DNA from: Rhodococcus sp. IEGM 1381
Lineage (GTDB): Bacteria > Actinomycetota > Actinomycetes > Mycobacteriales > Mycobacteriaceae
DNA length: 64,000 bases
Reading direction: 5' to 3'
NCBI RefSeq assembly: GCF_030056795.1
Contig: NZ_JASHKQ010000003.1
Span: 124,001 to 188,000 of the forward strand
This document shows, piece after piece, positions 1-64,000 of the stretch; positions within the stretch are counted from its first letter, which is position 1; each line of letters starts with the position of its first letter. The notes under the pieces were generated by a model. That model was not told the origin of the DNA. It was given only the letters and a program-made list of their open reading frames with translations, and did no database searches. The position numbers and the translations under genes were made by a program.

Positions 1-398
1 TCCGCCCGATCGATGAACGGCTGCATCTGCATCACGATGGCCGAGAGCTCGTCGGCAGCGGTGATCAGCCGGTCGCGATCACCGTGGACCAACGTCCACG
101 CAGCACCGGCCTCGATCGCCGCACGGGACTCGTAGATCTCGGTGACGTCGTCGCTGCTCAGTTCGACGACGAATACGCCCCGGTTGCGGTAGCTGACCAG
201 CAGACCCTCTTGATTGAGACGCTGCAGCGCCTCACGCACCGGTCCCCGTGATATTTCGAGCTCGGCGGCTACGTTCGCCTCGTTGATCTGCTCTCCCGGG
301 GCATAGGACCCGTCGATGATGCGATCGCGAATCTGGTCGGCAATCACCATCGACGTATTGCGTGCGTCGATGGGCGTCAGTCTTCTCGAACTGGGCAT
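1..398 (-). CDS. GntR-family (FadR-type) regulator, C-terminus cut by window edge
   Basis: Only the first 132 codons lie in the window; the gene continues past base 1. The start ATG at 398 follows a purine-rich stretch and opens a frame beginning MPSSRRLTPIDARNTS. Residues about 16-75 are a typical GntR winged helix-turn-helix, with 'APGEQINEANVAAELEISRG' then PVREALQRLNQEGL. The part after about residue 78 (VTEIYESRAAIEAGAA) starts the all-helical FCD ligand domain, which places it in the FadR subgroup. It is the last gene of the gabT operon, 15 bp after gabD. By analogy with E. coli CsiR/GabC it probably represses the operon and responds to GABA or a derived acid; that is inference. A candidate operator is at 6076-6089. 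Confidence 0.9.
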   Translation of the reverse strand, partial: MPSSRRLTPIDARNTSMVIADQIRDRIIDGSYAPGEQINEANVAAELEISRGPVREALQRLNQEGLLVSYRNRGVFVVELSSDDVTEIYESRAAIEAGAAWTLVHGDRDRLITAADELSAIVMQMQPFIDRA

Positions 399-413
399 GA
401 TCGAAAGCCTCTC

Positions 414-1877
414 TCAGCCTCGGGGAATGGCAAAGTATTTGTACTCCAGGAACTCGTCGATTCCGACTTTTCCGCCCTCGCGGCCCAGCCCGGACTGTTT
501 GACACCACCGAACGGTGCCGCGGGGTTGGAGACCAGGCCGGTGTTGAGACCGACCATGCCCACCTCGAGCCGCTCCCCCATCCGTAGCGCCCGATCGATG
601 TCCTGAGTGAAGACGTATCCGACGAGTCCCCATTCGGTGTCGTTCGCGAGGGCGATCACCTCGTCCTCGGTGTCGAACGGCACGATCGCCGCGACCGGCC
701 CGAAGATTTCCTGCGACATCAGATCGGAATTCGAGTCGACGTCCGTGAGCACTGTCGGCGGGTAGAAGTAGCCGGGTCCGTCCGGTGCCGCTCCCCCGAC
801 GATCGCACGTGCGCCGCGCCCGAGGGCGTCGTCGACGAGTGTCTGCACCTTGGTGCGGCCGGCGTCGTCGATCAGCGGACCCACCTCGGTACCGTGCGCA
901 CTACCGGCACCGACCGTCAACGCACCCATGCGCTCGGCGAGCTTGTCCGCGAACTGTGCTGCGACACTGCGGTGTACGAAGAATCGGTTGGCGGCAGTGC
1001 AGGCCTCACCCATGTTGCGCATCTTGGCGACCATCGCCCCGTCCACGGCGCGTGCGAGATCTGCGTCGTCCATGACGATGAAGGGTGCGTTGCCGCCGAG
1101 CTCCATCGAGGTACGCATCACCGTCGATGCGGCTTGCTCGAGCAGAATCTTGCCCACCGCAGTCGATCCAGTGAAGCTGATCTTGCGGGCCGCGCCGCTG
1201 CTCATCCACGAGCCCACGACACCCGCCGCATCAGTGGTGGTCACGACATTGACGACGCCCGCCGGGACACCCGCGTCGTGCAGAATCTGGGCGAGAGCGA
1301 GCGCAGTGAGCGGGGTCTGTTCCGCCGGCTTGAACACCACGGTGCAGCCCGCCGCCAACGCTGGGCCGATCTTACGAGTCCCCATGGCCAGCGGGAAGTT
1401 CCACGGAGTGACCAGGATGCACGGTCCGACCGGCGCACGGGTGACCACAATGCGGTTCTTACCGTCCCCGGTGACGGTGTGATCACCCGAGATACGCACG
1501 GCCTCCTCGGAGAACCAACGGAAGAACTCCGCGCCGTAGGCCACTTCACCTCGCGCGTCGGCCAGCGGCTTCCCCATTTCCGCGGTGATGATCGCGGCGA
1601 GTTCCTCCGACCGCGCCATGATCAATTCGTAAGCCTTACGCAGGATTTCACTGCGGGCACGGGGCGCAGTCGCGGCCCACTCGGCAGCGGCATCGACTGC
1701 CGCAGCCATTGCGCTCTCGGCCTCGGCGATGCCACCGTCGGCCACCGTGGCAATCACGTCACCGCTGGCGGGGTCGATCACGTCGAACCGAGCAGCCGAG
1801 GCTGCAGCTGTCCAGGCACCTCCGATGAACAGGTCGGTGGGGGGCGTGATGGAGGGTCGAGTAAGGCTGGTCGTCAT
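414..1877 (-). CDS. gabD: NAD(P)-dependent succinate-semialdehyde dehydrogenase
   Basis: 487 aa, a full-length aldehyde dehydrogenase superfamily member. It oxidises succinate semialdehyde to succinate, the second step of GABA degradation. Visible motifs are the cofactor-binding 'VTPWNFPLAMGTRKIGPALA' near residue 156, 'FTGSTAVG' near 245, the general-base Glu259 in MELGGN and the catalytic Cys293 in GEACTAAN. The C-terminal 'PFGGVKQSGLGREGG' is also typical of GabD. It overlaps the upstream FAD/Fe-S gene by 4 bp and gabT lies in the same operon, so the substrate assignment rests on context as well as sequence. ALDH substrate specificity is hard to read from sequence alone. Confidence 0.93.
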   Translation of the reverse strand: MTTSLTRPSITPPTDLFIGGAWTAAASAARFDVIDPASGDVIATVADGGIAEAESAMAAAVDAAAEWAATAPRARSEILRKAYELIMARSEELAAIITAEMGKPLADARGEVAYGAEFFRWFSEEAVRISGDHTVTGDGKNRIVVTRAPVGPCILVTPWNFPLAMGTRKIGPALAAGCTVVFKPAEQTPLTALALAQILHDAGVPAGVVNVVTTTDAAGVVGSWMSSGAARKISFTGSTAVGKILLEQAASTVMRTSMELGGNAPFIVMDDADLARAVDGAMVAKMRNMGEACTAANRFFVHRSVAAQFADKLAERMGALTVGAGSAHGTEVGPLIDDAGRTKVQTLVDDALGRGARAIVGGAAPDGPGYFYPPTVLTDVDSNSDLMSQEIFGPVAAIVPFDTEDEVIALANDTEWGLVGYVFTQDIDRALRMGERLEVGMVGLNTGLVSNPAAPFGGVKQSGLGREGGKVGIDEFLEYKYFAIPRG

Positions 1878-4786
1878 TGCCGCGGTCCTTTCGGCGAACG
1901 TGGATCGAGTATCTGAGCCAGGTGCACGGACGCGTCACTGGTCAGATCACCGGTGAGTTGTCGCACCTGCATGTGGCAGCTGAATCCGTCGGTGAGAATC
2001 GGAGTGTCGGGCTCGGTGGCACGAACAGCCGGTGCGAGAGCTTGTTCGGCGACCTTCATGCTGAGCTCGTAGTGACTCTTCTCGAAGCCGAAATTGCCTG
2101 CCACTCCACAGCATCCGGTGGCTTCCGTCACCGTCTCGATGCCGACGGACGCCAATGCCGTGCGCTGCGTGGCGTTACCGAAGACGGCGTATTCGTGGCA
2201 GTGGGTCTGGACGGTCACCGACGCGGGAACCTCGACCGAGGGCACCCACCCCGCCGCCGCCTGATCGATCACCGCTCCCGCGAAGCTCTGCACCCGCGCC
2301 GCTACCCTTCTCGCGGCGGCCGTCGGTACCAACTCGGGCATGTCCTTGCGGAATGCCGCGGCGCAGCTCGGTTCGGTGACGACGATGGGTCGGTCGGTGC
2401 CGTCGTCCAGTGCAGCAACGGCTTTCGTGAGGTGCTTGCGTGCGGCCTTGAGCTGGCCCGTCGAAATCCAGGTCAGACCACAGCACACGTCGGTCCGGCA
2501 TTCGGTGCTGCGGCCGGAATCCTCGAGCACGCGCTGCGCCGCGCCCGCGACCTCGGGGCGAAAGCCCTGGGTGAACGTGTCGACGACAAGCACGACATCG
2601 GACTCCTTCCCTCCACCGATGCGCACCGCACTCGTCAGTTCCTTCGTCGACGCGAATCGTGGTAGCGCCCGCTCGCCGGTCAACCCGCCGAGCCTCGCCG
2701 CAATCGCCGCGACCCGAGGGGTGAGTACGCGATTGAGCAGCGGTGCCGTTCGCTGCGTCACCTTCAGCCAGCGGGGCAACCAGCCCAGCGAATAGTGCGA
2801 GAGTGGCCGCAGTCGCCCCGCATAGTGATGATCGAGAAACTCCGATTTGTACGTCGCCATGTCCACCCCGACCGGGCAGTCCGAGGAACAGGCCTTGCAC
2901 GATAGGCACAGGTCCAATGACTCTGCCACGTCCTTCGAGGCCCACCCGTCGGCGACGGTCGGCGAGCTGCGCACCATCTCCTGCAGTACCCGGGCGCGGC
3001 CACGAGTGGAATCCTTCTCGTCGCCCGTCGCGCGGAAGCTCGGGCACATGACGCCTCCGGAGGTGGTGCGGCACTTGCCGACACCGACACACGATTGGGT
3101 GGCGTGCACGAAAGGATCCAGATCCTCTCGCGTTCCGATCTGGTGCAGATCGAACGTCGTCTTCCACTCTCGCTGCGGAATACCCTGCAGCATCAGGTTG
3201 TCCATCATCGGCTCGGGCTCGGTGATCGATCCCGGGTTGAGCATCCCGCTGGGGTCCCAGACGCGCTTGAACCGCGAGAACGCGTCGAGCATGCGCGGCG
3301 AGTACATCACCGGCAGTAGTTCCGAGCGTGCCCGGCCGTCGCCGTGTTCGCCCGACAGGCTGCCGCCGTGCTTGACGACGACCCGCGCTGCGGCGCGCAG
3401 GAAGTCGTACATCACCCGTCGCCCGGCGTCGGTGCGTTGATCGAACGTGATGCGCACGTGCATGCAGCCGGCACCGAAGTGGCCGTACATCACACCGGTC
3501 AGTTCGTGCTCGGCCAGTAGCGAATTCAGGTCGGTGAGATACGCCGACAGGTTTTCCGGTGCCACGGCGGCGTCCTCCCACCCGCCCCAGGACTCGACAC
3601 CGCTCGCCAGGCGGGTGGCCAGGCCCGCTCCGTCTTCGCGTACCCGCCACAGCGCTGTTCGATCGGCCGGGTCGGTGACGATGCGACCTTCTTTCAATCG
3701 TCCGAGCCGGCCGAGCTCCTCGAGCAACCGGGCTGCTTTGTCCTCGACCTCGGCCGCGTCGGCCCCGTCGAGGTCGACGTACAGCCAGGCATTTCCTGCC
3801 GGTAAGCCACGCACGGAGTCCGGCCCGCGCCGGTACTCCATCGTCCGCGCGATGTTGTCGTCGATCCCCTCCACCGCGGCCGGCGAAAATTCCAGAATCG
3901 CCATGACGTCGGCTGCAGCTGCGACCACATCCTCGTAGCCGAGGCAGAGCAGCAACGCGGCGGGCGGTACAGGCACGACCGTGACTGTGACCGAGACGAT
4001 CACCGCACAGGTGCCCTCGCTGCCGACGAGCGCACGCGCGACGTCGAACCCGTTCTCGGGCAGTAGATGCGACAGATGAAATCCGGAGACCTGTCGCGGA
4101 ATGCGGCCCAGCTCGACCCTGAACAGCGCCAGATTGTCGGCCGCAAGTGCGCGCAGCTCGTGCGAAATACGTTCGGCCGCAATGCCTGCTGCTGCGTCTT
4201 CGGCATGGACAGCCGACACGCCACTACGGGTGACCCGCAGTAGATGCCCCTCGGCTGTCACCACGTCCATCGCCACCGTGTGGTCCGAGGTACGACCGTA
4301 GCGAACCGAGTGATTGCCGCATGCGTCGTTGCCGACGGCCCCGCCGACCGTGGCGCGTGTCTTGCTGGACGGGTCGGGGGCAAACGTGAAGGCTCCTGAC
4401 GTGCGTGCCACCAGCTCACGCTGCAACTCCGAGATCACGATGCCCGGTTCCACGACGGCGGTCCGCGAATCCGTGTCGACCGAGATCACCCGATTCATGT
4501 GACGGGAGAAGTCGAGCACGATTCCGCGGCCGATGGCGTTGCCCGCCATCGACGTTCCGCCGCCGCGGCCGATCACAGCGACTCCGGCCGCGGTGCACAG
4601 CGACACCACGGTGGACACCTCGTCGGCGCTGCGCGGGAACACGACCGCTGCAGGCGGAATTCGGTAGTTCGAGGCGTCGTAGGAATACTCGGCCAAGCGC
4701 CGAGACGAGTCGTCGATATCGATCCCCGTCTCCCGCACTCGATGCACGAGTGCGGGGACATCGGATCGGATGGGCGCAGACGTCAC
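1874..4786 (-). CDS. Fused FAD-linked / Fe-S 2-hydroxyacid dehydrogenase (YdiJ-like)
   Basis: 970 aa. The N-terminal half is a vanillyl-alcohol-oxidase-type FAD domain (GRGGGTSMAGN near residue 75-85) followed by the FAD-oxidase C domain. Next come two Fe-S cysteine clusters: CVGVGKCRTTSGGVMCPS near 565, and CLSCKACSSDCP near 627. The C-terminal part carries CCG-type motifs (DVCCGL near 762, TGCCGVAG near 892). This order matches E. coli YdiJ-type D-2-hydroxyglutarate dehydrogenases and GlcD/LldEF-like D-lactate dehydrogenases. Electrons would pass from a 2-hydroxyacid through FAD and Fe-S to a quinone or carrier. It overlaps gabT and gabD by 4 bp on either side, so it is translationally coupled with GABA catabolism. 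D-2-hydroxyglutarate is my preferred substrate; D-lactate or 4-hydroxybutyrate are alternatives. Confidence 0.85.
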   Translation of the reverse strand: MTSAPIRSDVPALVHRVRETGIDIDDSSRRLAEYSYDASNYRIPPAAVVFPRSADEVSTVVSLCTAAGVAVIGRGGGTSMAGNAIGRGIVLDFSRHMNRVISVDTDSRTAVVEPGIVISELQRELVARTSGAFTFAPDPSSKTRATVGGAVGNDACGNHSVRYGRTSDHTVAMDVVTAEGHLLRVTRSGVSAVHAEDAAAGIAAERISHELRALAADNLALFRVELGRIPRQVSGFHLSHLLPENGFDVARALVGSEGTCAVIVSVTVTVVPVPPAALLLCLGYEDVVAAAADVMAILEFSPAAVEGIDDNIARTMEYRRGPDSVRGLPAGNAWLYVDLDGADAAEVEDKAARLLEELGRLGRLKEGRIVTDPADRTALWRVREDGAGLATRLASGVESWGGWEDAAVAPENLSAYLTDLNSLLAEHELTGVMYGHFGAGCMHVRITFDQRTDAGRRVMYDFLRAAARVVVKHGGSLSGEHGDGRARSELLPVMYSPRMLDAFSRFKRVWDPSGMLNPGSITEPEPMMDNLMLQGIPQREWKTTFDLHQIGTREDLDPFVHATQSCVGVGKCRTTSGGVMCPSFRATGDEKDSTRGRARVLQEMVRSSPTVADGWASKDVAESLDLCLSCKACSSDCPVGVDMATYKSEFLDHHYAGRLRPLSHYSLGWLPRWLKVTQRTAPLLNRVLTPRVAAIAARLGGLTGERALPRFASTKELTSAVRIGGGKESDVVLVVDTFTQGFRPEVAGAAQRVLEDSGRSTECRTDVCCGLTWISTGQLKAARKHLTKAVAALDDGTDRPIVVTEPSCAAAFRKDMPELVPTAAARRVAARVQSFAGAVIDQAAAGWVPSVEVPASVTVQTHCHEYAVFGNATQRTALASVGIETVTEATGCCGVAGNFGFEKSHYELSMKVAEQALAPAVRATEPDTPILTDGFSCHMQVRQLTGDLTSDASVHLAQILDPRSPKGPRQ

Positions 4787-6063
4787 AGCACGTTCTTCAG
4801 CGTTCGAGACAGCGCGTCGATACCCTGCCGCATCTCGTCGTCGTTCACGATCAGCGCGGGAATGATCCGGACGACGTTGCCGAGCGCCCCGCAGGTGAGC
4901 AGCAACAGCCCTTCGTCGATCGCGCCCTGCTGTACACGGAGGGCCGCGGCAGCGTCGGGATCGCCTGCACTGTCGACGAATTCGAGCGCCTGCATCAGGC
5001 CGAGCCCACGTGCGTCACCGATGGCAGAGTGCTCTGCCTTCAGTGTGAGCAGGCCGTCGAGCAGAACCTTGCCCTGCACGGCTGCATTGGCGACGAGCCC
5101 CTCGTCGCGCACGACATCGAGGGTCGCGACGCCCGCAGCGGCGGCGACGGCATTGCCGCCGTAGGTTCCGCCCTGAGAACCCGGCCACGCCTTGCTCATC
5201 AGCTCGGTCGATGCCGCGATGGCAGAGATCGGAAATCCGCTGGCGAGCCCTTTCGCGGTGATGACGATGTCCGGCGTGATCGACGAGTGCTGGTGCCCCC
5301 AGAACTTTCCGGTACGCCCGACACCTGCTTGGACCTCGTCGACGATCAGGACGATGCCGTGCGTGTCGGCGCGTTCACGCAATCCCTCGAGGAACTCCGG
5401 CGGCGTGGGCAGGTAACCACCGTCACCGAGAACCGGTTCGATGATGAACGCGGCGGTGTCGGCGGGGCTCGACATCGTCATCAACAGGTAGTCGAGTTCC
5501 TTCAGCGCGAACGCGACTGCGGTCTCGATGTCCCAGCCGTACCGAAACGCGTACGGGAACGGCGCGATGTGCACTCCGCCCATGATCGGCGAGAAGCCGG
5601 ACCGAAATTTGGTTCCAGCGGTGGTCAACGATGCGGCCGCTACCGTGCGTCCGTGGAATCCTCCGTGGAAGGCAATGATGTTGGGCCGCCCGGTTGCCAT
5701 GCGCGCCAATCGAATCGACGCCTCGACGGCCTCGGAGCCGGAGTTGGCGTAGAACACGCTGTCGAGCCCGGACGGCAATACCTCGCCGAGCTTGTCGGTC
5801 AACTCCAGTAGCGGTTGGTGCATGACGGTCGTGTACTGCGCGTGAATGATTTTGCCTACCTGCTCGCGCGCGGCCTCGACCACGCGCGGATGGCAGTGTC
5901 CGGTGCTGGTGACGCCGATTCCAGTGGTGAAGTCGAGGTACTTGCGCCCGTCCGTACCGATGATCCAGCTGCCCTTTCCGTGATCGACGACGATCGGGGT
6001 CGCCTGCTTGAGTGCCGGGCTGAGGGTGGTACGAGTCGACGCTGTCATGGCTGCCATCGTCAC
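4783..6063 (-). CDS. gabT: 4-aminobutyrate aminotransferase
   Basis: 426 aa class III PLP-dependent aminotransferase. It moves the amino group of GABA to 2-oxoglutarate, giving succinate semialdehyde and glutamate. Seen in sequence: SGSEAVEASIRLAR (about 109-122) for cofactor phosphate binding, FHGGFHGRT near 132, Asp242 in VDEVQAG, and the Schiff-base Lys271 in ITAKGLASGF. First gene of the operon. The start is uncertain among GTG 6063, ATG 6057 and ATG 6048, none with a strong ribosome binding site. The GntR-type palindrome at 6076-6089 lies just upstream, so a repressor bound there would block transcription. Confidence 0.93.
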   Translation of the reverse strand: MTMAAMTASTRTTLSPALKQATPIVVDHGKGSWIIGTDGRKYLDFTTGIGVTSTGHCHPRVVEAAREQVGKIIHAQYTTVMHQPLLELTDKLGEVLPSGLDSVFYANSGSEAVEASIRLARMATGRPNIIAFHGGFHGRTVAAASLTTAGTKFRSGFSPIMGGVHIAPFPYAFRYGWDIETAVAFALKELDYLLMTMSSPADTAAFIIEPVLGDGGYLPTPPEFLEGLRERADTHGIVLIVDEVQAGVGRTGKFWGHQHSSITPDIVITAKGLASGFPISAIAASTELMSKAWPGSQGGTYGGNAVAAAAGVATLDVVRDEGLVANAAVQGKVLLDGLLTLKAEHSAIGDARGLGLMQALEFVDSAGDPDAAAALRVQQGAIDEGLLLLTCGALGNVVRIIPALIVNDDEMRQGIDALSRTLKNVL

Positions 6064-6075
6064 TCACGTTTGTTC

Positions 6076-6089
6076 GATTGTCAACAATC
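6076..6089. promoter_or_regulatory. GntR-type operator between gabT and the sugar-kinase gene
   Basis: A perfect inverted repeat, GATTGT-CA-ACAATC (6-bp arms, 2-bp centre). It fits the TTGT-N2-ACAA pattern of many FadR-subgroup GntR regulators. It sits 12 bp upstream of the first possible gabT start and overlaps the -35 box of the divergent promoter. The GntR gene at the end of the gab operon is the obvious candidate ligand. Confidence 0.6.
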
Positions 6090-6106
6090 TGCAATTGGCA
6101 TTTTAT
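6078..6106 (+). promoter_or_regulatory. Sigma-A-like promoter of the sugar-kinase operon
   Basis: TTGTCA (6078-6083), a 17-bp spacer and TTTTAT (6101-6106) point rightwards. The predicted start of transcription, near 6113, is the centre of a second perfect palindrome, CGAGCC-G-GGCTCG (6107-6119). The -35 box lies inside the GntR-type operator, so the same repressor could silence both directions. Confidence 0.5.
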
Positions 6107-6139
6107 CGAGCCGGGCTCGTGGGGAGATACAGTTCGTTC

Positions 6140-7012
6140 GTGTCCGCCTCGAACCCCCGCATCGTTGTTCTCGGCAGCATCAACATGGATCTGATCACGC
6201 GCACTCCGTCTCTGCCCGATCCGGGGGAGACCGTGATGGGTACGTCCTTCACCACCGCCCCGGGCGGTAAAGGTGCCAATCAGGCCATCGCTGCTGCGAA
6301 GGCCGGATCGTCGGTCGCCTTCCTCGGAGCAGTCGGAGACGACGAATTCGGAGTTACGCTGCGCCACACGCTCACGGCCGCAGGCATCGACGACACTGCA
6401 GTGCGTACGGCTGCAGGTTCGAGTGGCATCGCCACCATCACCGTCGACGACCACGCCGAGAACAGCATCGTCGTCGTCCCCGGTGCCAACGGCACCGTCC
6501 GCGATCTCACCGACGACGACCGCACCGCCATCGCGGGCGCGGATATCCTACTGTGCCAGTTGGAAATTCCCATCGACACCGTGGTCGCCGCATTCGAGTA
6601 CGCGCACTCTCGCGGTGTGATCACGATACTCAATCCCTCACCGGTACAGGACTTACCCGACGCCCTGGTCGCAGCCACCGACGTACTCGTGGTCAACGAG
6701 GCCGAGGAAGCTCGCATCGGACACCGAGCGGACGAGGTGGAACAAGTGGTCACCACCCTGGGGGCCAAGGGTGCCCGGTACCGCGGATCCCAGTCGTTCG
6801 AGGTGTCGGCACCACGGATCGAGGCCGTCGACACCACCGGTGCCGGCGATGCGTTCGCCGGGGCGCTGGCTGCATCATGGTCCGCCGGACCACGGGCGGC
6901 AGTCGAATGGGCAACCGCTGCAGGTTCTTTCGCAGCCACGAGACCCGGGGCGAGCGCATCCTCGGGCACCCGGGCTGAGATCGACGCACTCCGCGATGCG
7001 GCCGCTCGATGA
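6140..7012 (+). CDS. rbsK: PfkB-family sugar kinase, probably ribokinase
   Basis: 290 aa from GTG 6140 (VSASNPRIVVLGSINMDL), preceded by GGGGAGA. An upstream in-frame ATG at 6008 would run into gabT and is unlikely. PfkB motifs are clear: N-terminal GSINMDLITRTPSLPDPGET, a glycine-rich 'APGGKGANQAIAAAKAGS' substrate loop near residue 40, and the catalytic C-terminal DTTGAGDAF with Asp as base near residue 237. The expected reaction is ATP-dependent phosphorylation of D-ribose to ribose 5-phosphate. At 290 aa it is slightly short for ribokinase and no ribose transporter is adjacent, so another nucleoside or sugar substrate is possible. The stop overlaps the next start (ATGA), so the AraC gene is co-translated. 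Confidence 0.82.
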   Translation: MSASNPRIVVLGSINMDLITRTPSLPDPGETVMGTSFTTAPGGKGANQAIAAAKAGSSVAFLGAVGDDEFGVTLRHTLTAAGIDDTAVRTAAGSSGIATITVDDHAENSIVVVPGANGTVRDLTDDDRTAIAGADILLCQLEIPIDTVVAAFEYAHSRGVITILNPSPVQDLPDALVAATDVLVVNEAEEARIGHRADEVEQVVTTLGAKGARYRGSQSFEVSAPRIEAVDTTGAGDAFAGALAASWSAGPRAAVEWATAAGSFAATRPGASASSGTRAEIDALRDAAAR

Positions 7013-7476
7013 GCGCTCCGGACCTGAACGAACTCCGACTGCTGCGTCGCGCACGTGATCGGATGGACCGCGACTTCGCCGAACCTCTCGACGTGCCGAC
7101 CCTCGCCCGGACGGCACTGATGTCCACCGCGCACTTCAGCCGCCGCTTCCGAGAGGCGTACGGCGAGACGCCGTACGCCCATCTGATGACCCGCAGAATC
7201 GAGCGCGCCAAGGCCCTGCTGCGCCGCGGAGATGTGACCGTCACCGAAGCGTGCTTCGCGGTGGGTTGTACCAGCCTCGGTTCCTTCAGTTCACGGTTCA
7301 CCGAGATCGTCGGCGAGACGCCCAGTGCTTACCGCGCCCGTGATCACCGCGCCGGTCGAGCGGTACCGAGTTGCCGAGCCATGGTTCTGGGCCGGCCGAT
7401 GCGTGCCGCCGCTGCAGCTGACACCGCCACCGAACCGAGCAGAATCGGAGAAGCAACGGCGGCCGGGGCGTCCTAG
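7009..7476 (+). CDS. Short AraC-family transcriptional regulator
   Basis: 155 aa. It contains only the AraC/XylS DNA-binding module: two helix-turn-helix segments at about residues 25-45 (LDVPTLARTALMSTAHFSRR) and 75-95 (VTVTEACFAVGCTSLGSFSS), then GETPSAYR. There is no N-terminal cupin sensor domain, and residues 110-155 are alanine- and arginine-rich with no recognised fold. It overlaps the kinase stop by 4 bp and is followed 10 bp later by a VOC protein. An AraC plus VOC pair is common in actinobacteria, where the VOC partner may bind the inducer; that link is inference. Confidence 0.88.
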   Translation: MSAPDLNELRLLRRARDRMDRDFAEPLDVPTLARTALMSTAHFSRRFREAYGETPYAHLMTRRIERAKALLRRGDVTVTEACFAVGCTSLGSFSSRFTEIVGETPSAYRARDHRAGRAVPSCRAMVLGRPMRAAAAADTATEPSRIGEATAAGAS

Positions 7477-7486
7477 CCTGTGCTTC

Positions 7487-7891
7487 ATGACACTCTCACT
7501 GAGCCACGTACACATCTATACCGATGACCCCGACGCCTCCTTGGCCTTCTATCGCGACGCCCTCGGACTCGAGGTGAAGAGCGAGGTCGCCAACGACGGC
7601 TACCGCTGGATCACGTTGTCGCCCAGCGATCAACCCGAGATCGAGATCGTGTTGTCGCAGCCGCACGCCGGCCGCTCGCAGGAACTCGGCGATCAGATCG
7701 CCGCCCTGCTCGCCAAGGGTGAAATGCCGGGCCTGCTCTTCCGTGCCGACGACCTCGACTCAGCGTTCGAGAAGATAAGAGCGGCAGGTACCGCCGAGAT
7801 TCTGCAGGAACCGACGAGTCAGCCGTGGGGTGCGCGCGACGCGGCCTTCCGCGATCCGGCCGGAAACATGGTGCGCGTCAGTCAGGCGTGA
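7487..7891 (+). CDS. VOC (glyoxalase/bleomycin-resistance fold) protein
   Basis: 134 aa from ATG 7487 (MTLSLSHVHIYTDDPDASLA). The longer upstream frame from 7325 overlaps the AraC gene and is not supported. Two beta-alpha-beta-beta-beta repeats are recognisable: HVHIYTDDPDASLAFYRDALGLEV at the start (quoted in part) and the closing GARDAAFRDPAGNMVRVSQ. Metal ligands expected in this fold (His near the start, Glu in the middle and end) are partly present. No substrate can be assigned. It probably shares a transcript with the AraC regulator. Confidence 0.85.
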   Translation: MTLSLSHVHIYTDDPDASLAFYRDALGLEVKSEVANDGYRWITLSPSDQPEIEIVLSQPHAGRSQELGDQIAALLAKGEMPGLLFRADDLDSAFEKIRAAGTAEILQEPTSQPWGARDAAFRDPAGNMVRVSQA

Positions 7892-7963
7892 GTAGAGCCC
7901 GCGACACCAACCGGGAGCATGCAGCACGATTCCTTGTCGTACCGATGCTGCACGATGGACGGT

Positions 7964-10081
7964 ATGACGACAGCGACGCACGCGACCGTGGGCAACTTGC
8001 GCGATGACGCCGAGAGGTTGTTGCGCGAGCTAGCCGGCCCCGACGCTGTGTTGCGGGACGACCAGTGGACGGCGATCGAGGCCTTGGTGGTGCACCGTCG
8101 ACGTGCTCTGGTGGTGCAGCGAACAGGCTGGGGAAAGTCTGCCGTCTATTTCATCGCGGCGAAGCTTCTGCGCGCTCAGGGCCTGGGTCCGACCGTCATC
8201 GTCTCCCCCTTGTTGGCGCTGATGCGTAACCAGGTGGCCTCCGCCGAGCGCGCAGGCGTTCGAGCAGCCACGATCAACTCGGGGAACATGACCGAGTGGG
8301 ACGACATTCACCAGCAGGTCAACTCCGGTGAGCTCGATGTGTTGCTGGTCAGTCCCGAGCGTTTGAACAACCCCGATTTCCGCGATCAGGTGCTGCCGTC
8401 CCTGGCCGGGGACGCCGGCCTCGTCGTGGTCGACGAGGCGCACTGCGTCTCCGACTGGGGCCACGATTTCAGGCCGGACTACCGGCGTATCCGTACTCTG
8501 ATCGCCGAGCTGCGCGACGGCATCCCCGTACTCGCGACCACTGCAACGGCAAACGACCGTGTGGTCGACGACGTCGCTGCACAATTGGGCGTCGGCGGCG
8601 GTGACACCCTGGTACTGCGCGGCGGGCTCGCCCGGGATTCGCTGCGCATGGCGGTGGTGAAGATCGACAACGCCACCGAACGGGCCGCCTGGCTCGGCGA
8701 CCACCTGAAGACTCTGCCCGGGTCCGGAATCATCTACACCCTCACGGTGTCGGCGGCCAAGGACCTCGCGGCGCTGTTGACCGATCAGGGCCACGTCGTA
8801 GCCTCGTACACCGGTCAAACGGACCCGACCGAGCGCGAATCGCTCGAGGGTGATCTGCTCGCCAACCGAGTCAAGGCACTCGTCGCCACGTCCGCGCTCG
8901 GCATGGGGTTCGACAAGCCCGATCTCGGCTTCGTGGTGCACATGGGGGCTCCATCGTCTCCGATTTCGTACTACCAGCAGGTCGGCCGTGCCGGGCGCGC
9001 CACAGAACGAGCCGATGTGGTGCTGCTCCCCGGCCACGAGGATCGGCAGATCTGGAGCTACTTCGCCTCGGTCGCCTTCCCCCGCGAACATCTGGTGCGG
9101 CAGGTCATAGATGCCTTGAACACCGAGAAGGCTCAATCGACGCAGGCACTGGAGCCGCTGGTCGAGCTGAATCGCAGCAGGCTCGAGATGGTCCTCAAGG
9201 TCCTCGACGTCGACGGAGCGGTCAGACGCGTTCGTGGCGGCTGGATGGCCACCGGGGAGCAGTGGACGTACGACGCGGCCCGTTACGAGCGCCTCGAACA
9301 AGCGAGGGACCGCGAACAGCAGGCCATGATCGACTATCAGGCCACGGACGGGTGCCGGATGGAGTTCCTGCGTCGGCAGCTCGACGATCCCGACCTCGGT
9401 GCACCGGGTAGCGAGTCCGACCGCTGCGGACGGTGTGACAACTGCACGGGTGAGCACCTGTCTGCTTCCGTCGACGCGGCCTCGGTCGATTCGGCGAGAG
9501 CACGGCTCGATCGGCCGGGGATCGACCTGCAGCCGAGAAAGCAGTGGCCGAGCGGTATGAAGAAGCTGGGCGTGTCTCTCTCGGGCAAGATCGCCGATCC
9601 ACACGAGCCGGGACGTGTCTTGGGTCGCTTGACCGACCTGGGCTGGGGTAGCCGCTTGCGGGCTCTGCTCGACGCGCCCGATGCCCCTGCCAACGAGGCT
9701 CTCGAAAAAGCCTGCATCACAGTGCTGGCCAACTGGGACTGGAAGCAGCGGCCCGCTGCCGTTCTCGCCCTCGACTCCCCCACCCACCCGCTCCTGGTGC
9801 GTTCGATCGCCGCGCGATTGGCGGCCGTCGGCAAATTGCAGGATCTCGGGGTGATGCAGGTCAGGCCCGGTCATCCGCCGGTATCAGCCGCCAATTCGGC
9901 GTTTCGGGTCGCCGGGCTGGTGGACTCGTGGGAGGTTCCGGACGTATCGTCCGTACCAGGGCCGATTCTGTTGATCGATCTGCTGACCGACACCGGGTGG
10001 ACGTTCACCTGTGCCACGTCTGCTCTGACGTCAGCGGGCGCTTCGGCAGTGTTGCCGTTCGCCTTGGCAACACCGAAATAG
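7964..10081 (+). CDS. recQ: RecQ-like ATP-dependent DNA helicase with PRTase-like tail
   Basis: 705 aa from ATG 7964 (MTTATHATVG). Helicase motifs run in order: a motif I variant QRTGWGKS (Lys near residue 58), motif II VVDEAHCVSDWGHDFRPDY, motif III ATTATAN, and motif VI HMGAPSSPISYYQQVGRAGR. A RecQ zinc-binding cysteine set follows (CRMEF... CGRCDNC, about 465-490). The last 75 residues are unlike E. coli RecQ: GPILLIDLLTDTGWT resembles a phosphoribosyltransferase PRPP loop, with Leu replacing the second Asp. Similar tails occur in actinobacterial RecQ-family proteins as far as I recall. It unwinds DNA in repair and recombination. Its stop is only about 20 bp before the ect promoter. Confidence 0.9.
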   Translation: MTTATHATVGNLRDDAERLLRELAGPDAVLRDDQWTAIEALVVHRRRALVVQRTGWGKSAVYFIAAKLLRAQGLGPTVIVSPLLALMRNQVASAERAGVRAATINSGNMTEWDDIHQQVNSGELDVLLVSPERLNNPDFRDQVLPSLAGDAGLVVVDEAHCVSDWGHDFRPDYRRIRTLIAELRDGIPVLATTATANDRVVDDVAAQLGVGGGDTLVLRGGLARDSLRMAVVKIDNATERAAWLGDHLKTLPGSGIIYTLTVSAAKDLAALLTDQGHVVASYTGQTDPTERESLEGDLLANRVKALVATSALGMGFDKPDLGFVVHMGAPSSPISYYQQVGRAGRATERADVVLLPGHEDRQIWSYFASVAFPREHLVRQVIDALNTEKAQSTQALEPLVELNRSRLEMVLKVLDVDGAVRRVRGGWMATGEQWTYDAARYERLEQARDREQQAMIDYQATDGCRMEFLRRQLDDPDLGAPGSESDRCGRCDNCTGEHLSASVDAASVDSARARLDRPGIDLQPRKQWPSGMKKLGVSLSGKIADPHEPGRVLGRLTDLGWGSRLRALLDAPDAPANEALEKACITVLANWDWKQRPAAVLALDSPTHPLLVRSIAARLAAVGKLQDLGVMQVRPGHPPVSAANSAFRVAGLVDSWEVPDVSSVPGPILLIDLLTDTGWTFTCATSALTSAGASAVLPFALATPK

Positions 10082-10099
10082 CAATTCTCGGCAAACCGG

Positions 10100-10126
10100 G
10101 GTTTTATACCGCGCATTCCTGGGTAA
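10100..10126 (+). promoter_or_regulatory. SigF/SigB-type promoter of the ectoine operon
   Basis: GGTTT (10100-10104), a 16-bp spacer and GGGTAA (10121-10126). This matches the general-stress sigma consensus GTTT-N15-17-GGGTA in mycobacteria and relatives. It lies in the only intergenic gap upstream of ectA and predicts a leader of about 125 nt. A sigF-rsbW pair is encoded at 28.0-29.2 kb in this window. Confidence 0.6.
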
Positions 10127-10257
10127 CGCCTGACCGGCACCGATCATGTGAGCACCATCACATTCGGCGGTTAACCTGGGGAAGCGTGTCCGATTGCGGG
10201 GTCGATTTCTCGGCGCAGTCGATATGCCTCGGCAACGTTGTTACGTTTGTATTTCCT

Positions 10258-12084
10258 ATGAAGCCCGCATTGCTGAGAGGTACCCCGCTCACTGCGCCGG
10301 ACGCAGTGAAGTTTCGTAAGCCACAGATCTCCGACGGAGTCCGGCTCTGGGAGATCGCAAGAGATTCACGAGTTCTGGACCTCAACTCCAGCTACTCGTA
10401 CGTGTTGTGGTGCCGTGATTTCGCGGCCACCACCGTCGTATCCGGTATCGACGGCCGCGCAGTCGGTTTCGTCACCGGATACATCCGCCAGGACGCCCCG
10501 CGCACACTGTTCGTGTGGCAGGTCGCCGTGGATGCGGACCAGCGTGGCAAGGGACTTGCCGGTCGCATGCTGATGGAGCTGCTCGACCGCCTCGAACCAC
10601 AGGGCATCACGCATCTGGAAACGACGATCAGCCCGGACAACGAAGCGTCCATCGCAACCTTCACGAGTCTTGCGCGTAAGCGAGGCACCGACATCGTCAG
10701 GTCGGATTTGTTCGCGCCCAACGATTTCCCTGATAGCCACGAAGCCGAAGAGCTCTACACAGTGGGCCCCGACGCATCGCGGAATTACGAAAGGAACAAG
10801 CAGAACATGACCGAAAAGAACACCGTAACAACAGAGAAGCCCGATATATTCGAGACCGTCGAGTCCGGCGTGCGTAGCTACAGTCGCCAGTGGCCCGCCG
10901 TGTTCACCACCGCGAAGAACTCGGTCATCACCGACGAAAACGGCAACGACTACCTCGATTTCTTCGGTGGCGCAGGGGCACTCAACTACGGCCACAACAA
11001 CGACATGATCAAGAGCGCGTTGGTCGACTACATCACCAGCGATGGCATCACCCACGGACTCGACATGTCCACCGTCGCCAAGCGAGAATTCCTCGAGTCG
11101 TTCAAGAAGAACATCCTCGACCCCCGCGGCTTGGACTACAAGGTTCAGTTCCCCGGACCGACGGGCACCAACACCGTCGAGGCAGCGCTCAAGCTCGCTC
11201 GCAAGGTCACCGGCCGCGAGGCGATCATCAACTTCACCAACGCATTCCACGGCATGACGCTCGGCGCGCTGTCGGTCACCGGCAACTCGATGAAGCGAGC
11301 TGGCGCCGGAATACCGTTGGTGCACACCACTCCGATGCCGTACGACAACTACTTCGGCGGCGTCACCGAGGACTTCCAGTGGTTCGAGCGCGTTCTCGAC
11401 GACTCGGGCAGTGGATTCAACCGTCCGGCCGCGGTGATCGTCGAGACCATCCAGGGCGAGGGCGGAATCAATGTCGCGCGCCCGGAGTGGTTGCGCGCGT
11501 TGGCCGAGCTGTGCTCACGCCGTGAGATCCTGTTGATCGTCGACGACGTGCAGATGGGCTGCGGACGCACCGGCCAGTTCTTCTCGTTCGAGGAGGCCGG
11601 CATCACCCCGGACATCGTCACCCTGTCCAAGTCCATCGGCGGCTACGGCATGCCGCTGGCGCTGACCCTGTTCAAGCCCGAGCTGGACGTCTGGGCAACG
11701 GGTGAGCACAACGGCACCTTCCGCGGCTTCAACCCGTCGTTCGTCACGGCCAAGGCAGCCATCGACCACTACTGGTCCGACGACAAGTTCGAGAAGGAAA
11801 CCCTCGCCAAGGGCGAGCACATTCAGGATCGATTCATCAAGCTGTGCGCCAAGTTCGACGGCATCTCGACCCGCGGTCGCGGCATGGTCCAGGCCTTGGT
11901 GTTCGACGACGCCGAGTTGGCCGGCAAGGTGTCGCAGCTGTGCTACGACGAGCGTCTGCTCGTCGAGACCGCAGGCCCCAAGGACGAGGTCGTCAAGCTT
12001 CTTCCCCCGTTGACCACGACGATCGACGAGCTCGACCGCGGCCTGGACATCATCGAAAGTGCAGTGGCAAAGGTCCTCTCCTGA
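10258..12084 (+). CDS. ectA: EctA (diaminobutyrate acetyltransferase) reading directly into EctB
   Basis: From ATG 10258 (MKPALLRGTPLTAPDAVKF) the frame stays open for 608 codons. Residues 1 to about 165 are EctA, a GNAT acetyltransferase that makes N-gamma-acetyl-2,4-diaminobutyrate. Visible are FVWQVAVDADQRGKGLAGRM (acetyl-CoA loop) and the family ending AEELYTV. No stop follows: about 18 linker residues (GPDASRNYERNKQN) lead straight to the ectB start Met at codon 184. The linker DNA still contains a ribosome binding site (AAAGGA at 10790-10795). So the product could be a 608-aa EctA-EctB fusion, with free EctB also made by internal initiation. Normal EctA is about 160-190 aa and separate. 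Transcription is probably SigF-dependent. Confidence 0.85.
   Translation: MKPALLRGTPLTAPDAVKFRKPQISDGVRLWEIARDSRVLDLNSSYSYVLWCRDFAATTVVSGIDGRAVGFVTGYIRQDAPRTLFVWQVAVDADQRGKGLAGRMLMELLDRLEPQGITHLETTISPDNEASIATFTSLARKRGTDIVRSDLFAPNDFPDSHEAEELYTVGPDASRNYERNKQNMTEKNTVTTEKPDIFETVESGVRSYSRQWPAVFTTAKNSVITDENGNDYLDFFGGAGALNYGHNNDMIKSALVDYITSDGITHGLDMSTVAKREFLESFKKNILDPRGLDYKVQFPGPTGTNTVEAALKLARKVTGREAIINFTNAFHGMTLGALSVTGNSMKRAGAGIPLVHTTPMPYDNYFGGVTEDFQWFERVLDDSGSGFNRPAAVIVETIQGEGGINVARPEWLRALAELCSRREILLIVDDVQMGCGRTGQFFSFEEAGITPDIVTLSKSIGGYGMPLALTLFKPELDVWATGEHNGTFRGFNPSFVTAKAAIDHYWSDDKFEKETLAKGEHIQDRFIKLCAKFDGISTRGRGMVQALVFDDAELAGKVSQLCYDERLLVETAGPKDEVVKLLPPLTTTIDELDRGLDIIESAVAKVLS
10807..12084 (+). 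CDS. ectB: Diaminobutyrate-2-oxoglutarate aminotransferase
   Basis: 425 aa when counted from the internal ATG 10807 (MTEKNTVTTEKPDIFETVES), which has AAAGGA 11 bp upstream. EctB is a class III PLP aminotransferase converting L-aspartate semialdehyde plus glutamate to 2,4-diaminobutyrate, the first step of ectoine synthesis. Motifs: FPGPTGTNTVEAALKLARKV near residue 117, DDVQMGCGRTG near 248, and the PLP lysine in TLSKSIGGYGMP near 275. It is in the same frame as ectA with no stop between (see the ectA entry), so it may exist both alone and as the C-terminal domain of a fusion. ectC follows 40 bp downstream. Confidence 0.93.
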   Translation: MTEKNTVTTEKPDIFETVESGVRSYSRQWPAVFTTAKNSVITDENGNDYLDFFGGAGALNYGHNNDMIKSALVDYITSDGITHGLDMSTVAKREFLESFKKNILDPRGLDYKVQFPGPTGTNTVEAALKLARKVTGREAIINFTNAFHGMTLGALSVTGNSMKRAGAGIPLVHTTPMPYDNYFGGVTEDFQWFERVLDDSGSGFNRPAAVIVETIQGEGGINVARPEWLRALAELCSRREILLIVDDVQMGCGRTGQFFSFEEAGITPDIVTLSKSIGGYGMPLALTLFKPELDVWATGEHNGTFRGFNPSFVTAKAAIDHYWSDDKFEKETLAKGEHIQDRFIKLCAKFDGISTRGRGMVQALVFDDAELAGKVSQLCYDERLLVETAGPKDEVVKLLPPLTTTIDELDRGLDIIESAVAKVLS

Positions 12085-12124
12085 AGACCTGTTCGCACAC
12101 ACCGATATCGAAGGAGGACATCGT

Positions 12125-12523
12125 ATGATCGTTCGCACCACACAGGAGATCACCGGCACCGACCGTGACATCTCGAGTGAAGACGGCAACTGGCGCAGCA
12201 AGAGAATCATTCTCGGCGGCGACAAGGTCGGATTCTCGTTCCACGAGACCACGATCCAAGCCGGCACGGTGAACAACTTCCACTATGCCAACCACGTCGA
12301 GGCAGTCTGGTTGATCGAAGGCGAGGGAACGCTTACCGACCGCGAGACCGGAGAGACCTACGAGCTCGGTGCGGGATCGATGTACCTGCTCAACGGACAC
12401 GAGCGCCACACGGTCGAGCCGCGTACCCAGATGCGCATGCTGTGCGTGTTCAACCCTCCCGTCGTCGGCAACGAGACCCACGACGAGAACGGCGTGTACC
12501 CCCTCGTCGAGGTACCTGCGTAA
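12125..12523 (+). CDS. ectC: L-ectoine synthase
   Basis: 132 aa cupin enzyme that cyclises N-gamma-acetyldiaminobutyrate to ectoine. ATG 12125 is chosen because it follows a near-ideal AAGGAGG (12111-12117). The protein starts MIVRTTQEITGTDRDISSED, as in the family, and shows the cupin core NNFHYANHVEAVWLIEGEG (about 56-74) and YLLNGHERHT. Length is typical. No ectoine hydroxylase (ectD) or ectoine transporter follows; the next gene is a sirtuin behind a strong hairpin. The window therefore supports ectoine, not hydroxyectoine, synthesis. Confidence 0.95.
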   Translation: MIVRTTQEITGTDRDISSEDGNWRSKRIILGGDKVGFSFHETTIQAGTVNNFHYANHVEAVWLIEGEGTLTDRETGETYELGAGSMYLLNGHERHTVEPRTQMRMLCVFNPPVVGNETHDENGVYPLVEVPA

Positions 12524-12542
12524 CACTCACTCGTACACCGGC

Positions 12543-12589
12543 CCGTACCGACGCGCACGCGTCCGTGCGGGCCGACTGCGTCGGTACGG
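12543..12589 (+). terminator. Compound hairpin after the ect operon
   Basis: Two perfect 12-bp arms, CCGTACCGACGC (12543-12554) and GCGTCGGTACGG (12578-12589), enclose a smaller hairpin GCACG-CGTC-CGTGC (12555-12568). It lies 20 bp past the ectC stop. There is no U-tract, so it is a GC-rich terminator or an mRNA-stabilising end rather than a classic Rho-independent terminator. Confidence 0.45.
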
Positions 12590-12624
12590 TGCCCATATTG
12601 CGATCGATCGCTACCCTGGACGAA

Positions 12625-13491
12625 GTGAATGCACTCACCACGTCCGCGACTACGTACGGGCAACTCACCTCGCTGCTCGACGGTCGGACGATCACCGTCG
12701 TCAGTGGTGCGGGCATGTCCACCGACTCCGGTATTCCCGACTATCGCGGCCCGCAGTCGCCGCCTCGCAACCCGATGACGTTCCAGCAGTTCATCGGCGA
12801 CGCCGAGTTCCGTCGTCACTACTGGGCCCGCAACCACGTCGGGTGGCGGCACATGGACGCTGCAGTGCCCAACGACGGACACCGAGCGCTCGCCCGGCTC
12901 GAACGTGCAGGCGTCGTCACCGGAATCATCACCCAGAACGTCGACATGCTGCACACCAAGGCCGGCAGCCGGAACGTCATCGACCTGCACGGCGTCTACG
13001 CCCGGGTGCGCTGTCTGAACTGCGAGCGGTTGATCTCGCGGTTCGAGTTGGCCCGAAGACTCGATCGCGCCAATCCCGGCTTTCTCGAATCCGTCGCACC
13101 CGCGGACGGTGTCGAGATCGCTCCCGACGCCGACGCCATCATCTCCTCCACCGAACACTTCCGGATGGTCGATTGCGAGACATGTTCCGGCATACTCAAA
13201 CCCGACATCGTCTACTTCGGCGAAAGCGTACCCAAGCCACGCGTGGCCGAGGCCTACGATCTGGTGGACCGGAGTGACGCACTGGTGGTGCTCGGCTCCT
13301 CGCTGACCGTCATGTCCGGCCTACGTTTCGTCAGGCACGCGTCCAAGACCGGAAAACCGATCGTCATCGTCAATCGCGGGACCACTCGCGGCGACGAATT
13401 CGCCTCTCTCACTGTGCATGCGGGTTGCTCCGAGACCGCGACGGCGCTGGCCGACACTCTCGATCAGGCGGGCACCAGATCGTCGGCGTGA
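12625..13491 (+). CDS. SIRT4-like NAD-dependent protein deacylase (sirtuin)
   Basis: 288 aa from GTG 12625; longer frames would overlap ectC. Sir2 motifs: [15 protein letters not shown] near residues 29-43, [12 protein letters not shown] near 108, and the catalytic His in VIDLHG near 120. Four zinc cysteines are present (CLNC and CETC). The stretch [12 protein letters not shown] is characteristic of class II (SIRT4-like) sirtuins, not the E. coli CobB class. The predicted reaction is NAD-dependent removal of acyl groups from protein lysines, giving nicotinamide and O-acyl-ADP-ribose, or possibly ADP-ribosylation. It lies 100 bp downstream of ectC. Its 3' end overlaps the convergent proB by 28 bp. 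Confidence 0.9.
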
Positions 13492-14600
13492 ACCACCGGC
13501 CGCTGTAGCTCTGCGGCCAATTCACCCGTCGACCGGCCGAGCATTCCGGCCAGCTCTCCCGAGTCGTATGCGACGACCCCACGGGCCACCAGCGTGCCGT
13601 CCGGGTCCACGAGCGAGACCACATCTCCACCGTGAAAGGCGCCCGTCACCGACGTGACGCCGGCGGACAGCAATGACCTTCGACGCTCCACGACCGCTCG
13701 CACAGCACCTGCGTCCAGGTGCAGTTCGCCCGCTGCATCGGCGGCATGCCGTACCCAGAACTTACGAGCGGACAACCGCGTCGGCCGGGCCGCGAATGCG
13801 GTACCCACCTCGGACGTCGTCAGCGCCTGGGCAGCGTCGGACGCCGCAGCCAACAGCACCGGCACACCTGCGTCGGCCGCCAGCCGGGCAGCGGACAGCT
13901 TGGACGCCATTCCGCCGGTACCGAGGGCTCCCCCGGACCCGGCGACGACACCGTCCAGATCCTCCGGGCTGGAGACGTCCGGAATCAGCGTTGCGGAAAC
14001 CTTACGGGGATCGCCGTCGTACAACCCGTCGACATCCGAGAGCAGGAACAGTGCGTCCGCACCGACGAGATGTGCCACCAGCGCTGCGAGGCGATCGTTG
14101 TCGCCGAAGCGAATCTCTGCGGTGGCGACGGTGTCGTTCTCGTTGACGATGGCGACCGCACCGAGTGAGCGCAGCCGATCCAACGTGCGCTGCGCATTGC
14201 GGTGATTGGTTCGACGCGCGATGTCCTCGGCAGTCAGCAGCACCTGCCCCACCGTGCGTCCGTACCGATGAAACGACGAACTCCAGGCGTTGACCAGAGC
14301 AAGCTGTCCGACACTCGCCGCAGCCTGCTTCGTTGCGAGATCGCGCGGGCGTCGGGTGAGGCCGAGCGGTGCCATGCCTGCACCGATCGCACCCGACGAG
14401 ACGACCACTACGTCGGTGCCGCTCCGCATCCTCGACTCGATCGCATCGGCAAGCAGATTTAGTCGGCCCAGATCGAGACCGGTGTCGAGACTGGTGAGCG
14501 CCGAGGATCCGATTTTGACCACGATGCGCTTGGCGTCGGCAATCGTGCGACGGGTATCGGTGAGAGCCGTTACGGGCGAATCGAATTCACGCGCCGACAC
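13464..14600 (-). CDS. proB: Glutamate 5-kinase
   Basis: 378 aa. Catalyses the first step of proline synthesis (glutamate to glutamyl 5-phosphate). An amino-acid-kinase domain ([43 protein letters not shown]) covers about residues 15-270 and a C-terminal PUA domain (about 285-370) follows. The start is GTG 14600 or 14603; AGGAG at a better spacing favours 14600. It begins a few bases after the obg stop, so the two are coupled as in mycobacteria. proA is not adjacent. Proline is also a compatible solute, so the gene sits near the ectoine genes, but no shared control is visible. Confidence 0.94.
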
Positions 14601-14605
14601 CACGT

Positions 14606-16057
14606 CTACTCCTGTTCGGTATCGAGCCCGCGACGCACTTGGCGGGCATGTTTGCGTTCGGATGCGCCGATGCGCTCGACCTGATCGAGTCGAGCATCGG
14701 TGCCGCGGCCGGTCATGGTGATCTCGACACCGGCCGGGGTCTGCGGCTCCCAGTCGAACGACACTTCGCCGATGGTGACCGAGGCACCCGGTTGGGCACC
14801 GGCCTTGATCAAGGCGTCCTCGACGCCGAGACGCGCGAGCCGGTCTGCGAGGTAGCCGACGGCCTCGTCGTTGGTGAACTGCGTCTGGCGCACCCACCGC
14901 TCGGGGCGCGTACCCCGAACGATGAAGCCGTCCGGGATGTCCGGATCCTTGACGACCTTGAAGCTGTCGTCGTTTCGAGCGACCGGACGAAGCACCTGAC
15001 GCCGCGGCTCCGGTGCCGGATGGGCTGTGCGGTAGTCCTCGACGAGCTTCGCCAACGCGAACGTCAGCGGCTTGAGGCCGGCGCGCGTCACTGCGGAGAT
15101 GGTGAACACCGGCCAGCCGCGTGACTCGAACTCGGCGGTCACCATCTCGGCGAGCTCGGCACCCTCGGGAATGTCTGCCTTGTTCAGTACGACGATGCGG
15201 GGACGATCGGCGAGGTCGCCCAGGCTGGCATCGCCGGACAGTGCCGGCTTGTATGCGGCCAACTCGGCTTCGAGAGCGTCGACGTCGGAGATCGGGTCGC
15301 GGCCCGGATCCAGTGTCGCGCAGTCGACTACGTGCGCCAGCACGGCACAGCGCTCGAGGTGCCGCAGGAAGTCCAGTCCGAGACCGCGACCCTGACTCGC
15401 TCCGGGGATCAGCCCGGGGACGTCGGCGACGGTGAACGTGGTGTCTCCGCTGGAGACCACTCCGAGATTCGGTACCAGCGTGGTGAAGGGGTAGTCGGCG
15501 ATCTTCGGCTTCGCTGCGGAGAGCACCGAGACCAGCGACGACTTGCCGGCCGACGGGAAACCGACGAGGCCGACATCGGCGACGGACTTCAGCTCGAGGA
15601 CCAGCTCGCGCTCGATGCCCTCTTCACCGAGCAGGGCGAATCCGGGTGCCCGGCGAGCCTTGGACGCGAGTGCAGCGTTGCCGAGGCCACCACGTCCGCC
15701 CGGTGCGGCGTCGAAGCGTGTTCCCTCACCGATCATGTCGGCGAGGACGTTGCCCTTCTTGTCGAGAACGACAGTGCCGTCGGGGACCTTGAGAATCAGG
15801 TCCTCTCCGTTGGCACCTTCCCGGTTGCCACCCATACCCTGAGTTCCGTTGCCCGCCTTGGCGTGGCTGGAGAAGTGGAAGTCGAGCAGAGTGTGGACGT
15901 TGCTGTCGACGACGAAGATGACACCGCCACCCTGTCCGCCGTTTCCACCGTCCGGGCCACCGAGAGGCTTGAACTTTTCGCGGTGAACCGAAGAGCAGCC
16001 GTTGCCACCTTTGCCGGCGCTGACGTGCAGCACCACGCGGTCGATGAATCGTGACAT
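14606..16057 (-). CDS. obg: Obg/CgtA ribosome-assembly GTPase
   Basis: 483 aa with three domains: the glycine-rich N-terminal Obg fold ([18 protein letters not shown] onward), a central GTPase (P-loop GFPSAGKSS near residue 169, switch [16 protein letters not shown]) and a C-terminal OCT domain. It binds the 50S subunit and is essential in most bacteria, linking ribosome maturation with growth and stress signalling. A hairpin with U-tract at 16091-16142 lies between it and rpmA, so obg may have its own promoter or depend on readthrough. The acidic, extended C-terminus is normal for actinobacteria. Confidence 0.96.
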
Positions 16058-16090
16058 AGCTGTCTTCGATCCTTTCTGAGAAAAAGCGGA

Positions 16091-16142
16091 AGAAAAAAGC
16101 GATAGGGGCGGACCGGTCTCGTGACCCTGGTCCGCCCCTATC
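16091..16142 (-). terminator. Rho-independent terminator after rpmA
   Basis: Perfect 14-bp arms GATAGGGGCGGACC (16101-16114) and GGTCCGCCCCTATC (16129-16142) with a 14-nt loop. On the minus strand they are followed by GCTTTTTTCT (16091-16100). This should end rplU-rpmA transcripts before obg. Confidence 0.85.
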
Positions 16143-16228
16143 GGGAGCTGTGAACGTACGCCGTGAATGTTCGATCGAGCAATTATTACTCGAGTCGATT
16201 CATCCTGAGCGCGAGCGCTGCAGAAGGA

Positions 16229-16492
16229 CTAGGCCTCTACAGCGACCGGAACGATGTTCACGGTCTTGCGTCCGCGCTTGGCACCGAATTCGACTGCGCC
16301 GGGGGCGAGTGCGAACAGGGTGTCGTCGCCGCCACGGCCGACGTTGACGCCGGGGTGGAAGTGCGTGCCGCGCTGGCGGACCAGGATCTCGCCTGCGCCT
16401 ACGGTCTGGCCGCCGAAGCGCTTGACGCCGAGGCGCTGCGCATTCGAGTCGCGACCGTTACGGGAGCTTGATGCACCCTTCTTATGTGCCAT
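16229..16492 (-). CDS. rpmA: 50S ribosomal protein L27
   Basis: 87 aa. It starts [19 protein letters not shown], the conserved N-terminus that reaches the peptidyl transferase centre, and continues with [20 protein letters not shown]. There is no cleavable N-terminal extension of the Firmicutes type. It lies 59 bp after rplU in the usual rplU-rpmA-obg order and is followed by a strong terminator. Confidence 0.97.
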
Positions 16493-16551
16493 GTTGCATA
16501 CCCTCCTCGGGGTGAATCAGCTGAAAAGAACTCGGGTCCGGTGAGACCTGG

Positions 16552-16863
16552 TTACTTGATGCCGGTGACCTTGAGGACAGTCAGCTTCTGCCTGTGTCCC
16601 TGACGCTTGTGGTATCCGGTCTTGTTCTTGAACTTGTGGATGCGGATCTTCGGGCCCTTGGTGTGCTCGACGATCTCGCTGGCGACCGAGATCTTCGCCA
16701 GCTTGTCTGCATCTGTGGTCAGGTCGGATCCGTCTACGACGAGGACCGGAGCAAGCGAGACAGCAGTGCCGGGCGCTCCCTCGATCTTCTCGACCTTGAC
16801 GAGGTCACCAACAGCGACCTTGTACTGCTTTCCGCCGGTCTTGACGATCGCGTACGTTGCCAT
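16552..16863 (-). CDS. rplU: 50S ribosomal protein L21
   Basis: 103 aa from ATG 16863 ([20 protein letters not shown]); the frame is open upstream to 16908 but those residues do not belong to the family. It ends with the basic rRNA-binding tail [21 protein letters not shown]21 binds 23S rRNA. The 235-bp gap back to rne holds its promoter and leader; no clear attenuator hairpin is visible there. Confidence 0.97.
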
Positions 16864-17098
16864 CGGAGGGCTACCCCTTGCTTCTTCGAACTTGCTCGCG
16901 CTGCGCATGGCAACACGACTGGTCTGGTGTCACGTGTTTGCTTGCTCCCACACGGCCGGTAGCGATGTTCACCATCACGACCGACCCGAGAACCGTTGTT
17001 ACCTGCAGGACCACTACGGCACAGCAGAACGGTGTCACCGGGAGCGACTTATCAAGGTTACGGCAGAGAGACGGCCAGGGTCAAACTGCCCTGTCCTG

Positions 17099-20000
17099 CT
17101 AGGCGTCGATGTCCACCGGGGGACCTGCAGGCCGCGCCGCTGCGCGCCGCCTGCGAGGACGTGCCGTCGGCACCTCCACCGGCTCGACAGGCTGCTCGGC
17201 CGCCGATGTCAGTGGTTCCGACACCGCGGCTTCGGTGGCCTCTGCCCCACCGGCAGGGGCGGTGTCGTCCGAAACCGGCACCACGAGAACCACACCGGCG
17301 TCCGGTGCCGCGCTGGTCGGAGCAGCCGCCTTCCGCGCAACCCGGCGTCCACGCCGAGCCTTCGGTGCCACCGGCTCGACCTCGACGGTTGGCTCGGCGG
17401 CCACCGACTCGGTGGTCTCGGCAGCGAGAGCGGCGTTCGACTCCGCGTCGGCGACCGACGCGGCGGCAACCTCGACATCGGCTGCAGAGACAACCGTCAC
17501 GACAGCATCTGCGTCCGGAGTCCCACTCGCAGGCGATGTCTCGACATCGGCGGGGCTGACGTCGGCCACCACGTCGTCGTGGTGCGCCGCCATCGCCAGC
17601 GCAACAGGGTGCGCCCTCTTGATCGACGGGTCGACAACGGGATGCTCGGCCCCGTCCGCGGCTCCTGGCTGGGAGTTCGAGGTGCTGCGCTCGTTGCCGT
17701 CGTTCCCGTCGGCCTTGTTGTCCTTGCCTCGTCGCCGCCTGCTGCTCGTGCCCGAGCTGCTCGACTCAGAGCGCGACGAATTCGATCGGCCGTCGTTGTC
17801 CGGCTTGGCGTCGATGGGGAACGGATGCACGATGATGCCGCGTCCCTGGCAGTGCTCGCAGGTCGTGGAGAACGCCTCGACGAGCCCGGTACCGAGCTTC
17901 TTTCGAGTCATCTGCACCAACCCGAGCGAGGTCACCTCGGAGACCTGGTGACGCGTGCGGTCGCGCCCCAGCGCCTCGGTCAATCGGCGCAGCACCAGAT
18001 CACGGTTGGATTCGAGCACCATGTCGATGAAGTCGACCACGATCATTCCGCCGATGTCGCGCAGGCGCATCTGACGGACGACTTCCTCGGCCGCCTCGAT
18101 GTTGTTGCGAGTGACCGTCTCTTCGAGGTTGCCGCCCGAACCGGTGAACTTGCCGGTGTTGACGTCGACGACGGTCATCGCCTCGGTGCGATCGATCACC
18201 AGGGTGCCGCCGGAAGGCAGCCAGACCTTACGATCGAGCGCCTTGGCCAGCTGCTCGTCGATACGATGCGCGGCGAAGACGTCGACAGAACTGCCATCGG
18301 CCTCGTAGCGCTGCAGCCGCTCCACCATGTCCGGTGCGACGGTCTCGACGTAGTTCGACGTCGTCGTCCATGCCTTGTCACCCTCGATGACGAGCTTCGA
18401 GAAGTCCTCGTTGAACAGATCACGAATGACCTTGACGAGCATGTCGGGCTCTTCGTAGAGCGTCTGCGGCTGTACACCCTTGCCGGTCTCGGCATTGGCC
18501 GAGCGCTCCTCGATGCTCGCCCACTGCGCCTGCAGTCGCGTCACATCGCGGGCGAGCTCTTCCTCGCTGACGCCCTCGGCCGCGGTGCGGATGATGACGC
18601 CCGCCTCGGGCGGCACGATGTCTCGGAGAATGTCCTTCAGACGCTTGCGCTCGGTGTCGGGCAGCTTGCGACTGATGCCGGTAGAGCTACCACCGGGCAC
18701 GTAGACGAGAAAGCGTCCTGCGAGCGAGAGTTGCGTCGTCAGGCGAGCACCCTTGTGCCCCACGGGATCTTTGCTCACCTGGACGAGAACCTGATCGCCC
18801 GGCTTGAGAGCCTGCTCGATCTTCCGCGAGTTGCCACCCAGTCCCGCGGCATCCCAGTTGACCTCGCCGGCGTACAGCACACCGTTGCGGCCACGGCCGA
18901 TGTCGATGAATGCGGCTTCCATGCTCGGCAACACGTTCTGGACGCGCCCGAGATAGACATTTCCGACCATGGACGCGGTGGCGCTGCTGGTGACGAAGTG
19001 CTCCACGAGCACGCCGTCTTCGAGCACGGCAACCTGTGTGGTCAGCGGGTGCTCCGGGGTGGCCTTCTCGCGCACGACCATGACCCGGTCCACGGACTCA
19101 CGTCGCGCCAGGAACTCGGACTCGGTCAGAATCGGCGGTCGACGACGACCGGCGTCGCGGCCGTCGCGCCGTCGCTGACGCTTGGCCTCGAGGCGTGTCG
19201 AACCGGAGATCCCCTGGACCTCGTCCCTGGGGGCGCGGCTCTTGTTCCGCGGCTCCCGCTCGTGCACGACCGTGTTGGGCGGATCGTCCTCGGACGCTGC
19301 AGCCTCGGCCGCTACCTCGGCTCCGGTCTTACGACGGCGACGGCGGCGACGGCGACGGCTGGAGCCGTCTCCCTCCGAACCACCGTTGTCGGAGTCGTCG
19401 TAGTTGTCCTGCGCATCCGAATCCGATTCGTCGTCCTTGTCCTCGGCCGAGGCATCCGCTGCACGGCTGTCGTCCGAAGAATCGTTCGAGTCGAAGTTCT
19501 GCCGGTCCGAGGAACGGTTTCGGGTGCGCGAACGCCGCGAACGCCTGCCCGAGCCGGACTGCTGGTCGTCACCGGCGGATGACTCGTCCGAGTCCGCATC
19601 GGTCCCCTCGGTCGACTCTGCGTCGGCAGAATCGGTGCTGTCGGTGTCGGTGTCGCCCGTGGAATCGTCGTCCGAATTCTCGTCGGTCGAGTTCTCGTCC
19701 GAGGACTGTTCCCCGCGACCACGGCCCCGGCCGCGACGCCCTCGCCTGCGGCGTCGTGGCTGGGACTCGTCGCCGTCGCCGTCATCGTCGGTGGAGCCGT
19801 CGGACGCAATCGACTCGTCGACCGCGGGTGTGGCGGCCTCGGTCTCGTCGGTCCGAGGTGCGGCGGTCGCGGTCGTGGCTGTGTTCTCGACCGTTGCTGT
19901 GGTCTCGGTGCTGTCGGCGTTCGCGGCCTCGTCTTTGGGCGCTGCCTTGCGACTGCGTCGACGGCGGGCCGGTGGCTCTGCCGGTGACTCCGCGGACTCC

Positions 20001-20521
20001 GGTGCAGCAGCATCCACGGCGGCGGGCTGCAGGAAGAGTGGAGTGGCAAACGTGGTTGCGGTGGCCTGGTCGGTCGTTGCCGCGGGCTGGGCCGGCTCGG
20101 GTTCCGCCGCGGGTGCACTGGTGAACAGCTGCGGGTCGGACCACGAGGTCTCGGCCGACGGTACGTCCTCGGAGAGCACCTCGGACCGAGCGCTCGGCTC
20201 GGATCTTTCGGCGGGCGAATCGACCACCGGTGCGGCGGGCGCGTTCACCGAGTCGCGGACGGACTCCGCTACGTCGCGGCTCAAGCTCGACTGGGCGCTG
20301 CGCGCTTCGATGCCGAGTTCACCCAGTGTGACGAGCAGCTGTTTGCTGGTGACACCGAGAATCTTGGCCAGTGCGTGTACGCGCAGCCTGGTGGGCAGCT
20401 CGATGGTGTCGGGTTGCGCCTGGGACACCGCACCTGTTTCCACAGGGGGCACCGCATCGTCGCGCTCCGAACCTCCCACGTTCTCGTTCTGTACATCTTC
20501 GGGCGGGCTTTGATCGGCCAC
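17099..20521 (-). CDS. rne: Rne/Rng-family ribonuclease E with IF2-like N-terminus
   Basis: 1140 aa. Residues about 40-85 (LRVHALAKILGVTSKQLLVT) resemble the IF2 N-terminal helical module. A long disordered region follows, rich in Ser, Asp, Glu and Arg blocks (about 90-440). The catalytic core has an S1 domain (GNVYLGRVQNVLPSMEAAF near 525), the Mg-binding VVDVNTGKFTG (near 787), VVDFIDM and the zinc-link CEHCQGRG (near 890). The C-terminal 240 residues are again low complexity, Ala/Val/Glu-rich, ending in an arginine patch. It is the main single-strand endoribonuclease for mRNA decay and rRNA processing. Such flanking disordered arms are normal for actinobacterial RNase E and act as scaffolds and RNA binders. 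Confidence 0.95.
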   Translation of the reverse strand: MADQSPPEDVQNENVGGSERDDAVPPVETGAVSQAQPDTIELPTRLRVHALAKILGVTSKQLLVTLGELGIEARSAQSSLSRDVAESVRDSVNAPAAPVVDSPAERSEPSARSEVLSEDVPSAETSWSDPQLFTSAPAAEPEPAQPAATTDQATATTFATPLFLQPAAVDAAAPESAESPAEPPARRRRSRKAAPKDEAANADSTETTATVENTATTATAAPRTDETEAATPAVDESIASDGSTDDDGDGDESQPRRRRRGRRGRGRGRGEQSSDENSTDENSDDDSTGDTDTDSTDSADAESTEGTDADSDESSAGDDQQSGSGRRSRRSRTRNRSSDRQNFDSNDSSDDSRAADASAEDKDDESDSDAQDNYDDSDNGGSEGDGSSRRRRRRRRRKTGAEVAAEAAASEDDPPNTVVHEREPRNKSRAPRDEVQGISGSTRLEAKRQRRRDGRDAGRRRPPILTESEFLARRESVDRVMVVREKATPEHPLTTQVAVLEDGVLVEHFVTSSATASMVGNVYLGRVQNVLPSMEAAFIDIGRGRNGVLYAGEVNWDAAGLGGNSRKIEQALKPGDQVLVQVSKDPVGHKGARLTTQLSLAGRFLVYVPGGSSTGISRKLPDTERKRLKDILRDIVPPEAGVIIRTAAEGVSEEELARDVTRLQAQWASIEERSANAETGKGVQPQTLYEEPDMLVKVIRDLFNEDFSKLVIEGDKAWTTTSNYVETVAPDMVERLQRYEADGSSVDVFAAHRIDEQLAKALDRKVWLPSGGTLVIDRTEAMTVVDVNTGKFTGSGGNLEETVTRNNIEAAEEVVRQMRLRDIGGMIVVDFIDMVLESNRDLVLRRLTEALGRDRTRHQVSEVTSLGLVQMTRKKLGTGLVEAFSTTCEHCQGRGIIVHPFPIDAKPDNDGRSNSSRSESSSSGTSSRRRRGKDNKADGNDGNERSTSNSQPGAADGAEHPVVDPSIKRAHPVALAMAAHHDDVVADVSPADVETSPASGTPDADAVVTVVSAADVEVAAASVADAESNAALAAETTESVAAEPTVEVEPVAPKARRGRRVARKAAAPTSAAPDAGVVLVVPVSDDTAPAGGAEATEAAVSEPLTSAAEQPVEPVEVPTARPRRRRAAARPAGPPVDIDA

Positions 20522-21023
20522 GTAGTCTCCTCGGGCCCCCGGGCGCGTTCATCCGATGTCGGGTGTGACGCGGCCACGCGAGGGCAATCCTTGTGTACTC
20601 ACGTCGGGTTGGACGTCAGCTGTACTGTCTCGCACCGCACTCGAACCGACGACCACGTCGGAGTTCTCGGTGGTCGACGACTGCGTGTGCAGTGCCTGGC
20701 TGGATGGTGGTGTCTCGGCGATCCGAGCGCCTGATCATCAAGCAAGAACGCGAACGAGCCTGTCTCTCGTTCGAGCATCTGCGATGACGGGCAGCGGATA
20801 GACGACAGTCATCCGATCGAATCCACGACACCGGTCTAGCGAACTTCGGTGAAGCCTTGACTTCGGTGGAGCGTGAAACCTGTACGTACTCGTGCAGTGG
20901 AGTCGATCTCCGACGAGTATCCCACACACGATGATGCGTACTCGCCACGCCGCACCGATCGGGTACCGAGCGGTTGCGGCGTGGCTGCGCGGACGCGTTG
21001 CTGTAGTGCCGAGGATGGAACCG
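20522..21023. other. Long non-coding interval upstream of rne
   Basis: 502 bp with no convincing gene. It should contain the rne promoter and a long 5' leader; RNase E in other bacteria regulates its own leader, but I see no proof here. Two features stand out: a hairpin at 20944-20985, and a direct repeat ACTTCGGTG at 20843-20851 and 20860-20868, 17 bp apart. The small open frames in it lack ribosome binding sites and family resemblance. Confidence 0.5.
20944..20985 (-). terminator. Hairpin downstream of ndk
   Basis: 11-bp arms GCCACGCCGCA (20944-20954) and TGCGGCGTGGC (20975-20985), with further CCG/CGG and CGG/CCG pairing inside. It lies about 40 bp past the ndk stop. No U-tract, so it is a possible GC-rich terminator. 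Confidence 0.4.
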
Positions 21024-21437
21024 TCAGGCCAGGCCTGGGAACCAGAGTGCGATCTCACGTTCGGCCGACTCCACCGAATCCGACCCGTGCACCAGGTTCT
21101 GCTGACCGTCGAGCGCGAGGTCACCCCGGATGGTGCCGGGGACCGCCTTGGCCACAGGGTCGGTGCCGCCGGCGATCTGCCGGAAGGCGGCGATGGCGCG
21201 GGGGCCTTCGAGAACTGCGGCCACGACCGGTCCGGACGTGATGAACTCGAGAAGATCGGGGAAGAACGGCTTGCTCTCGTGCTCCGCGTAGTGAGCCGAG
21301 GCCAGTTCACGGGAGACGGTCTTGAGCTCGAGTGCGACGATGCTCAGACCCTTCTTCTCCACGCGGCCGAGGATCTCTCCTACGTAACGCCGGGCAACTC
21401 CGTCGGGCTTGATCAGTACAAGGGTGCGGTCGGTCAC
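21024..21437 (-). CDS. ndk: Nucleoside diphosphate kinase
   Basis: 137 aa from GTG 21437 ([20 protein letters not shown]), the family's normal start; the longer frame to 21464 adds unrelated residues. The phosphohistidine lies in [16 protein letters not shown] near residue 116. It balances NTP and dNTP pools by transferring phosphate from ATP. The upstream gene order folC, DUF4233, ndk is conserved in mycobacteria. Confidence 0.96.
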
Positions 21438-21504
21438 GTCGACGACAGTAGTGGACCCGAGCACAGCTTCGCGCGCCGCATCGCCCGAACAGGCGCGATC
21501 GCTG

Positions 21505-21894
21505 TCATTCCCGTTGCCCCGGCAGCATTCCGCGCCGGATCCGTTCGGTGATGTCTCGGCGCAGGTAGAGCAAATACAGCCAGACAGCGATGAAGATCAG
21601 GCCGACCGCCCCGATCGAGAGGTGGAATACGGCCCCGGCCAGCACGAACAGCTGGAGAATCAGATTCAGCTTCATCGCCCACGGCTCCCCCTGCTTGCCG
21701 GCGGCGAGAATCATCACCACGGCCAGCGCCACGATGTACGTCGTCGAGAACCAGGTCGCGCCGCCGCCGAGGGTAGCCACCACCGGCAACGCCAGCAGTG
21801 TCACGATGGCTTCGAGGACGAGGGTTCCCGCCACGACGCCGCGGAAGCCTTTCCACGGATCGTTCGTGGGTGGTCCGAACTCTGGCTCGCTCAC
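21505..21894 (-). CDS. DUF4233 small membrane protein
   Basis: 129 aa with four predicted membrane segments (about 20-42, 47-65, 73-92 and 95-112) and a basic C-terminus ([20 protein letters not shown]). The family is restricted to actinobacteria and always found next to folC as far as I recall. Its start overlaps the folC stop by 4 bp, so it is translationally coupled. No biochemical role is known; the sequence gives no catalytic motif. Confidence 0.9.
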
Positions 21895-23321
21895 GCGGGG
21901 TCCTTTCCGAACAGAGTGCGAGCTGCGCCGACGGTCACCACGGATCCGGTGACGACGACTCCGGCACCGGAGACTGCTTCTCCGGGCTCGGCGACTTCCT
22001 CGGCCAGTCCTATGGCTGTCTCGAGGGCATCGGGCAGGGTCGACGCCACCACGACGCGTTCGTCGCCGAACTTGGCCACGGCGATGTCGGCCAATGCGTC
22101 CACGTCCATCGCCCGTGCCGACCCGTTGTGAGTGACGACGATGTCGTCGAAGACCGGCTCCAGTTCGTCGAGAATGGCTCCGACGTCTTTGTCCGCCATG
22201 ACGCTGACGACGCCGACCAGTTTGCGGAAGTCGAACTCGTCGTTGAGGGCGGCAGCGAGGGCTGCGGCTCCGTGCGGGTTGTGTGCGGCATCGAGGAACA
22301 CAGTGGGGGCATTTCGGACCCGCTCGAGTCGCCCTGGGTTGACGATCGTCGCGAATGCGGCGCGGACGGTGTCCTGATCGAGTTGACGATCCGGGCCCGC
22401 GCCGAAGAACGCCTCGACCGCCGCCAGCGCGAGGGACGCATTGTGGGCCTGATGTTCGCCGTGCAACGGAAGAAAGATGTCGGTGTAGACCCCGCCGAGC
22501 CCCTGCAGTTCCAGTTGCTGACCGCCCACCGCGATCTGCCTGCCGAGCACGGTGAATTCCGATCCCGCCCGCGCCACCGCAGCGTCTGCTTGCACCGCCG
22601 CCCGCAGCAGAACATCCGATACCTCGGGCTTCTGCTGCGCCAGGATCGCTACGGTGTCCCGCGGCACGAGCGATTCCGGTGCCTTCTTGATGATCCCCGC
22701 CTTCTCCCCTGCGATCGTCGCGAGATCGTCGCCGAGGAATTCGACGTGATCGAGCCCGATCGGGGTGATCACAGCGACCTCACCGTCGACGACGTTGGTG
22801 GCATCCCAGCGTCCGCCGAGCCCGACCTCGATGACGGCGACCTCCACCGGAGCCTCGGCGAACGCTGCGAACGCCATTGCCGTGACCACCTCGAACTTGC
22901 TCATTCGCGGTCCGCCGGCGGCCTCGGACTGCGCGTCGATCATCTCGACGAACGGTGCGATCTCGTTGTAGGTGTCGACGTAGAGCCGCGGAGAGATGGG
23001 GCGCCCGTCGATGCTGATCCGCTCGGTCGCCATCTGCAGGTGCGGGCTGGTGGTTCGGCCCGTGCGTCGGTGGAAGGCAGTGAGCAGGGCATCGATCATG
23101 CGCGTGACCGAGGTCTTGCCGTTGGTGCCGGCCACATGAATCGACGGGTACGCCTTCTGCGGCGAACCGAGAAGGTCCATCAGCGCCGAGATTCGATCCG
23201 TCGACGGCTCGATCTTCGTTTCTCCCCAGCGCTTGTCGAGCTCGGCTTCGACCAGCGCAAGTTCGGCGAGATCGACCGGACTCGGCGGCGGCGTCGGCAG
23301 TGCAGCGTCGGGCTCGGTCAC
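21891..23321 (-). CDS. folC: Bifunctional dihydrofolate synthase / folylpolyglutamate synthase
   Basis: 476 aa Mur-ligase-family enzyme. It adds glutamate to dihydropteroate and then extends the polyglutamate tail of folates using ATP. Seen: P-loop VAGTNGKTSVTRMI near residue 63-76, the omega-loop region TTSPHLQMATERISIDG, LGGRWDATNVV near 172, and the C-terminal domain DAAHNPHGAAALA near 330. It lies between valS and DUF4233, with the stop of valS one base away from its start, so valS-folC-DUF4233 form one operon. Confidence 0.95.
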   Translation of the reverse strand: MTEPDAALPTPPPSPVDLAELALVEAELDKRWGETKIEPSTDRISALMDLLGSPQKAYPSIHVAGTNGKTSVTRMIDALLTAFHRRTGRTTSPHLQMATERISIDGRPISPRLYVDTYNEIAPFVEMIDAQSEAAGGPRMSKFEVVTAMAFAAFAEAPVEVAVIEVGLGGRWDATNVVDGEVAVITPIGLDHVEFLGDDLATIAGEKAGIIKKAPESLVPRDTVAILAQQKPEVSDVLLRAAVQADAAVARAGSEFTVLGRQIAVGGQQLELQGLGGVYTDIFLPLHGEHQAHNASLALAAVEAFFGAGPDRQLDQDTVRAAFATIVNPGRLERVRNAPTVFLDAAHNPHGAAALAAALNDEFDFRKLVGVVSVMADKDVGAILDELEPVFDDIVVTHNGSARAMDVDALADIAVAKFGDERVVVASTLPDALETAIGLAEEVAEPGEAVSGAGVVVTGSVVTVGAARTLFGKDPA

Positions 23322-25991
23322 TTAGTTCCCCATCGATTCGATGCGCGTGGTGATCCGAGCGATTTCTTCCTGCGCGATGGACTGTCGCGTTCTGATCTTG
23401 TCCACCACAGCATCCGGAGCCTTCGCGAGGAACGCCTCGTTACCGAGCTTGCCGGTGGTCTGCGCCAGCTCCTTCTCGGCGGCGGCGAGATCCTTCACCA
23501 GTCGAGCGCGTTCGGCGACCAGGTCGACGGTGCCCGAGGTGTCCAGTTCGACGATCACAGTCGCTTTGCTCAGTCGCACCTCCACCGACGCCGTGGCCGC
23601 GAAGTCCTCGGCCGGCTCGGTCAGTCGGGCCAGAGCGGTGACCGCCGAAATCTGTCCGTCCAGATCCGCCTCGGATACTCCGACGATGCGGGCCGCGACC
23701 TTCTGCGAGGGCTTGAGCCCCTGATCGCTGCGGAACCGGCGGACTTCGGTGATCAGTCGCTGCATGTCCACGATCCGTTGTGCCGCAACGTGATCGAGAG
23801 GCTCCTCGGCAGGGGCGGGCCATGCCGCGATCACCAGGGACTCGCCGCCGGTGAGCACCTTCCACAGCGTCTCGGTCACGAACGGAACGACCGGATGCAG
23901 CAGGCGCAGCAACGCGTCGAGCACGTTTCCGAGCACTCCGCGCGTAGTCGCGGCGATGGCCTCGTCGGCGAACTGCACCTTGGCGATCTCGAGGTACCAA
24001 TCGCAGACCTCGTCCCAGGCGAAGTGGTAGAGCGCCTCACAGGCCTTACTGAACTCGTAGCGGTCGAAGGCCGAATCCACCTCTGCACGAACCTGTTCGA
24101 GCCTGTCCAGGATCCACCGGTCGGCGTCGGTCAGCTGGGCACGCGGGGGTAGGTCTGCCGGTGCCGCACCGTTCATCAGGGCGAACTTGGTGGCGTTGAA
24201 CAGCTTGTTCGCGAAGTTGCGCGAGGACTGCGCGTGGTCCTCACCGACCGACATGTCCGCGCCCGGGTTGGCGCCGCGAGCGAGCGTGAAGCGCAGCGCA
24301 TCTGCACCGAACCGGTCGACCCAATCGAGCGGATCGATTCCGTTGCCGCGCGACTTGGACATCTTCTTGCCGTACTGGTCGCGAATCAATCCGTGCAGGA
24401 ACACATCTCGGAACGGAACCTGCGGCCCTTGCTTGCCCGCGGTGATCGCGTCGTCGGCTCCGACGTAGGTGCCGAACATCATCATGCGGGCGACCCAGAA
24501 GAAGAGGATGTCGTACCCGGTGACGAGAACGCCAGTGGGATAGAACTTCTCGAGATCAGCAGTGGCTTCCGGCCACCCCATCGTCGAGAAAGGCCAGAGG
24601 CCGGACGAGAACCAGGTGTCGAGGACGTCGGGATCCTGCTCCCAGCCATCGGGTGCGCTCTCTCCCGGTCCGAGGCAGACGGTCTCGCCGTCGGGTCCGT
24701 ACCAGATCGGAATCCGATGTCCCCACCACAACTGGCGCGAGATGCACCAGTCGTGCATGTTGTCGACCCAGGCGAACCAGCGTGGTTCCTGACTCTTGGG
24801 GTGAATGACGGTATCGCCGTTGCGCACTGCGTCACCGGCAGCCTTCGCGAGGCCGTCGACCTTGACCCACCACTGCAGCGACAGACGCGGCTCGATGGGC
24901 TCACCACTGCGCTCGGAGTGTCCGACGCTGTGCAGGTACGGACGCTTCTGGGCCACGACGCGGCCCTGATCGGCCAGAGCTTCACGCACCTTGACCCGTG
25001 CCTCGAAGCGGTCCATACCGTCGAATTGCGTTCCGGTATCGGTGATTCGGCCGGCCTTGTCCATGATCGACGGCATCGGCAGCGAGTGCCGCACACCCAT
25101 CTCGAAGTCGTTGGGGTCGTGTGCCGGGGTGATCTTCACTGCGCCCGTGCCGAATTCGGGATCGACGTAGTCGTCGGCGATGATCGGGATCTGCCGACCG
25201 GTGAACGGGTGCTCGAGGGTTGTGCCGACCAGAGCCTTGTATCTCTCGTCGTCGGGGTGCACCGCCACCGCGGTGTCGCCGAGCATCGTTTCCACTCGCG
25301 TGGTCGCGACGATCACGTGCGGCTCGGAATCGTCGAGGGAACCGTAACGGAGCGACACGAGTTCGCCCTCGACGTCCTCGAACTTGACCTCGATGTCGGA
25401 AATGGCGGTCTGCAGCACCGGGGACCAGTTGACGAGCCGCTCCGCGCGGTAGATCAAGCCGTCGTCGAACATCCGCTTGAACATGGTCTGCACGGCCTCG
25501 GACAGACCGTCGTCCATGGTGAAACGCTCGCGGCTCCAATCGACACCGTCGCCGATGCGTCGCATCTGGCCGCCGATGGTTCCGCCGGATTCGCGCTTCC
25601 AGTCCCAGACCTTGTCGATGAACAGCTCGCGACCGAACTCTTCCTTGGTCTTGCCCTCGGCGGCGAGCTGCTTTTCCACCACGGTCTGCGTGGCGATGCC
25701 CGCGTGGTCCATGCCCGGTAGCCACAGCACCTCGTACCCGAGCATCCGCTTGCGGCGGCTCAGCGCGTCCATCAGTGTGTGATCCAGAGCGTGCCCCATG
25801 TGAAGGCTGCCGGTGACGTTCGGAGGAGGCAACACGATGGAGTACGGCGGCTTGCCGCTGGTGGCGTCGGCCTCGAAGTACCCGGCGTCCACCCAGGAAC
25901 GGTAAAGCTCGGCCTCTACCTCGCTCGGGTCCCAGTTCTTGGGCAAGCGGTCTGCTGGATTGTCGGGGGTCTCTGGCACGGAACTGGTCAC
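23322..25991 (-). CDS. valS: Valyl-tRNA synthetase
   Basis: 889 aa class I aminoacyl-tRNA synthetase. HIGH motif as HMGH in [20 protein letters not shown] near residue 55-75; KMSKS in [12 protein letters not shown] near 548. The editing domain (CP1) lies between. The C-terminal 65 residues ([20 protein letters not shown] and on) form the coiled-coil tRNA arm typical of ValRS. It charges tRNA-Val. Its 3' end is directly followed by folC. Confidence 0.97.
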
Positions 25992-26000
25992 CGGGCGATT

Positions 26001-27992
26001 CTAGTGGCCGAGGATTCGCGGCATCGACGCACTCTCACCCAGTACGTGCTGCGCGAGAAATGCCCACACCACCTCGTACCAAACCTTCGCGTGCTGAGGA
26101 CTCAGGATCCAGTGGTTCTCGGCGGGGAAGTAGAGGAATCGATGCTCGGTGTTGCCCTCGTCGTCGGCCGGCAGACCCGACTCGCTGAGCAGTTCGTACC
26201 ACAGCCGCAGGCCCTCGCCGATCGGCACGCGATAGTCCTTGTCGCCGTGGATCACCAGCATCGGCGTTGCTATGTCCGCCACGAACAGGTGTGGGGAATT
26301 CTCCACGGCCATCTCCGGAGACATCTCTCGCGCCCAGTACCACGGTGCGTCCGTCGTCGGTCCGAACTGATCGAGTGCCCAGAGACTGGCGTGGGTGACG
26401 ACGGCATCGAATCGGTCGGTGTGGCCCGCGATCCAGTTGGCCATGTACCCGCCGAAGGACCCGCCCATGGCAGCGGTGCGGGTGTCGTCGATATCGTCCC
26501 GCGCCGCGGCGACGTCGGTCAACGCCATCAGGTCGGTGAACGGGGCCTTGCCCCAGGCCCCCCAACCACGCTGTACGAACTCTTGACCGTAGCCGGTGGA
26601 CAACGCCGGATCCGGTAGCAGCACCGCGTACCCACGAGCGACCATCAGCCACGGATTCCATCGCCACGACCACGTGTTCCACGAACTGAGCGGGCCGCCG
26701 TGCACCCACAGCAGCAACGGAGCGGGTGCGAGCTCGGACGCACCCTCGGGCAGTGCCAGCCAACCGCGTACTCGGGCCCCGTCGGCGACGATCGTGTCGA
26801 CCTCGGTGAGAGTTCCCGGCAACGGACCGTGATCGACTCCGGTGCCGAGTGCAGTGACGGCGCCGTCGGACAGGTCGATCGAGACCGGATGCGGCGCAGC
26901 CAGATACGAGGCGGCAAGCGCCAGCACCCGGGTGCCGTCCGAGGAAACGTGCACATGTGTGAAGGCATCGTTCGTCTGTGTGAGGCGACGCGGTTCCGCG
27001 CCGTCGCGGACGACGAAGATCGGCGACCGGCCGTCGTCGTCGGCCGTCACCAGTAATCCCGATCCGTCCGGCAGCCACACCGGGTCGCTCGGCCACCGAT
27101 CCCAACCGGCCGCGAGATCGGAGACCGCAGAGTCGCCGAAGTCGTACCGCTGCAAAGTCATTCGTGGCGCATCCTCGGGGGTGGAGATCGTCTCGCGCAC
27201 GAACGCCACGGAACCGCCGTCGGGTGAAATCGCCGGGGCTCCCAGATCGGCATCGGCGTCGTCGATAATCGTGGTGCGCTCCCCTGTCGCGGTGTCGATG
27301 CGCACCAGCACAGTTCGCACGGTCGCCAAGGCACCGGGCAGGGCCCAGGTCGACACGACGAACGAACCGTCGGCACTGACATCGAACGCCGCTTCGTGGA
27401 GCCCTGTGCGTGCATCCGGGGTGAGGTCACGCACTCCGGTCGAACCGTCCGACGAAGCCACGAACAGGTGTGGCGTCGCCGGACCCAGATCGTGATCCCA
27501 GTAACGCGCCGGAACACCGGTGTGCAGAATCGCATTCACCTTGTTGGCGGTGCGCTCGGTGCGCAGAGCGTCGTCGTCCTCCTCGGTACTCGACGAGCCG
27601 AATACCGGAGAGAATCCGACGAGTACGGCCTCCGAACCAGCGGCCCGGATGCCGCTCAGCCCGGCGGATCGGGTCTCGAGCAGTCGCGCTTCGCCGCCCG
27701 CGGCAGGCAGAATCCACAGCCGAGCCGGATCGTCCTTGTTCGAGCGCCGCGAGAACAACAGATCGCCGGACGCGGTGAACACCGGCGAACTCTCACCCCA
27801 CTCGCCGTGGGTGATGCGCCGGGCAGGTGACCTGCCGTCGACGTCGAGCTCCCACAAGGACGTTCGATACTCGGTCCGCGAATCATCCAGTGCAGCAACG
27901 GCTATCACCGCTCGCGAGAGGTCCGAGCTCACGGCCAGATCGGTCACCCGCCGGGCACCGATGTAAGAGTCGACGTCGTCGTAAGTACCCAT
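26001..27992 (-). CDS. S9-family serine peptidase (acylaminoacyl-peptidase-like)
   Basis: 663 aa. The N-terminal 400 residues form a beta-propeller (repeats of SPDGGSVAFV, SADGSFVVST and similar). The C-terminal 250 are an alpha/beta hydrolase with nucleophile Ser in MGGSFGGYMANW (near 510), Asp in IHGDKDYRVP (near 582) and His in PAENHWI (near 625). This is a prolyl-oligopeptidase-clan peptidase, likely cytoplasmic since there is no signal peptide. It cleaves short or acylated peptides; exact specificity cannot be read. It lies 25 bp after sigF and probably shares its transcript. Confidence 0.9.
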   Translation of the reverse strand: MGTYDDVDSYIGARRVTDLAVSSDLSRAVIAVAALDDSRTEYRTSLWELDVDGRSPARRITHGEWGESSPVFTASGDLLFSRRSNKDDPARLWILPAAGGEARLLETRSAGLSGIRAAGSEAVLVGFSPVFGSSSTEEDDDALRTERTANKVNAILHTGVPARYWDHDLGPATPHLFVASSDGSTGVRDLTPDARTGLHEAAFDVSADGSFVVSTWALPGALATVRTVLVRIDTATGERTTIIDDADADLGAPAISPDGGSVAFVRETISTPEDAPRMTLQRYDFGDSAVSDLAAGWDRWPSDPVWLPDGSGLLVTADDDGRSPIFVVRDGAEPRRLTQTNDAFTHVHVSSDGTRVLALAASYLAAPHPVSIDLSDGAVTALGTGVDHGPLPGTLTEVDTIVADGARVRGWLALPEGASELAPAPLLLWVHGGPLSSWNTWSWRWNPWLMVARGYAVLLPDPALSTGYGQEFVQRGWGAWGKAPFTDLMALTDVAAARDDIDDTRTAAMGGSFGGYMANWIAGHTDRFDAVVTHASLWALDQFGPTTDAPWYWAREMSPEMAVENSPHLFVADIATPMLVIHGDKDYRVPIGEGLRLWYELLSESGLPADDEGNTEHRFLYFPAENHWILSPQHAKVWYEVVWAFLAQHVLGESASMPRILGH

Positions 27993-28017
27993 GCACCGAG
28001 CCTAGCCAAAGCCAGGC

Positions 28018-28800
28018 TCAGTCCTCGCCGAGATCCTCTCGGAGCTGGGCGAGAGTGCGAGCCAGGATCCGCGAGACGTGCATCTGCGAAATCCCCACCT
28101 TCTCCGCGATCTGCGTCTGAGTCATCGACCCGAAGAAGCGGAGCACCACGATGCGCCGTTCCCGCTCGGGTAATTTCTCCAGCGCAGGGCGAACGGCGAG
28201 ATAGCTCTCCATCTTTTCCAGTTCGGGATCGTCCGCACCGAGTGTGTCCATCAGCGGGAGGCGATCCTCGCTGACCACCGAATCGACCGACACGGTCTGG
28301 TACGCGCTGCGCGCAAGCAGCGCCTGCGATGCTTCCTTGACGTCGATTCCGAGTTCGACAGCGATCTCGCTGGCTGTAGGCGCTCGACCCAATTTCTGCG
28401 ACAGCGATCCCACCGCCTGGGAGATCATCGAATTCAGTTCCTTCATCCGCCGCGGCACCCGAACCGACCATCCCGCGTCGCGGAAGTAACGGCGAGCTTC
28501 GCCCATGATCGTGGGCACGGCGAACGAGACGAAGTCCGATCCGCGCTCGATGTCGAATCTGTCGACAGCGTTGACCAAGCCCAGACGAGAGACCTGCAGC
28601 AAGTCCTCGTGGGCTTCGCCACGACCGCCGAAGCGGCGTGCGATGTGTTCGGCGAGCGGGAGGCAACGGGTGATGATGCGATCGCGCAGCACTCGGCGCT
28701 GCGGTGAATTCTCGTCGAGCGCCTGCATCTGCTGAATCAGAGCGACAACGTCGCTGTAGTCGTCGGACTCTCGCCGCGTGCTTCGTTCGTGCACCGGCAC
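28018..28800 (-). CDS. sigF: General-stress sigma factor, SigF/SigB type
   Basis: 260 aa from GTG 28800. It has sigma regions 2 (about 45-115, including LLQVSRLGLVNAVDRFDIER and FVSFAVPTIMGEARRYFRD), 3 (SVRVPRRMKELN onward) and 4 (LPERERRIVVLRFFGSMTQT, then the helix-turn-helix IAEKVGISQMHVSRILA). The RRYFRD and VPRRM signatures belong to the SigB/SigF/SigG stress group, not to SigA. Its start overlaps the rsbW stop by one base, the classic anti-sigma/sigma pair. It should direct RNA polymerase to GTTT-N15-17-GGGTA promoters; candidates occur before rsbW and ectA. Confidence 0.92.
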   Translation of the reverse strand: MPVHERSTRRESDDYSDVVALIQQMQALDENSPQRRVLRDRIITRCLPLAEHIARRFGGRGEAHEDLLQVSRLGLVNAVDRFDIERGSDFVSFAVPTIMGEARRYFRDAGWSVRVPRRMKELNSMISQAVGSLSQKLGRAPTASEIAVELGIDVKEASQALLARSAYQTVSVDSVVSEDRLPLMDTLGADDPELEKMESYLAVRPALEKLPERERRIVVLRFFGSMTQTQIAEKVGISQMHVSRILARTLAQLREDLGED

Positions 28801-29237
28801 TAGATCGTGCTCCTCCGCTTGACCACGTCGATGGCAACCGTGCGAGCCGCATCGCTGTCGTCTGCGTCGTGTGCGCGCAGCTCGATGGAGTCGGTCAGGG
28901 TTTGCAGAACGTGCCAGCCGAAGCTGTCCTTCTTCGGCACGGACGTGGCAGCCAACGTGGACGTGACGACGATCCGGATTCCGGAGTCACTCACCGAGAA
29001 CAGGCACGAGAGCTCCGAGTCGACCACCGAGCCCTTGATCAGTTGCGAACACACTTCGTCGACGACCAATTTGACGTCGGCAATGTCGTCGAGCGTGAAG
29101 TCGCTCAGAACCACGAGGGTTTCTGCGACGGCGCGTACCACCGGAAGCTGGTCGGCCTCGGCGCGCACCCTCAGCTCGACCGGTGCACCGGAACCTCGCT
29201 CCAGTTCTTCGATCTTGCTGACCCCAGCCATCCGCAC
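28800..29237 (-). CDS. rsbW: Anti-sigma factor RsbW/UsfX
   Basis: 145 aa from ATG 29237 (or 29231). A GHKL-type ATPase fold: DVKLVVDEVCSQLIKGS (about 78-94) is the N-box region and SDSGIRIVV the following strand; a short FGWHVLQTLTD covers the G-box region. It should hold SigF inactive until an anti-anti-sigma protein frees it. The canonical N-box Asn is not obvious (CSQL), so kinase activity may be weak, as reported for mycobacterial UsfX. No anti-anti-sigma gene is adjacent. A SigF-like promoter at 29282-29306 suggests auto-control. Confidence 0.88.
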   Translation of the reverse strand: MRMAGVSKIEELERGSGAPVELRVRAEADQLPVVRAVAETLVVLSDFTLDDIADVKLVVDEVCSQLIKGSVVDSELSCLFSVSDSGIRIVVTSTLAATSVPKKDSFGWHVLQTLTDSIELRAHDADDSDAARTVAIDVVKRRSTI

Positions 29238-29281
29238 TTCCCATCGTCGCCGCGCACTGAATTACCGTTTGCCGAGCAAGA

Positions 29282-29306
29282 CTACCCAGCGCCCCGCGTT
29301 TCAATC
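29282..29306 (-). promoter_or_regulatory. Possible SigF-type promoter of rsbW-sigF
   Basis: On the minus strand GATT (29303-29306), a 15-bp spacer and GGGTAG (29282-29287), 45 bp before the rsbW start. The -10 fits SigF well and the -35 has one mismatch to GTTT. rsbW-sigF operons in relatives are autoregulated, so the position is right. Confidence 0.4.
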
Positions 29307-29331
29307 CTGACGGTCGGGAGAAACGTGGACC

Positions 29332-30411
29332 TCAGGTGAGCGCTCTCAGCGCTGCCGTTGCCGGCCCCACGAGCCTGCCCGCACTCATCGTCGCTCCGGC
29401 GGATTCCTGCTCGGACGCCACCGCCGTGTGCACGAGCTCGGCCAACGCCTCCTCCGCAGCGGCAATACGATCGACCACGTCAGCCTGGGTGCGATGCGCA
29501 TCGCACCGGCACTCGACGACGTCCGCCAGGGCCCGGACGAACCCGGCACCGGCGACCCGGACGTCGTCTTCGAGCACGTGGAACGGGGCAATGGGATCGA
29601 GTCCGACGGCGGCTGCGTCGACGAATTCGCCGCATTCGGTCCAACTGGCGTCGATGGCACCGACCGTGGCTTTCCACCATCGATGGCTCACTCGGGTGGG
29701 TACCGCCGACCGGCGAAGGTTTCCGCGAGTGCTCTCGTCGGTCCATATCAGCGCGGCCTGTGCACGACGCACCTCGACTCGAACGGCGTCGCTCCGAGCT
29801 CGCCACTGCGAAGACCGTTCGTCGACGGCGGATCGGTCAGGCTCGAGGTCGAGACCTCGGGCGACGTCCCGCAGCAGAGATCCCGCGGCCGACGAAACCG
29901 ATTGGACTGCATGTTGCGATTCCCGCCAGTACAGCGGCGGTGCTGCAAGGGCGTTCACCGCCACACCGACTGCGGCACCGACCGCGAGCTCGATGACCCT
30001 GTCCAACAATGCGACCGGATCGGATGCCGATCCGTAGGTGACCATCAGCAGTGCGGTCACCGGTATCCAGATTCCGCTCGTGCCGAATTTCGACCAACGG
30101 CCTACGAGAGCCCCGATGAAGACGCTGACGGCGAGAGCCACACTCGGCTCGCCGATGACGCGAACCACGAGTGCCGCGACTAGCACCCCGACGGTCACTG
30201 TGGCGATCTGCTCGGCCGCCGATCGCAGGCTTCGGCTGATCGTCACGCCGATCAGGAACACCGCCGCGTAGGGAGCGAGGAAAGGCTGCGTCATCGACAG
30301 CAGTTCGCTGGCCAGAATCCACGCCGCCGCTGCGGCACCCGCCATCTTCGCGGACACCACAAGAGTCTCGATCGTCCGATCACGAGAGACCGACTGTCGC
30401 ATCCATCTCAT
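29332..30411 (-). CDS. FUSC-type membrane protein (aromatic-acid-exporter-like)
   Basis: 359 aa from ATG 30411 (MRWMRQSVSRDRTIETLVVS); longer frames reach into the malQ start. Residues about 20-155 hold six hydrophobic segments (for example AAVFLIGVTISRSLRS, VGVLVAALVVRVIGEPS) as in the FUSC/AaeB family. The rest is a cytoplasmic helical region with Arg and Ala. Related proteins export aromatic acids or small amphiphiles, but no specific substrate is indicated. It precedes rsbW on the same strand, 94 bp away, and is divergent from malQ. Confidence 0.8.
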   Translation of the reverse strand: MRWMRQSVSRDRTIETLVVSAKMAGAAAAAWILASELLSMTQPFLAPYAAVFLIGVTISRSLRSAAEQIATVTVGVLVAALVVRVIGEPSVALAVSVFIGALVGRWSKFGTSGIWIPVTALLMVTYGSASDPVALLDRVIELAVGAAVGVAVNALAAPPLYWRESQHAVQSVSSAAGSLLRDVARGLDLEPDRSAVDERSSQWRARSDAVRVEVRRAQAALIWTDESTRGNLRRSAVPTRVSHRWWKATVGAIDASWTECGEFVDAAAVGLDPIAPFHVLEDDVRVAGAGFVRALADVVECRCDAHRTQADVVDRIAAAEEALAELVHTAVASEQESAGATMSAGRLVGPATAALRALT

Positions 30412-30495
30412 CCCTGTCGGCCTACCCCGCCCCGGTCGACTCGAAACCGCCCGGCCCGGATGACGGGGGCGCGGCGAACTGGCACGATCGACACC

Positions 30496-32646
30496 GTGGA
30501 TCATTCGCAGGCACTTCGCACTCTCGCCCGACGTCTCGGCACTTCGACCTCGTACCGGGGCTGGGACGACACCGAACACGAAGTGAGCGACGACACCCTG
30601 CAACAGGTGCTCACCGCACGTGGCTACGCCACCGAGTCGCCCGAGGACGTCGACCGAGCACTGGCCGATATCGAGAACGCGCCGTGGCGGCGGCTGTTAC
30701 CGCCGGTGGTTGTGGCCACGCAGGGCACCGATGCAGTGGTGTGGGTGCATGTGCCGCACGGCAATCCGGTGGAGGTCTCGATGGTCTCCGAGGACGGTGA
30801 GTCGATCGACGTGCCCCAGGCAGACGTCTGGGTCGATCCACGGGAGATCGACGGCCACCTGATCGGTCGCGCGACGTTCGTCGTTCCCGGCAGCGCTCCC
30901 CTCGGATGGCACACTCTGACTGCGACGACGATCAGCGAGGACAACACGGTCCGAACCTCGGAAGCGGTCGTGGTGGTCACACCGAAGTCGTTGTCGCCCA
31001 ACGCGGAACTGGCGGATCGACAGCGGACGGGACTGCTCACCCAGCTGTACTCGGTGCGATCGAGACGATCATGGGGAATCGGTGATCTCGCCGATCTCGA
31101 AGACATGGCCGACATCGCCGGCCGCGAACACGGATTCGACTACCTTCTAGTCAATCCACTGCACGCCGACCGACCGACCACCCCGGTCGAGGCATCCCCG
31201 TACCTGCCGACCACGCGTCGATTCTTCAACTCGCTCTACATCCGAGTCGAGAACATTCGCGAGACCGCACAACTCTCGCCGAAACAGTTCGGCAAGGTCC
31301 GCGACGCAGCGAGACGGTTCGACAAGGCGAACACGCGAACCAAGAAGCTGGATCGGGACCGGACGTTCACCGCGAAACTTCGCGCCCTGGAACGCGTTCA
31401 CAAGGTCGAACGCAGCACGGCTCGCGAATCCGCGTACCGCGCATTCGTCGAGCGTGAGGGCACCGGTCTGCGCGACTTCGCGGTATGGAGTGCGCTTGCC
31501 GAGAAATTCGGCCCTCAGGATCAGGTCTGGACCGATCGGGCGGCGCATCCGCGAACCGACTTCGTCCGAGAGCAACGCGAGAAGCTGGCCGATCGCATCG
31601 ATTTCCACATGTGGCTGCAGTGGATCTGCGACGAGCAACTCGCCGCCGCGCAACGCGGTGCGCTCGACGCGGGCATGGACATCGGCATCATGCACGACCT
31701 TGCGGTCGGTGTGGCCCGGGGCGGAGCCGATGCCTGGGCGCTCGGGGACGTGCTCGCCTCGGGTGTCACGGTGGGCGCGCCGCCGGACAATTTCAACCAG
31801 CAGGGCCAGAACTGGAATCAGCCACCGTGGGATCCCGACCGCCTCCGAGAGATGGCGTACATCCCGTATCGAGACATGCTGCGCACGATCCTTCGTCACG
31901 CCGGCGGCATCCGCGTCGACCACATTCTGGGCCTGTTCCGTCTGTGGTGGATTCCGCAGGAGGCCGAGAATGCAGGCGGCGGAACGTATGTCGAGTACGA
32001 CCACGAAGCATTGATCGGCATCCTGGCGCTGGAGGCCGAGCGGGCGGGCGCGGTGGTGGTCGGTGAGGATCTCGGTGTCTTCGAACCGATGGTGCAGGAG
32101 TACCTCACCGAACGCGGCATTTTCGGCACTTCGATCCTGTGGTTCGAAGCCGACGAATCCGGGCCGATCGCGCCCGAGGAGTACCGCAGTCTCTGCCTGA
32201 CTTCGGTGAACACGCACGACCTGCCACCCACAGCCGGGTATCTCCGGGGTGAGCACATCGACCTGCGTTCACGTCTCGGTCTGCTCGAACGCGACATCGA
32301 CGCCGAGAAGGAGGTCGATGCACGCAAGCGCGAGGCGGTTCTCGACCTGGCGCGCGAACGCGGGTTGCTCGACACCGACACCGCCGCCGACGATCATCGG
32401 ACCGTGGAAGCTCTGCATCGTCTCGTCCAGCGGAGCCCGTCGCTGCTGATCGGTGTCGCTCTCGTGGACGCCGTCGGAGAACACCGCATCCAGAATCAGC
32501 CAGGAACCGACGAAACCCAGTACGAGAACTGGAAGGTTCCGTTGGCCGACGCGGACGGCAGGCGTGTGCTGGTCGAGGATCTCGTCGACCATCCCCGCAT
32601 GGTGTCGTTGGCGGCGGCTATGGCCACCGAGTCGACGGACCGATGA
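30496..32646 (+). CDS. malQ: 4-alpha-glucanotransferase (amylomaltase)
   Basis: 716 aa from GTG 30496 (VDHSQALRTLARRLGTSTSY); an ATG at 30460 would add 12 residues. GH77 enzyme with an N-terminal actinobacterial extension (about 1-165) and a catalytic barrel: LYSVRSRRSWGIGDLADLED near 180, nucleophile Asp in GIRVDHILGLFR near 474, acid/base Glu in VVGEDLGVFE near 523, and VNTHDLPPTAGY near 565. It transfers maltodextrin segments between glucans in glycogen and maltose metabolism. No other glycogen gene is next to it; a GH13 alpha-glucosidase occurs at 48.9 kb. Confidence 0.95.
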   Translation: MDHSQALRTLARRLGTSTSYRGWDDTEHEVSDDTLQQVLTARGYATESPEDVDRALADIENAPWRRLLPPVVVATQGTDAVVWVHVPHGNPVEVSMVSEDGESIDVPQADVWVDPREIDGHLIGRATFVVPGSAPLGWHTLTATTISEDNTVRTSEAVVVVTPKSLSPNAELADRQRTGLLTQLYSVRSRRSWGIGDLADLEDMADIAGREHGFDYLLVNPLHADRPTTPVEASPYLPTTRRFFNSLYIRVENIRETAQLSPKQFGKVRDAARRFDKANTRTKKLDRDRTFTAKLRALERVHKVERSTARESAYRAFVEREGTGLRDFAVWSALAEKFGPQDQVWTDRAAHPRTDFVREQREKLADRIDFHMWLQWICDEQLAAAQRGALDAGMDIGIMHDLAVGVARGGADAWALGDVLASGVTVGAPPDNFNQQGQNWNQPPWDPDRLREMAYIPYRDMLRTILRHAGGIRVDHILGLFRLWWIPQEAENAGGGTYVEYDHEALIGILALEAERAGAVVVGEDLGVFEPMVQEYLTERGIFGTSILWFEADESGPIAPEEYRSLCLTSVNTHDLPPTAGYLRGEHIDLRSRLGLLERDIDAEKEVDARKREAVLDLARERGLLDTDTAADDHRTVEALHRLVQRSPSLLIGVALVDAVGEHRIQNQPGTDETQYENWKVPLADADGRRVLVEDLVDHPRMVSLAAAMATESTDR

Positions 32647-32668
32647 CACCGAGGTCCACAATCGAAGA

Positions 32669-32707
32669 ATGAACTACCGCATTCGCCATGAAGACAGCCG
32701 GTACTGA
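32669..32707 (+). CDS. Possible 12-codon leader ORF coupled to fdhD
   Basis: ATG 32669 opens a 12-residue frame ([12 protein letters not shown]) whose TGA overlaps the fdhD ATG (TGATG). There is a purine-rich GAAGAAT just upstream. Such an overlap would couple fdhD translation to the small frame. Nothing else supports it, so it could be chance. Confidence 0.25.
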
Positions 32708-33552
32708 TGGGCCGCATCACTGCTCGCAGACCAGTGGTCCGCCTTCGGGATGGGCACCGCGTCGAGCGCCCGGACACCCTGGTGGTGGAAGAGCCGCTCG
32801 AATTGCGGGTCGACGGCAAGGCATTGGCCGTGACCATGCGCACCCCAGGACACGATGTGGAGCTGGCACACGGCTTCCTGCTGACCGAAGGCGTGATCGC
32901 CTCGGGCGCCGACATCGCTGCAGCCCGTTACTGCGACGGGGTCGACGACGAGGGCGCGAACACGTACAACGTCCTGGACCTCACGCTGGCCCAGGGCGTC
33001 GCCCCCCCGGAGACGGGCGTCGAACGAAACTTCTACACGACGTCGTCGTGCGGGGTGTGCGGTAAGGGATCCTTGGATGCAATTCGACTGCGCACCAAGC
33101 ACTCTCCCGCGGCCGACACGGTCGTCGTCACCTCGGAGACCCTCGCAGGGTTGCCGGACACACTGCGCGCTGCGCAGAAAGTCTTCGATGCGACCGGTGG
33201 TCTGCACGCCGCGGCACTGTTCACCGCCGACGGCGAAATGCTGGTGTTGCGCGAGGACGTCGGACGCCACAATGCCGTCGACAAGGTTGTCGGCTGGGCC
33301 GTGACCAACGATCGAATTCCGTTGCGCGGCATGGTGCTGATGGTCAGTGGCCGCGCCTCGTTCGAGCTCGCACAGAAGGCCGTGATGGCAGGCATACCGA
33401 TCCTCGCGGCAGTCTCGGCACCGTCGTCTCTGGCGGTGGATCTCGCGACCGAGTCGGGTCTGACGGTCATCGGATTCCTCCGAGGTCGGTCGATGAACCT
33501 CTACGCCTGCACCGACCGCGTCCTGGTGTCAGACGATAGCGTCGACCAGTAG
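32707..33552 (+). CDS. fdhD: Formate dehydrogenase accessory sulfurtransferase
   Basis: 281 aa. FdhD passes sulfur from a cysteine desulfurase to the molybdenum cofactor of formate dehydrogenase. The active-site pair is in [15 protein letters not shown] near residue 113-122. Other family motifs: [34 protein letters not shown] and [14 protein letters not shown]. No formate dehydrogenase, mob or moa gene is adjacent. Its last 24 bases overlap the degenerate CoA-transferase remnant on the other strand. A 12-codon ORF may precede it. Confidence 0.95.
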
Positions 33553-33706
33553 TTCCGCTGCAGTCGCGTTCACGACGTCGTTCACGGACACACCCGGCGC
33601 GGTCTCTACGAGACGTAGGCCAGTTCGCCAGATCACCGGTGACACTGACCTGCATCGCCCCCAGCACGGCGACGTCGACCTGGCCGCCACGGATCATTCC
33701 TATCAC
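33529..33706 (-). pseudogene. Remnant of a CoA-transferase subunit B gene (ScoB/PcaJ type)
   Basis: Reading leftward, GTG 33706 opens [20 protein letters not shown] then TGDLANW, the central signature of 3-oxoacid CoA-transferase subunit B. Directly after NW the frame shifts and, in the next frame, [20 protein letters not shown] then AELLVDAIV and TGA (33529-33531) gives the family's C-terminus. About 75 residues between NW and LR are missing. Upstream of 33706 the homology stops at once and an in-frame TGA follows. So both the 5' half and an internal segment are deleted. The intact enzyme would move CoA between succinyl-CoA and an oxoacid. The identification is by recognition, but both pieces fit the same family in order. 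Confidence 0.7.
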
Positions 33707-33709
33707 GGG

Positions 33710-33935
33710 TCACCCATCGATCTGCTCCGACGCCAGTCATTTTTACGAGAACTTCGAGGACGACAGCCCGTTCGCGATCCTGCATGCTCTGCCGGACATG
33801 TTTGGGGCCTTCGACCGAATCCGGGAGCTCGCTGCCGGCACCGGCATCGACGTACCCGGCCACGACCCACTGGTTCGACGTCGATTTTCCGCCGTGACCG
33901 ACGCCCCCGGCGCGCACGCGGTGATCATCGGCTGA
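33710..33935 (+). pseudogene. C-terminal remnant of a metallo-beta-lactamase-fold lactonase-like gene
   Basis: In the frame ending at TGA 33933-33935, SDASHFYENFEDDSPFAILH then ALPDMFGAFDRIRELA and DVPGHDPLVRRRF matches the C-terminus of N-acyl-homoserine-lactonase-family MBL hydrolases (D-x-x-H-F-Y-x-N and PGHDPLV). The N-terminal two thirds with the HxHxDH metal motif are missing. The homology begins at about 33718, where the CoA-transferase remnant on the other strand also begins. A start at 33639 exists but its residues are antisense to the CoA-transferase remnant. Probably untranslated. Confidence 0.65.
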
Positions 33936-33952
33936 GTACAGCCAGAAACGAC

Positions 33953-33985
33953 GAATCCCCGACCTCGCGATGAGGTCGGGGATTC
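33953..33985. terminator. Hairpin between the lactonase remnant and clpX
   Basis: Perfect 14-bp arms GAATCCCCGACCTC (33953-33966) and GAGGTCGGGGATTC (33972-33985) with a 5-nt loop, 27 bp past the clpX stop. It lacks a long U-tract on either side but is the likely 3' end of the clpX transcript. Confidence 0.65.
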
Positions 33986-34012
33986 GCCGTTCAGATGGTA
34001 GATCGGCCCGTG

Positions 34013-35293
34013 TCAGGCGGACTTGTCGCGGCGCTCCGGACGCTCGGGCTTGCGCGGCACGATGGTCGGCAGCACGTTGTCGTTGACGGTCTCGGCAGTC
34101 ACGACGACTTTCTCCACGTCGTCGCGGCTCGGGATGTCGTACATCACCGGAAGCAGAACTTCTTCCATGATTGCGCGCAGTCCACGTGCACCGGTTCCGC
34201 GGAGAATGGCTTGGTCGGCGATTGCGTCGAGGGCCTCGGTGGTGAACTCGAGCTCCACGCCGTCCATGTCGAACAAGCGACGGTACTGCTTGACCAGCGC
34301 ATTCTTCGGCTCGGACAGAATCGTGACGAGCGACTCCTTGTCCAGGTTCGTGACCGACGCGATCATCGGCAGCCGTCCGATGAACTCGGGGATCAGACCG
34401 AACTTGATCAGATCCTCTGGCATGACCTCGGCGAAGTGATCCTGGGTGTCGATCTCGGCCTTGGAGCGAACCTCGGCCCCGAACCCCAGACCACGCTTGC
34501 CGACGCGATCGGACACGATCTTCTCGAGACCGGCAAAAGCGCCAGCGACGATGAAGAGCACGTTCGTGGTGTCGATCTGGATGAATTCCTGGTGCGGATG
34601 CTTGCGACCGCCCTGCGGCGGCACGCTGGCCTGAGTTCCTTCCAGAATCTTCAGCAACGCCTGCTGCACGCCTTCACCGGACACATCTCGCGTGATCGAC
34701 GGGTTCTCGCTCTTGCGGGCGATCTTGTCGACCTCGTCGATGTAGATGATGCCGGTCTCGGCGCGCTTGACGTCGTAATCGGCGGCCTGGATCAGCTTGA
34801 GCAGGATGTTCTCGACGTCCTCGCCCACGTAACCCGCCTCGGTCAGCGCGGTGGCGTCGGCGATGGCGAACGGCACGTTGAGCATCTTGGCCAACGTTTG
34901 CGCGAGATACGTCTTTCCGCAGCCCGTCGGACCGAGCATCAGGATGTTGGACTTCGCCAGTTCGACCGACTCGCCGCGCACATCACGGGCCTTGTCGCCG
35001 GCCTGGATGCGCTTGTAGTGGTTGTAGACCGCAACGGCCAGCGTGCGCTTGGCAGCGTCCTGACCGATCACGTAATTCTCGAGAAAATCCTTGATCTCGG
35101 AGGGCTTGGGTAGGTCGTCGAGCTTGACTTCGCTCGATTCGGCCAATTCCTCCTCGATGATCTCGTTGCACAGGTCGATGCACTCATCGCAGATGTACAC
35201 CCCTGGTCCAGCAATGAGCTTCTTGACCTGCTTCTGGCTCTTGCCGCAGAACGAGCACTTCAGCAGATCGCCACCGTCACCGATGCGTGCCAT
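34013..35293 (-). CDS. clpX: ATP-dependent Clp protease ATP-binding subunit ClpX
   Basis: 426 aa. An N-terminal zinc-binding domain ([20 protein letters not shown] then CDECIDLC, about 15-42) precedes the AAA+ module: Walker [13 protein letters not shown] near 125, Walker [12 protein letters not shown] near 183, the pore loop and the IGF-type loop GKRGLGFG used to dock on ClpP. It unfolds tagged proteins and feeds them to ClpP1P2. It is separated from clpP2 by 294 bp, so it has its own promoter, as in mycobacteria. Confidence 0.97.
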
Positions 35294-35587
35294 TCGGAGG
35301 TTCCTACTTCCTTGTCCGCGTACGCCCCACGCCGTCCGATTGTGCCGAGAGGTCGTGGGCTACTTCCCGGGCTTTCGCGATGCCGAAATCGATCGCCCGA
35401 GTTCTTGGGTGCGACGCTACCCGTGTTCGCCGAACATGGGCGGGTTGTTTCCGGTGATTCGCCACCCGATTTCGTCTGTTCCGACATTCGGGCCGCCGAT
35501 CGCGATCGCCGGGCGGAGTTTCTCACTCGCGCCCGGCGCCGGAACTCGAGCCGGACCGTTACGGCCCGACCGGTGGTACTCGCGGTT
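35294..35587. other. Non-coding interval between clpP2 and clpX
   Basis: 294 bp without a gene. It must carry the clpX promoter. I see no strong hairpin or a recognisable ClgR or HspR/HrcA site in it. Confidence 0.4.
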
Positions 35588-36229
35588 CTACTTCTGTGCG
35601 GAGAGCTTGCGGTACTCGAACACGGTATCGATGATGCCGTAGTCCTTGGCCTGCTCCGCGGTGAGGATCTTGTCGCGATCGGTGTCCTTGCGGATGACGT
35701 CGGGATCCTTGCCGGTGTGGCGACCGAGAGTGGTCTCCATGAGACGACGCATGCGCTCGATCTCTGCAGCCTGGATCTCGAGGTCCGAGACCTGGCCCTG
35801 GATTCCACCGCTGGACGGCTGGTGGATCAGAACCCGTGCGTTCGGCAGAGCCGCACGCTTGCCGGGCGTACCGGCTGCGAGCAGAACCGCAGCGGCGGAG
35901 GCGGCCTGGCCGAGGCAGACGGTCGCGACGTCGGCGCGGACATACTGCATGGTGTCGTAGATCGCCATCAGCGATGTGAACGATCCGCCGGGCGAATTGA
36001 TGTACATGGTGATGTCCCGGTCGGGGTCGAGCCCCTCGAGCACCAGCAGCTGCGCCATGACGTCGTTGGCCGACGCGTCGTCGACCTGGACGCCGAGGAA
36101 GATGATGCGCTCCTCGAACAGCTTGTTGTACGGGTTCGATTCCTTGACGCCGTAGCTGGAGTGCTCGACGAAGGACGGGAGGATGTACCGCGAGGACGGC
36201 AACTGGTTGGGATCGAACAGGTTTGTCAT
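35588..36229 (-). CDS. clpP2: ATP-dependent Clp protease proteolytic subunit ClpP2
   Basis: 213 aa from ATG 36229 ([20 protein letters not shown]). Catalytic Ser in [14 protein letters not shown] (near 110), His in LIHQPSSGG (near 135) and Asp in [11 protein letters not shown]. The N-terminal propeptide-like segment and the [20 protein letters not shown] start belong to actinobacterial ClpP2, which binds ClpX/ClpC1. It pairs with ClpP1 to make a mixed 14-mer. It lies 46 bp after clpP1 in one operon. Confidence 0.96.
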
Positions 36230-36275
36230 CGTTTCTCCAAGATGTGAGTGATCGAGGTCGCCGGTACCGGCCGAT

Positions 36276-36908
36276 TTACTCGCCGATTCCGCCGGCCTGC
36301 TGCGCGCGGCTGACGACGTGATCCACGAACCCGTATTCCTTTGCGGCCTTGGCGGTGAACCACCGGTCGCGATCGGAGTCCTCGGTGATCTGCTCGACGG
36401 TCTGGCCGGTGTGCTGAGCGATGAGCTCGGCCATCTCACGCTTGGTGTGCGCGAACTGCTCGGCCATGATGGCGATGTCGGATGCACTGCCGCCGATACC
36501 GGCGGAGGGCTGATGCATCATGATGCGCGCGTGCGGCAGGGCGTATCGCTTGCCCTTGGCACCGGCCGAGAGCAGGAACTGGCCCATCGAGGCGGCCAGA
36601 CCCATGCCGTAGGTCGCGATGTCGCACTCGGCGAATTCCATCGTGTCGAAGATGGCCATGCCCGCGGTGACCGAGCCACCGGGCGAGTTGATGTACAGCG
36701 AGATGTCGCGAGTGGCATCCTCGGCGGAGAGCAACAGGATCTGGGCGCACAACTTGTTGGCGATGTCGTCGTCGACCTGGGTACCGAGGAAAATGATGCG
36801 GTTTTGAAGCAGACGCTCGTACACGGAGTCGCTGAGATTCAACCCTGCTGCGGCCGAAGTCATGACGGGACTCTGCTCGTGCGAAGCCGCCGGATTCTGA
36901 ACAGTCAC
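36276..36908 (-). CDS. clpP1: ATP-dependent Clp protease proteolytic subunit ClpP1
   Basis: 210 aa from GTG 36908 with AAGGCAGG upstream; ATG 36863 is an alternative start. Catalytic Ser in [14 protein letters not shown] (near 104), His in [11 protein letters not shown] (near 129) and Asp in [12 protein letters not shown]. It forms the ClpP1 ring of the ClpP1P2 protease, which degrades damaged and regulatory proteins. First gene of the clpP1P2 operon; its promoter must lie between it and the tig terminator, a gap of only 54 bp. Confidence 0.96.
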
Positions 36909-36962
36909 GGTACCTGCCTTTTCATAACAAATCGTTGGTTCCTGACACAGACACTAACGAAA

Positions 36963-36994
36963 GACGGCGGCTCCGGAGTCCCGGAACCGCCGTC
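36963..36994 (-). terminator. Terminator after tig
   Basis: Arms GACGGCGGCTCCGG (36963-36976) and CCGGAACCGCCGTC (36981-36994) pair with one G-U and a 4-nt loop. On the minus strand TTTCGTTA follows. It is 14 bp beyond the tig stop and separates tig from clpP1P2. Confidence 0.75.
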
Positions 36995-37008
36995 GTTCGC
37001 TGTGAGCG

Positions 37009-38388
37009 TTACTTCTCTTGTTCGCCCTCGGAAGAATCAGCTGCTTCGACCTCTTCAGGAGCATCGGCGGGGCTGCCGAACAGCTCGGCCGTGTCGACGC
37101 TCGCTCCGTTGGTGTCGGTCACGGTGACGCGCTCGACGACCGAAGCGAGGGCCTTACCGCGCTTGACGTCGGCGAACACCGCACCGAGCTGGTTGGCCTG
37201 CTGCACCTGCTGGATGAACTGCTCGGGCGGCATGCCGTAGCGCTGCGCCTGGAAGATGATCCGCTCGGTGAGCTCTTCCTGCCCGACCTGCGTGTTCTCG
37301 GCCTCGGCGATCGCATCGAGAAGGAGCTGGGTACGCACCGACTTCTCGGCGCCTTCCTTGACGTCCTTGTCGAATTCCTCGCGGCTCGAACCCTGCGATT
37401 CGAGCAGCTCGGCGAGGGCTTCCTCGTTGTGATCGAGGCCGTGGATGGCCTCGTGCACCTGGGAATCGACCTCGGCCTTGACGACGGCCTCGGGGGCCGG
37501 AATTTCGAGCGTCTCGAGCAACGTCTCGAGCACCTTGTCGCGGATCTGACCGGCCTGCTCGACCTTCGCGACTCGCTCGACGCGCGTCTTCAGATCGGCG
37601 AGCAGCTCGTCGAACGTATCGAACTCGCTGGCCAGCTGGGCGAACTCGTCGTCGGCTTCGGGCAGCTCGCGCTCCTTGACGGACACGACCTTGACCGTGA
37701 CCACAGCTTCCTTGCCTGCGTACTCGCCGGCGACCAGAGTCGAGGTGAACTCCTTCGACTCGTCGGCGGAGACGCCGATTATCGCGTCGTCGAGTCCCTC
37801 GATGAGCTGGCCGGAGCCGACCTCGTGGGACAGTCCGCTCGCGGTTGCCTCGTCCACGTTCTCGCCGTCGACCGTGGCCGAGAGGTCGATCGAGACGAAG
37901 TCGCCGGACTGGACCGGGCGGTCGACACCGGTCAGGGTGCCGAAGCGCTGGCGAAGCGACTGCAGCTGCTCGTCGACCGCCTCGTCTTTGATCTCGAGCG
38001 GATCGACGACGACGCTCATGGTCGAGTAGTCCGGCAGCGCGATCTCGGGACGAACGTCGACCTCGGCAGTGAACGTGAGCTCGGTGCCATCTTCGATCTT
38101 GGTGATCTCGATCTCGGGCTGGCCGATGACCTTGACCTTTTCGTTTGTCACGGCCTCGGAGTAACGGGCGGGAAGAGCGTCGTTGACGACCTGCTCGAGC
38201 ACCGCGCCACGGCCGACGCGCGCTTCGAGCAACTTGGCCGGAGCCTTACCGGGACGGAATCCGGGGAGGCGGATCTGCTGAGCCAAAGCCTTGTACGCGC
38301 GGTCGAAATCAGGCTTGAGCTCCTCGAAGGGCACCTCAACGTTGATACGGACTCGCGTCGGGCTCAGCTGCTCGACGGTGCTCTTCAC
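37009..38388 (-). CDS. tig: Trigger factor
   Basis: 459 aa from GTG 38388 ([20 protein letters not shown]), preceded by AAGGAG at 8 bp. The longer open frame runs back through the tRNA-Pro region and is not coding. Domains: ribosome-binding N-domain with the signature PGFRPGKAP (near 44-52), an FKBP-like peptidyl-prolyl isomerase domain (about 155-240) and the helical C-domain, ending in an acidic tail. It binds nascent chains at the exit tunnel. The adjoining clpP1P2-clpX genes make this a protein quality-control block. Confidence 0.96.
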
Positions 38389-38501
38389 GGGACATGCTCC
38401 TTCTGGTAATTCTTGCTTGCTGGTGGTGCTTACGGTGCTGGCTTGCGGTCTTACCTCGCTCGCCGCGAAACACGGCGAACCGTGCCTGCGGCCCTCATTT
38501 G

Positions 38502-38575
38502 TCGGGGTGACAGGAATTGAACCTGCGACCCTCCGCTCCCAAAGCGGATGCGCTACCAAGCTGCGCCACACCCCG
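38502..38575 (-). tRNA. tRNA-Pro (TGG)
   Basis: 74 nt. Acceptor CGGGGTG pairs with CACCCCG, the T-arm GGTTCAATTCC is standard, and the anticodon loop TTTGGGA within stem TCCGC/GCGGA gives anticodon TGG (38539-38541). The discriminator is A and no CCA is encoded. It lies between tig and a divergent tRNA-Gly. Confidence 0.96.
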
Positions 38576-38666
38576 TCGTACCCACACCATTGAACAGCAA
38601 CCGATACTAGCCCCTCATCGGCGCCCCACCGATGGCGTCCGGGCGAACCCGGCGCGGCATGCCGGT

Positions 38667-38696
38667 TTGGAATCCGGCAACGGCTTTGGGTACAGT
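38667..38696 (+). promoter_or_regulatory. Promoter of tRNA-Gly
   Basis: TTGGAA (38667-38672), 18-bp spacer, TACAGT (38691-38696), about 50 bp before the mature tRNA-Gly. Fits a sigma-A promoter. Confidence 0.5.
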
Positions 38697-38745
38697 CTGG
38701 AAACGCAGGCGACGGAACTGGCGATCCCGCGACTGTTGTTTGCAC

Positions 38746-38819
38746 GCCGATGTAGCTCAATGGTAGAGCCCCTGTCTTCCAAACAGGCTACGCGAGTTCG
38801 ATTCTCGTCATCGGCTCCA
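38746..38819 (+). tRNA. tRNA-Gly (TCC)
   Basis: Acceptor GCCGATG (38746-38752) pairs with CATCGGC (38809-38815). The anticodon stem CCTGT/ACAGG holds CTTCCAA, anticodon TCC. The T-arm contains GTTCGATTC. The 3' CCA (38817-38819) is encoded. A Rho-independent terminator follows 8 bp later. Confidence 0.96.
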
Positions 38820-38826
38820 TCGAAAG

Positions 38827-38854
38827 GCCCCGCACTGTCAGTGCGGGGCTTTTT
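38827..38854 (+). terminator. Rho-independent terminator after tRNA-Gly
   Basis: Arms GCCCCGCAC (38827-38835) and GTGCGGGGC (38841-38849), loop TGTCA, followed by TTTTT (38850-38854). Confidence 0.9.
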
Positions 38855-38929
38855 CGCGTCCGCGTACCCTGAAACGGAGTCCGAATTGTCCGAACGAACC
38901 GGACATGCACCGTCGGCGGAAGGCCCGAA

Positions 38930-39676
38930 GTGGAAATAGTCCTGATCGTCCTCGTCATCGCCGCAGTGGCCCTGTTGGTGCTGCGAAGCAAGAAGAACTC
39001 GGCTGCGTCGGCCGAAACTGCGCTGGCCGACGCCAAGGCCGACGCCCGCCAGTCGATCGAACGCCTCGGCGGTCAGGTCTACAACCTGATCGGCACCGAC
39101 ACGCCGTCCAAGCAGGCCCTTGCCGACGCGTCCGAGCGCAATATCGCCGCCGGGTCGCAGATCGACCAGGCCACCACCCCAGAACAGGCCCGACTGGCCA
39201 AGCAGACGGCGCTCGAAGGGCTCTACTACATCCGCGCCGCGCGCCTGGCGATGGGCATGGATCCGGGCCCTGAGGTGCAGGGCATCGACGGCCAGCAGCA
39301 GGCAGGACGAGTCACCGAGGAGCGCAAGGTCGACTTCGAAGGCCGTGAGATCGCTGCGTCACCCGATCCGTCGGACCGCACTCCGAACTACTACCCGGGC
39401 GGCCGAGTAGCAGGCCGTCCGGTCCCCGCGGGCTGGTACTCCGAGCCGTGGTGGCGGCCTGCACTGGTCGCCGGCGCGTGGGGAATGGGTTCGATGTTCC
39501 TGTTCTCGGCGATGTTCTCCGGTATGGCCGGAGTTCCGGCGGACACCGCTGCGGGATCCGACGGGGACTCCGGCACCGACGACATGGGTGGCAACGAAGA
39601 AAACGGTGCCATGGACGACGGCGGGATGGACGACGGCGGGATGGGCGACATGGACATGGGTGGGTTCGACTTCTAG
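38930..39676 (+). CDS. DUF1542-type membrane protein with Met/Asp/Gly tail
   Basis: 248 aa from GTG 38930. Residues 2-19 are a membrane segment; a coiled-coil-like helical stretch (SAETALADAKADARQSIERL onward) follows. Then comes the actinobacterial signature PGGRVAGRPVPAGWYSEPWW (about 155-175) and a second membrane segment (GMGSMFLFSAMF). The last 45 residues are almost only D, G, M, E, S and N (MDDGGMDDGGMGDMDMGGFD). The family is known only as a conserved protein of unknown function. The tail could bind divalent metals, but that is speculation. The stop overlaps convergent nei2 by 4 bp. Confidence 0.82.
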   Translation: MEIVLIVLVIAAVALLVLRSKKNSAASAETALADAKADARQSIERLGGQVYNLIGTDTPSKQALADASERNIAAGSQIDQATTPEQARLAKQTALEGLYYIRAARLAMGMDPGPEVQGIDGQQQAGRVTEERKVDFEGREIAASPDPSDRTPNYYPGGRVAGRPVPAGWYSEPWWRPALVAGAWGMGSMFLFSAMFSGMAGVPADTAAGSDGDSGTDDMGGNEENGAMDDGGMDDGGMGDMDMGGFDF

Positions 39677-40467
39677 GACGCTTGACACACCGGGCACCAG
39701 AACAGGTTTCGCGCCTGCATCACCGAGTGCAGGATTTCTGCCCCGCACACTCGGCAGGGATAGCCCTGCCTGCGGTAGACGTAGGAGCGGGGTCGGCGGG
39801 CACCGTAGGTGTCTCCGTGATCGTCCTCGGGCCGGATGGTGATGATGCGACCGCGTCGAACACCGATGTTCATCAGCTCGACGAGGTCGAACCAGATCGC
39901 GTCCCACTCGGCTCGATCGAGGTCCTTCCCCGGGCGCATCGGATTGATCTCGTGACGAAACAGGATCTCGGCGCGATAGACGTTTCCGACCCCGGCCAGC
40001 ACCTTCTGATCCATCAGCATTGTCCCGATCGCGGTGCGCGACTTCGAGATTCGAGTCCAGGCCGCATCCGGGTCGGCGTCCTTGCGGAGCGGGTCCGGCC
40101 CCAGACGCGCCAGAAGGGCGTCGAGCTGCTCTTCGGTGTAGATCTCGCACGCGGTGGGGCCGCGGAGATCGGCACCGTACTTCTCCCCCACCATGCGCAG
40201 ACGTACTGCACCCACCGGATCGTTCAGTGGCACTGACTGTTCGGTGAACTTTCCGTACAGGCCCAGGTGAATGTGCACGATCAGATCGGTCTCGTACCGG
40301 TGGAGCAGATGTTTGCCCCAGGCCTCCGCTCTTTCGAGCACGAGCCCGTCGATCAGCGCGGCACCGGAGGTGAACCGTCCCTGGGGACTGCTCGCCTCGA
40401 CCGGTGCCCCGCCGAACCGTCGTTGATGCAGCCGAGCGAGTCGGTGCAGGGTATGGCCTTCGGGCAC
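39673..40467 (-). CDS. nei2: Fpg/Nei-family DNA glycosylase (Nei2)
   Basis: 264 aa from GTG 40467, the base after the rpiB stop. MPEGHT at the N-terminus, with Pro2 and Glu3 as catalytic residues, is the endonuclease VIII subtype (Fpg has PELPE). The helix-two-turn-helix is near 165-195 (GVGNVYRAEILFRHEINPMR). The C-terminal zinc finger is CRVCGAEI through CPVC. It removes oxidised bases and nicks the strand. The position next to rpiB matches mycobacterial nei (Rv2464c). Confidence 0.93.
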   Translation of the reverse strand: MPEGHTLHRLARLHQRRFGGAPVEASSPQGRFTSGAALIDGLVLERAEAWGKHLLHRYETDLIVHIHLGLYGKFTEQSVPLNDPVGAVRLRMVGEKYGADLRGPTACEIYTEEQLDALLARLGPDPLRKDADPDAAWTRISKSRTAIGTMLMDQKVLAGVGNVYRAEILFRHEINPMRPGKDLDRAEWDAIWFDLVELMNIGVRRGRIITIRPEDDHGDTYGARRPRSYVYRRQGYPCRVCGAEILHSVMQARNLFWCPVCQAS

Positions 40468-40947
40468 CTACGCGGACTTTCCCGGAACCTCGGGTGCCTC
40501 GCCACTGCGCTCGTACTCGGACAGGATGTCGATGCGGCGCTGGTGGCGCTCCTCGCCCGAGAACGGAGTGTCGAGAAACGCGTCGACGATGGCGAGGGCT
40601 TCGGGCAACGTGTGCATACGGCCACCGATGCCGATGAGCTGAGCATCGTTGTGCTCGCGGGCCAGCTTTGCGGTTTCGACGCTCCATGCCAGTGCGCAGC
40701 GAGCGCCCGGCACCTTGTTCGCAGCGATCTGCTCGCCGTTTCCGGATCCGCCGAGCACCAGTCCACGGCTGCCCGGATCGGCGACGACACGTCGTGCTGC
40801 GTCGATGCAGAAGGCCGGGTAGTCGTCGACGGGGTCGTAGTCGAAGGCACCGCAGTCCACGGGCTCGTGCCCGGTTGCCGTCAGGTGTTCGATGATCTGA
40901 TTCTTGAACTCGAGGCCGGCGTGGTCGGCACCCAGGTATACGCGCAT
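40468..40947 (-). CDS. rpiB: Ribose-5-phosphate isomerase B
   Basis: 159 aa from ATG 40947 (MRVYLGADHAGLEFKNQIIE); the open frame upstream overlaps the divergent DUF429 gene. Family motifs are GADHAG at the start, LVLGGSGNGEQIAANK near 67-82, and REHNDAQLIGIGGR near 100. The second motif has Ser71 where other RpiB have Cys or Ser as base, as in mycobacterial RpiB. It interconverts ribose 5-phosphate and ribulose 5-phosphate in the pentose phosphate pathway. Confidence 0.95.
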   Translation of the reverse strand: MRVYLGADHAGLEFKNQIIEHLTATGHEPVDCGAFDYDPVDDYPAFCIDAARRVVADPGSRGLVLGGSGNGEQIAANKVPGARCALAWSVETAKLAREHNDAQLIGIGGRMHTLPEALAIVDAFLDTPFSGEERHQRRIDILSEYERSGEAPEVPGKSA

Positions 40948-40963
40948 GCCTAGAGTCTGACAG

Positions 40964-41626
40964 GTGAACTCACGAGCCGAGAAATTCGCCGGTGTCGACG
41001 GCGCGAAGGGTGCGTGGGTGGTCGCAGTCCTCGACGGCACGGGACTGACGTGGACCGGCTGCTCCTCCGTGGCCGCGGTGTTGGAGCACACTCGAGACTG
41101 CGCGCGAGTGGGCGTCGACATGCCACTGTCTCTCCCTGTGGACGGCTATCGGATCAGCGAACTCGAGGCGAAAGCGTTTCTCGGCCGGGCGCGAAGCTCC
41201 ATATTCCACACGCCGGTCGTCGACGTTCTCGACGCCTCGACGTACGAGCAGGCCTGCGAGCTCTCACGGAGCATCACCGGCAAAGCGATCAGCAAGCAGA
41301 CCTGGCACATTCTGCCTGCTGTGCAGGCATGGCGTGAGGCGGACTTCGATCCGGACATCTACGTCGAGGTACATCCCGAATGTTCGTTTCGGGCAATGTC
41401 ACCGACGACGACATTCGCGTCGAAGAAGAGCGGCCGGGGCGTCGGACAGCGCCTGGCCGCTCTCGGACGGTGGAGCGATCATCTCGACCTGGACGACCTC
41501 CCGCACGGGCCGGTCGTCGACGACTTTCTCGACGCCGCGGCAGCGGCGTGGTCGGCGAGGCGATTCCACGTCGGCGAGAACCGAGTATTCGGTACCGCCG
41601 ACGCGTCGGATCGCATCGTCGCCTAG
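40964..41626 (+). CDS. DUF429 protein, predicted RNase H-like nuclease fold
   Basis: 220 aa from GTG 40964. Motifs: FAGVDGAKGAWVVAVLDG (first Asp, residues 8-25), VGVDMPLSLP (second acidic residue near 52), the RxRSSIFHTP signature (RARSSIFHTPVVDV) and EVHPECSFRAM near 138 with a C-terminal DDFLDAAAAAWSA. The acidic residues resemble a two-metal RNase H site. Function is unknown; members often occur in mobile or defence-like contexts, but this one is in ordinary surroundings, divergent from rpiB. Confidence 0.87.
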   Translation: MNSRAEKFAGVDGAKGAWVVAVLDGTGLTWTGCSSVAAVLEHTRDCARVGVDMPLSLPVDGYRISELEAKAFLGRARSSIFHTPVVDVLDASTYEQACELSRSITGKAISKQTWHILPAVQAWREADFDPDIYVEVHPECSFRAMSPTTTFASKKSGRGVGQRLAALGRWSDHLDLDDLPHGPVVDDFLDAAAAAWSARRFHVGENRVFGTADASDRIVA

Positions 41627-41642
41627 CTGCATGACCCAGCTT

Positions 41643-41697
41643 CCCCGTGCGTGAAAGTTCGACTCCTGCTACGAATTTCCACGCACGAGGGGCTTTT
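41643..41697 (+). terminator. Terminator after the DUF429 gene
   Basis: CCCC-GTGCGTG (41643-41653) pairs with CACGCAC-GA-GGGG (41680-41692) with a 2-nt bulge, followed by CTTTTG. It lies just past the plus-strand gene and just before the convergent gene's stop. Confidence 0.65.
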
Positions 41698-41701
41698 GCG
41701 A

Positions 41702-42319
41702 TCAGTCGAACTGCGGATCCTCGTCACGCGTGCGCTTGAGCTCGAAGAAGTGCGGGTACGACGCGAAGATCACCGATGCGTCCCACAGCTTGCCTGCCTC
41801 TTCGCCACGCGGGATTCGAGAGATCACCGGGCCGAAGAATGCGACTCCGTTGACGTGGATCGTCGGGGTGCCCACGTCAGGGCCCACCTTGTCCATTCCT
41901 GCGTGATGGCTGGTGCGCAGGTCCTCGTCGTAGTCGGTGCTTTCGGCTGCCTTCGCCAGATCGGCAGGCAGGTCCAGTTCGGCCAACGACTCGGCGATGA
42001 CGACGTCGAAATCCTTGTTGCCCTCGTTGTGGATTCGCGTACCCATGGCGCTGTACAGCGGCGAGAGGATCTCGTCCCCCTTCAGCTTCGCGGCGGCGAT
42101 AGCCACCCGAACCGGGCCCCACGCCTTCTTCATCATCGCGGCGTATTCCTCGGGCAGATCGCGACCCTCGTTGAGCACGGCCAGGCTCATCACATGGAAA
42201 TTCACGTCGATGTCTCGCACTTGCTGCACCTCGAGAATCCAGCGCGAGGTTATCCAGCACCACGGGCACAGTGGGTCGAACCAAAAATCCGCAGTGTCTT
42301 TCTGTCCTGAACCGGCCAC
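41702..42319 (-). CDS. DsbA-family oxidoreductase, Rv2466c-type mycothiol-dependent nitroreductase
   Basis: 205 aa from GTG 42319, preceded by AAGGAG. Thioredoxin fold with active site [16 protein letters not shown] (CPWC near residues 18-21), a helical insertion and the cis-Pro segment GTPTIHVNG near 153. The M. tuberculosis relative Rv2466c uses mycothiol to reduce a disulfide and activates nitro prodrugs; the same neighbours (pepN next door) occur there. The natural substrate is unknown. Confidence 0.9.
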
Positions 42320-42464
42320 TGTCCACTCCTTGGAAGTCGAGGTCAATATCTCTTCTTGCGGTAACAACCGCCCACCGCGCATACATTCCGCACTACCGGT
42401 CGGCCAGCGCGGGCCACTCGTGACGTGATGGGATGGACGGCACTACCCATAACTACACGAAGAG

Positions 42465-45050
42465 GTGTCGACTGAAGTGGTTGCTCCCAACCTGACGCGT
42501 GACCAAGCCTCCGAACGTTCGGCGATCATCGGGGAAACGAAGTACGCGATCGTTCTCGATCTCACCGACGGCGAAGGCAATCCGGGCGAGAAGACATTCC
42601 GCTCGCTCACCACCATCACGTTCGCGGCCACCGCCGGATCGTCGACTTTCGTGGACATCATTGCGAGCACGATTCGCTCCGCGACGCTCAACGGCACCGC
42701 CCTCGACACTGCGAACTACGACGAGTCGACGGGCATTGCACTCGAGAATCTGGCCGAACACAACGAGCTCGTGATCGACGCGGACTGCCTCTATTCGCAC
42801 ACCGGCGAGGGCCTGCACCGATTCGTCGATCCGTCGGACGGTTCGGTGTACCTGTACTCGCAGTTCGAGACCGCCGATGCCAAGCGCATGTTCGCCTGCT
42901 TCGATCAGCCCGATCTCAAGGCCACCTTCGACCTGAAGGTCACCGCTCCGGAGAGCTGGACCGTGATCTCCAACGCCGCGCACGGTGCCGAGCCTGCCGC
43001 GGGCGAGCACGTATTCGACACGACCCCGCTGATGAGCACCTATCTCGTTGCGCTGATCGCCGGACCGTACGCGGAGTGGACCGACTCCTACACCGACGAC
43101 CACGGCACCATTCCGCTCGGAATCTACTGCCGCGCAACGCTTGCGGAGCACATGGACGCGGAGCGGCTGTTCACCGAGACCAAGCAGGGCTTCGGTTTCT
43201 ACCACGAGAACTTCGGCACCCCGTACGCCTTCGGCAAGTACGACCAGCTCTTCGTACCGGAGTTCAACGCCGGTGCCATGGAGAACGCCGGCGCCGTCAC
43301 GTACCTCGAGGACTACGTCTTCCGGTCCAAGGTGACACGCGCCTCGTACGAGCGTCGCGCCGAGACCGTGCTGCACGAGATGGCCCACATGTGGTTCGGC
43401 GATCTGGTGACCATGACGTGGTGGGACGACCTGTGGCTCAACGAATCGTTCGCCACGTTCGCATCGGTTCTCTGCCAGTCCGAGGCCACCGAGTACACGA
43501 ACGCGTGGACCACGTTCGCCAACGTCGAGAAAGCCTGGGCGTACCGCCAGGACCAGTTGCCCTCCACGCATCCCATCGCTGCAGACATCCCCGACCTGGC
43601 CGCGGTGGAGGTCAACTTCGATGGCATCACCTACGCCAAGGGCGCGAGTGTGCTCAAGCAGCTGGTGGCCTACGTGGGCAAGGAAGACTTCCTGGCCGGG
43701 TTGCGGGCCTACTTCGTCGACCACGCCTTCGCCAATGCCACCTTCTCGGATCTGCTTGCTGCACTGGAGAAGTCGTCGGGTCGCGACCTGTCCGACTGGG
43801 GCACGCAGTGGCTGCGGACCACCGGCCTGAACACCCTGAGCCCGGACTTCGACGTCGATGCCGACGGTAAGTTCACGCGCTTCGCGGTTCGGCAGAGCGG
43901 TGCCGCACCGGGTGCTGGCGAGCATCGAGTCCACCGCATCGCGGTCGGCATCTACGACGACGTCGACGGCAAGCTGGTGCGCACCGACCGAGTGGAGCTC
44001 GATCTCGATGCAGCCGAATCGACGAATGTCGATGCGCTGGTCGGCGTCTCGCGAGGCAAGCTGGTGCTGGTCAACGACGACGATCTGACGTACTGCGCGG
44101 TGCGTCTGGACCTGGACTCGCTCGACACGCTCCTGTCTCGAATCGGCGACATCGCCGAGCCACTCCCCCGCACGCTCGCGTGGTCGGCAGCGTGGGAGAT
44201 GACTCGATCGGCCGAGATGAAGGCCCGAGATTTTGTGGCCCTCGTCCAGCGCGGAATCGGCGGCGAGACCGAAGTGGGTGTGGTGCAACGCCTTCTGTTG
44301 CAGGCACAGACTGCCATCACCAGCTACGCCGATCCGGCGTGGGCGTCCGAGCACGGCACTCCCGAGTTCGCCGACGCGCTGCTGGAACTGGCTCGCGGTG
44401 CCGAGGCGGGCTCGGACCATCAACTGGCGTTCGTCAACGCCCTGACCGGGACCGAACTCCACGACCGCCACATCGACGTGCTGCGTGCCCTGCTCGACGG
44501 TGATGCCGACGGTCAGTCACTGTCCGGCCTCGGCGTCGATACCGACCTGCGGTGGCGAATCGTCACGGCGCTGGCCGCGGCCGGAGCGATCGACTCCGAC
44601 GGGCTCGACTCGCCGGTCATCGATGCAGAAGCGGGCACGGACAACACAGCCGCCGGAGCGAGGTCGGCCGCGGCTGCGCGGGCCGCTCGACCGACCGCGG
44701 AAGTAAAGGAGCAGGCCTGGACGACCGTCGTCGACGACGACTCGGTGCCGAACATCACGGCGCGCTCGATCATCGGCGGCTTCGCGGGCCCCGGCCAGGG
44801 CGAGTTGCTCGAGCCCTACGTCGCCCGCTACTTCGATGCCATCGCGGGTGTCTGGTCTCGTCGATCCAGTGAGGTAGCGCAGACCGTCGTGATCGGGCTG
44901 TACCCCTCCTGGTCGATCAGCGAACAGTCGCTCGCGGCCGCGGACGGGTTCCTGGACGGCGAACTGCCTCCGGCACTGCGTCGCCTGGTGATCGAGGGAA
45001 GGGCCGGCGTCGTCCGGGCTCTCGCAGCACGGGAGTTCGACGCGAGCTGA
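42465..45050 (+). CDS. pepN: Aminopeptidase N
   Basis: 861 aa from GTG 42465. M1-family zinc metallopeptidase: GAMENAGAV (exopeptidase motif) near 271, zinc site HEMAHMWFGD with the downstream Glu in LNESFATF, near 303-335. The C-terminal ERAP1-like helical domain occupies the remainder. It removes N-terminal residues, preferably basic or large, in the cytoplasm. Divergent from the Rv2466c homologue, with 145 bp between them. A strong hairpin follows its stop. Confidence 0.96.
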   Translation: MSTEVVAPNLTRDQASERSAIIGETKYAIVLDLTDGEGNPGEKTFRSLTTITFAATAGSSTFVDIIASTIRSATLNGTALDTANYDESTGIALENLAEHNELVIDADCLYSHTGEGLHRFVDPSDGSVYLYSQFETADAKRMFACFDQPDLKATFDLKVTAPESWTVISNAAHGAEPAAGEHVFDTTPLMSTYLVALIAGPYAEWTDSYTDDHGTIPLGIYCRATLAEHMDAERLFTETKQGFGFYHENFGTPYAFGKYDQLFVPEFNAGAMENAGAVTYLEDYVFRSKVTRASYERRAETVLHEMAHMWFGDLVTMTWWDDLWLNESFATFASVLCQSEATEYTNAWTTFANVEKAWAYRQDQLPSTHPIAADIPDLAAVEVNFDGITYAKGASVLKQLVAYVGKEDFLAGLRAYFVDHAFANATFSDLLAALEKSSGRDLSDWGTQWLRTTGLNTLSPDFDVDADGKFTRFAVRQSGAAPGAGEHRVHRIAVGIYDDVDGKLVRTDRVELDLDAAESTNVDALVGVSRGKLVLVNDDDLTYCAVRLDLDSLDTLLSRIGDIAEPLPRTLAWSAAWEMTRSAEMKARDFVALVQRGIGGETEVGVVQRLLLQAQTAITSYADPAWASEHGTPEFADALLELARGAEAGSDHQLAFVNALTGTELHDRHIDVLRALLDGDADGQSLSGLGVDTDLRWRIVTALAAAGAIDSDGLDSPVIDAEAGTDNTAAGARSAAAARAARPTAEVKEQAWTTVVDDDSVPNITARSIIGGFAGPGQGELLEPYVARYFDAIAGVWSRRSSEVAQTVVIGLYPSWSISEQSLAAADGFLDGELPPALRRLVIEGRAGVVRALAAREFDAS

Positions 45051-45064
45051 TCGCTCCCGAAGAT

Positions 45065-45116
45065 ACGACCAGGGCCGGTTGCTCCACCTCGAGGTGGGGC
45101 AACCGGCCCTGGTCGT
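45065..45116. terminator. Very strong hairpin between convergent pepN and DUF5130
   Basis: Perfect 18-bp arms ACGACCAGGGCCGGTTGC (45065-45082) and its complement (45099-45116). The loop itself contains the palindrome CCACCTC-GAGGTGG (45084-45097), so almost all 52 bases pair. It lies between the ends of two convergent genes and should stop both. No U-tract on either side. Confidence 0.7.
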
Positions 45117-45140
45117 GGAAGCGCGCTCAGAAGGCGAAGG

Positions 45141-45617
45141 CTAGGGACTGAGGATGGACGCAGCCATCACCCGCACGGAGGCGACGAGACCGTCGATCAG
45201 ATTGCCGTCGCGGAACGGGCCGAGGGCGGCCGTCACACCCAACTGTGCAACCCGGTCGGTCGCTCGGTTGGATACTCGCTTACCGCTGCGAATCTCGAGG
45301 GCGTGCCGATTGGGGTCGACGGCGATCAGAATCGATCGAACGGCGTCGGGTGTCCCCGGAAACACCGACTCGACACCCACGGCCGGATTCTCACCGAGAT
45401 CACCGATGTAGATGTTGAACCGAATCTTGGTCTGCCGAGTAGCCTCGGTCAGCGCGTCGTCGAGGGCCACCAGTTCCTGCGTCGCAAAAGGCAGGTGCAC
45501 CGGACTGACCGTCCCGAACTCGTGAGCAACCGAGACGCGACCACTCGCGGTCACAGCAGCCCCGAACGGCAGGTCCTCTTCGTTGATGTCGCTGCGGACG
45601 AGTTCACCACTTGCCAC
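45141..45617 (-). CDS. DUF5130 (TPM-like) protein, possible respiratory supercomplex factor
   Basis: 158 aa from GTG 45617, chosen because GGAGG stands 7 bp upstream; the longer frame to 45653 lacks a site. Body: FGAAVTASGRVSVAHEFGTV, ALTEATRQTKIRFNIYIGDL (TPM-like phosphatase-fold signature) and GFDRVAQLGVTAALGPF-like end. From memory, the M. smegmatis homologue next to CtaJ co-purifies with the III2IV2 supercomplex. It overlaps the ctaJ stop by 14 bp, so the two are coupled. Enzymatic activity is unknown. Confidence 0.8.
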   Translation of the reverse strand: MASGELVRSDINEEDLPFGAAVTASGRVSVAHEFGTVSPVHLPFATQELVALDDALTEATRQTKIRFNIYIGDLGENPAVGVESVFPGTPDAVRSILIAVDPNRHALEIRSGKRVSNRATDRVAQLGVTAALGPFRDGNLIDGLVASVRVMAASILSP

Positions 45618-45855
45618 TTGCAGCACCTCCGATCGAGTCGGCTGCGTCGGCATCGTGCGATCCGTGGCCTCCGAAGGGAGTCACCTCGTCCGTTGCGCTC
45701 CACAGCAATGGCTCGCGCGTCCACTCGTCCGTCAGTCGGTAAGGAGGAACATCCATACCGGGCTGCTTGTCGGTCAGGTAGGACAACGCGCCGATGAGTC
45801 CGATCACCGCAACCGGAATCACCCCGAAAATCAGCGTGGTCTCAAAAATGCTCAC
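45604..45855 (-). CDS. ctaJ: Small aa3-type cytochrome oxidase subunit CtaJ-like
   Basis: 83 aa with a single membrane helix near the N-terminus (TLIFGVIPVAVIGLIGALSY, 7-26) then PPYRLTDEWTREPLLWSATDE (quoted in part) on the other side. The helix plus YRLxxxWTREPLLW pattern and position between an HNH gene and DUF5130 match the mycobacterial accessory subunit of the aa3 oxidase in the bc1-aa3 supercomplex. The last 20 residues are Gly/Ala/His/Asp rich. It overlaps the DUF5130 start. Confidence 0.75.
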   Translation of the reverse strand: MSIFETTLIFGVIPVAVIGLIGALSYLTDKQPGMDVPPYRLTDEWTREPLLWSATDEVTPFGGHGSHDADAADSIGGAASGKW

Positions 45856-45936
45856 AGGGTGTGACGTTAGTCGACAATTGCGCGTCGGACCACGTCGGGG
45901 CCGGTGTTGTGACCGAAATGGTCGTACAGCTCGCCG

Positions 45937-46599
45937 TCAGGCCGCACCCTCCCCGAGATACGCCAGCCAACTGGGGTCCAACTCCTTCGTCGTCGCCAGC
46001 AGACGCCAGTGCGGACCCTTCGGTGGCACCAGCTGCGCGCGCAACGTCCACCCGATCTCACTGAGGAGTTTGTCGGCCTTGCGGTGATTGCACGACGCGC
46101 AACACGCGACACAGTTCTCCCACGAGTGACCGCCTCCGCGGCTTCGCGGCACCACGTGGTCGACCGTCTCCGCCTTGCTCCCGCAGTACGCGCATCGAAA
46201 GCGGTCGCGATGCATCAGCGCGGCGCGGGTCATGGGCACTCGTGCCCGATACGGAACGCGAACGAACGTCCGCAGCCTGATCACCGACGGCACCTGCACC
46301 GAGAATCCGGCCGATCGAATGAACGGTCCTTCCGGATCGTCGTGCACCACGTCGGCCTTGCCACAAACGAGAAGAACCACCGCCCGGCGCATCGGAAGCG
46401 CGGTCAGTGGTTCGAATGTGGCGTTGAGGAGCAGCACACGGCGCTTGACCCACGCCGGTACGGCGTCGTCGCCCGTGGCATCGTGGGCCGTCGGCACCAC
46501 GCGCAGCGGAGAAGCCCCCGAGGCCGTCTCACGCTGGTCGTGCGCGGTGCGGCCCTCAGTGGGCGGGAGTTGTCGGTGGCGGTGTTGAGAGTTCTTCAT
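45937..46599 (-). CDS. HNH endonuclease family protein
   Basis: 220 aa. The first 50 residues look disordered. The HNH core has CAYCGSKAETVDHVVPRSRG (about 139-158) and WENCVACCASCNHRKADK, with Cys pairs for zinc. An upstream segment (LLNATFEPLTALPMRRAVVL) is typical of the actinobacterial Rv2469c-like group. A role in DNA or RNA processing is assumed but unproven; it has no phage or restriction neighbours. Lies 81 bp upstream of ctaJ. Confidence 0.88.
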   Translation of the reverse strand: MKNSQHRHRQLPPTEGRTAHDQRETASGASPLRVVPTAHDATGDDAVPAWVKRRVLLLNATFEPLTALPMRRAVVLLVCGKADVVHDDPEGPFIRSAGFSVQVPSVIRLRTFVRVPYRARVPMTRAALMHRDRFRCAYCGSKAETVDHVVPRSRGGGHSWENCVACCASCNHRKADKLLSEIGWTLRAQLVPPKGPHWRLLATTKELDPSWLAYLGEGAA

Positions 46600-46812
46600 G
46601 CGTTACTCCAGAAGCAGTCGGCGCCCGCGCATGGCTTGCGTGGAACACGGTTCACAGTGGAACACGAATGCACCGCCCGCGCACAGCCTTTTTCTCCGCA
46701 TTTCCTGTTGCCGATCGGTGAACATTTCGCATCCTCACGCTCGGGACGGCCGAACGCCGCCGCCATGCGCTGCATGACTGGCGAGAATTCTGGGTCTCCG
46801 TAGACTTTTCGG

Positions 46813-47790
46813 GTGTCTGTATCAACCCTTCTGTCCGCATCACCCCTTTCCGAACCGTCGCTTCTGCGCGAGCTCGACACCCGAGCCTTCGAGCTGACGG
46901 ATACCGGACGCGACTGGCTGGTCGATCGGCCGCTGCAAGTTCTCGGTTATCTGGTCCTCGCCATAGTGCTTCGCCTGTGTCTGCACCGGATGATCAACCG
47001 TTTCACCGACAACAGCAGCGGAAAGTCACCGATCCTGCTGCGCCCGCTTCGCGACCGCTCGTCCGGCACCGTCAAGGGCGCAATCCTCAACGAACGACGC
47101 AAACAACGGGCCAGCACGATCGGCTCGGTGCTCAAGTCGGCCGTCTCGGTCATGATTCTCACCTGGTTCGTGCTCTCCGTTCTCGACGTTATCGGCGTCA
47201 ACGTGGCACCGTTCATCGCGTCCGCGGGAATCGTGGGTGTCGCACTCGGATTCGGTGCCCAGAACCTGGTGCGAGACTTCCTGTCCGGAATCTTCATGCT
47301 GCTCGAGGATCAATACGGAGTCGGCGACGTGGTCGACCTCGGTGAGGCCACCGGCACCGTCGAGAGCGTAGGTCTGCGGGTCACCACGATCAGAGATATC
47401 AACGGCACGGTGTGGTACTGCCGCAACGGCGAAGTTCTGCGCGTAGGCAACATGAGCCAGGGCTTCGCGGTCGCCGTTCTGGATCTACCCATCTCGCACA
47501 CGGCGAACATCGAGCACGCATGCGAGGTGGCCGAACGCACCACTGCGTCGTTGGTGAAGTCCGGCGACTTCGACAGCGACATCCTCGAACCGCCCGAGAT
47601 GCTCGGAGTCGATGCGGTCAGCGCGGACACCGTCACCATCCGCATCACGATCAAAACGCGCCCCGGACGCCAGTGGGCCGTCCAGCGCCGCCTACATCAG
47701 GACATCCTCGAGGCCTTCGACGACGCAGGCATCAAAGCGCCGTACGCGTTGGGACGTCCGGGTGGGGTCGCGGCCGAGTCCGGCTCCTGA
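46813..47790 (+). CDS. mscS: Small-conductance mechanosensitive channel (MscS family)
   Basis: 325 aa from GTG 46813. Membrane segments near 40-58, 101-123 and the pore-lining helix 129-152 (PFIASAGIVGVALGFGAQNL is the glycine/alanine TM3), then VRDFLSGIFMLLEDQYGVGD and the cytoplasmic beta domain. It opens under membrane tension to release solutes on hypo-osmotic shock. The same window makes the osmolyte ectoine, so the two act at opposite phases of osmoadaptation, though they are not linked in one operon. Confidence 0.92.
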   Translation: MSVSTLLSASPLSEPSLLRELDTRAFELTDTGRDWLVDRPLQVLGYLVLAIVLRLCLHRMINRFTDNSSGKSPILLRPLRDRSSGTVKGAILNERRKQRASTIGSVLKSAVSVMILTWFVLSVLDVIGVNVAPFIASAGIVGVALGFGAQNLVRDFLSGIFMLLEDQYGVGDVVDLGEATGTVESVGLRVTTIRDINGTVWYCRNGEVLRVGNMSQGFAVAVLDLPISHTANIEHACEVAERTTASLVKSGDFDSDILEPPEMLGVDAVSADTVTIRITIKTRPGRQWAVQRRLHQDILEAFDDAGIKAPYALGRPGGVAAESGS

Positions 47791-47851
47791 GGGACAATGA
47801 TCGGAAGCGACGCCGATCGAGGCCACTGTCGAACGCAAAAGAGAGAGTGTG

Positions 47852-48247
47852 ATGACCGAACCGCAGCAGACGTTCTACGACGCGATCGGCGGTGCCGAGA
47901 CGTTTCGGTTACTCACGGCGAAGTTCTACGAGGAAGTCGCCAAGGACGAGATCGTTCGCCCGCTGTATCCCGAGGAGGATCTCGGACCGGCCGAACGGCG
48001 GATGCGGATGTTCCTCGAGCAGTACTGGGGTGGTCCGCGAACCTACTCGGACGAACGTGGCCATCCTCGATTGCGGATGCGGCACAACCCTTTTCGGATC
48101 GGGCCGATGGAACGAGATGCATGGCTCCGATGCATGCACATCGCGATCGCGTCCATCGACGCGTCGGTGTTGGACGCCGCACACCGTGCGCAGCTCACGG
48201 ACTACATGGACATGGCCGCGAATTCGATGGTGAACTCGGCTATCTGA
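47852..48247 (+). CDS. glbO: Group II truncated haemoglobin (trHbO)
   Basis: 131 aa from ATG 47852 (or GTG 47849). 2-on-2 globin with [20 protein letters not shown] start, the distal Tyr B10 (FYEEV), Phe/Leu E-helix, the proximal His F8 in [12 protein letters not shown] and Trp G8 in DAWLRCM. The WGGP motif in [13 protein letters not shown] is characteristic. It binds O2 and NO and is thought to support respiration under low oxygen; in M. tuberculosis it interacts with the membrane. The gene follows mscS by 60 bp. Confidence 0.93.
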
Positions 48248-48259
48248 GCAAACAGGTGG

Positions 48260-48727
48260 TCACAGCGACCCGACGCGCTGCGGGCTCTTTCCACCGACAG
48301 CGGTCTTGAGTTTGCCCATGCGGGCGCGTAGGGAACCGGCAATCTTGAGAGCGAAGGTCACCGGCCGGGGCAGGTGCTGACGGAGGATGGCGTGCTTGCG
48401 CACGTAGTTCTCCACGTGCCATTCGGTCCAGGTGCCCGCGCGAAAGAGCGCAGCGTCTCCGGCGACCAGGGTGCGCGGTGCGTGATCGTCACTCGAGACA
48501 GTCACCGAACCGTCCATGATGTGCACGATCTCGTCGACCGCGAAGAACCAGCGGAAACGGCCGGCCGTGCAGTCCCAGACGTTGGTGGTCGTCGTGCCGT
48601 CGATGCTCTTCGACCACTCGGCGACGCGCGCGCGAGGGTTCCCTTCGAGAATCCAGGTCGGCTCGATGGGACTGTCACCCAGCGCGATGTCTCCGAGTCG
48701 TACGGCTTCGATGGTCGACGTAGTCAT
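48260..48727 (-). CDS. Cupin-domain protein
   Basis: 155 aa from ATG 48727 (MTTSTIEAVRLGDIALGDSP). A single cupin (DUF861/EutQ-like) domain: GRFRWFFAVDEIVHIMDGSV near 62-81 and DAALFRAGTWTEWHVENYVR near 101-120. Only some of the usual metal ligands (Glu, His) are clear, so metal binding is uncertain. The substrate is unknown. It lies between glbO (convergent) and the GH13 enzyme (divergent). Confidence 0.82.
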   Translation of the reverse strand: MTTSTIEAVRLGDIALGDSPIEPTWILEGNPRARVAEWSKSIDGTTTTNVWDCTAGRFRWFFAVDEIVHIMDGSVTVSSDDHAPRTLVAGDAALFRAGTWTEWHVENYVRKHAILRQHLPRPVTFALKIAGSLRARMGKLKTAVGGKSPQRVGSL

Positions 48728-48939
48728 GGCGTGGGTCGCGTCCTCATCGTCGGGCGCGGCTTGAAGCCGCTGCTGGTTTCCGATGCAGAACATACAACAC
48801 TTTCCAAAGCCACAGGCACGTGTCGGTCATGTGAATGAGCACAAAGCTTTACTCGACGTTGACCCGAAGTGTCCGGTCCAGCTGACCCCCAGCGCCCCTG
48901 AATCGTTCCACGGCCCGTCGTTTGGCACTATTGCCAGTT

Positions 48940-50523
48940 GTGACCGATCCGATCGAGAGCTCCGAGTTGTTGTGGTGGCAGGACGCCGTCTTCTACCAGA
49001 TCTATCCCCGGTCTTTCGCGGACTCCAACGGCGACGGGGTCGGTGACCTCGACGGCATTCGGGACAAGCTCGGCTACCTCGAATTGCTGGGGATCGACGC
49101 CGTCTGGATCGGCCCCATCACCCGATCGCCGATGGCCGATCACGGATACGACGTGTCCGACCCCCGCGACATCGACCCCCTGTTCGGAAGCCTCGAAATC
49201 TTCGATGCGCTGGTCGACGAAGCGCATGCTCGCGACATCAAGGTCACGATGGATCTGGTGCCCAATCACACCAGCATCGAGCACCCGTGGTTCCGGTCGG
49301 CTCTGACGGCACCGCGCGGCAGTGCCGAGCGGGCCCGCTACATCTTTCGCGACGGGCGTGGTGACGATGGTTCGCAGCCCCCGAACAACTGGCCGAGTAT
49401 CTTCGGCGGCCCGGCCTGGACCCGTATCACCGAGTCCGACGGCACCCCAGGGCAGTGGTACCTGCACATCTTCGCGCCCGAGCAGCCGGACCTGAACTGG
49501 GACAACCCCGAGGTGTTCGACGATTTCGCGCGCACATTGAGGTTCTGGCTCGCCCGCGGCGTGGACGGATTCAGGCTCGACGTGGCACACGGCATGGCCA
49601 AACCAGCAGACCTGGGCGATATGAGTCTCGAACTCAACGCCCTGATGAAAAACGACGACGACGATCCTCGGTTCAACAATCCCCACGTGCACGACCTGCA
49701 TCGACGAATCAGAGCCGTCATGGACGAATTTCCAGGAACAGTGACCGTGGGCGAGATCTGGGTTCAGGACAACGTCCGGTTCTCCGAATACATCAGGCCG
49801 GACGAGCTGCACCTGGGATTCAACTTTCGTCTGGCCAGTGTCGATTTCGATGCCGAGACCATCCGCGACGCCATCTCCAACTCGATCGCCGCCGTCGAGC
49901 TCGTCGACGGCACTCCGACGTGGACGCTGTCCAACCACGACGTCGAACGAGAGGTCACCAGGTATGGCGGCGGGGACCTCGGCCGCACCCGCGCCCGCGC
50001 CATGATCCTGGTCGAATTGGCCCTTCCCGGAACGATCTTCGTCTACAACGGTGCCGAGCTCGGGCTGCCCAACGTGCGACTGCCCGACAGCGCGCTTCAG
50101 GACCCGGTGTGGGAACGCTCGGGGCACGCCGAACGGGGACGCGACGGCTGCCGGGTGCCGATGCCCTGGGAAGGACACGAGCCGCCGTTCGGGTTCTCCT
50201 CCACCGATCGAACCTGGTTGCCGATGCCGCCGGAGTGGAACGGGCACACCGCCGAAGCGCAACTCGAAGACGTCCATTCGATGCTGAGTCTGTACCGCAC
50301 GGCTTTCGAGCTCCGAGCTCTGCGTCCGGAATTCACCGGTGCCGGAATCGATTGGTACGGAGCGCCTCCGGGCTGCCTGGCGTTCCGTCGACGTGGAGGT
50401 CTCATCTGCGCCCTGAACGCATCCGACGAGCCGATCCCCCTGCCTCCTGGCGAGTTACTGCTTGCCAGTGCACCACTGGTGAACGGCCGACTCGACGCCA
50501 ACGCTGCCGCCTGGCTCGTCTAG
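48940..50523 (+). CDS. aglA: GH13 alpha-glucosidase / oligo-1,6-glucosidase
   Basis: 527 aa from GTG 48940. Catalytic barrel motifs: WWQDAVFYQIYPRSFADSNG at the start, VPNHTS near 115, nucleophile Asp in GFRLDVAHGMA near 213, acid Glu in VGEIWV near 272 and SNHDVE near 332. It hydrolyses alpha-glucosidic bonds of maltose, isomaltose or related oligosaccharides; the order next to glbO matches M. tuberculosis aglA (Rv2471). Exact linkage cannot be read from sequence. It overlaps the convergent hypothetical gene by 4 bp. Confidence 0.92.
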   Translation: MTDPIESSELLWWQDAVFYQIYPRSFADSNGDGVGDLDGIRDKLGYLELLGIDAVWIGPITRSPMADHGYDVSDPRDIDPLFGSLEIFDALVDEAHARDIKVTMDLVPNHTSIEHPWFRSALTAPRGSAERARYIFRDGRGDDGSQPPNNWPSIFGGPAWTRITESDGTPGQWYLHIFAPEQPDLNWDNPEVFDDFARTLRFWLARGVDGFRLDVAHGMAKPADLGDMSLELNALMKNDDDDPRFNNPHVHDLHRRIRAVMDEFPGTVTVGEIWVQDNVRFSEYIRPDELHLGFNFRLASVDFDAETIRDAISNSIAAVELVDGTPTWTLSNHDVEREVTRYGGGDLGRTRARAMILVELALPGTIFVYNGAELGLPNVRLPDSALQDPVWERSGHAERGRDGCRVPMPWEGHEPPFGFSSTDRTWLPMPPEWNGHTAEAQLEDVHSMLSLYRTAFELRALRPEFTGAGIDWYGAPPGCLAFRRRGGLICALNASDEPIPLPPGELLLASAPLVNGRLDANAAAWLV

Positions 50524-51209
50524 CGCTCCACCGTCAGCGACAACTGGTGCCCCGCGCGGCGAACGTACACCGAACCGTAGCGGGCATCGAGGCGTAACCA
50601 CACCCGGGATACGCGTACCCGAACCACCTCGTCGGCGGCGATCCGATCCGGATCGACGTCGATCGTCATGGGGTCGCTGCCGCTATGAGGCACGAATCCC
50701 ATTGCCGTCAAGGCAAATACGGTGCGCATCGAGATCGATACCTCGTCGACGTCGCCGGCGACGTGCAGCACCTCCTGTTCGAGCAGCGAACTCGGCGGGC
50801 CGTGGCTGCTTCCGTGCTCCTTCGCCAGTGCCGCACCGCGTTGCGCAAGCCCGACGAGTATCCGGGCCGGCACATCGTCGAGGTGCTCGAATCCGCCGTC
50901 CGGCGGTAGTGCTCCGCGCCATGCAGAGTCCATCGAGAATCCGGGGTCCACCACACCGTCGTCCGCGTGCTGCAGTGCGGCAGCCAACACGTCGGCCCCC
51001 GCGCACGTATCGTCGGGCACCACGGTACCGGTGACCACCCGTGCCGCCAGCGCATCGAATCCGGTGCTCGCCCAACAGGACACGCCACCGTCCGCACGGG
51101 TTCGCATTCGGATCACCGCCGCCTCGTCCAACCGCAACGCCTTGGTGCAGAACGTCGCCAGATTCTCCCGCTCGACCGCATCGGGAACGGTCAGGACGCG
51201 CTCATACAC
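50520..51209 (-). CDS. Conserved hypothetical protein (Rv2474c-like by position)
   Basis: 229 aa. I do not recognise a domain. There are no membrane segments or signal peptide. The N-terminal half contains MRTRADGGVSCWASTGFDAL and FSMDSAWRGALPPDGGFEHL; the C-terminal half has LHVAGDVDEVSISMRTVFAL and a basic RVSRVWLRLDARYGSVYVRR. It overlaps the thioesterase stop by 8 bp, so it is coupled with it. Gene order resembles the mycobacterial aglA to gdh interval, where a protein of similar size sits; that is the only hint. Confidence 0.75.
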   Translation of the reverse strand: MYERVLTVPDAVERENLATFCTKALRLDEAAVIRMRTRADGGVSCWASTGFDALAARVVTGTVVPDDTCAGADVLAAALQHADDGVVDPGFSMDSAWRGALPPDGGFEHLDDVPARILVGLAQRGAALAKEHGSSHGPPSSLLEQEVLHVAGDVDEVSISMRTVFALTAMGFVPHSGSDPMTIDVDPDRIAADEVVRVRVSRVWLRLDARYGSVYVRRAGHQLSLTVER

Positions 51210-51666
51210 GCTGCCAGCTCACCAGAAACGCACGCTCTTCGGGGGTGAGCCGGCGCAACCGCTGTGCATCGATATCGAAGGCTGCGATCTGCGTCGAGGC
51301 CACCACGGCCGCAGGAGTATCCAGCGATGCACCCCGCGCCCGCACCTCGTATCCCACGACGAAGTCCACCGCACGGACCGCATCGATCCACATGAAGACA
51401 TCCAGGGGACCGTCCTCGTGCCGAAGCTGGCCTCGATACTTCACGTGCAGATCTGCGATCACTGCTCCGTGGCGCAGATTTGCCGTCGGCCTACCGTCCA
51501 CCAACAGCCATGGGATGCGCGCCTCTTCGAGAAGCGTCACCATCCGGGCATGGTTGATGTGTTGGTACACATCCATATCCGACCACCGCACATCCACAGC
51601 GGCATGAAAGCCCACTCGCTGAGTTGCAGGTCGTTTATCGGACAGATGGTCGTCGGGCACACTCAC
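51202..51666 (-). CDS. Hotdog-fold acyl-CoA thioesterase
   Basis: 154 aa from GTG 51666 (VSVPDDHLSDKRPATQRVGF). Hotdog fold of the 4-hydroxybenzoyl-CoA/YbgC type: VDVRWSDMDVYQHINHARMV (residues about 24-43), with the catalytic Asp in the WSDMD position, and LHVKYRGQLRHED. It hydrolyses an acyl-CoA; the substrate is unknown. It follows gdh by 56 bp on the same strand and overlaps the next gene by 8 bp, so gdh, thioesterase and hypothetical protein may be one operon. Confidence 0.88.
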   Translation of the reverse strand: MSVPDDHLSDKRPATQRVGFHAAVDVRWSDMDVYQHINHARMVTLLEEARIPWLLVDGRPTANLRHGAVIADLHVKYRGQLRHEDGPLDVFMWIDAVRAVDFVVGYEVRARGASLDTPAAVVASTQIAAFDIDAQRLRRLTPEERAFLVSWQRV

Positions 51667-51722
51667 GTGGTCGTATCCTCTTCTCGGTCGAGTGTCGCGG
51701 ATTCCACTGCTCCGGATTCGGG

Positions 51723-54700
51723 TCAGGGCATCATGTTGCGGACCTGGCGGGCGGCAACCGACAGCGTTGCCAAGTCCAGGGTTCCCGACTCGGCGATCTC
51801 GGTCAACGCAGCACGCGACCTCGCCAGGCGCGAGGAATTGGTCGATTCCCACTCCGCGATCTTCTCTGCCACCGACTCGTCCGGTTCACCGCCGGCCAGC
51901 ACGGCCTGCGTGATTCCTCGGAGCGAGGAATACAGGTCGTCGCGAAGAGCCAAGCGCGCCAACGAGTGCCAACGATCTCCACGGGCCAACTTCGAGACGG
52001 CCGTGAGCAGCCAGTCGATTCCGATGTGCGCGTCGAGAGCGAAATAGAGCTCGGCTACCTCGGCTCCGTCTCGATCGACGATGTCCGCAATATCGATGAT
52101 GTCGAGTAGGCAATACACGTCGAGCAGGCCGTAGATGCGCCGGGCCAGCTCGGCCGGTGCACCCCGTTCGATCGCGGCCGCCGACCGCGCGTCGAGATCA
52201 CTGGCCTGGTGCCCGGAGATCCACGTGGACACCGACGGTTGCAGGGCCCGCACCTGACCGGCATACCGACTGATCTCCGCTCCGACAGCCAGGGGCTGTG
52301 GGCGGTTGGCGAGCAACCAGCGCGACACACGATCGAGCATGCGACGCGATTCGAGCAGCAATTCGGCCGAGACTGCGGTCGGCACGTCCGCGGCACGGAT
52401 GGAGTTCCACACCTCGTCGAGCCCGAATATCTCGGTGGCTGCGGCGAACGCACGAATGGCGTCGGTGCCCGCCGCACCGGAATCCTCGGTCAGCCTGTAG
52501 GGGAACGTGATTCCGCCGCAATCGATGGCCTCGTTCGCCAATGTCGTCGCCACCAGCTGACGCCGGAGCGGATGCGCCTTGATCGCCTCGGCGTACGGCT
52601 CCCGTAGCGGTTCGGGGAAGTACTTGGGCAACCGCGGAGCAAAGACGTCGCTATCGGGGAGCTCGCTGTCGAGCAACTCCGCTTCCAACGCAAGCTTCAC
52701 ATGTGCCATCAACGTGGCGAGTTCCGGCGACGTCAGTCCTCGACCGTCCTGCTTTCGTCGTCGTAGATCGGCCTCGGCCGGCAGGGCCTCGAGCTCACGG
52801 TCGAGTCCCCGACGTACTTCCAGATCCTCGATCACCCGACTGTGCACGGTGACGAGACTGGGCGCATCGAACCTGGACGTGCCGAGCAGTTCGTTCTGCA
52901 TGATGTTGTCCCACAACACCAGTCGGCCCACCTCGTCGGTCATGGACGCGAGCAACTCGTCTCTGTCCTCACGTGCCAGGTTGCCGTTGGTGATGGCCGT
53001 CTCCAGCAGGATCTTGATGTTGACCTCGTGGTCGGAGCAGTCGACGCCCGCAGAGTTGTCGACTGCGTCGGTGTTGATCTTGCCGCCGGCAGCGGCGTAC
53101 TCGATACGTCCCAGCGCGGTGGCACCGAGGTTGCCGCCCTCCCCCACGACGGCGGCCCGGACATCGATCCCGTCGACGCGAACCGCGTCGTTGGCCTTGT
53201 CGCCCACCTCTGCGTTGGTCTCGGTGGACGCCTTGATGTAGGTGCCGATTCCGCCGTTCCACAGCAGATCGGCGGGAGCCTTCAGGATCGCGTTCACCAA
53301 TTCCGGCGGAGACAACGACTCGACCGAGTCCCCCAGGCCGAGCGCCGCACGTGCTGCTGCGCTGATGGGAACCGACTTACGCGTCCGCTCCCACACTCCG
53401 CCGCCCTCGCTGATCAGCGAGGTGTCGTAATCCGCCCACGACGACCTCGGCAGCGCGAACAGGCGCTCTCGCTCGGCGAACGACGACTCCCGCTCCGGGT
53501 TGGGATCGAGAAAGATGTGACGATGATCGAAGGCGGCGAGCAGGCGAATGTGCCGGCTCAGCAGCATTCCGTTCCCGAAGACGTCCCCGCTCATGTCGCC
53601 GACGCCGACGACGGTGAAATCCTGACTCTGCGTGTCGATTCCGAGCTCACGGAAGTGCCGCTTGACGCTTTCCCACGCGCCCTTGGCCGTGATACCCATG
53701 GCCTTGTGGTCGTAGCCCGCCGACCCGCCGGAGGCGAAGGCGTCGCCGAGCCAGAAACCGTACTGCGCGGCAACGTCGTTGGCCATGTCGGAGAACGTCG
53801 CGGTGCCCTTGTCTGCGGCGACGACGAGGTAGGTGTCGTCTCCGTCGCGACGCACGACGCCCTCGGGTACCGACACCGAACCTGTTGCCCGATCGAGATT
53901 GTCGGTGATGTCGAGCAGCCCGGCGATGAACAGCCGATAGCAGGCCTTGCCTTCCTCGGCGTATGCCTGGCGATCTCGATCGGCTTCGCCGGTGACCACC
54001 GGCGGCCGTTTGACGACGAAGCCGCCCTTGGCCCCGACCGGGACGATGACGGCGTTCTTGACCATCTGCGCTTTCGCCAGCCCCAGAATCTCCGTGCGGA
54101 AGTCCTCACGTCGATCCGACCAGCGCAGGCCGCCGCGGGCCACGGCACCGAATCGTAGGTGCACTCCCTCGACGCGGGGCGAGTAGACGAAGATCTCGAA
54201 TTTCGGCTTCGGCTTGGGCAATTCGGCGATCGATTGCGGGTCGAACTTGAGCGAGAGGTACTGACGACGGCCGTCGGCTCCCATCACGAAATGGTTGGTG
54301 CGCAGTGTCGCGCGGATCAGCTCGAACATGCTGCGCAGAATGCGGTCGGCATCGAGGCTGACGACCTGGTCGATCAGCTCCCCCAGCTGGGTGCCGATCG
54401 CCTGCGCGTTCTCCTCGGAGCTCACCTCGGGGTCGAACTGCGCCTCGAACAGGCCGACCAGCAGCCGCGCCGTTCGCGGATGCGTCAGCAAGACACCCTC
54501 GATGTTGAACTGACTGTAGGGAAAACCGGCCTGGCGCAGGTACTTCGCGTATGCACGCAACACCACTGCCTGCCGCCAGTGCAGGCCGGCGCGCATCACC
54601 AGTTCGTTGAACCGGTCTGCCTCGGCCTGCCCGCTCCACACCGCTGCGAATGCATCGGTGAAGCGGTGCTGAACCCGGCTCTCACGGTCGGCGGTACCCG

Positions 54701-56558
54701 CCTCGGACAGCTCTGCGTCGATGTCGCCGTCGATCGCCGAGCGCAGCATCTCTCGCGAAGCAGACAGCCCGAAATCGTATATCCAACAAGACATTCCGTC
54801 CGGTCGCACCACCGGGTACGGCCGTTCGTCGTCCACCTCGACCCCGAGGCTCTGCAGGATGGGCAACACCTGAGACAACGAGACGCCCGCGCCGCCGATG
54901 TACAGCGAGAAACGCCAGCTGCCCACCGCGGACTGCTCGTTGCGATAGAGCTGCATGTCGATCGACTCGTCGCCGAGCGCTTCGAGGCGAGCAATGTCGG
55001 TCACGGCCCTTGCCGGACTGAAGTCCTGCTTGTAGGCCTCCGGGAACGCATCGGTGTACCGCTGAATTCGGAGCGGATCGACCGTACGGTCGAGGGACAC
55101 GGCGTCGCCGAGCGAATCTTCCCAGGTTCTGGTGGTCTCGGTGAGGGCCGTCTCGATCCGGGTGATGTCCTCGGGCGAAAGCTCCGTCGCCGCCGTCCCG
55201 GGTGCCCGACGCACGGTCACGTGCAACAGTGCCAGATCCGATTCCGTCACGCGCGCTGTGTAATCGAGTGAGGTTCCGCCGAGTTCGCGGAGCAATCGAT
55301 CCTGGATGGCAAGGCGGACGCGGGTGGTGTAGCGATCTCGCGGCAGATACACCAGGGCAGAGACGAACGAGCCGCTGGCGTCGGGCCGCACGAACAGCTT
55401 GACCTTGCGACGACGGCCGAGCGCCAACACGGCACTCGCCGTCTCGAACAGCCACGCCGCCGTAGTGGCGAACAGTTCCGAGCGCGGCATCGATTGCAGC
55501 ACTTCGAGCATGGCCTGACCCGAGAACGATCCGAGATCGTGCCCTGCGCGGGCGATCACCGAGCGCACCCGCCGCTCGATGACCGGAATGTCGAGCACGT
55601 TCTCGTGCAGCGCGGTCACGGTGAACACGCCGACGAAACGATGTTCGGCGGAATCGTCGTCGAGAACACTCACGAAATAGGGGTAGACGGCACGATGCAC
55701 CGTGGCCGGACTCGCTCCTTGGGTCAACGCCACCAGATCGCGCTGTCCGACAGGTTCCGAACCGTCCACGTGATGCACCGAGTCGCGTAGGACCCCGAGG
55801 CTGCTCGACTCGTCGCCGGTTGCGGTCCGGTCACCGTCGACGTGATCGATGCGGTACCGCCGGTAGCCGAGCAGCGTGTAGTGGCCGTCTCCGAGCCAGC
55901 GCAGCAACGCTGCTGCGTCGCGATGTTCGACGGCACTCTCGGGATCCGCAGCGTCGGCCCGCTGAGCGACCTCGTCCAGGCGATCGGACACCTCTGCCTG
56001 CACTCGACGCATCCGATCGGTGTCGCCGACGACCTGACGCACGTCGGCGAGTACGCGGCTCGCCTCCGACTGGAGCCGAACGACCGCGTCTTCGGAGGTG
56101 GAGGGATGGAGTTGAACGTGGATCCAGGACTCGTGCGATCCGCTCGAGCTCAAAACGCCAGTCAATACGCCGTCGGCCTCGCGCGAAACCGACAGAATCG
56201 GGTGCACCACGTCGGTGTACTCGATGCCGAGACGGGCGAGGAGCGAAATGATCGATTCGACGAGGAGCGGCATGTCGTCGGTGACGATCTGCAGATAGCT
56301 GCCGGCGGCCTGCTGCGCTGCCGAACCCGACTCACTCGGACGGTGAACGGCTACGTTCGCCGTCCCCGGCCGACGCTGGGCAGCGAGCCGAACGTGCCGA
56401 CGGAACGACGTGATGTCGGGCGCATGTGCAGACGCCCCGACGGCGGTGGTGTCCACGTGCTCGAAGTACTCGGCGCGCAGGTTCTCCAGCTCGCTCAGAA
56501 GTCGGTCGTCGAGCCCGTCGGCCCAGTCGTTGTCGGTCAGGTCCAGCGAGCGCGGCAT
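51723..56558 (-). CDS. gdh: NAD-specific glutamate dehydrogenase, 180-kDa type
   Basis: 1611 aa from ATG 56558 ([20 protein letters not shown]). Large N-terminal ACT-like regulatory regions occupy about 1-650. The catalytic domain includes [20 protein letters not shown] near 805 and the substrate lysine in [15 protein letters not shown] near 843; the Rossmann part contains [20 protein letters not shown] near 985. A long C-terminal helical domain follows. It oxidises glutamate to 2-oxoglutarate and ammonium with NAD, feeding carbon to the TCA cycle. In mycobacteria this enzyme is inhibited by GarA; no garA is in this window. It lies 140 bp after a second thioesterase. Confidence 0.95.
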   Translation of the reverse strand: [1611 protein letters not shown]

Positions 56559-56698
56559 GGTGTTCGAGTACTCCCTCGTGAGGATTTTTCCCGACGCCCG
56601 CCGATCGCCGGTCGTCGATGACTCCTCGACCTTAGTGTCGAACACCCTGTTACCGCAGTGACCTCGCGGACCCAGCGCGTCAGAACTACTCGACAGCT

Positions 56699-57109
56699 CT
56701 ATCCGGCGTGGAGGTACTGGGTGAGAAGACCGCGCTCGTGCTCGTCCAAGGGACGCGATGACGAGGTATCGAGATCGAACGCAACCATCAACGCCTCGGC
56801 ATCCGCGCAGACGGTTCCGTCGCGGTCGGTCACAACGTGTCGGACGCCGTAGGAGGTGTTCCCGATCCGAGTGATCCACAGTTCGATCGTCAACGGTCCC
56901 GAGTCGTCGAGTATCGGATGCAGAAAATCGGTGGTCAGCTTGCGCACCACCGCCGCGCCACGTACCCCCGGCCCCCCGAAAGCCGCGTTCAGAAACTGAA
57001 CGCGGCCTTCCTGGAGGTATTCGACGAACCGGGTGTTGTTGACGTGCCCGAGGCGATCGGAATCTCCCCACCGCACCTCGAGAGTGCAGGTGAAGGTCCT
57101 TCCCGACAT
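56699..57109 (-). CDS. Hotdog-fold thioesterase
   Basis: 136 aa. Residues 10-30 read LEVRWGDSDRLGHVNNTRFV, the hallmark of the YbgC/FcbC thioesterases with the catalytic Asp in GDSD. Later TIELWITRIGNTSYGVRHVV is the second strand-helix. It starts one base after the ettA stop and precedes gdh, so it may be transcribed with both. It is a paralogue of the thioesterase at 51202-51666; the two flank gdh. Confidence 0.88.
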   Translation of the reverse strand: MSGRTFTCTLEVRWGDSDRLGHVNNTRFVEYLQEGRVQFLNAAFGGPGVRGAAVVRKLTTDFLHPILDDSGPLTIELWITRIGNTSYGVRHVVTDRDGTVCADAEALMVAFDLDTSSSRPLDEHERGLLTQYLHAG

Positions 57110-57110
57110 G

Positions 57111-58790
<1,680 letters not shown>

Positions 58791-58851
58791 GAGGGCCAGC
58801 TTATCGGTGCGAGCGCGTCCGAACACCATCGCCCGAGAAGGTACCCAGCCC

Positions 58852-58906
58852 GCATCCGCCGTCCACACTCGATCGCAGCTTCCGATGCAGCGTGGACGGC
58901 GGATGC
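58852..58906. terminator. Strong hairpin between ssb paralogue and ettA
   Basis: Perfect 15-bp arms GCATCCGCCGTCCAC (58852-58866) and GTGGACGGCGGATGC (58892-58906) with a 25-nt loop, 10 bp beyond the ssb stop. No U-tract. Likely the 3' end of the ssb mRNA, possibly in the ettA leader as well. Confidence 0.55.
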
Positions 58907-58916
58907 CGGCAGTCGT

Positions 58917-59402
58917 TCAGGCCGGTACCGACTCTCGGACGTCCTCGTCGATCGATTCTCGGTCCTCCATCGACTCCCGATCGCTGTCGAGGGGTTCCGC
59001 CGCTCCAGGATCCCCGTCCGTCGCCGCCTCGGGCACCACTGCTTTGGTCCGATGGATCGAGACGTTGCACCGCGCGAGGTCCGGTCCGACCGCACTGGCG
59101 CTCATCTCGAGATCAGCGCGCTCGAGTCCGTCCCGGTTGGTGTATTCGTTGGTTCGCAATTGTCCGTAGGCGATGATGGGATCGCCCTTCATCAGCGAGG
59201 CCCCCACGCCGCGCACCAGACGGCGCCAGCACGTGACCGTCAGGTAGAGGGTTCCGCCGTCGGTCCACTCACCCGTGTTGCGGTCCTGACGCCGAGCGTT
59301 GCTGGCCATCCGAAAGCTGAGGACTTCGTCGCCGGTGGGTGTGGACCGCTTGACGGGGTTGGTGATAACTGTGCCGACTACGGCGCATTGTGCTTCGTAC
59401 AT
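58917..59402 (-). CDS. ssb2: Single-stranded DNA-binding protein paralogue
   Basis: 161 aa from ATG 59402 (MYEAQCAVVGTVITNPVKRS). One OB fold covers about 1-110 (LYLTVTCWRRLVRGVGASLM, GDPIIAYGQLRTNEYTNRDG). The C-terminal tail is acidic and Ser/Glu/Asp-rich but ends ESVPA, so the usual DDDIPF tip that binds partner proteins is missing. It matches the second SSB (SsbB, Rv2478c) of mycobacteria, not the replicative one. A role in recombination or dormancy is inferred from those relatives. Confidence 0.88.
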   Translation of the reverse strand: MYEAQCAVVGTVITNPVKRSTPTGDEVLSFRMASNARRQDRNTGEWTDGGTLYLTVTCWRRLVRGVGASLMKGDPIIAYGQLRTNEYTNRDGLERADLEMSASAVGPDLARCNVSIHRTKAVVPEAATDGDPGAAEPLDSDRESMEDRESIDEDVRESVPA

Positions 59403-59571
59403 GGTTCTCTGCCCTCTCGATTGAAGTATCGCGTGATTGCGATCGAGATCGAGACTGCTACGCGCAGGACGTCCGTGGTGAACGTGTTCGCAAAATGTGG
59501 ACAGACGCGCGCCCTGTGGATGAACGGCCCGGATCGGGGCTCGTCGGACCCCACAGTGTCGGTGGACTGTG

Positions 59572-60204
59572 CTAGTCCGGAATTTCCACGTACATGTGTC
59601 CGCTGCGCACCGGGGCCACGCGTCCGGAAGTGAGCGAAGCAACAAGTGCCGCAAGCGAATCGGCGTTCGCAGCCGCGACGGTCAGAACCGCACGGGCCGC
59701 GTAGAAAGTCCCCACCACGAATACTCCGTGCCCGCGCAGTTCCGATTCGACTCGACCCACCTCGGCGTGATCGAGTTCGAGCGTCAGGATTTCGCGTCGC
59801 TCCCGGGTGAGAAATGCCGCTCCGGTCAGCGCCTCGATCACCGCGCCGGAGTAGGCGCGGGCCAGGCCACCGGTGCCGAGCTTGGTTCCACCGAAATATC
59901 TGCTGACCACTGCGACGACATTCGTCAGGTGATGCCCACGCAGCACCTCGAGCATCGGCATCCCTGCCGTGCCACCAGGTTCACCGTCGTCGTTGGACCG
60001 CTCGATGCGCGGATCGGCGGATGATGCGTCGACCATGAACGCCGAACAGTGATGCCCAGCAGCAGGATCGGCCTTACGGGCGCATTCGATCATCACCCGC
60101 GCGTCTGCTTCGGTGGCCGCGCGATCGACGACCGCGACGAACCGAGACTTCTTGATCTCGATCTCGCACTCGACACGGCCCGCGATGGTCCGCAGTGGGA
60201 TCAC
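59572..60204 (-). CDS. YigZ/IMPACT-family protein
   Basis: 210 aa from GTG 60204 (VIPLRTIAGRVECEIEIKKS), the usual family start; an ATG at 60240 would overlap the ABC gene. N-terminal IMPACT domain: KKSRFVAVVDRAATEADARV, the signature DDGEPGGTAGMPMLEVLRG, VAVVSRYFGGTKLGTGGLAR. The C-terminal ferredoxin-like domain follows. Bacterial members are linked to translation or protein quality control but have no firm biochemistry. Between an ABC exporter and an SSB paralogue. Confidence 0.9.
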   Translation of the reverse strand: MIPLRTIAGRVECEIEIKKSRFVAVVDRAATEADARVMIECARKADPAAGHHCSAFMVDASSADPRIERSNDDGEPGGTAGMPMLEVLRGHHLTNVVAVVSRYFGGTKLGTGGLARAYSGAVIEALTGAAFLTRERREILTLELDHAEVGRVESELRGHGVFVVGTFYAARAVLTVAAANADSLAALVASLTSGRVAPVRSGHMYVEIPD

Positions 60205-60214
60205 TCGGTCTCGA

Positions 60215-62011
60215 TCATGCAGCCACACTGTCCACGACATCGTCTGCGGCTCGGACCAATTGGGCGTACATGCCGTCGAGCTCCAACAGAGATTCGTGGC
60301 TTCCGACCTCGCGAACGACCCCGTGGTCGAGTACTGCGATGCGGTCCGCGCCGCGCACCGTGGACAACCGGTGCGCGATGAGGATGGTCGTTCGACCTTC
60401 CATCAAACCGTCGAGAGCCGTTTGCACTGCACGTTCGGTGCGGTTGTCGAGGGCACTGGTCGCTTCGTCGAGCACCAGAATCGGCGGGTTCCGCAATACG
60501 GTTCGCGCGATCGCGATCCGCTGCTTCTCACCACCCGAGAACCGGTATCCGCGCTCACCGACCATCGTGTCGTAGCCGTCGTCGAGTCCGTCGATGAAAT
60601 CGTGAATCTGCGCCGTTCGGGCGGCTGCGACGATCTCCTCGTCGGAGGCATCGGGTTTGGCGAACCGCAGATTCTCCCTGATGGTGGCGTGGAACAGGTA
60701 GGTCTCCTGCGAGACGACGCCGACCAGGTCGGCGATGTTCTCCGACGCCATCTCCCGCAGATCGATGCCGTCGATGGTCACCGATCCGGACGTCGGATCA
60801 TGCAGTCGCGCAACGAGATAGCCCAGAGTCGTCTTACCCGATCCGGTGGCACCGACCAGGGCGAGAGTGCTTCCGGCCGGGACCTCGAGGTCGATGTCGC
60901 TCAGGGTAGGAATTGTCGCCGCGGCATAGGTGAAATCGACGCCTCGAAAGGCGACGTCGCCGTGTACGTCCTCGCGGGGCAGCGCCACCGGTTGCGCCGG
61001 CTCGGCAACGTCGATCGGAAGATCGAGGTACTCGAACACCCGCCCGAACAGGGCGAGTGAGGCCTGCACCTCGACCCCGGTGTTGAGCAATTGCATGGTG
61101 GGCCGGAACAATTGAGTTTGCAGAGCAGTGAAGGCGACCAGAGTTCCGATCGTCAAGGCACTCCCCTGGCCGATGGTGATGCCGGCGAACCAGTACACCA
61201 GTGCAGGCATGACAGCGAAACTGATCGCGATGGTGGCCATTCGCCACTTTCCCGCCATCATCGCTGCGAGCTCGACGCCGGCCACTTCGTGGGATCGGTC
61301 GGCGAACTTCTCGGTCAACACCTGTGCAGAACCGGTGGTCTTGCCCAGCAGAATGCCGCTGACAGAAAGGGATTCCTCGATCTGAACAGACAGATCACTG
61401 AGTAACTTCTGTCGCCTGGTCGAGATCTTGCGGCGCTCGTCACCGATGCGGCGCGCTACGCGAACGAATACCGGCAGGATGATCAACGAGAACGTGGCGA
61501 GTTTCCAGTCGAGCAGGAAGAGTGCGATCACCGTCGCGACGACGGTGGTTGCGTTCTGTGCGATGGACGTCGCGGTGTTGGTGACGACCGATTGCATACC
61601 GCCGATGTCGTTGGCGATACGCGATTGCACCTCACCGGTGCGCGTACGAGCGAAGAATCCGAGGGACTGCCGCTGCAGGTGCGAGTAGACCTGTACGCGG
61701 AGGTCGTGCATGAGCTGCTGGCCGACGCCGTTGGACATCCAGGTCTGTACGACGCCGAGGGTGTTGGTGGCGACTGCAACTGCAATCATGCCGAGCGCGA
61801 TGAGGGTGACGAGAGTGACGTCACGGTCAGGGATTGCATGATCGAGGAGTTCGCGAAGGAGTAAGGGAGAGGCGAGGGCGATAATTGCACTGGCCACGAT
61901 GATCACGCTGACGATGGCGATCTTGCGCCGGTAGGGCGTGAACAGAGCCAGGACTCGGCTGACGGGTGCTGGATCGGTTTCGGGAAGAGAACGTTCGGGT
62001 CGGCTTTCCAA
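60215..62011 (-). CDS. ABC exporter, fused permease and ATPase
   Basis: 598 aa from TTG 62011, with GGAGG at 5 bp. Six membrane helices in the first 320 residues (for example SVIIVASAIIALASPLLLRE), then the ATPase: Walker A LALVGATGSGKTTL near 392, signature YRFSGGEKQRIAIA near 490, Walker B PILVLDEATSALD. One half of a homodimeric exporter of lipids, drugs or peptides; no specificity can be read. Divergent from a MarR regulator that probably controls it through the sites at 62060-62093. Confidence 0.93.
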   Translation of the reverse strand: MESRPERSLPETDPAPVSRVLALFTPYRRKIAIVSVIIVASAIIALASPLLLRELLDHAIPDRDVTLVTLIALGMIAVAVATNTLGVVQTWMSNGVGQQLMHDLRVQVYSHLQRQSLGFFARTRTGEVQSRIANDIGGMQSVVTNTATSIAQNATTVVATVIALFLLDWKLATFSLIILPVFVRVARRIGDERRKISTRRQKLLSDLSVQIEESLSVSGILLGKTTGSAQVLTEKFADRSHEVAGVELAAMMAGKWRMATIAISFAVMPALVYWFAGITIGQGSALTIGTLVAFTALQTQLFRPTMQLLNTGVEVQASLALFGRVFEYLDLPIDVAEPAQPVALPREDVHGDVAFRGVDFTYAAATIPTLSDIDLEVPAGSTLALVGATGSGKTTLGYLVARLHDPTSGSVTIDGIDLREMASENIADLVGVVSQETYLFHATIRENLRFAKPDASDEEIVAAARTAQIHDFIDGLDDGYDTMVGERGYRFSGGEKQRIAIARTVLRNPPILVLDEATSALDNRTERAVQTALDGLMEGRTTILIAHRLSTVRGADRIAVLDHGVVREVGSHESLLELDGMYAQLVRAADDVVDSVAA

Positions 62012-62059
62012 GTAGGCCTCCGGGGAAGTTGAACTGCAGGGTCACTGAAGTAATATGCA

Positions 62060-62093
62060 GAGGTTACCTCACTATGAGGTTGCGAGCAACCCT
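62060..62093. promoter_or_regulatory. Operator pair in the ABC exporter / MarR divergent region
   Basis: Two palindromes share the half-site GAGGT: GAGGT-T-ACCTC (62060-62070) and, 5 bp on, GAGGTTGC-GA-GCAACC-C-TC (62076-62094, one bulged base). A -10-like TAATAT (62051-62056) lies directly before. Dimeric MarR proteins bind such sites and repress both directions. Confidence 0.55.
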
Positions 62094-62109
62094 CGCTATG
62101 ATCCGTTTC

Positions 62110-62535
62110 ATGGAACCCGGACAGTCGACCAATCTGAGCGAGAGTTTCATGGCTGTCGCCCGTCGCATCCGGCGCAGCCACATGAGTGCCCTCGAACCGT
62201 TCGGACTCAATCCCTCACAGAGCCGGGCTCTGCACGTCCTGGCCCGCGAGCAGGAATCGATGCGTCTGCGCGATCTCGCCGAGCACCTCCGCATCGTGGC
62301 GCGATCGGCAACTGACATCGTCGACTCGCTCGAAGCGGCGCAGCTGGTGACGCGGCAGCCGGATCCGAGTGATCGGCGGGCCGTGCTGGTGACGCTGACC
62401 GATACCGGTCGCGCACTGCTGGACCGGATCGACGACGCGCGTCGTCAGGTGTCGTCCGAGATGTTCGACGGCCTCGAGTCGGCCGAACGCGTCGAGCTGA
62501 ATCGGCTACTCGCCAAGATCGCCGAGAGCGACTGA
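62110..62535 (+). CDS. MarR-family transcriptional regulator
   Basis: 141 aa from ATG 62110 (MEPGQSTNLSESFMAVARRI); ATG 62098 is possible. Winged helix: MRLRDLAEHLRIVARSATDI (recognition helix about 58-77) and the wing DPSDRRAVLVTLTDTGRAL. The D-R-R wing signature is typical. It likely represses the divergent ABC exporter and itself; ligand unknown. The next gene downstream is convergent and 10 bp away. Confidence 0.93.
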   Translation: MEPGQSTNLSESFMAVARRIRRSHMSALEPFGLNPSQSRALHVLAREQESMRLRDLAEHLRIVARSATDIVDSLEAAQLVTRQPDPSDRRAVLVTLTDTGRALLDRIDDARRQVSSEMFDGLESAERVELNRLLAKIAESD

Positions 62536-62545
62536 TCCCGCTCGG

Positions 62546-64000
62546 CTAGCTTCCGCCCGTCTGATCTCGTCGGGCGAGCTCGGCGAACATCGCATTGTGG
62601 GCCGCCAAGTCTGCGTCGTGATCGCGTTCGGCGGCGCGGTCGCCGCGCCTGGCATCTCTGTCGTCACTCCGAGACCACTGAATCAACAGCGCCAACATGA
62701 CAAGCACAAGCGGAATTTCGCCGGTGGCCCAGGCGATCCCGCCGCCGAGCTTCTGATCTCCGAGCAGATCGGAGTTCCAATCCAGTCCGAGGGTCCGGTA
62801 GAACCAGCCACCCATGACGGTGTTCATGCTCATCAGGGCCACGCCGAAGAACGCATGGAACGGCAGCGATCCGAACACGACTGCCAGCTTCGTGACCGGC
62901 GCGATCTTGCGCGGCGACGGATCGACGCCGATGACGGTCCAGTAGAACAGGTAACCACTGAGCACGAAGTGCAGGTTCATCAGCAGGTGGGCACCGTGAC
63001 TGTCCAGCACTGCTCCGAATATCCCGCCGAGGTACAGCACGTAGAAGCCGCCGACGAAGATCAGCGCCGCCACAAGTGGGTGAGTCACGAACTGCGAAAT
63101 TCGACTGTGCAGGCCGATCAGCAACCACTCGCGCATTCCGGGGACACCGTCCTTGCCTGCTGCGGGCAGGACTCGCAACGCCAACGTCAGCGCTCCGCCG
63201 AGCGCGAGGAGGACCGGCGCCAGCATCGAGAGCATCATGTGCCCGGTCATGTGCACGCTGAACACCGCGGTGGAGTAGCGACCGATTCCCGAGGACGTGC
63301 TGATCAGCAGCGTGAGGCAGCCCAGAATCCAGGCGACGGTGCGGCCCACCGGCCACGCGTCGCCGCGCAGCCGCAGACGACGAACGCCGATCAGGTACAC
63401 CACGGCCATCACGATTGCGGCGGTGCCGAAGATCAGATCGAAGCGCCAGTCGAAGGCCATTCGTGCGAACGTGGGCGGGCCGCTCAGGTCGTATCCGAGT
63501 GCCGCCTCCGCGGGTGTGAGGTTGGGATCGATCTCGGCCGGCGGGGGTGTGCGCCCGAGCCCGACGGCCAGGCCGATGGTCGCGGCGAGAACGAGCACCT
63601 CGGCCCCTGCGAAGCGAAGCATCGGTCCGCGCGCAGTGGGGTCGGCGACAAGCGCGGGCAGTGCCCGACGACGTTGCATCCACCCGAATCCACCGAGCAC
63701 GATCAACGCGACGATTTTCCCCACGATCAACAAACCGTAGGTGGTGGTGAACAGGTCGGCGATCGAGACCCGAACCAGCGCATTGATGACGCCGCTGATA
63801 CCCATGACGACGAAGCAGATGCCGGCGATGGTGGAGAACCGGCGCGCCGCGACGTCGGAGTGCGCGCCTCCTCTGCGTACGTGCGCCAGCAACGCGAACA
63901 GACCACCTGCCCACAATGATGCAGCCCCCAGGTGCAGGATCAGGCTGTTGGTCGCGACATCGTGCGACCCGCCCGCCGACGAGTGGCCGCTCAACGCGAT
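62546..64000 (-). CDS. CopD/CtaG-type membrane protein (copper / oxidase assembly), 5' end outside window
   Basis: 485 codons are visible and the frame runs through base 64000, so the N-terminus lies outside. Two modules: a CopD-like copper-uptake domain (LGAASLWAGGLFALLAHVRR onward) and a CtaG-like caa3 oxidase assembly domain with HMTGHMMLSMLAPVLLALGG and NLHFVLSGYLFYWTVIGVDP. There are about twelve membrane segments in the visible part. His and Met residues in these helices probably carry copper. The C-terminus is a basic and acidic cytoplasmic tail. Family members are about 650-700 aa, so roughly a third is missing. Confidence 0.88.
   Translation of the reverse strand: MALSGHSSAGGSHDVATNSLILHLGAASLWAGGLFALLAHVRRGGAHSDVAARRFSTIAGICFVVMGISGVINALVRVSIADLFTTTYGLLIVGKIVALIVLGGFGWMQRRRALPALVADPTARGPMLRFAGAEVLVLAATIGLAVGLGRTPPPAEIDPNLTPAEAALGYDLSGPPTFARMAFDWRFDLIFGTAAIVMAVVYLIGVRRLRLRGDAWPVGRTVAWILGCLTLLISTSSGIGRYSTAVFSVHMTGHMMLSMLAPVLLALGGALTLALRVLPAAGKDGVPGMREWLLIGLHSRISQFVTHPLVAALIFVGGFYVLYLGGIFGAVLDSHGAHLLMNLHFVLSGYLFYWTVIGVDPSPRKIAPVTKLAVVFGSLPFHAFFGVALMSMNTVMGGWFYRTLGLDWNSDLLGDQKLGGGIAWATGEIPLVLVMLALLIQWSRSDDRDARRGDRAAERDHDADLAAHNAMFAELARRDQTGGS

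Follow-up and report, generated by a model that had tools for sequence, protein, structure and literature searches.

Ectoine is a salt-protectant that is also made industrially as a stress protectant. In the established pathway, EctB supplies diaminobutyrate, which EctA then acetylates. Two other bacterial systems are relevant here for their gene layout: CheA and InfB are each encoded by a single frame that yields a long and a short protein through an internal start. The locus described below lies in a 64,000-nucleotide stretch of the genome of Rhodococcus sp. IEGM 1381 (contig NZ_JASHKQ010000003.1, positions 124,001 to 188,000), which we call the window and to which all coordinates refer. It resembles the ordinary ectABC operon in gene order, in the protein families encoded, in the ribosome-binding site and start of ectB and in the presence of ectC downstream, but it differs in that neither a stop codon nor a change of frame separates ectA from ectB, and it encodes no free form of EctA. 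As in CheA and InfB, a second ribosome-binding site and an ATG are found inside one frame; unlike in those cases, the long product here would join two consecutive pathway steps, and the short one would amount to an entire enzyme of the pathway that elsewhere stands by itself.

The initial annotation of this DNA, made from the sequence alone, knew of no well-described EctA-EctB fusion, and we likewise found no published natural one in the open-access literature. The section on gene organisation in PMC5924519 covers rearranged and separated ect genes and no fusion, and the portions of PMC6915088, PMC5550956 and PMC13206832 available to us contain no report of a natural EctA-EctB fusion. Both the enzymes and this sort of event are known; it is the ectAB arrangement for which we found no description in that literature. 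A natural EctA-EctB fusion that has been kept for long already provides the means to ask whether flux gains from joining the two enzymes, with unfused species of the same genus as a natural comparison. The locus is also a gene fusion in which the downstream gene kept its own start; if by design it yields two products, it would be an example, from the ectoine pathway, of a natural metabolic fusion with a dual output.

As listed in Table 1, EctA and EctB follow one another in a single frame on the plus strand, which runs without a stop for 608 codons from the ATG at 10258 to the stop codon at 12082–12084 and is open from 9928 onward. When the translation was compared with the NCBIfam profiles, residues 19–171 matched TIGR02406 (EctA; 178.3 bits, cut-off 120.6) and residues 196–604 of the same protein matched TIGR02407 (EctB; 636.7 bits, cut-off 552.2). 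The single uninterrupted ectA-ectB frame proposed in the initial annotation is thereby borne out, with both families above their curated equivalog cut-offs within one protein. The source genome holds one above-cut-off copy of each, and among the 25 best of the 71 NCBIfam matches to the fused protein there was no family for an EctA-EctB fusion. The EctB part contains the motif SKSIGGYG, which we take to be that of the catalytic PLP lysine. ectC is a separate gene and begins 40 nt 3' of the fused one.

Table 1. Features of the ectAB locus (positions in the window)
Feature	Position	Strand	Evidence
Extended -10-like element TG-T-TACGTT, TGTTACGTT	10239..10247	+	TGTTA invariant in 25 loci chosen for alignment
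EctA part, diaminobutyrate acetyltransferase, residues 1–167	10258..10758	+	TIGR02406 above cut-off
Linker, residues 168–183, TVGPDASRNYERNKQN	10759..10806	+	48 nt, stop-free in 30/30 clade genomes
Internal Shine-Dalgarno GAAAGGA, codons 178–180, inside the open frame	10789..10795	+	AGG and AAC invariant in 30/30
EctB part, diaminobutyrate--2-oxoglutarate transaminase, starting at an internal ATG	10807..12084	+	TIGR02407 above cut-off; ATG in 30/30
ectC, ectoine synthase, separate gene	12125..12523	+	NF009806, 189.4 bits (cut-off 128)

The stretch joining the two enzymes is somewhat shorter than the roughly 18 residues first estimated: 14 residues lie between the end of the EELYTV sequence (residue 169) and the ectB methionine (residue 184). 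In an AlphaFold model of the fused protein (mean pLDDT 70.1, pTM 0.63), the last EctA strand is placed at residues 166–170, so that the linker residues 168–170 would complete it, and directly after it residues 172–194 have pLDDT below 50, which is consistent with a flexible tether. The geometry of the model is not firm, with pLDDT of 25–69 per block of ten residues in the EctA half and below 50 at EctB residues 329–356. The solved relatives of EctA (3d3s, 6sk1 and 6slk) were matched up to residue 171, after which the present protein has 437 residues more; those of EctB (6rl5 and 9s1q) match residues 196–606, and here that part is preceded by EctA and the linker in the longer form, the predicted short form being an ordinary EctB.

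Comparison of the junction with related Rhodococcus, which the initial annotation had suggested, showed how widespread the fusion is. EctA was found in 37/37 genomes of the genus. Thirty of these, the source genome included, are fused, with exactly 48 nt from EctA residue 167 to the ectB ATG, and two more (G012 and G013) are fused through a different, 63-nt linker; their sister G017 has a stop and is one of five unfused members (G001, G002, G005, G017 and G035). An artifact of sequencing or assembly could be entertained because the source genome is a draft of 43 contigs. However, the same open junction with its identical length recurs across those 30 genomes, among them the single-contig G010, G015, G028 and G029; we therefore rule out this explanation, whose probability is negligible. 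Both domains thus occur in one uninterrupted frame that is conserved across species, as expected of a natural fusion.

In an EctB tree, the 30 fused genomes form one group (printed support 85); G012/G013 and G077, a member of another genus of the family, are placed elsewhere, beside unfused sisters. The fourth case, in G936 from a distant family of the same phylum, has a longer linker; the G077 and G936 cases are represented by one genome each, both fragmented drafts. From these placements, the EctA-EctB fusion probably arose at least four times. Only one lineage in our surveys carries it across many species, and there a single origin, in the common ancestor of the 30-genome clade, is most likely, with retention since. 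The tree and the shared junction support an old, clade-wide inherited state as opposed to a strain oddity.

Among the best 80 of 590 loci retrieved from a collection of named genomes, 12 were fused and 87–99% identical to the window, the ones that bear a species name being R. fascians, R. kyotonense and R. yunnanensis; these 12 probably overlap the 30 clade genomes. R. trifolii has ectA and ectB unfused. The surveys proper covered the Actinomycetota, other phyla having entered through a plasmid list alone. At the family level (EctA-type match in 326 of 401 genomes), the assessment was confined to the best places listed, and of the frames of at least 580 aa listed outside the genus, G077 was fused and G162 and G108 were not. 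The class survey (394 genomes, 95 with a match) gave 45 checked loci, in which three places are counted a second time; the two fused ones belong to the 30-genome clade, and in two more no ectA was detected. Long frames in G504, G630:C154 and G600:C21 were left out of this set, as were places in G086, G552, G174, G227, G243 and G721 where the match already held stops. At the phylum level (396 genomes, 40 with a match), one of 17 places checked was fused, namely G936, and two lacked a detected ectA. The family of G936 itself (35 genomes, 14 with a match) offered 16 loci, of which G936 was the sole fused one and five were without a detected ectA. The other checked loci with both genes have ectA and ectB separate, and no fusion was annotated among the 25 of 676 plasmid records listed, four of these 25 being unannotated there.

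As to how the fusion arose, the initial annotation had pictured an ordinary spacer whose stop codon was lost while the ribosome-binding site survived. A natural fusion with a surviving site is supported for the 30-genome clade, but stop loss is only one route to it. Three sister genomes that lack the fusion (G001, G002 and G005) have an ectA tail of 16 codons that continues through the ribosome-binding site to a TGA overlapping the ectB start, and this start lies at an offset of 47 after residue 167 versus 48 in the fused genomes. Since these overlapping genes are one base out of register, a frame shift in such a pair is another route; the junction could have formed either way, and the tree favours neither.

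We then asked how the linker evolves, using neutral simulations on a tree of 30 tips (length 6.2) whose scale was set from 220 fourfold sites. No stop appeared at any of the 30 tips in 3.7% of runs when all 48 nt were free (P = 0.037), in 9% when TVG and the Shine-Dalgarno sequence were held fixed (P = 0.09) and in 24% when only codons 171–177 were free (P = 0.24). With a P value that depends in this way on the bases held fixed, the lack of stops is insufficient as proof; missing stops across the clade are, by themselves, weak to moderate evidence. The substitutions are more telling. For codons 171–177 of the 30 genomes, parsimony counted 11 changes at position 1, 10 at position 2 and 22 at position 3, versus neutral means of 33, 31 and 30; the sum for positions 1 and 2 was not as low in any of 400 simulations, and the ratio was as low in one of the 400. 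By this pattern, the linker evolves like coding, translated sequence. Residue identities in it are loosely conserved, and the reduced change at positions 1 and 2 suggests that the residues have some importance, if only for folding or stability.

Length was compared as well: the 30 genomes show no length change in the linker versus 16 by parsimony in the ectB-ectC spacer (15 without L024, whose ectC start was missed by the search pattern; the other 29 spacers span 38 to 106 nt), a comparison to be read with the ribosome-binding site in mind, as this site holds part of the linker and the two sequences are not both wholly free. The ectB-ectC spacer itself measures 40 nt in the window (12085–12124), 81 nt in L020 and 106 nt in L027, where it contains repeated CCCCTGAACCACCGT-like units.

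Some other candidate signals at the junction were tried and dropped. A +1-frame stop in codon 169 (GTA-G) was rejected, GTA occurring in only 26 of the 30 genomes, and so was slow synonymous change in windows starting at codons 147–148, where the ratio of 0.28 lies above the 5% shuffle quantile of 0.21. The predicted RNA fold at the junction was no better than those of shuffled sequences (z +1.42), and Rfam gave no match at the gathering threshold between 9500 and 13000.

The linker DNA does still carry a ribosome-binding site, as first proposed: GAAAGGA stands 11 nt upstream of the ectB ATG. Of the codons beneath it, the first is GAA in 29 genomes and GAG in one, and the other two, AGG and AAC, do not vary; nor does the ATG, in all 30 fused genomes. 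AGG is the rarest arginine codon in the fused frames (46 of 1077), and 30 of its 46 occurrences are at this very site. The predicted energy of the duplex with the anti-Shine-Dalgarno sequence ranges from −9.6 to −9.9 kcal/mol in the 30 fused loci; in 74 unfused loci the median is −9.5 (range −13.5 to −1.0), with the caveat that starts were picked automatically within a limited range and some of the unfused picks may be wrong. Two loci from other fused lineages gave −6.2 (L114) and −9.3 (L120). The 16S anti-Shine-Dalgarno tail was not found in the source draft genome; the sequence is present in 5/5 close relatives searched.

The frame thus contains a conserved internal ribosome-binding site and start codon, as a dual-start gene would. 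With AGG-AAC and the ATG unchanged in 30 genomes, both elements look selected and unlike the leftover of an old spacer, and free EctB is therefore probably made too, from the internal start.

Taken as a whole, these sequence comparisons make it likely that ectAB is a naturally fused gene with two translation starts, giving both a fusion protein and free EctB. Since no stop follows 10258, a ribosome from the ectA start must make the fusion, which would be an EctA-linker-EctB chain of 608 residues. A second ribosome entry at 10789–10809, to judge from the conservation and strength of the site, would give a free EctB of 425 residues. EctA would then exist only tethered to EctB, unless cleaved, and EctB both tethered and free. 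The tether would put consecutive pathway steps on one flexible chain and, the EctB and EctA steps being consecutive, a local transfer of diaminobutyrate is conceivable. If fused and free EctB also assembled together, the make-up of such mixed oligomers would set the ratio of the two activities. That the gene is a dual-product one by design in this full sense, with a tethered enzyme pair channelling diaminobutyrate and free EctB tuning the EctA:EctB ratio in mixed oligomers, is a tentative idea that we consider unlikely as it stands.

The fusion might instead be a tolerated accident: two tightly packed genes would have lost their separating stop or frame by chance, the tether would do no harm, free EctB from the internal start would supply the transaminase activity, and the fused state would persist without bringing any benefit. 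Chance would indeed scatter fusions as we see them, at four points across the trees and surveys, three of these being limited to one or two genomes (G012/G013, G077 and G936); the unfused sisters G001, G002 and G005, whose ectB start is displaced by a single base relative to the fused genes, and the not very improbable absence of stops in the clade (P 0.037 to 0.24) fit as well. Yet none of the 30 clade genomes has reverted, the linker has kept its length while the next spacer changed 16 times, and the scarcity of changes at codon positions 1 and 2 suggests that its residues matter. On balance, we regard such an accident as close to an even call, on the unlikely side.

The initial annotation had raised channelling of diaminobutyrate from EctB to EctA. 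On this view, the fusion was kept because handing over the intermediate within one chain makes ectoine faster or lets less diaminobutyrate escape. That the two steps are consecutive, that the linker has a constant length in 30/30 genomes and that it is predicted to be flexible would all suit this explanation, which we nevertheless find doubtful, as a retained start for free EctB dilutes strict channelling and most relatives examined encode EctA and EctB separately. The linker might also be cut after translation, separate EctA and EctB being the working forms; being predicted as disordered (pLDDT <50), it could be protease-sensitive, but a cut product would need no kept internal start, and we hold this to be quite improbable. 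Our preferred reading remains that of a fused gene with two starts.

Upstream, the ATG at the 10258 position is found in all 30 fused genomes, and the extended -10-like element of Table 1 ends 10 nt before it. Reading this element as a promoter, we would predict that transcription starts only a few bases before the ATG; with the element at this distance and its TGTTA invariant, ectA may be leaderless, or nearly so. L055, L101 and L102 share this element and carry an additional 14 bases after it, in which there is a possible ribosome-binding site.

Just inside ectA, a perfect 7-bp dyad, CACTGCG-CCGGA-CGCAGTG (10290–10308, codons 11–17), is present in 30/30 genomes of the fused clade; 14 other loci, mostly from rhodococci, have CACCGCG-CCGGA-CGCGGTG at this place, changed on both sides. 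The invariant codons between 4 and 18 show no synonymous changes versus about 40 expected. The dyad, a short way behind the ectA start, may be an operator or form an RNA hairpin; the fold predicted for RNA of the region around this start was, as a whole, no better than those of shuffled sequences (z −0.34).

No match to the ectoine hydroxylase EctD (TIGR02408) was found in the whole genome, but as the control genomes were equally without one, this does not establish that EctD is absent. The fused gene is flanked upstream by a RecQ-family helicase gene (7919–10081), whose product passes TIGR00614 (223.6 bits, cut-off 219.8) and falls far below the RecQ equivalog TIGR01389 (271.1, cut-off 640.2), an atypical RecQ-like protein. 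Directly after ectC, 12442–13491 encodes a Sir2-type NAD-dependent deacetylase that scores just below the PRK05333 cut-off (301.4 versus 305).

Two records stood out by their names. The ectA-ectB junction of L085, titled Rhodococcus rhodnii NRRL B-16535, is most like that of Kibdelosporangium aridum (L084), and the entry may be mislabelled or contaminated. The ect junction of L053, titled Kitasatospora arboriphila, is nearly the same as that of Williamsia muralis (L049, L050), possibly as a result of mislabelling, contamination or recent transfer.
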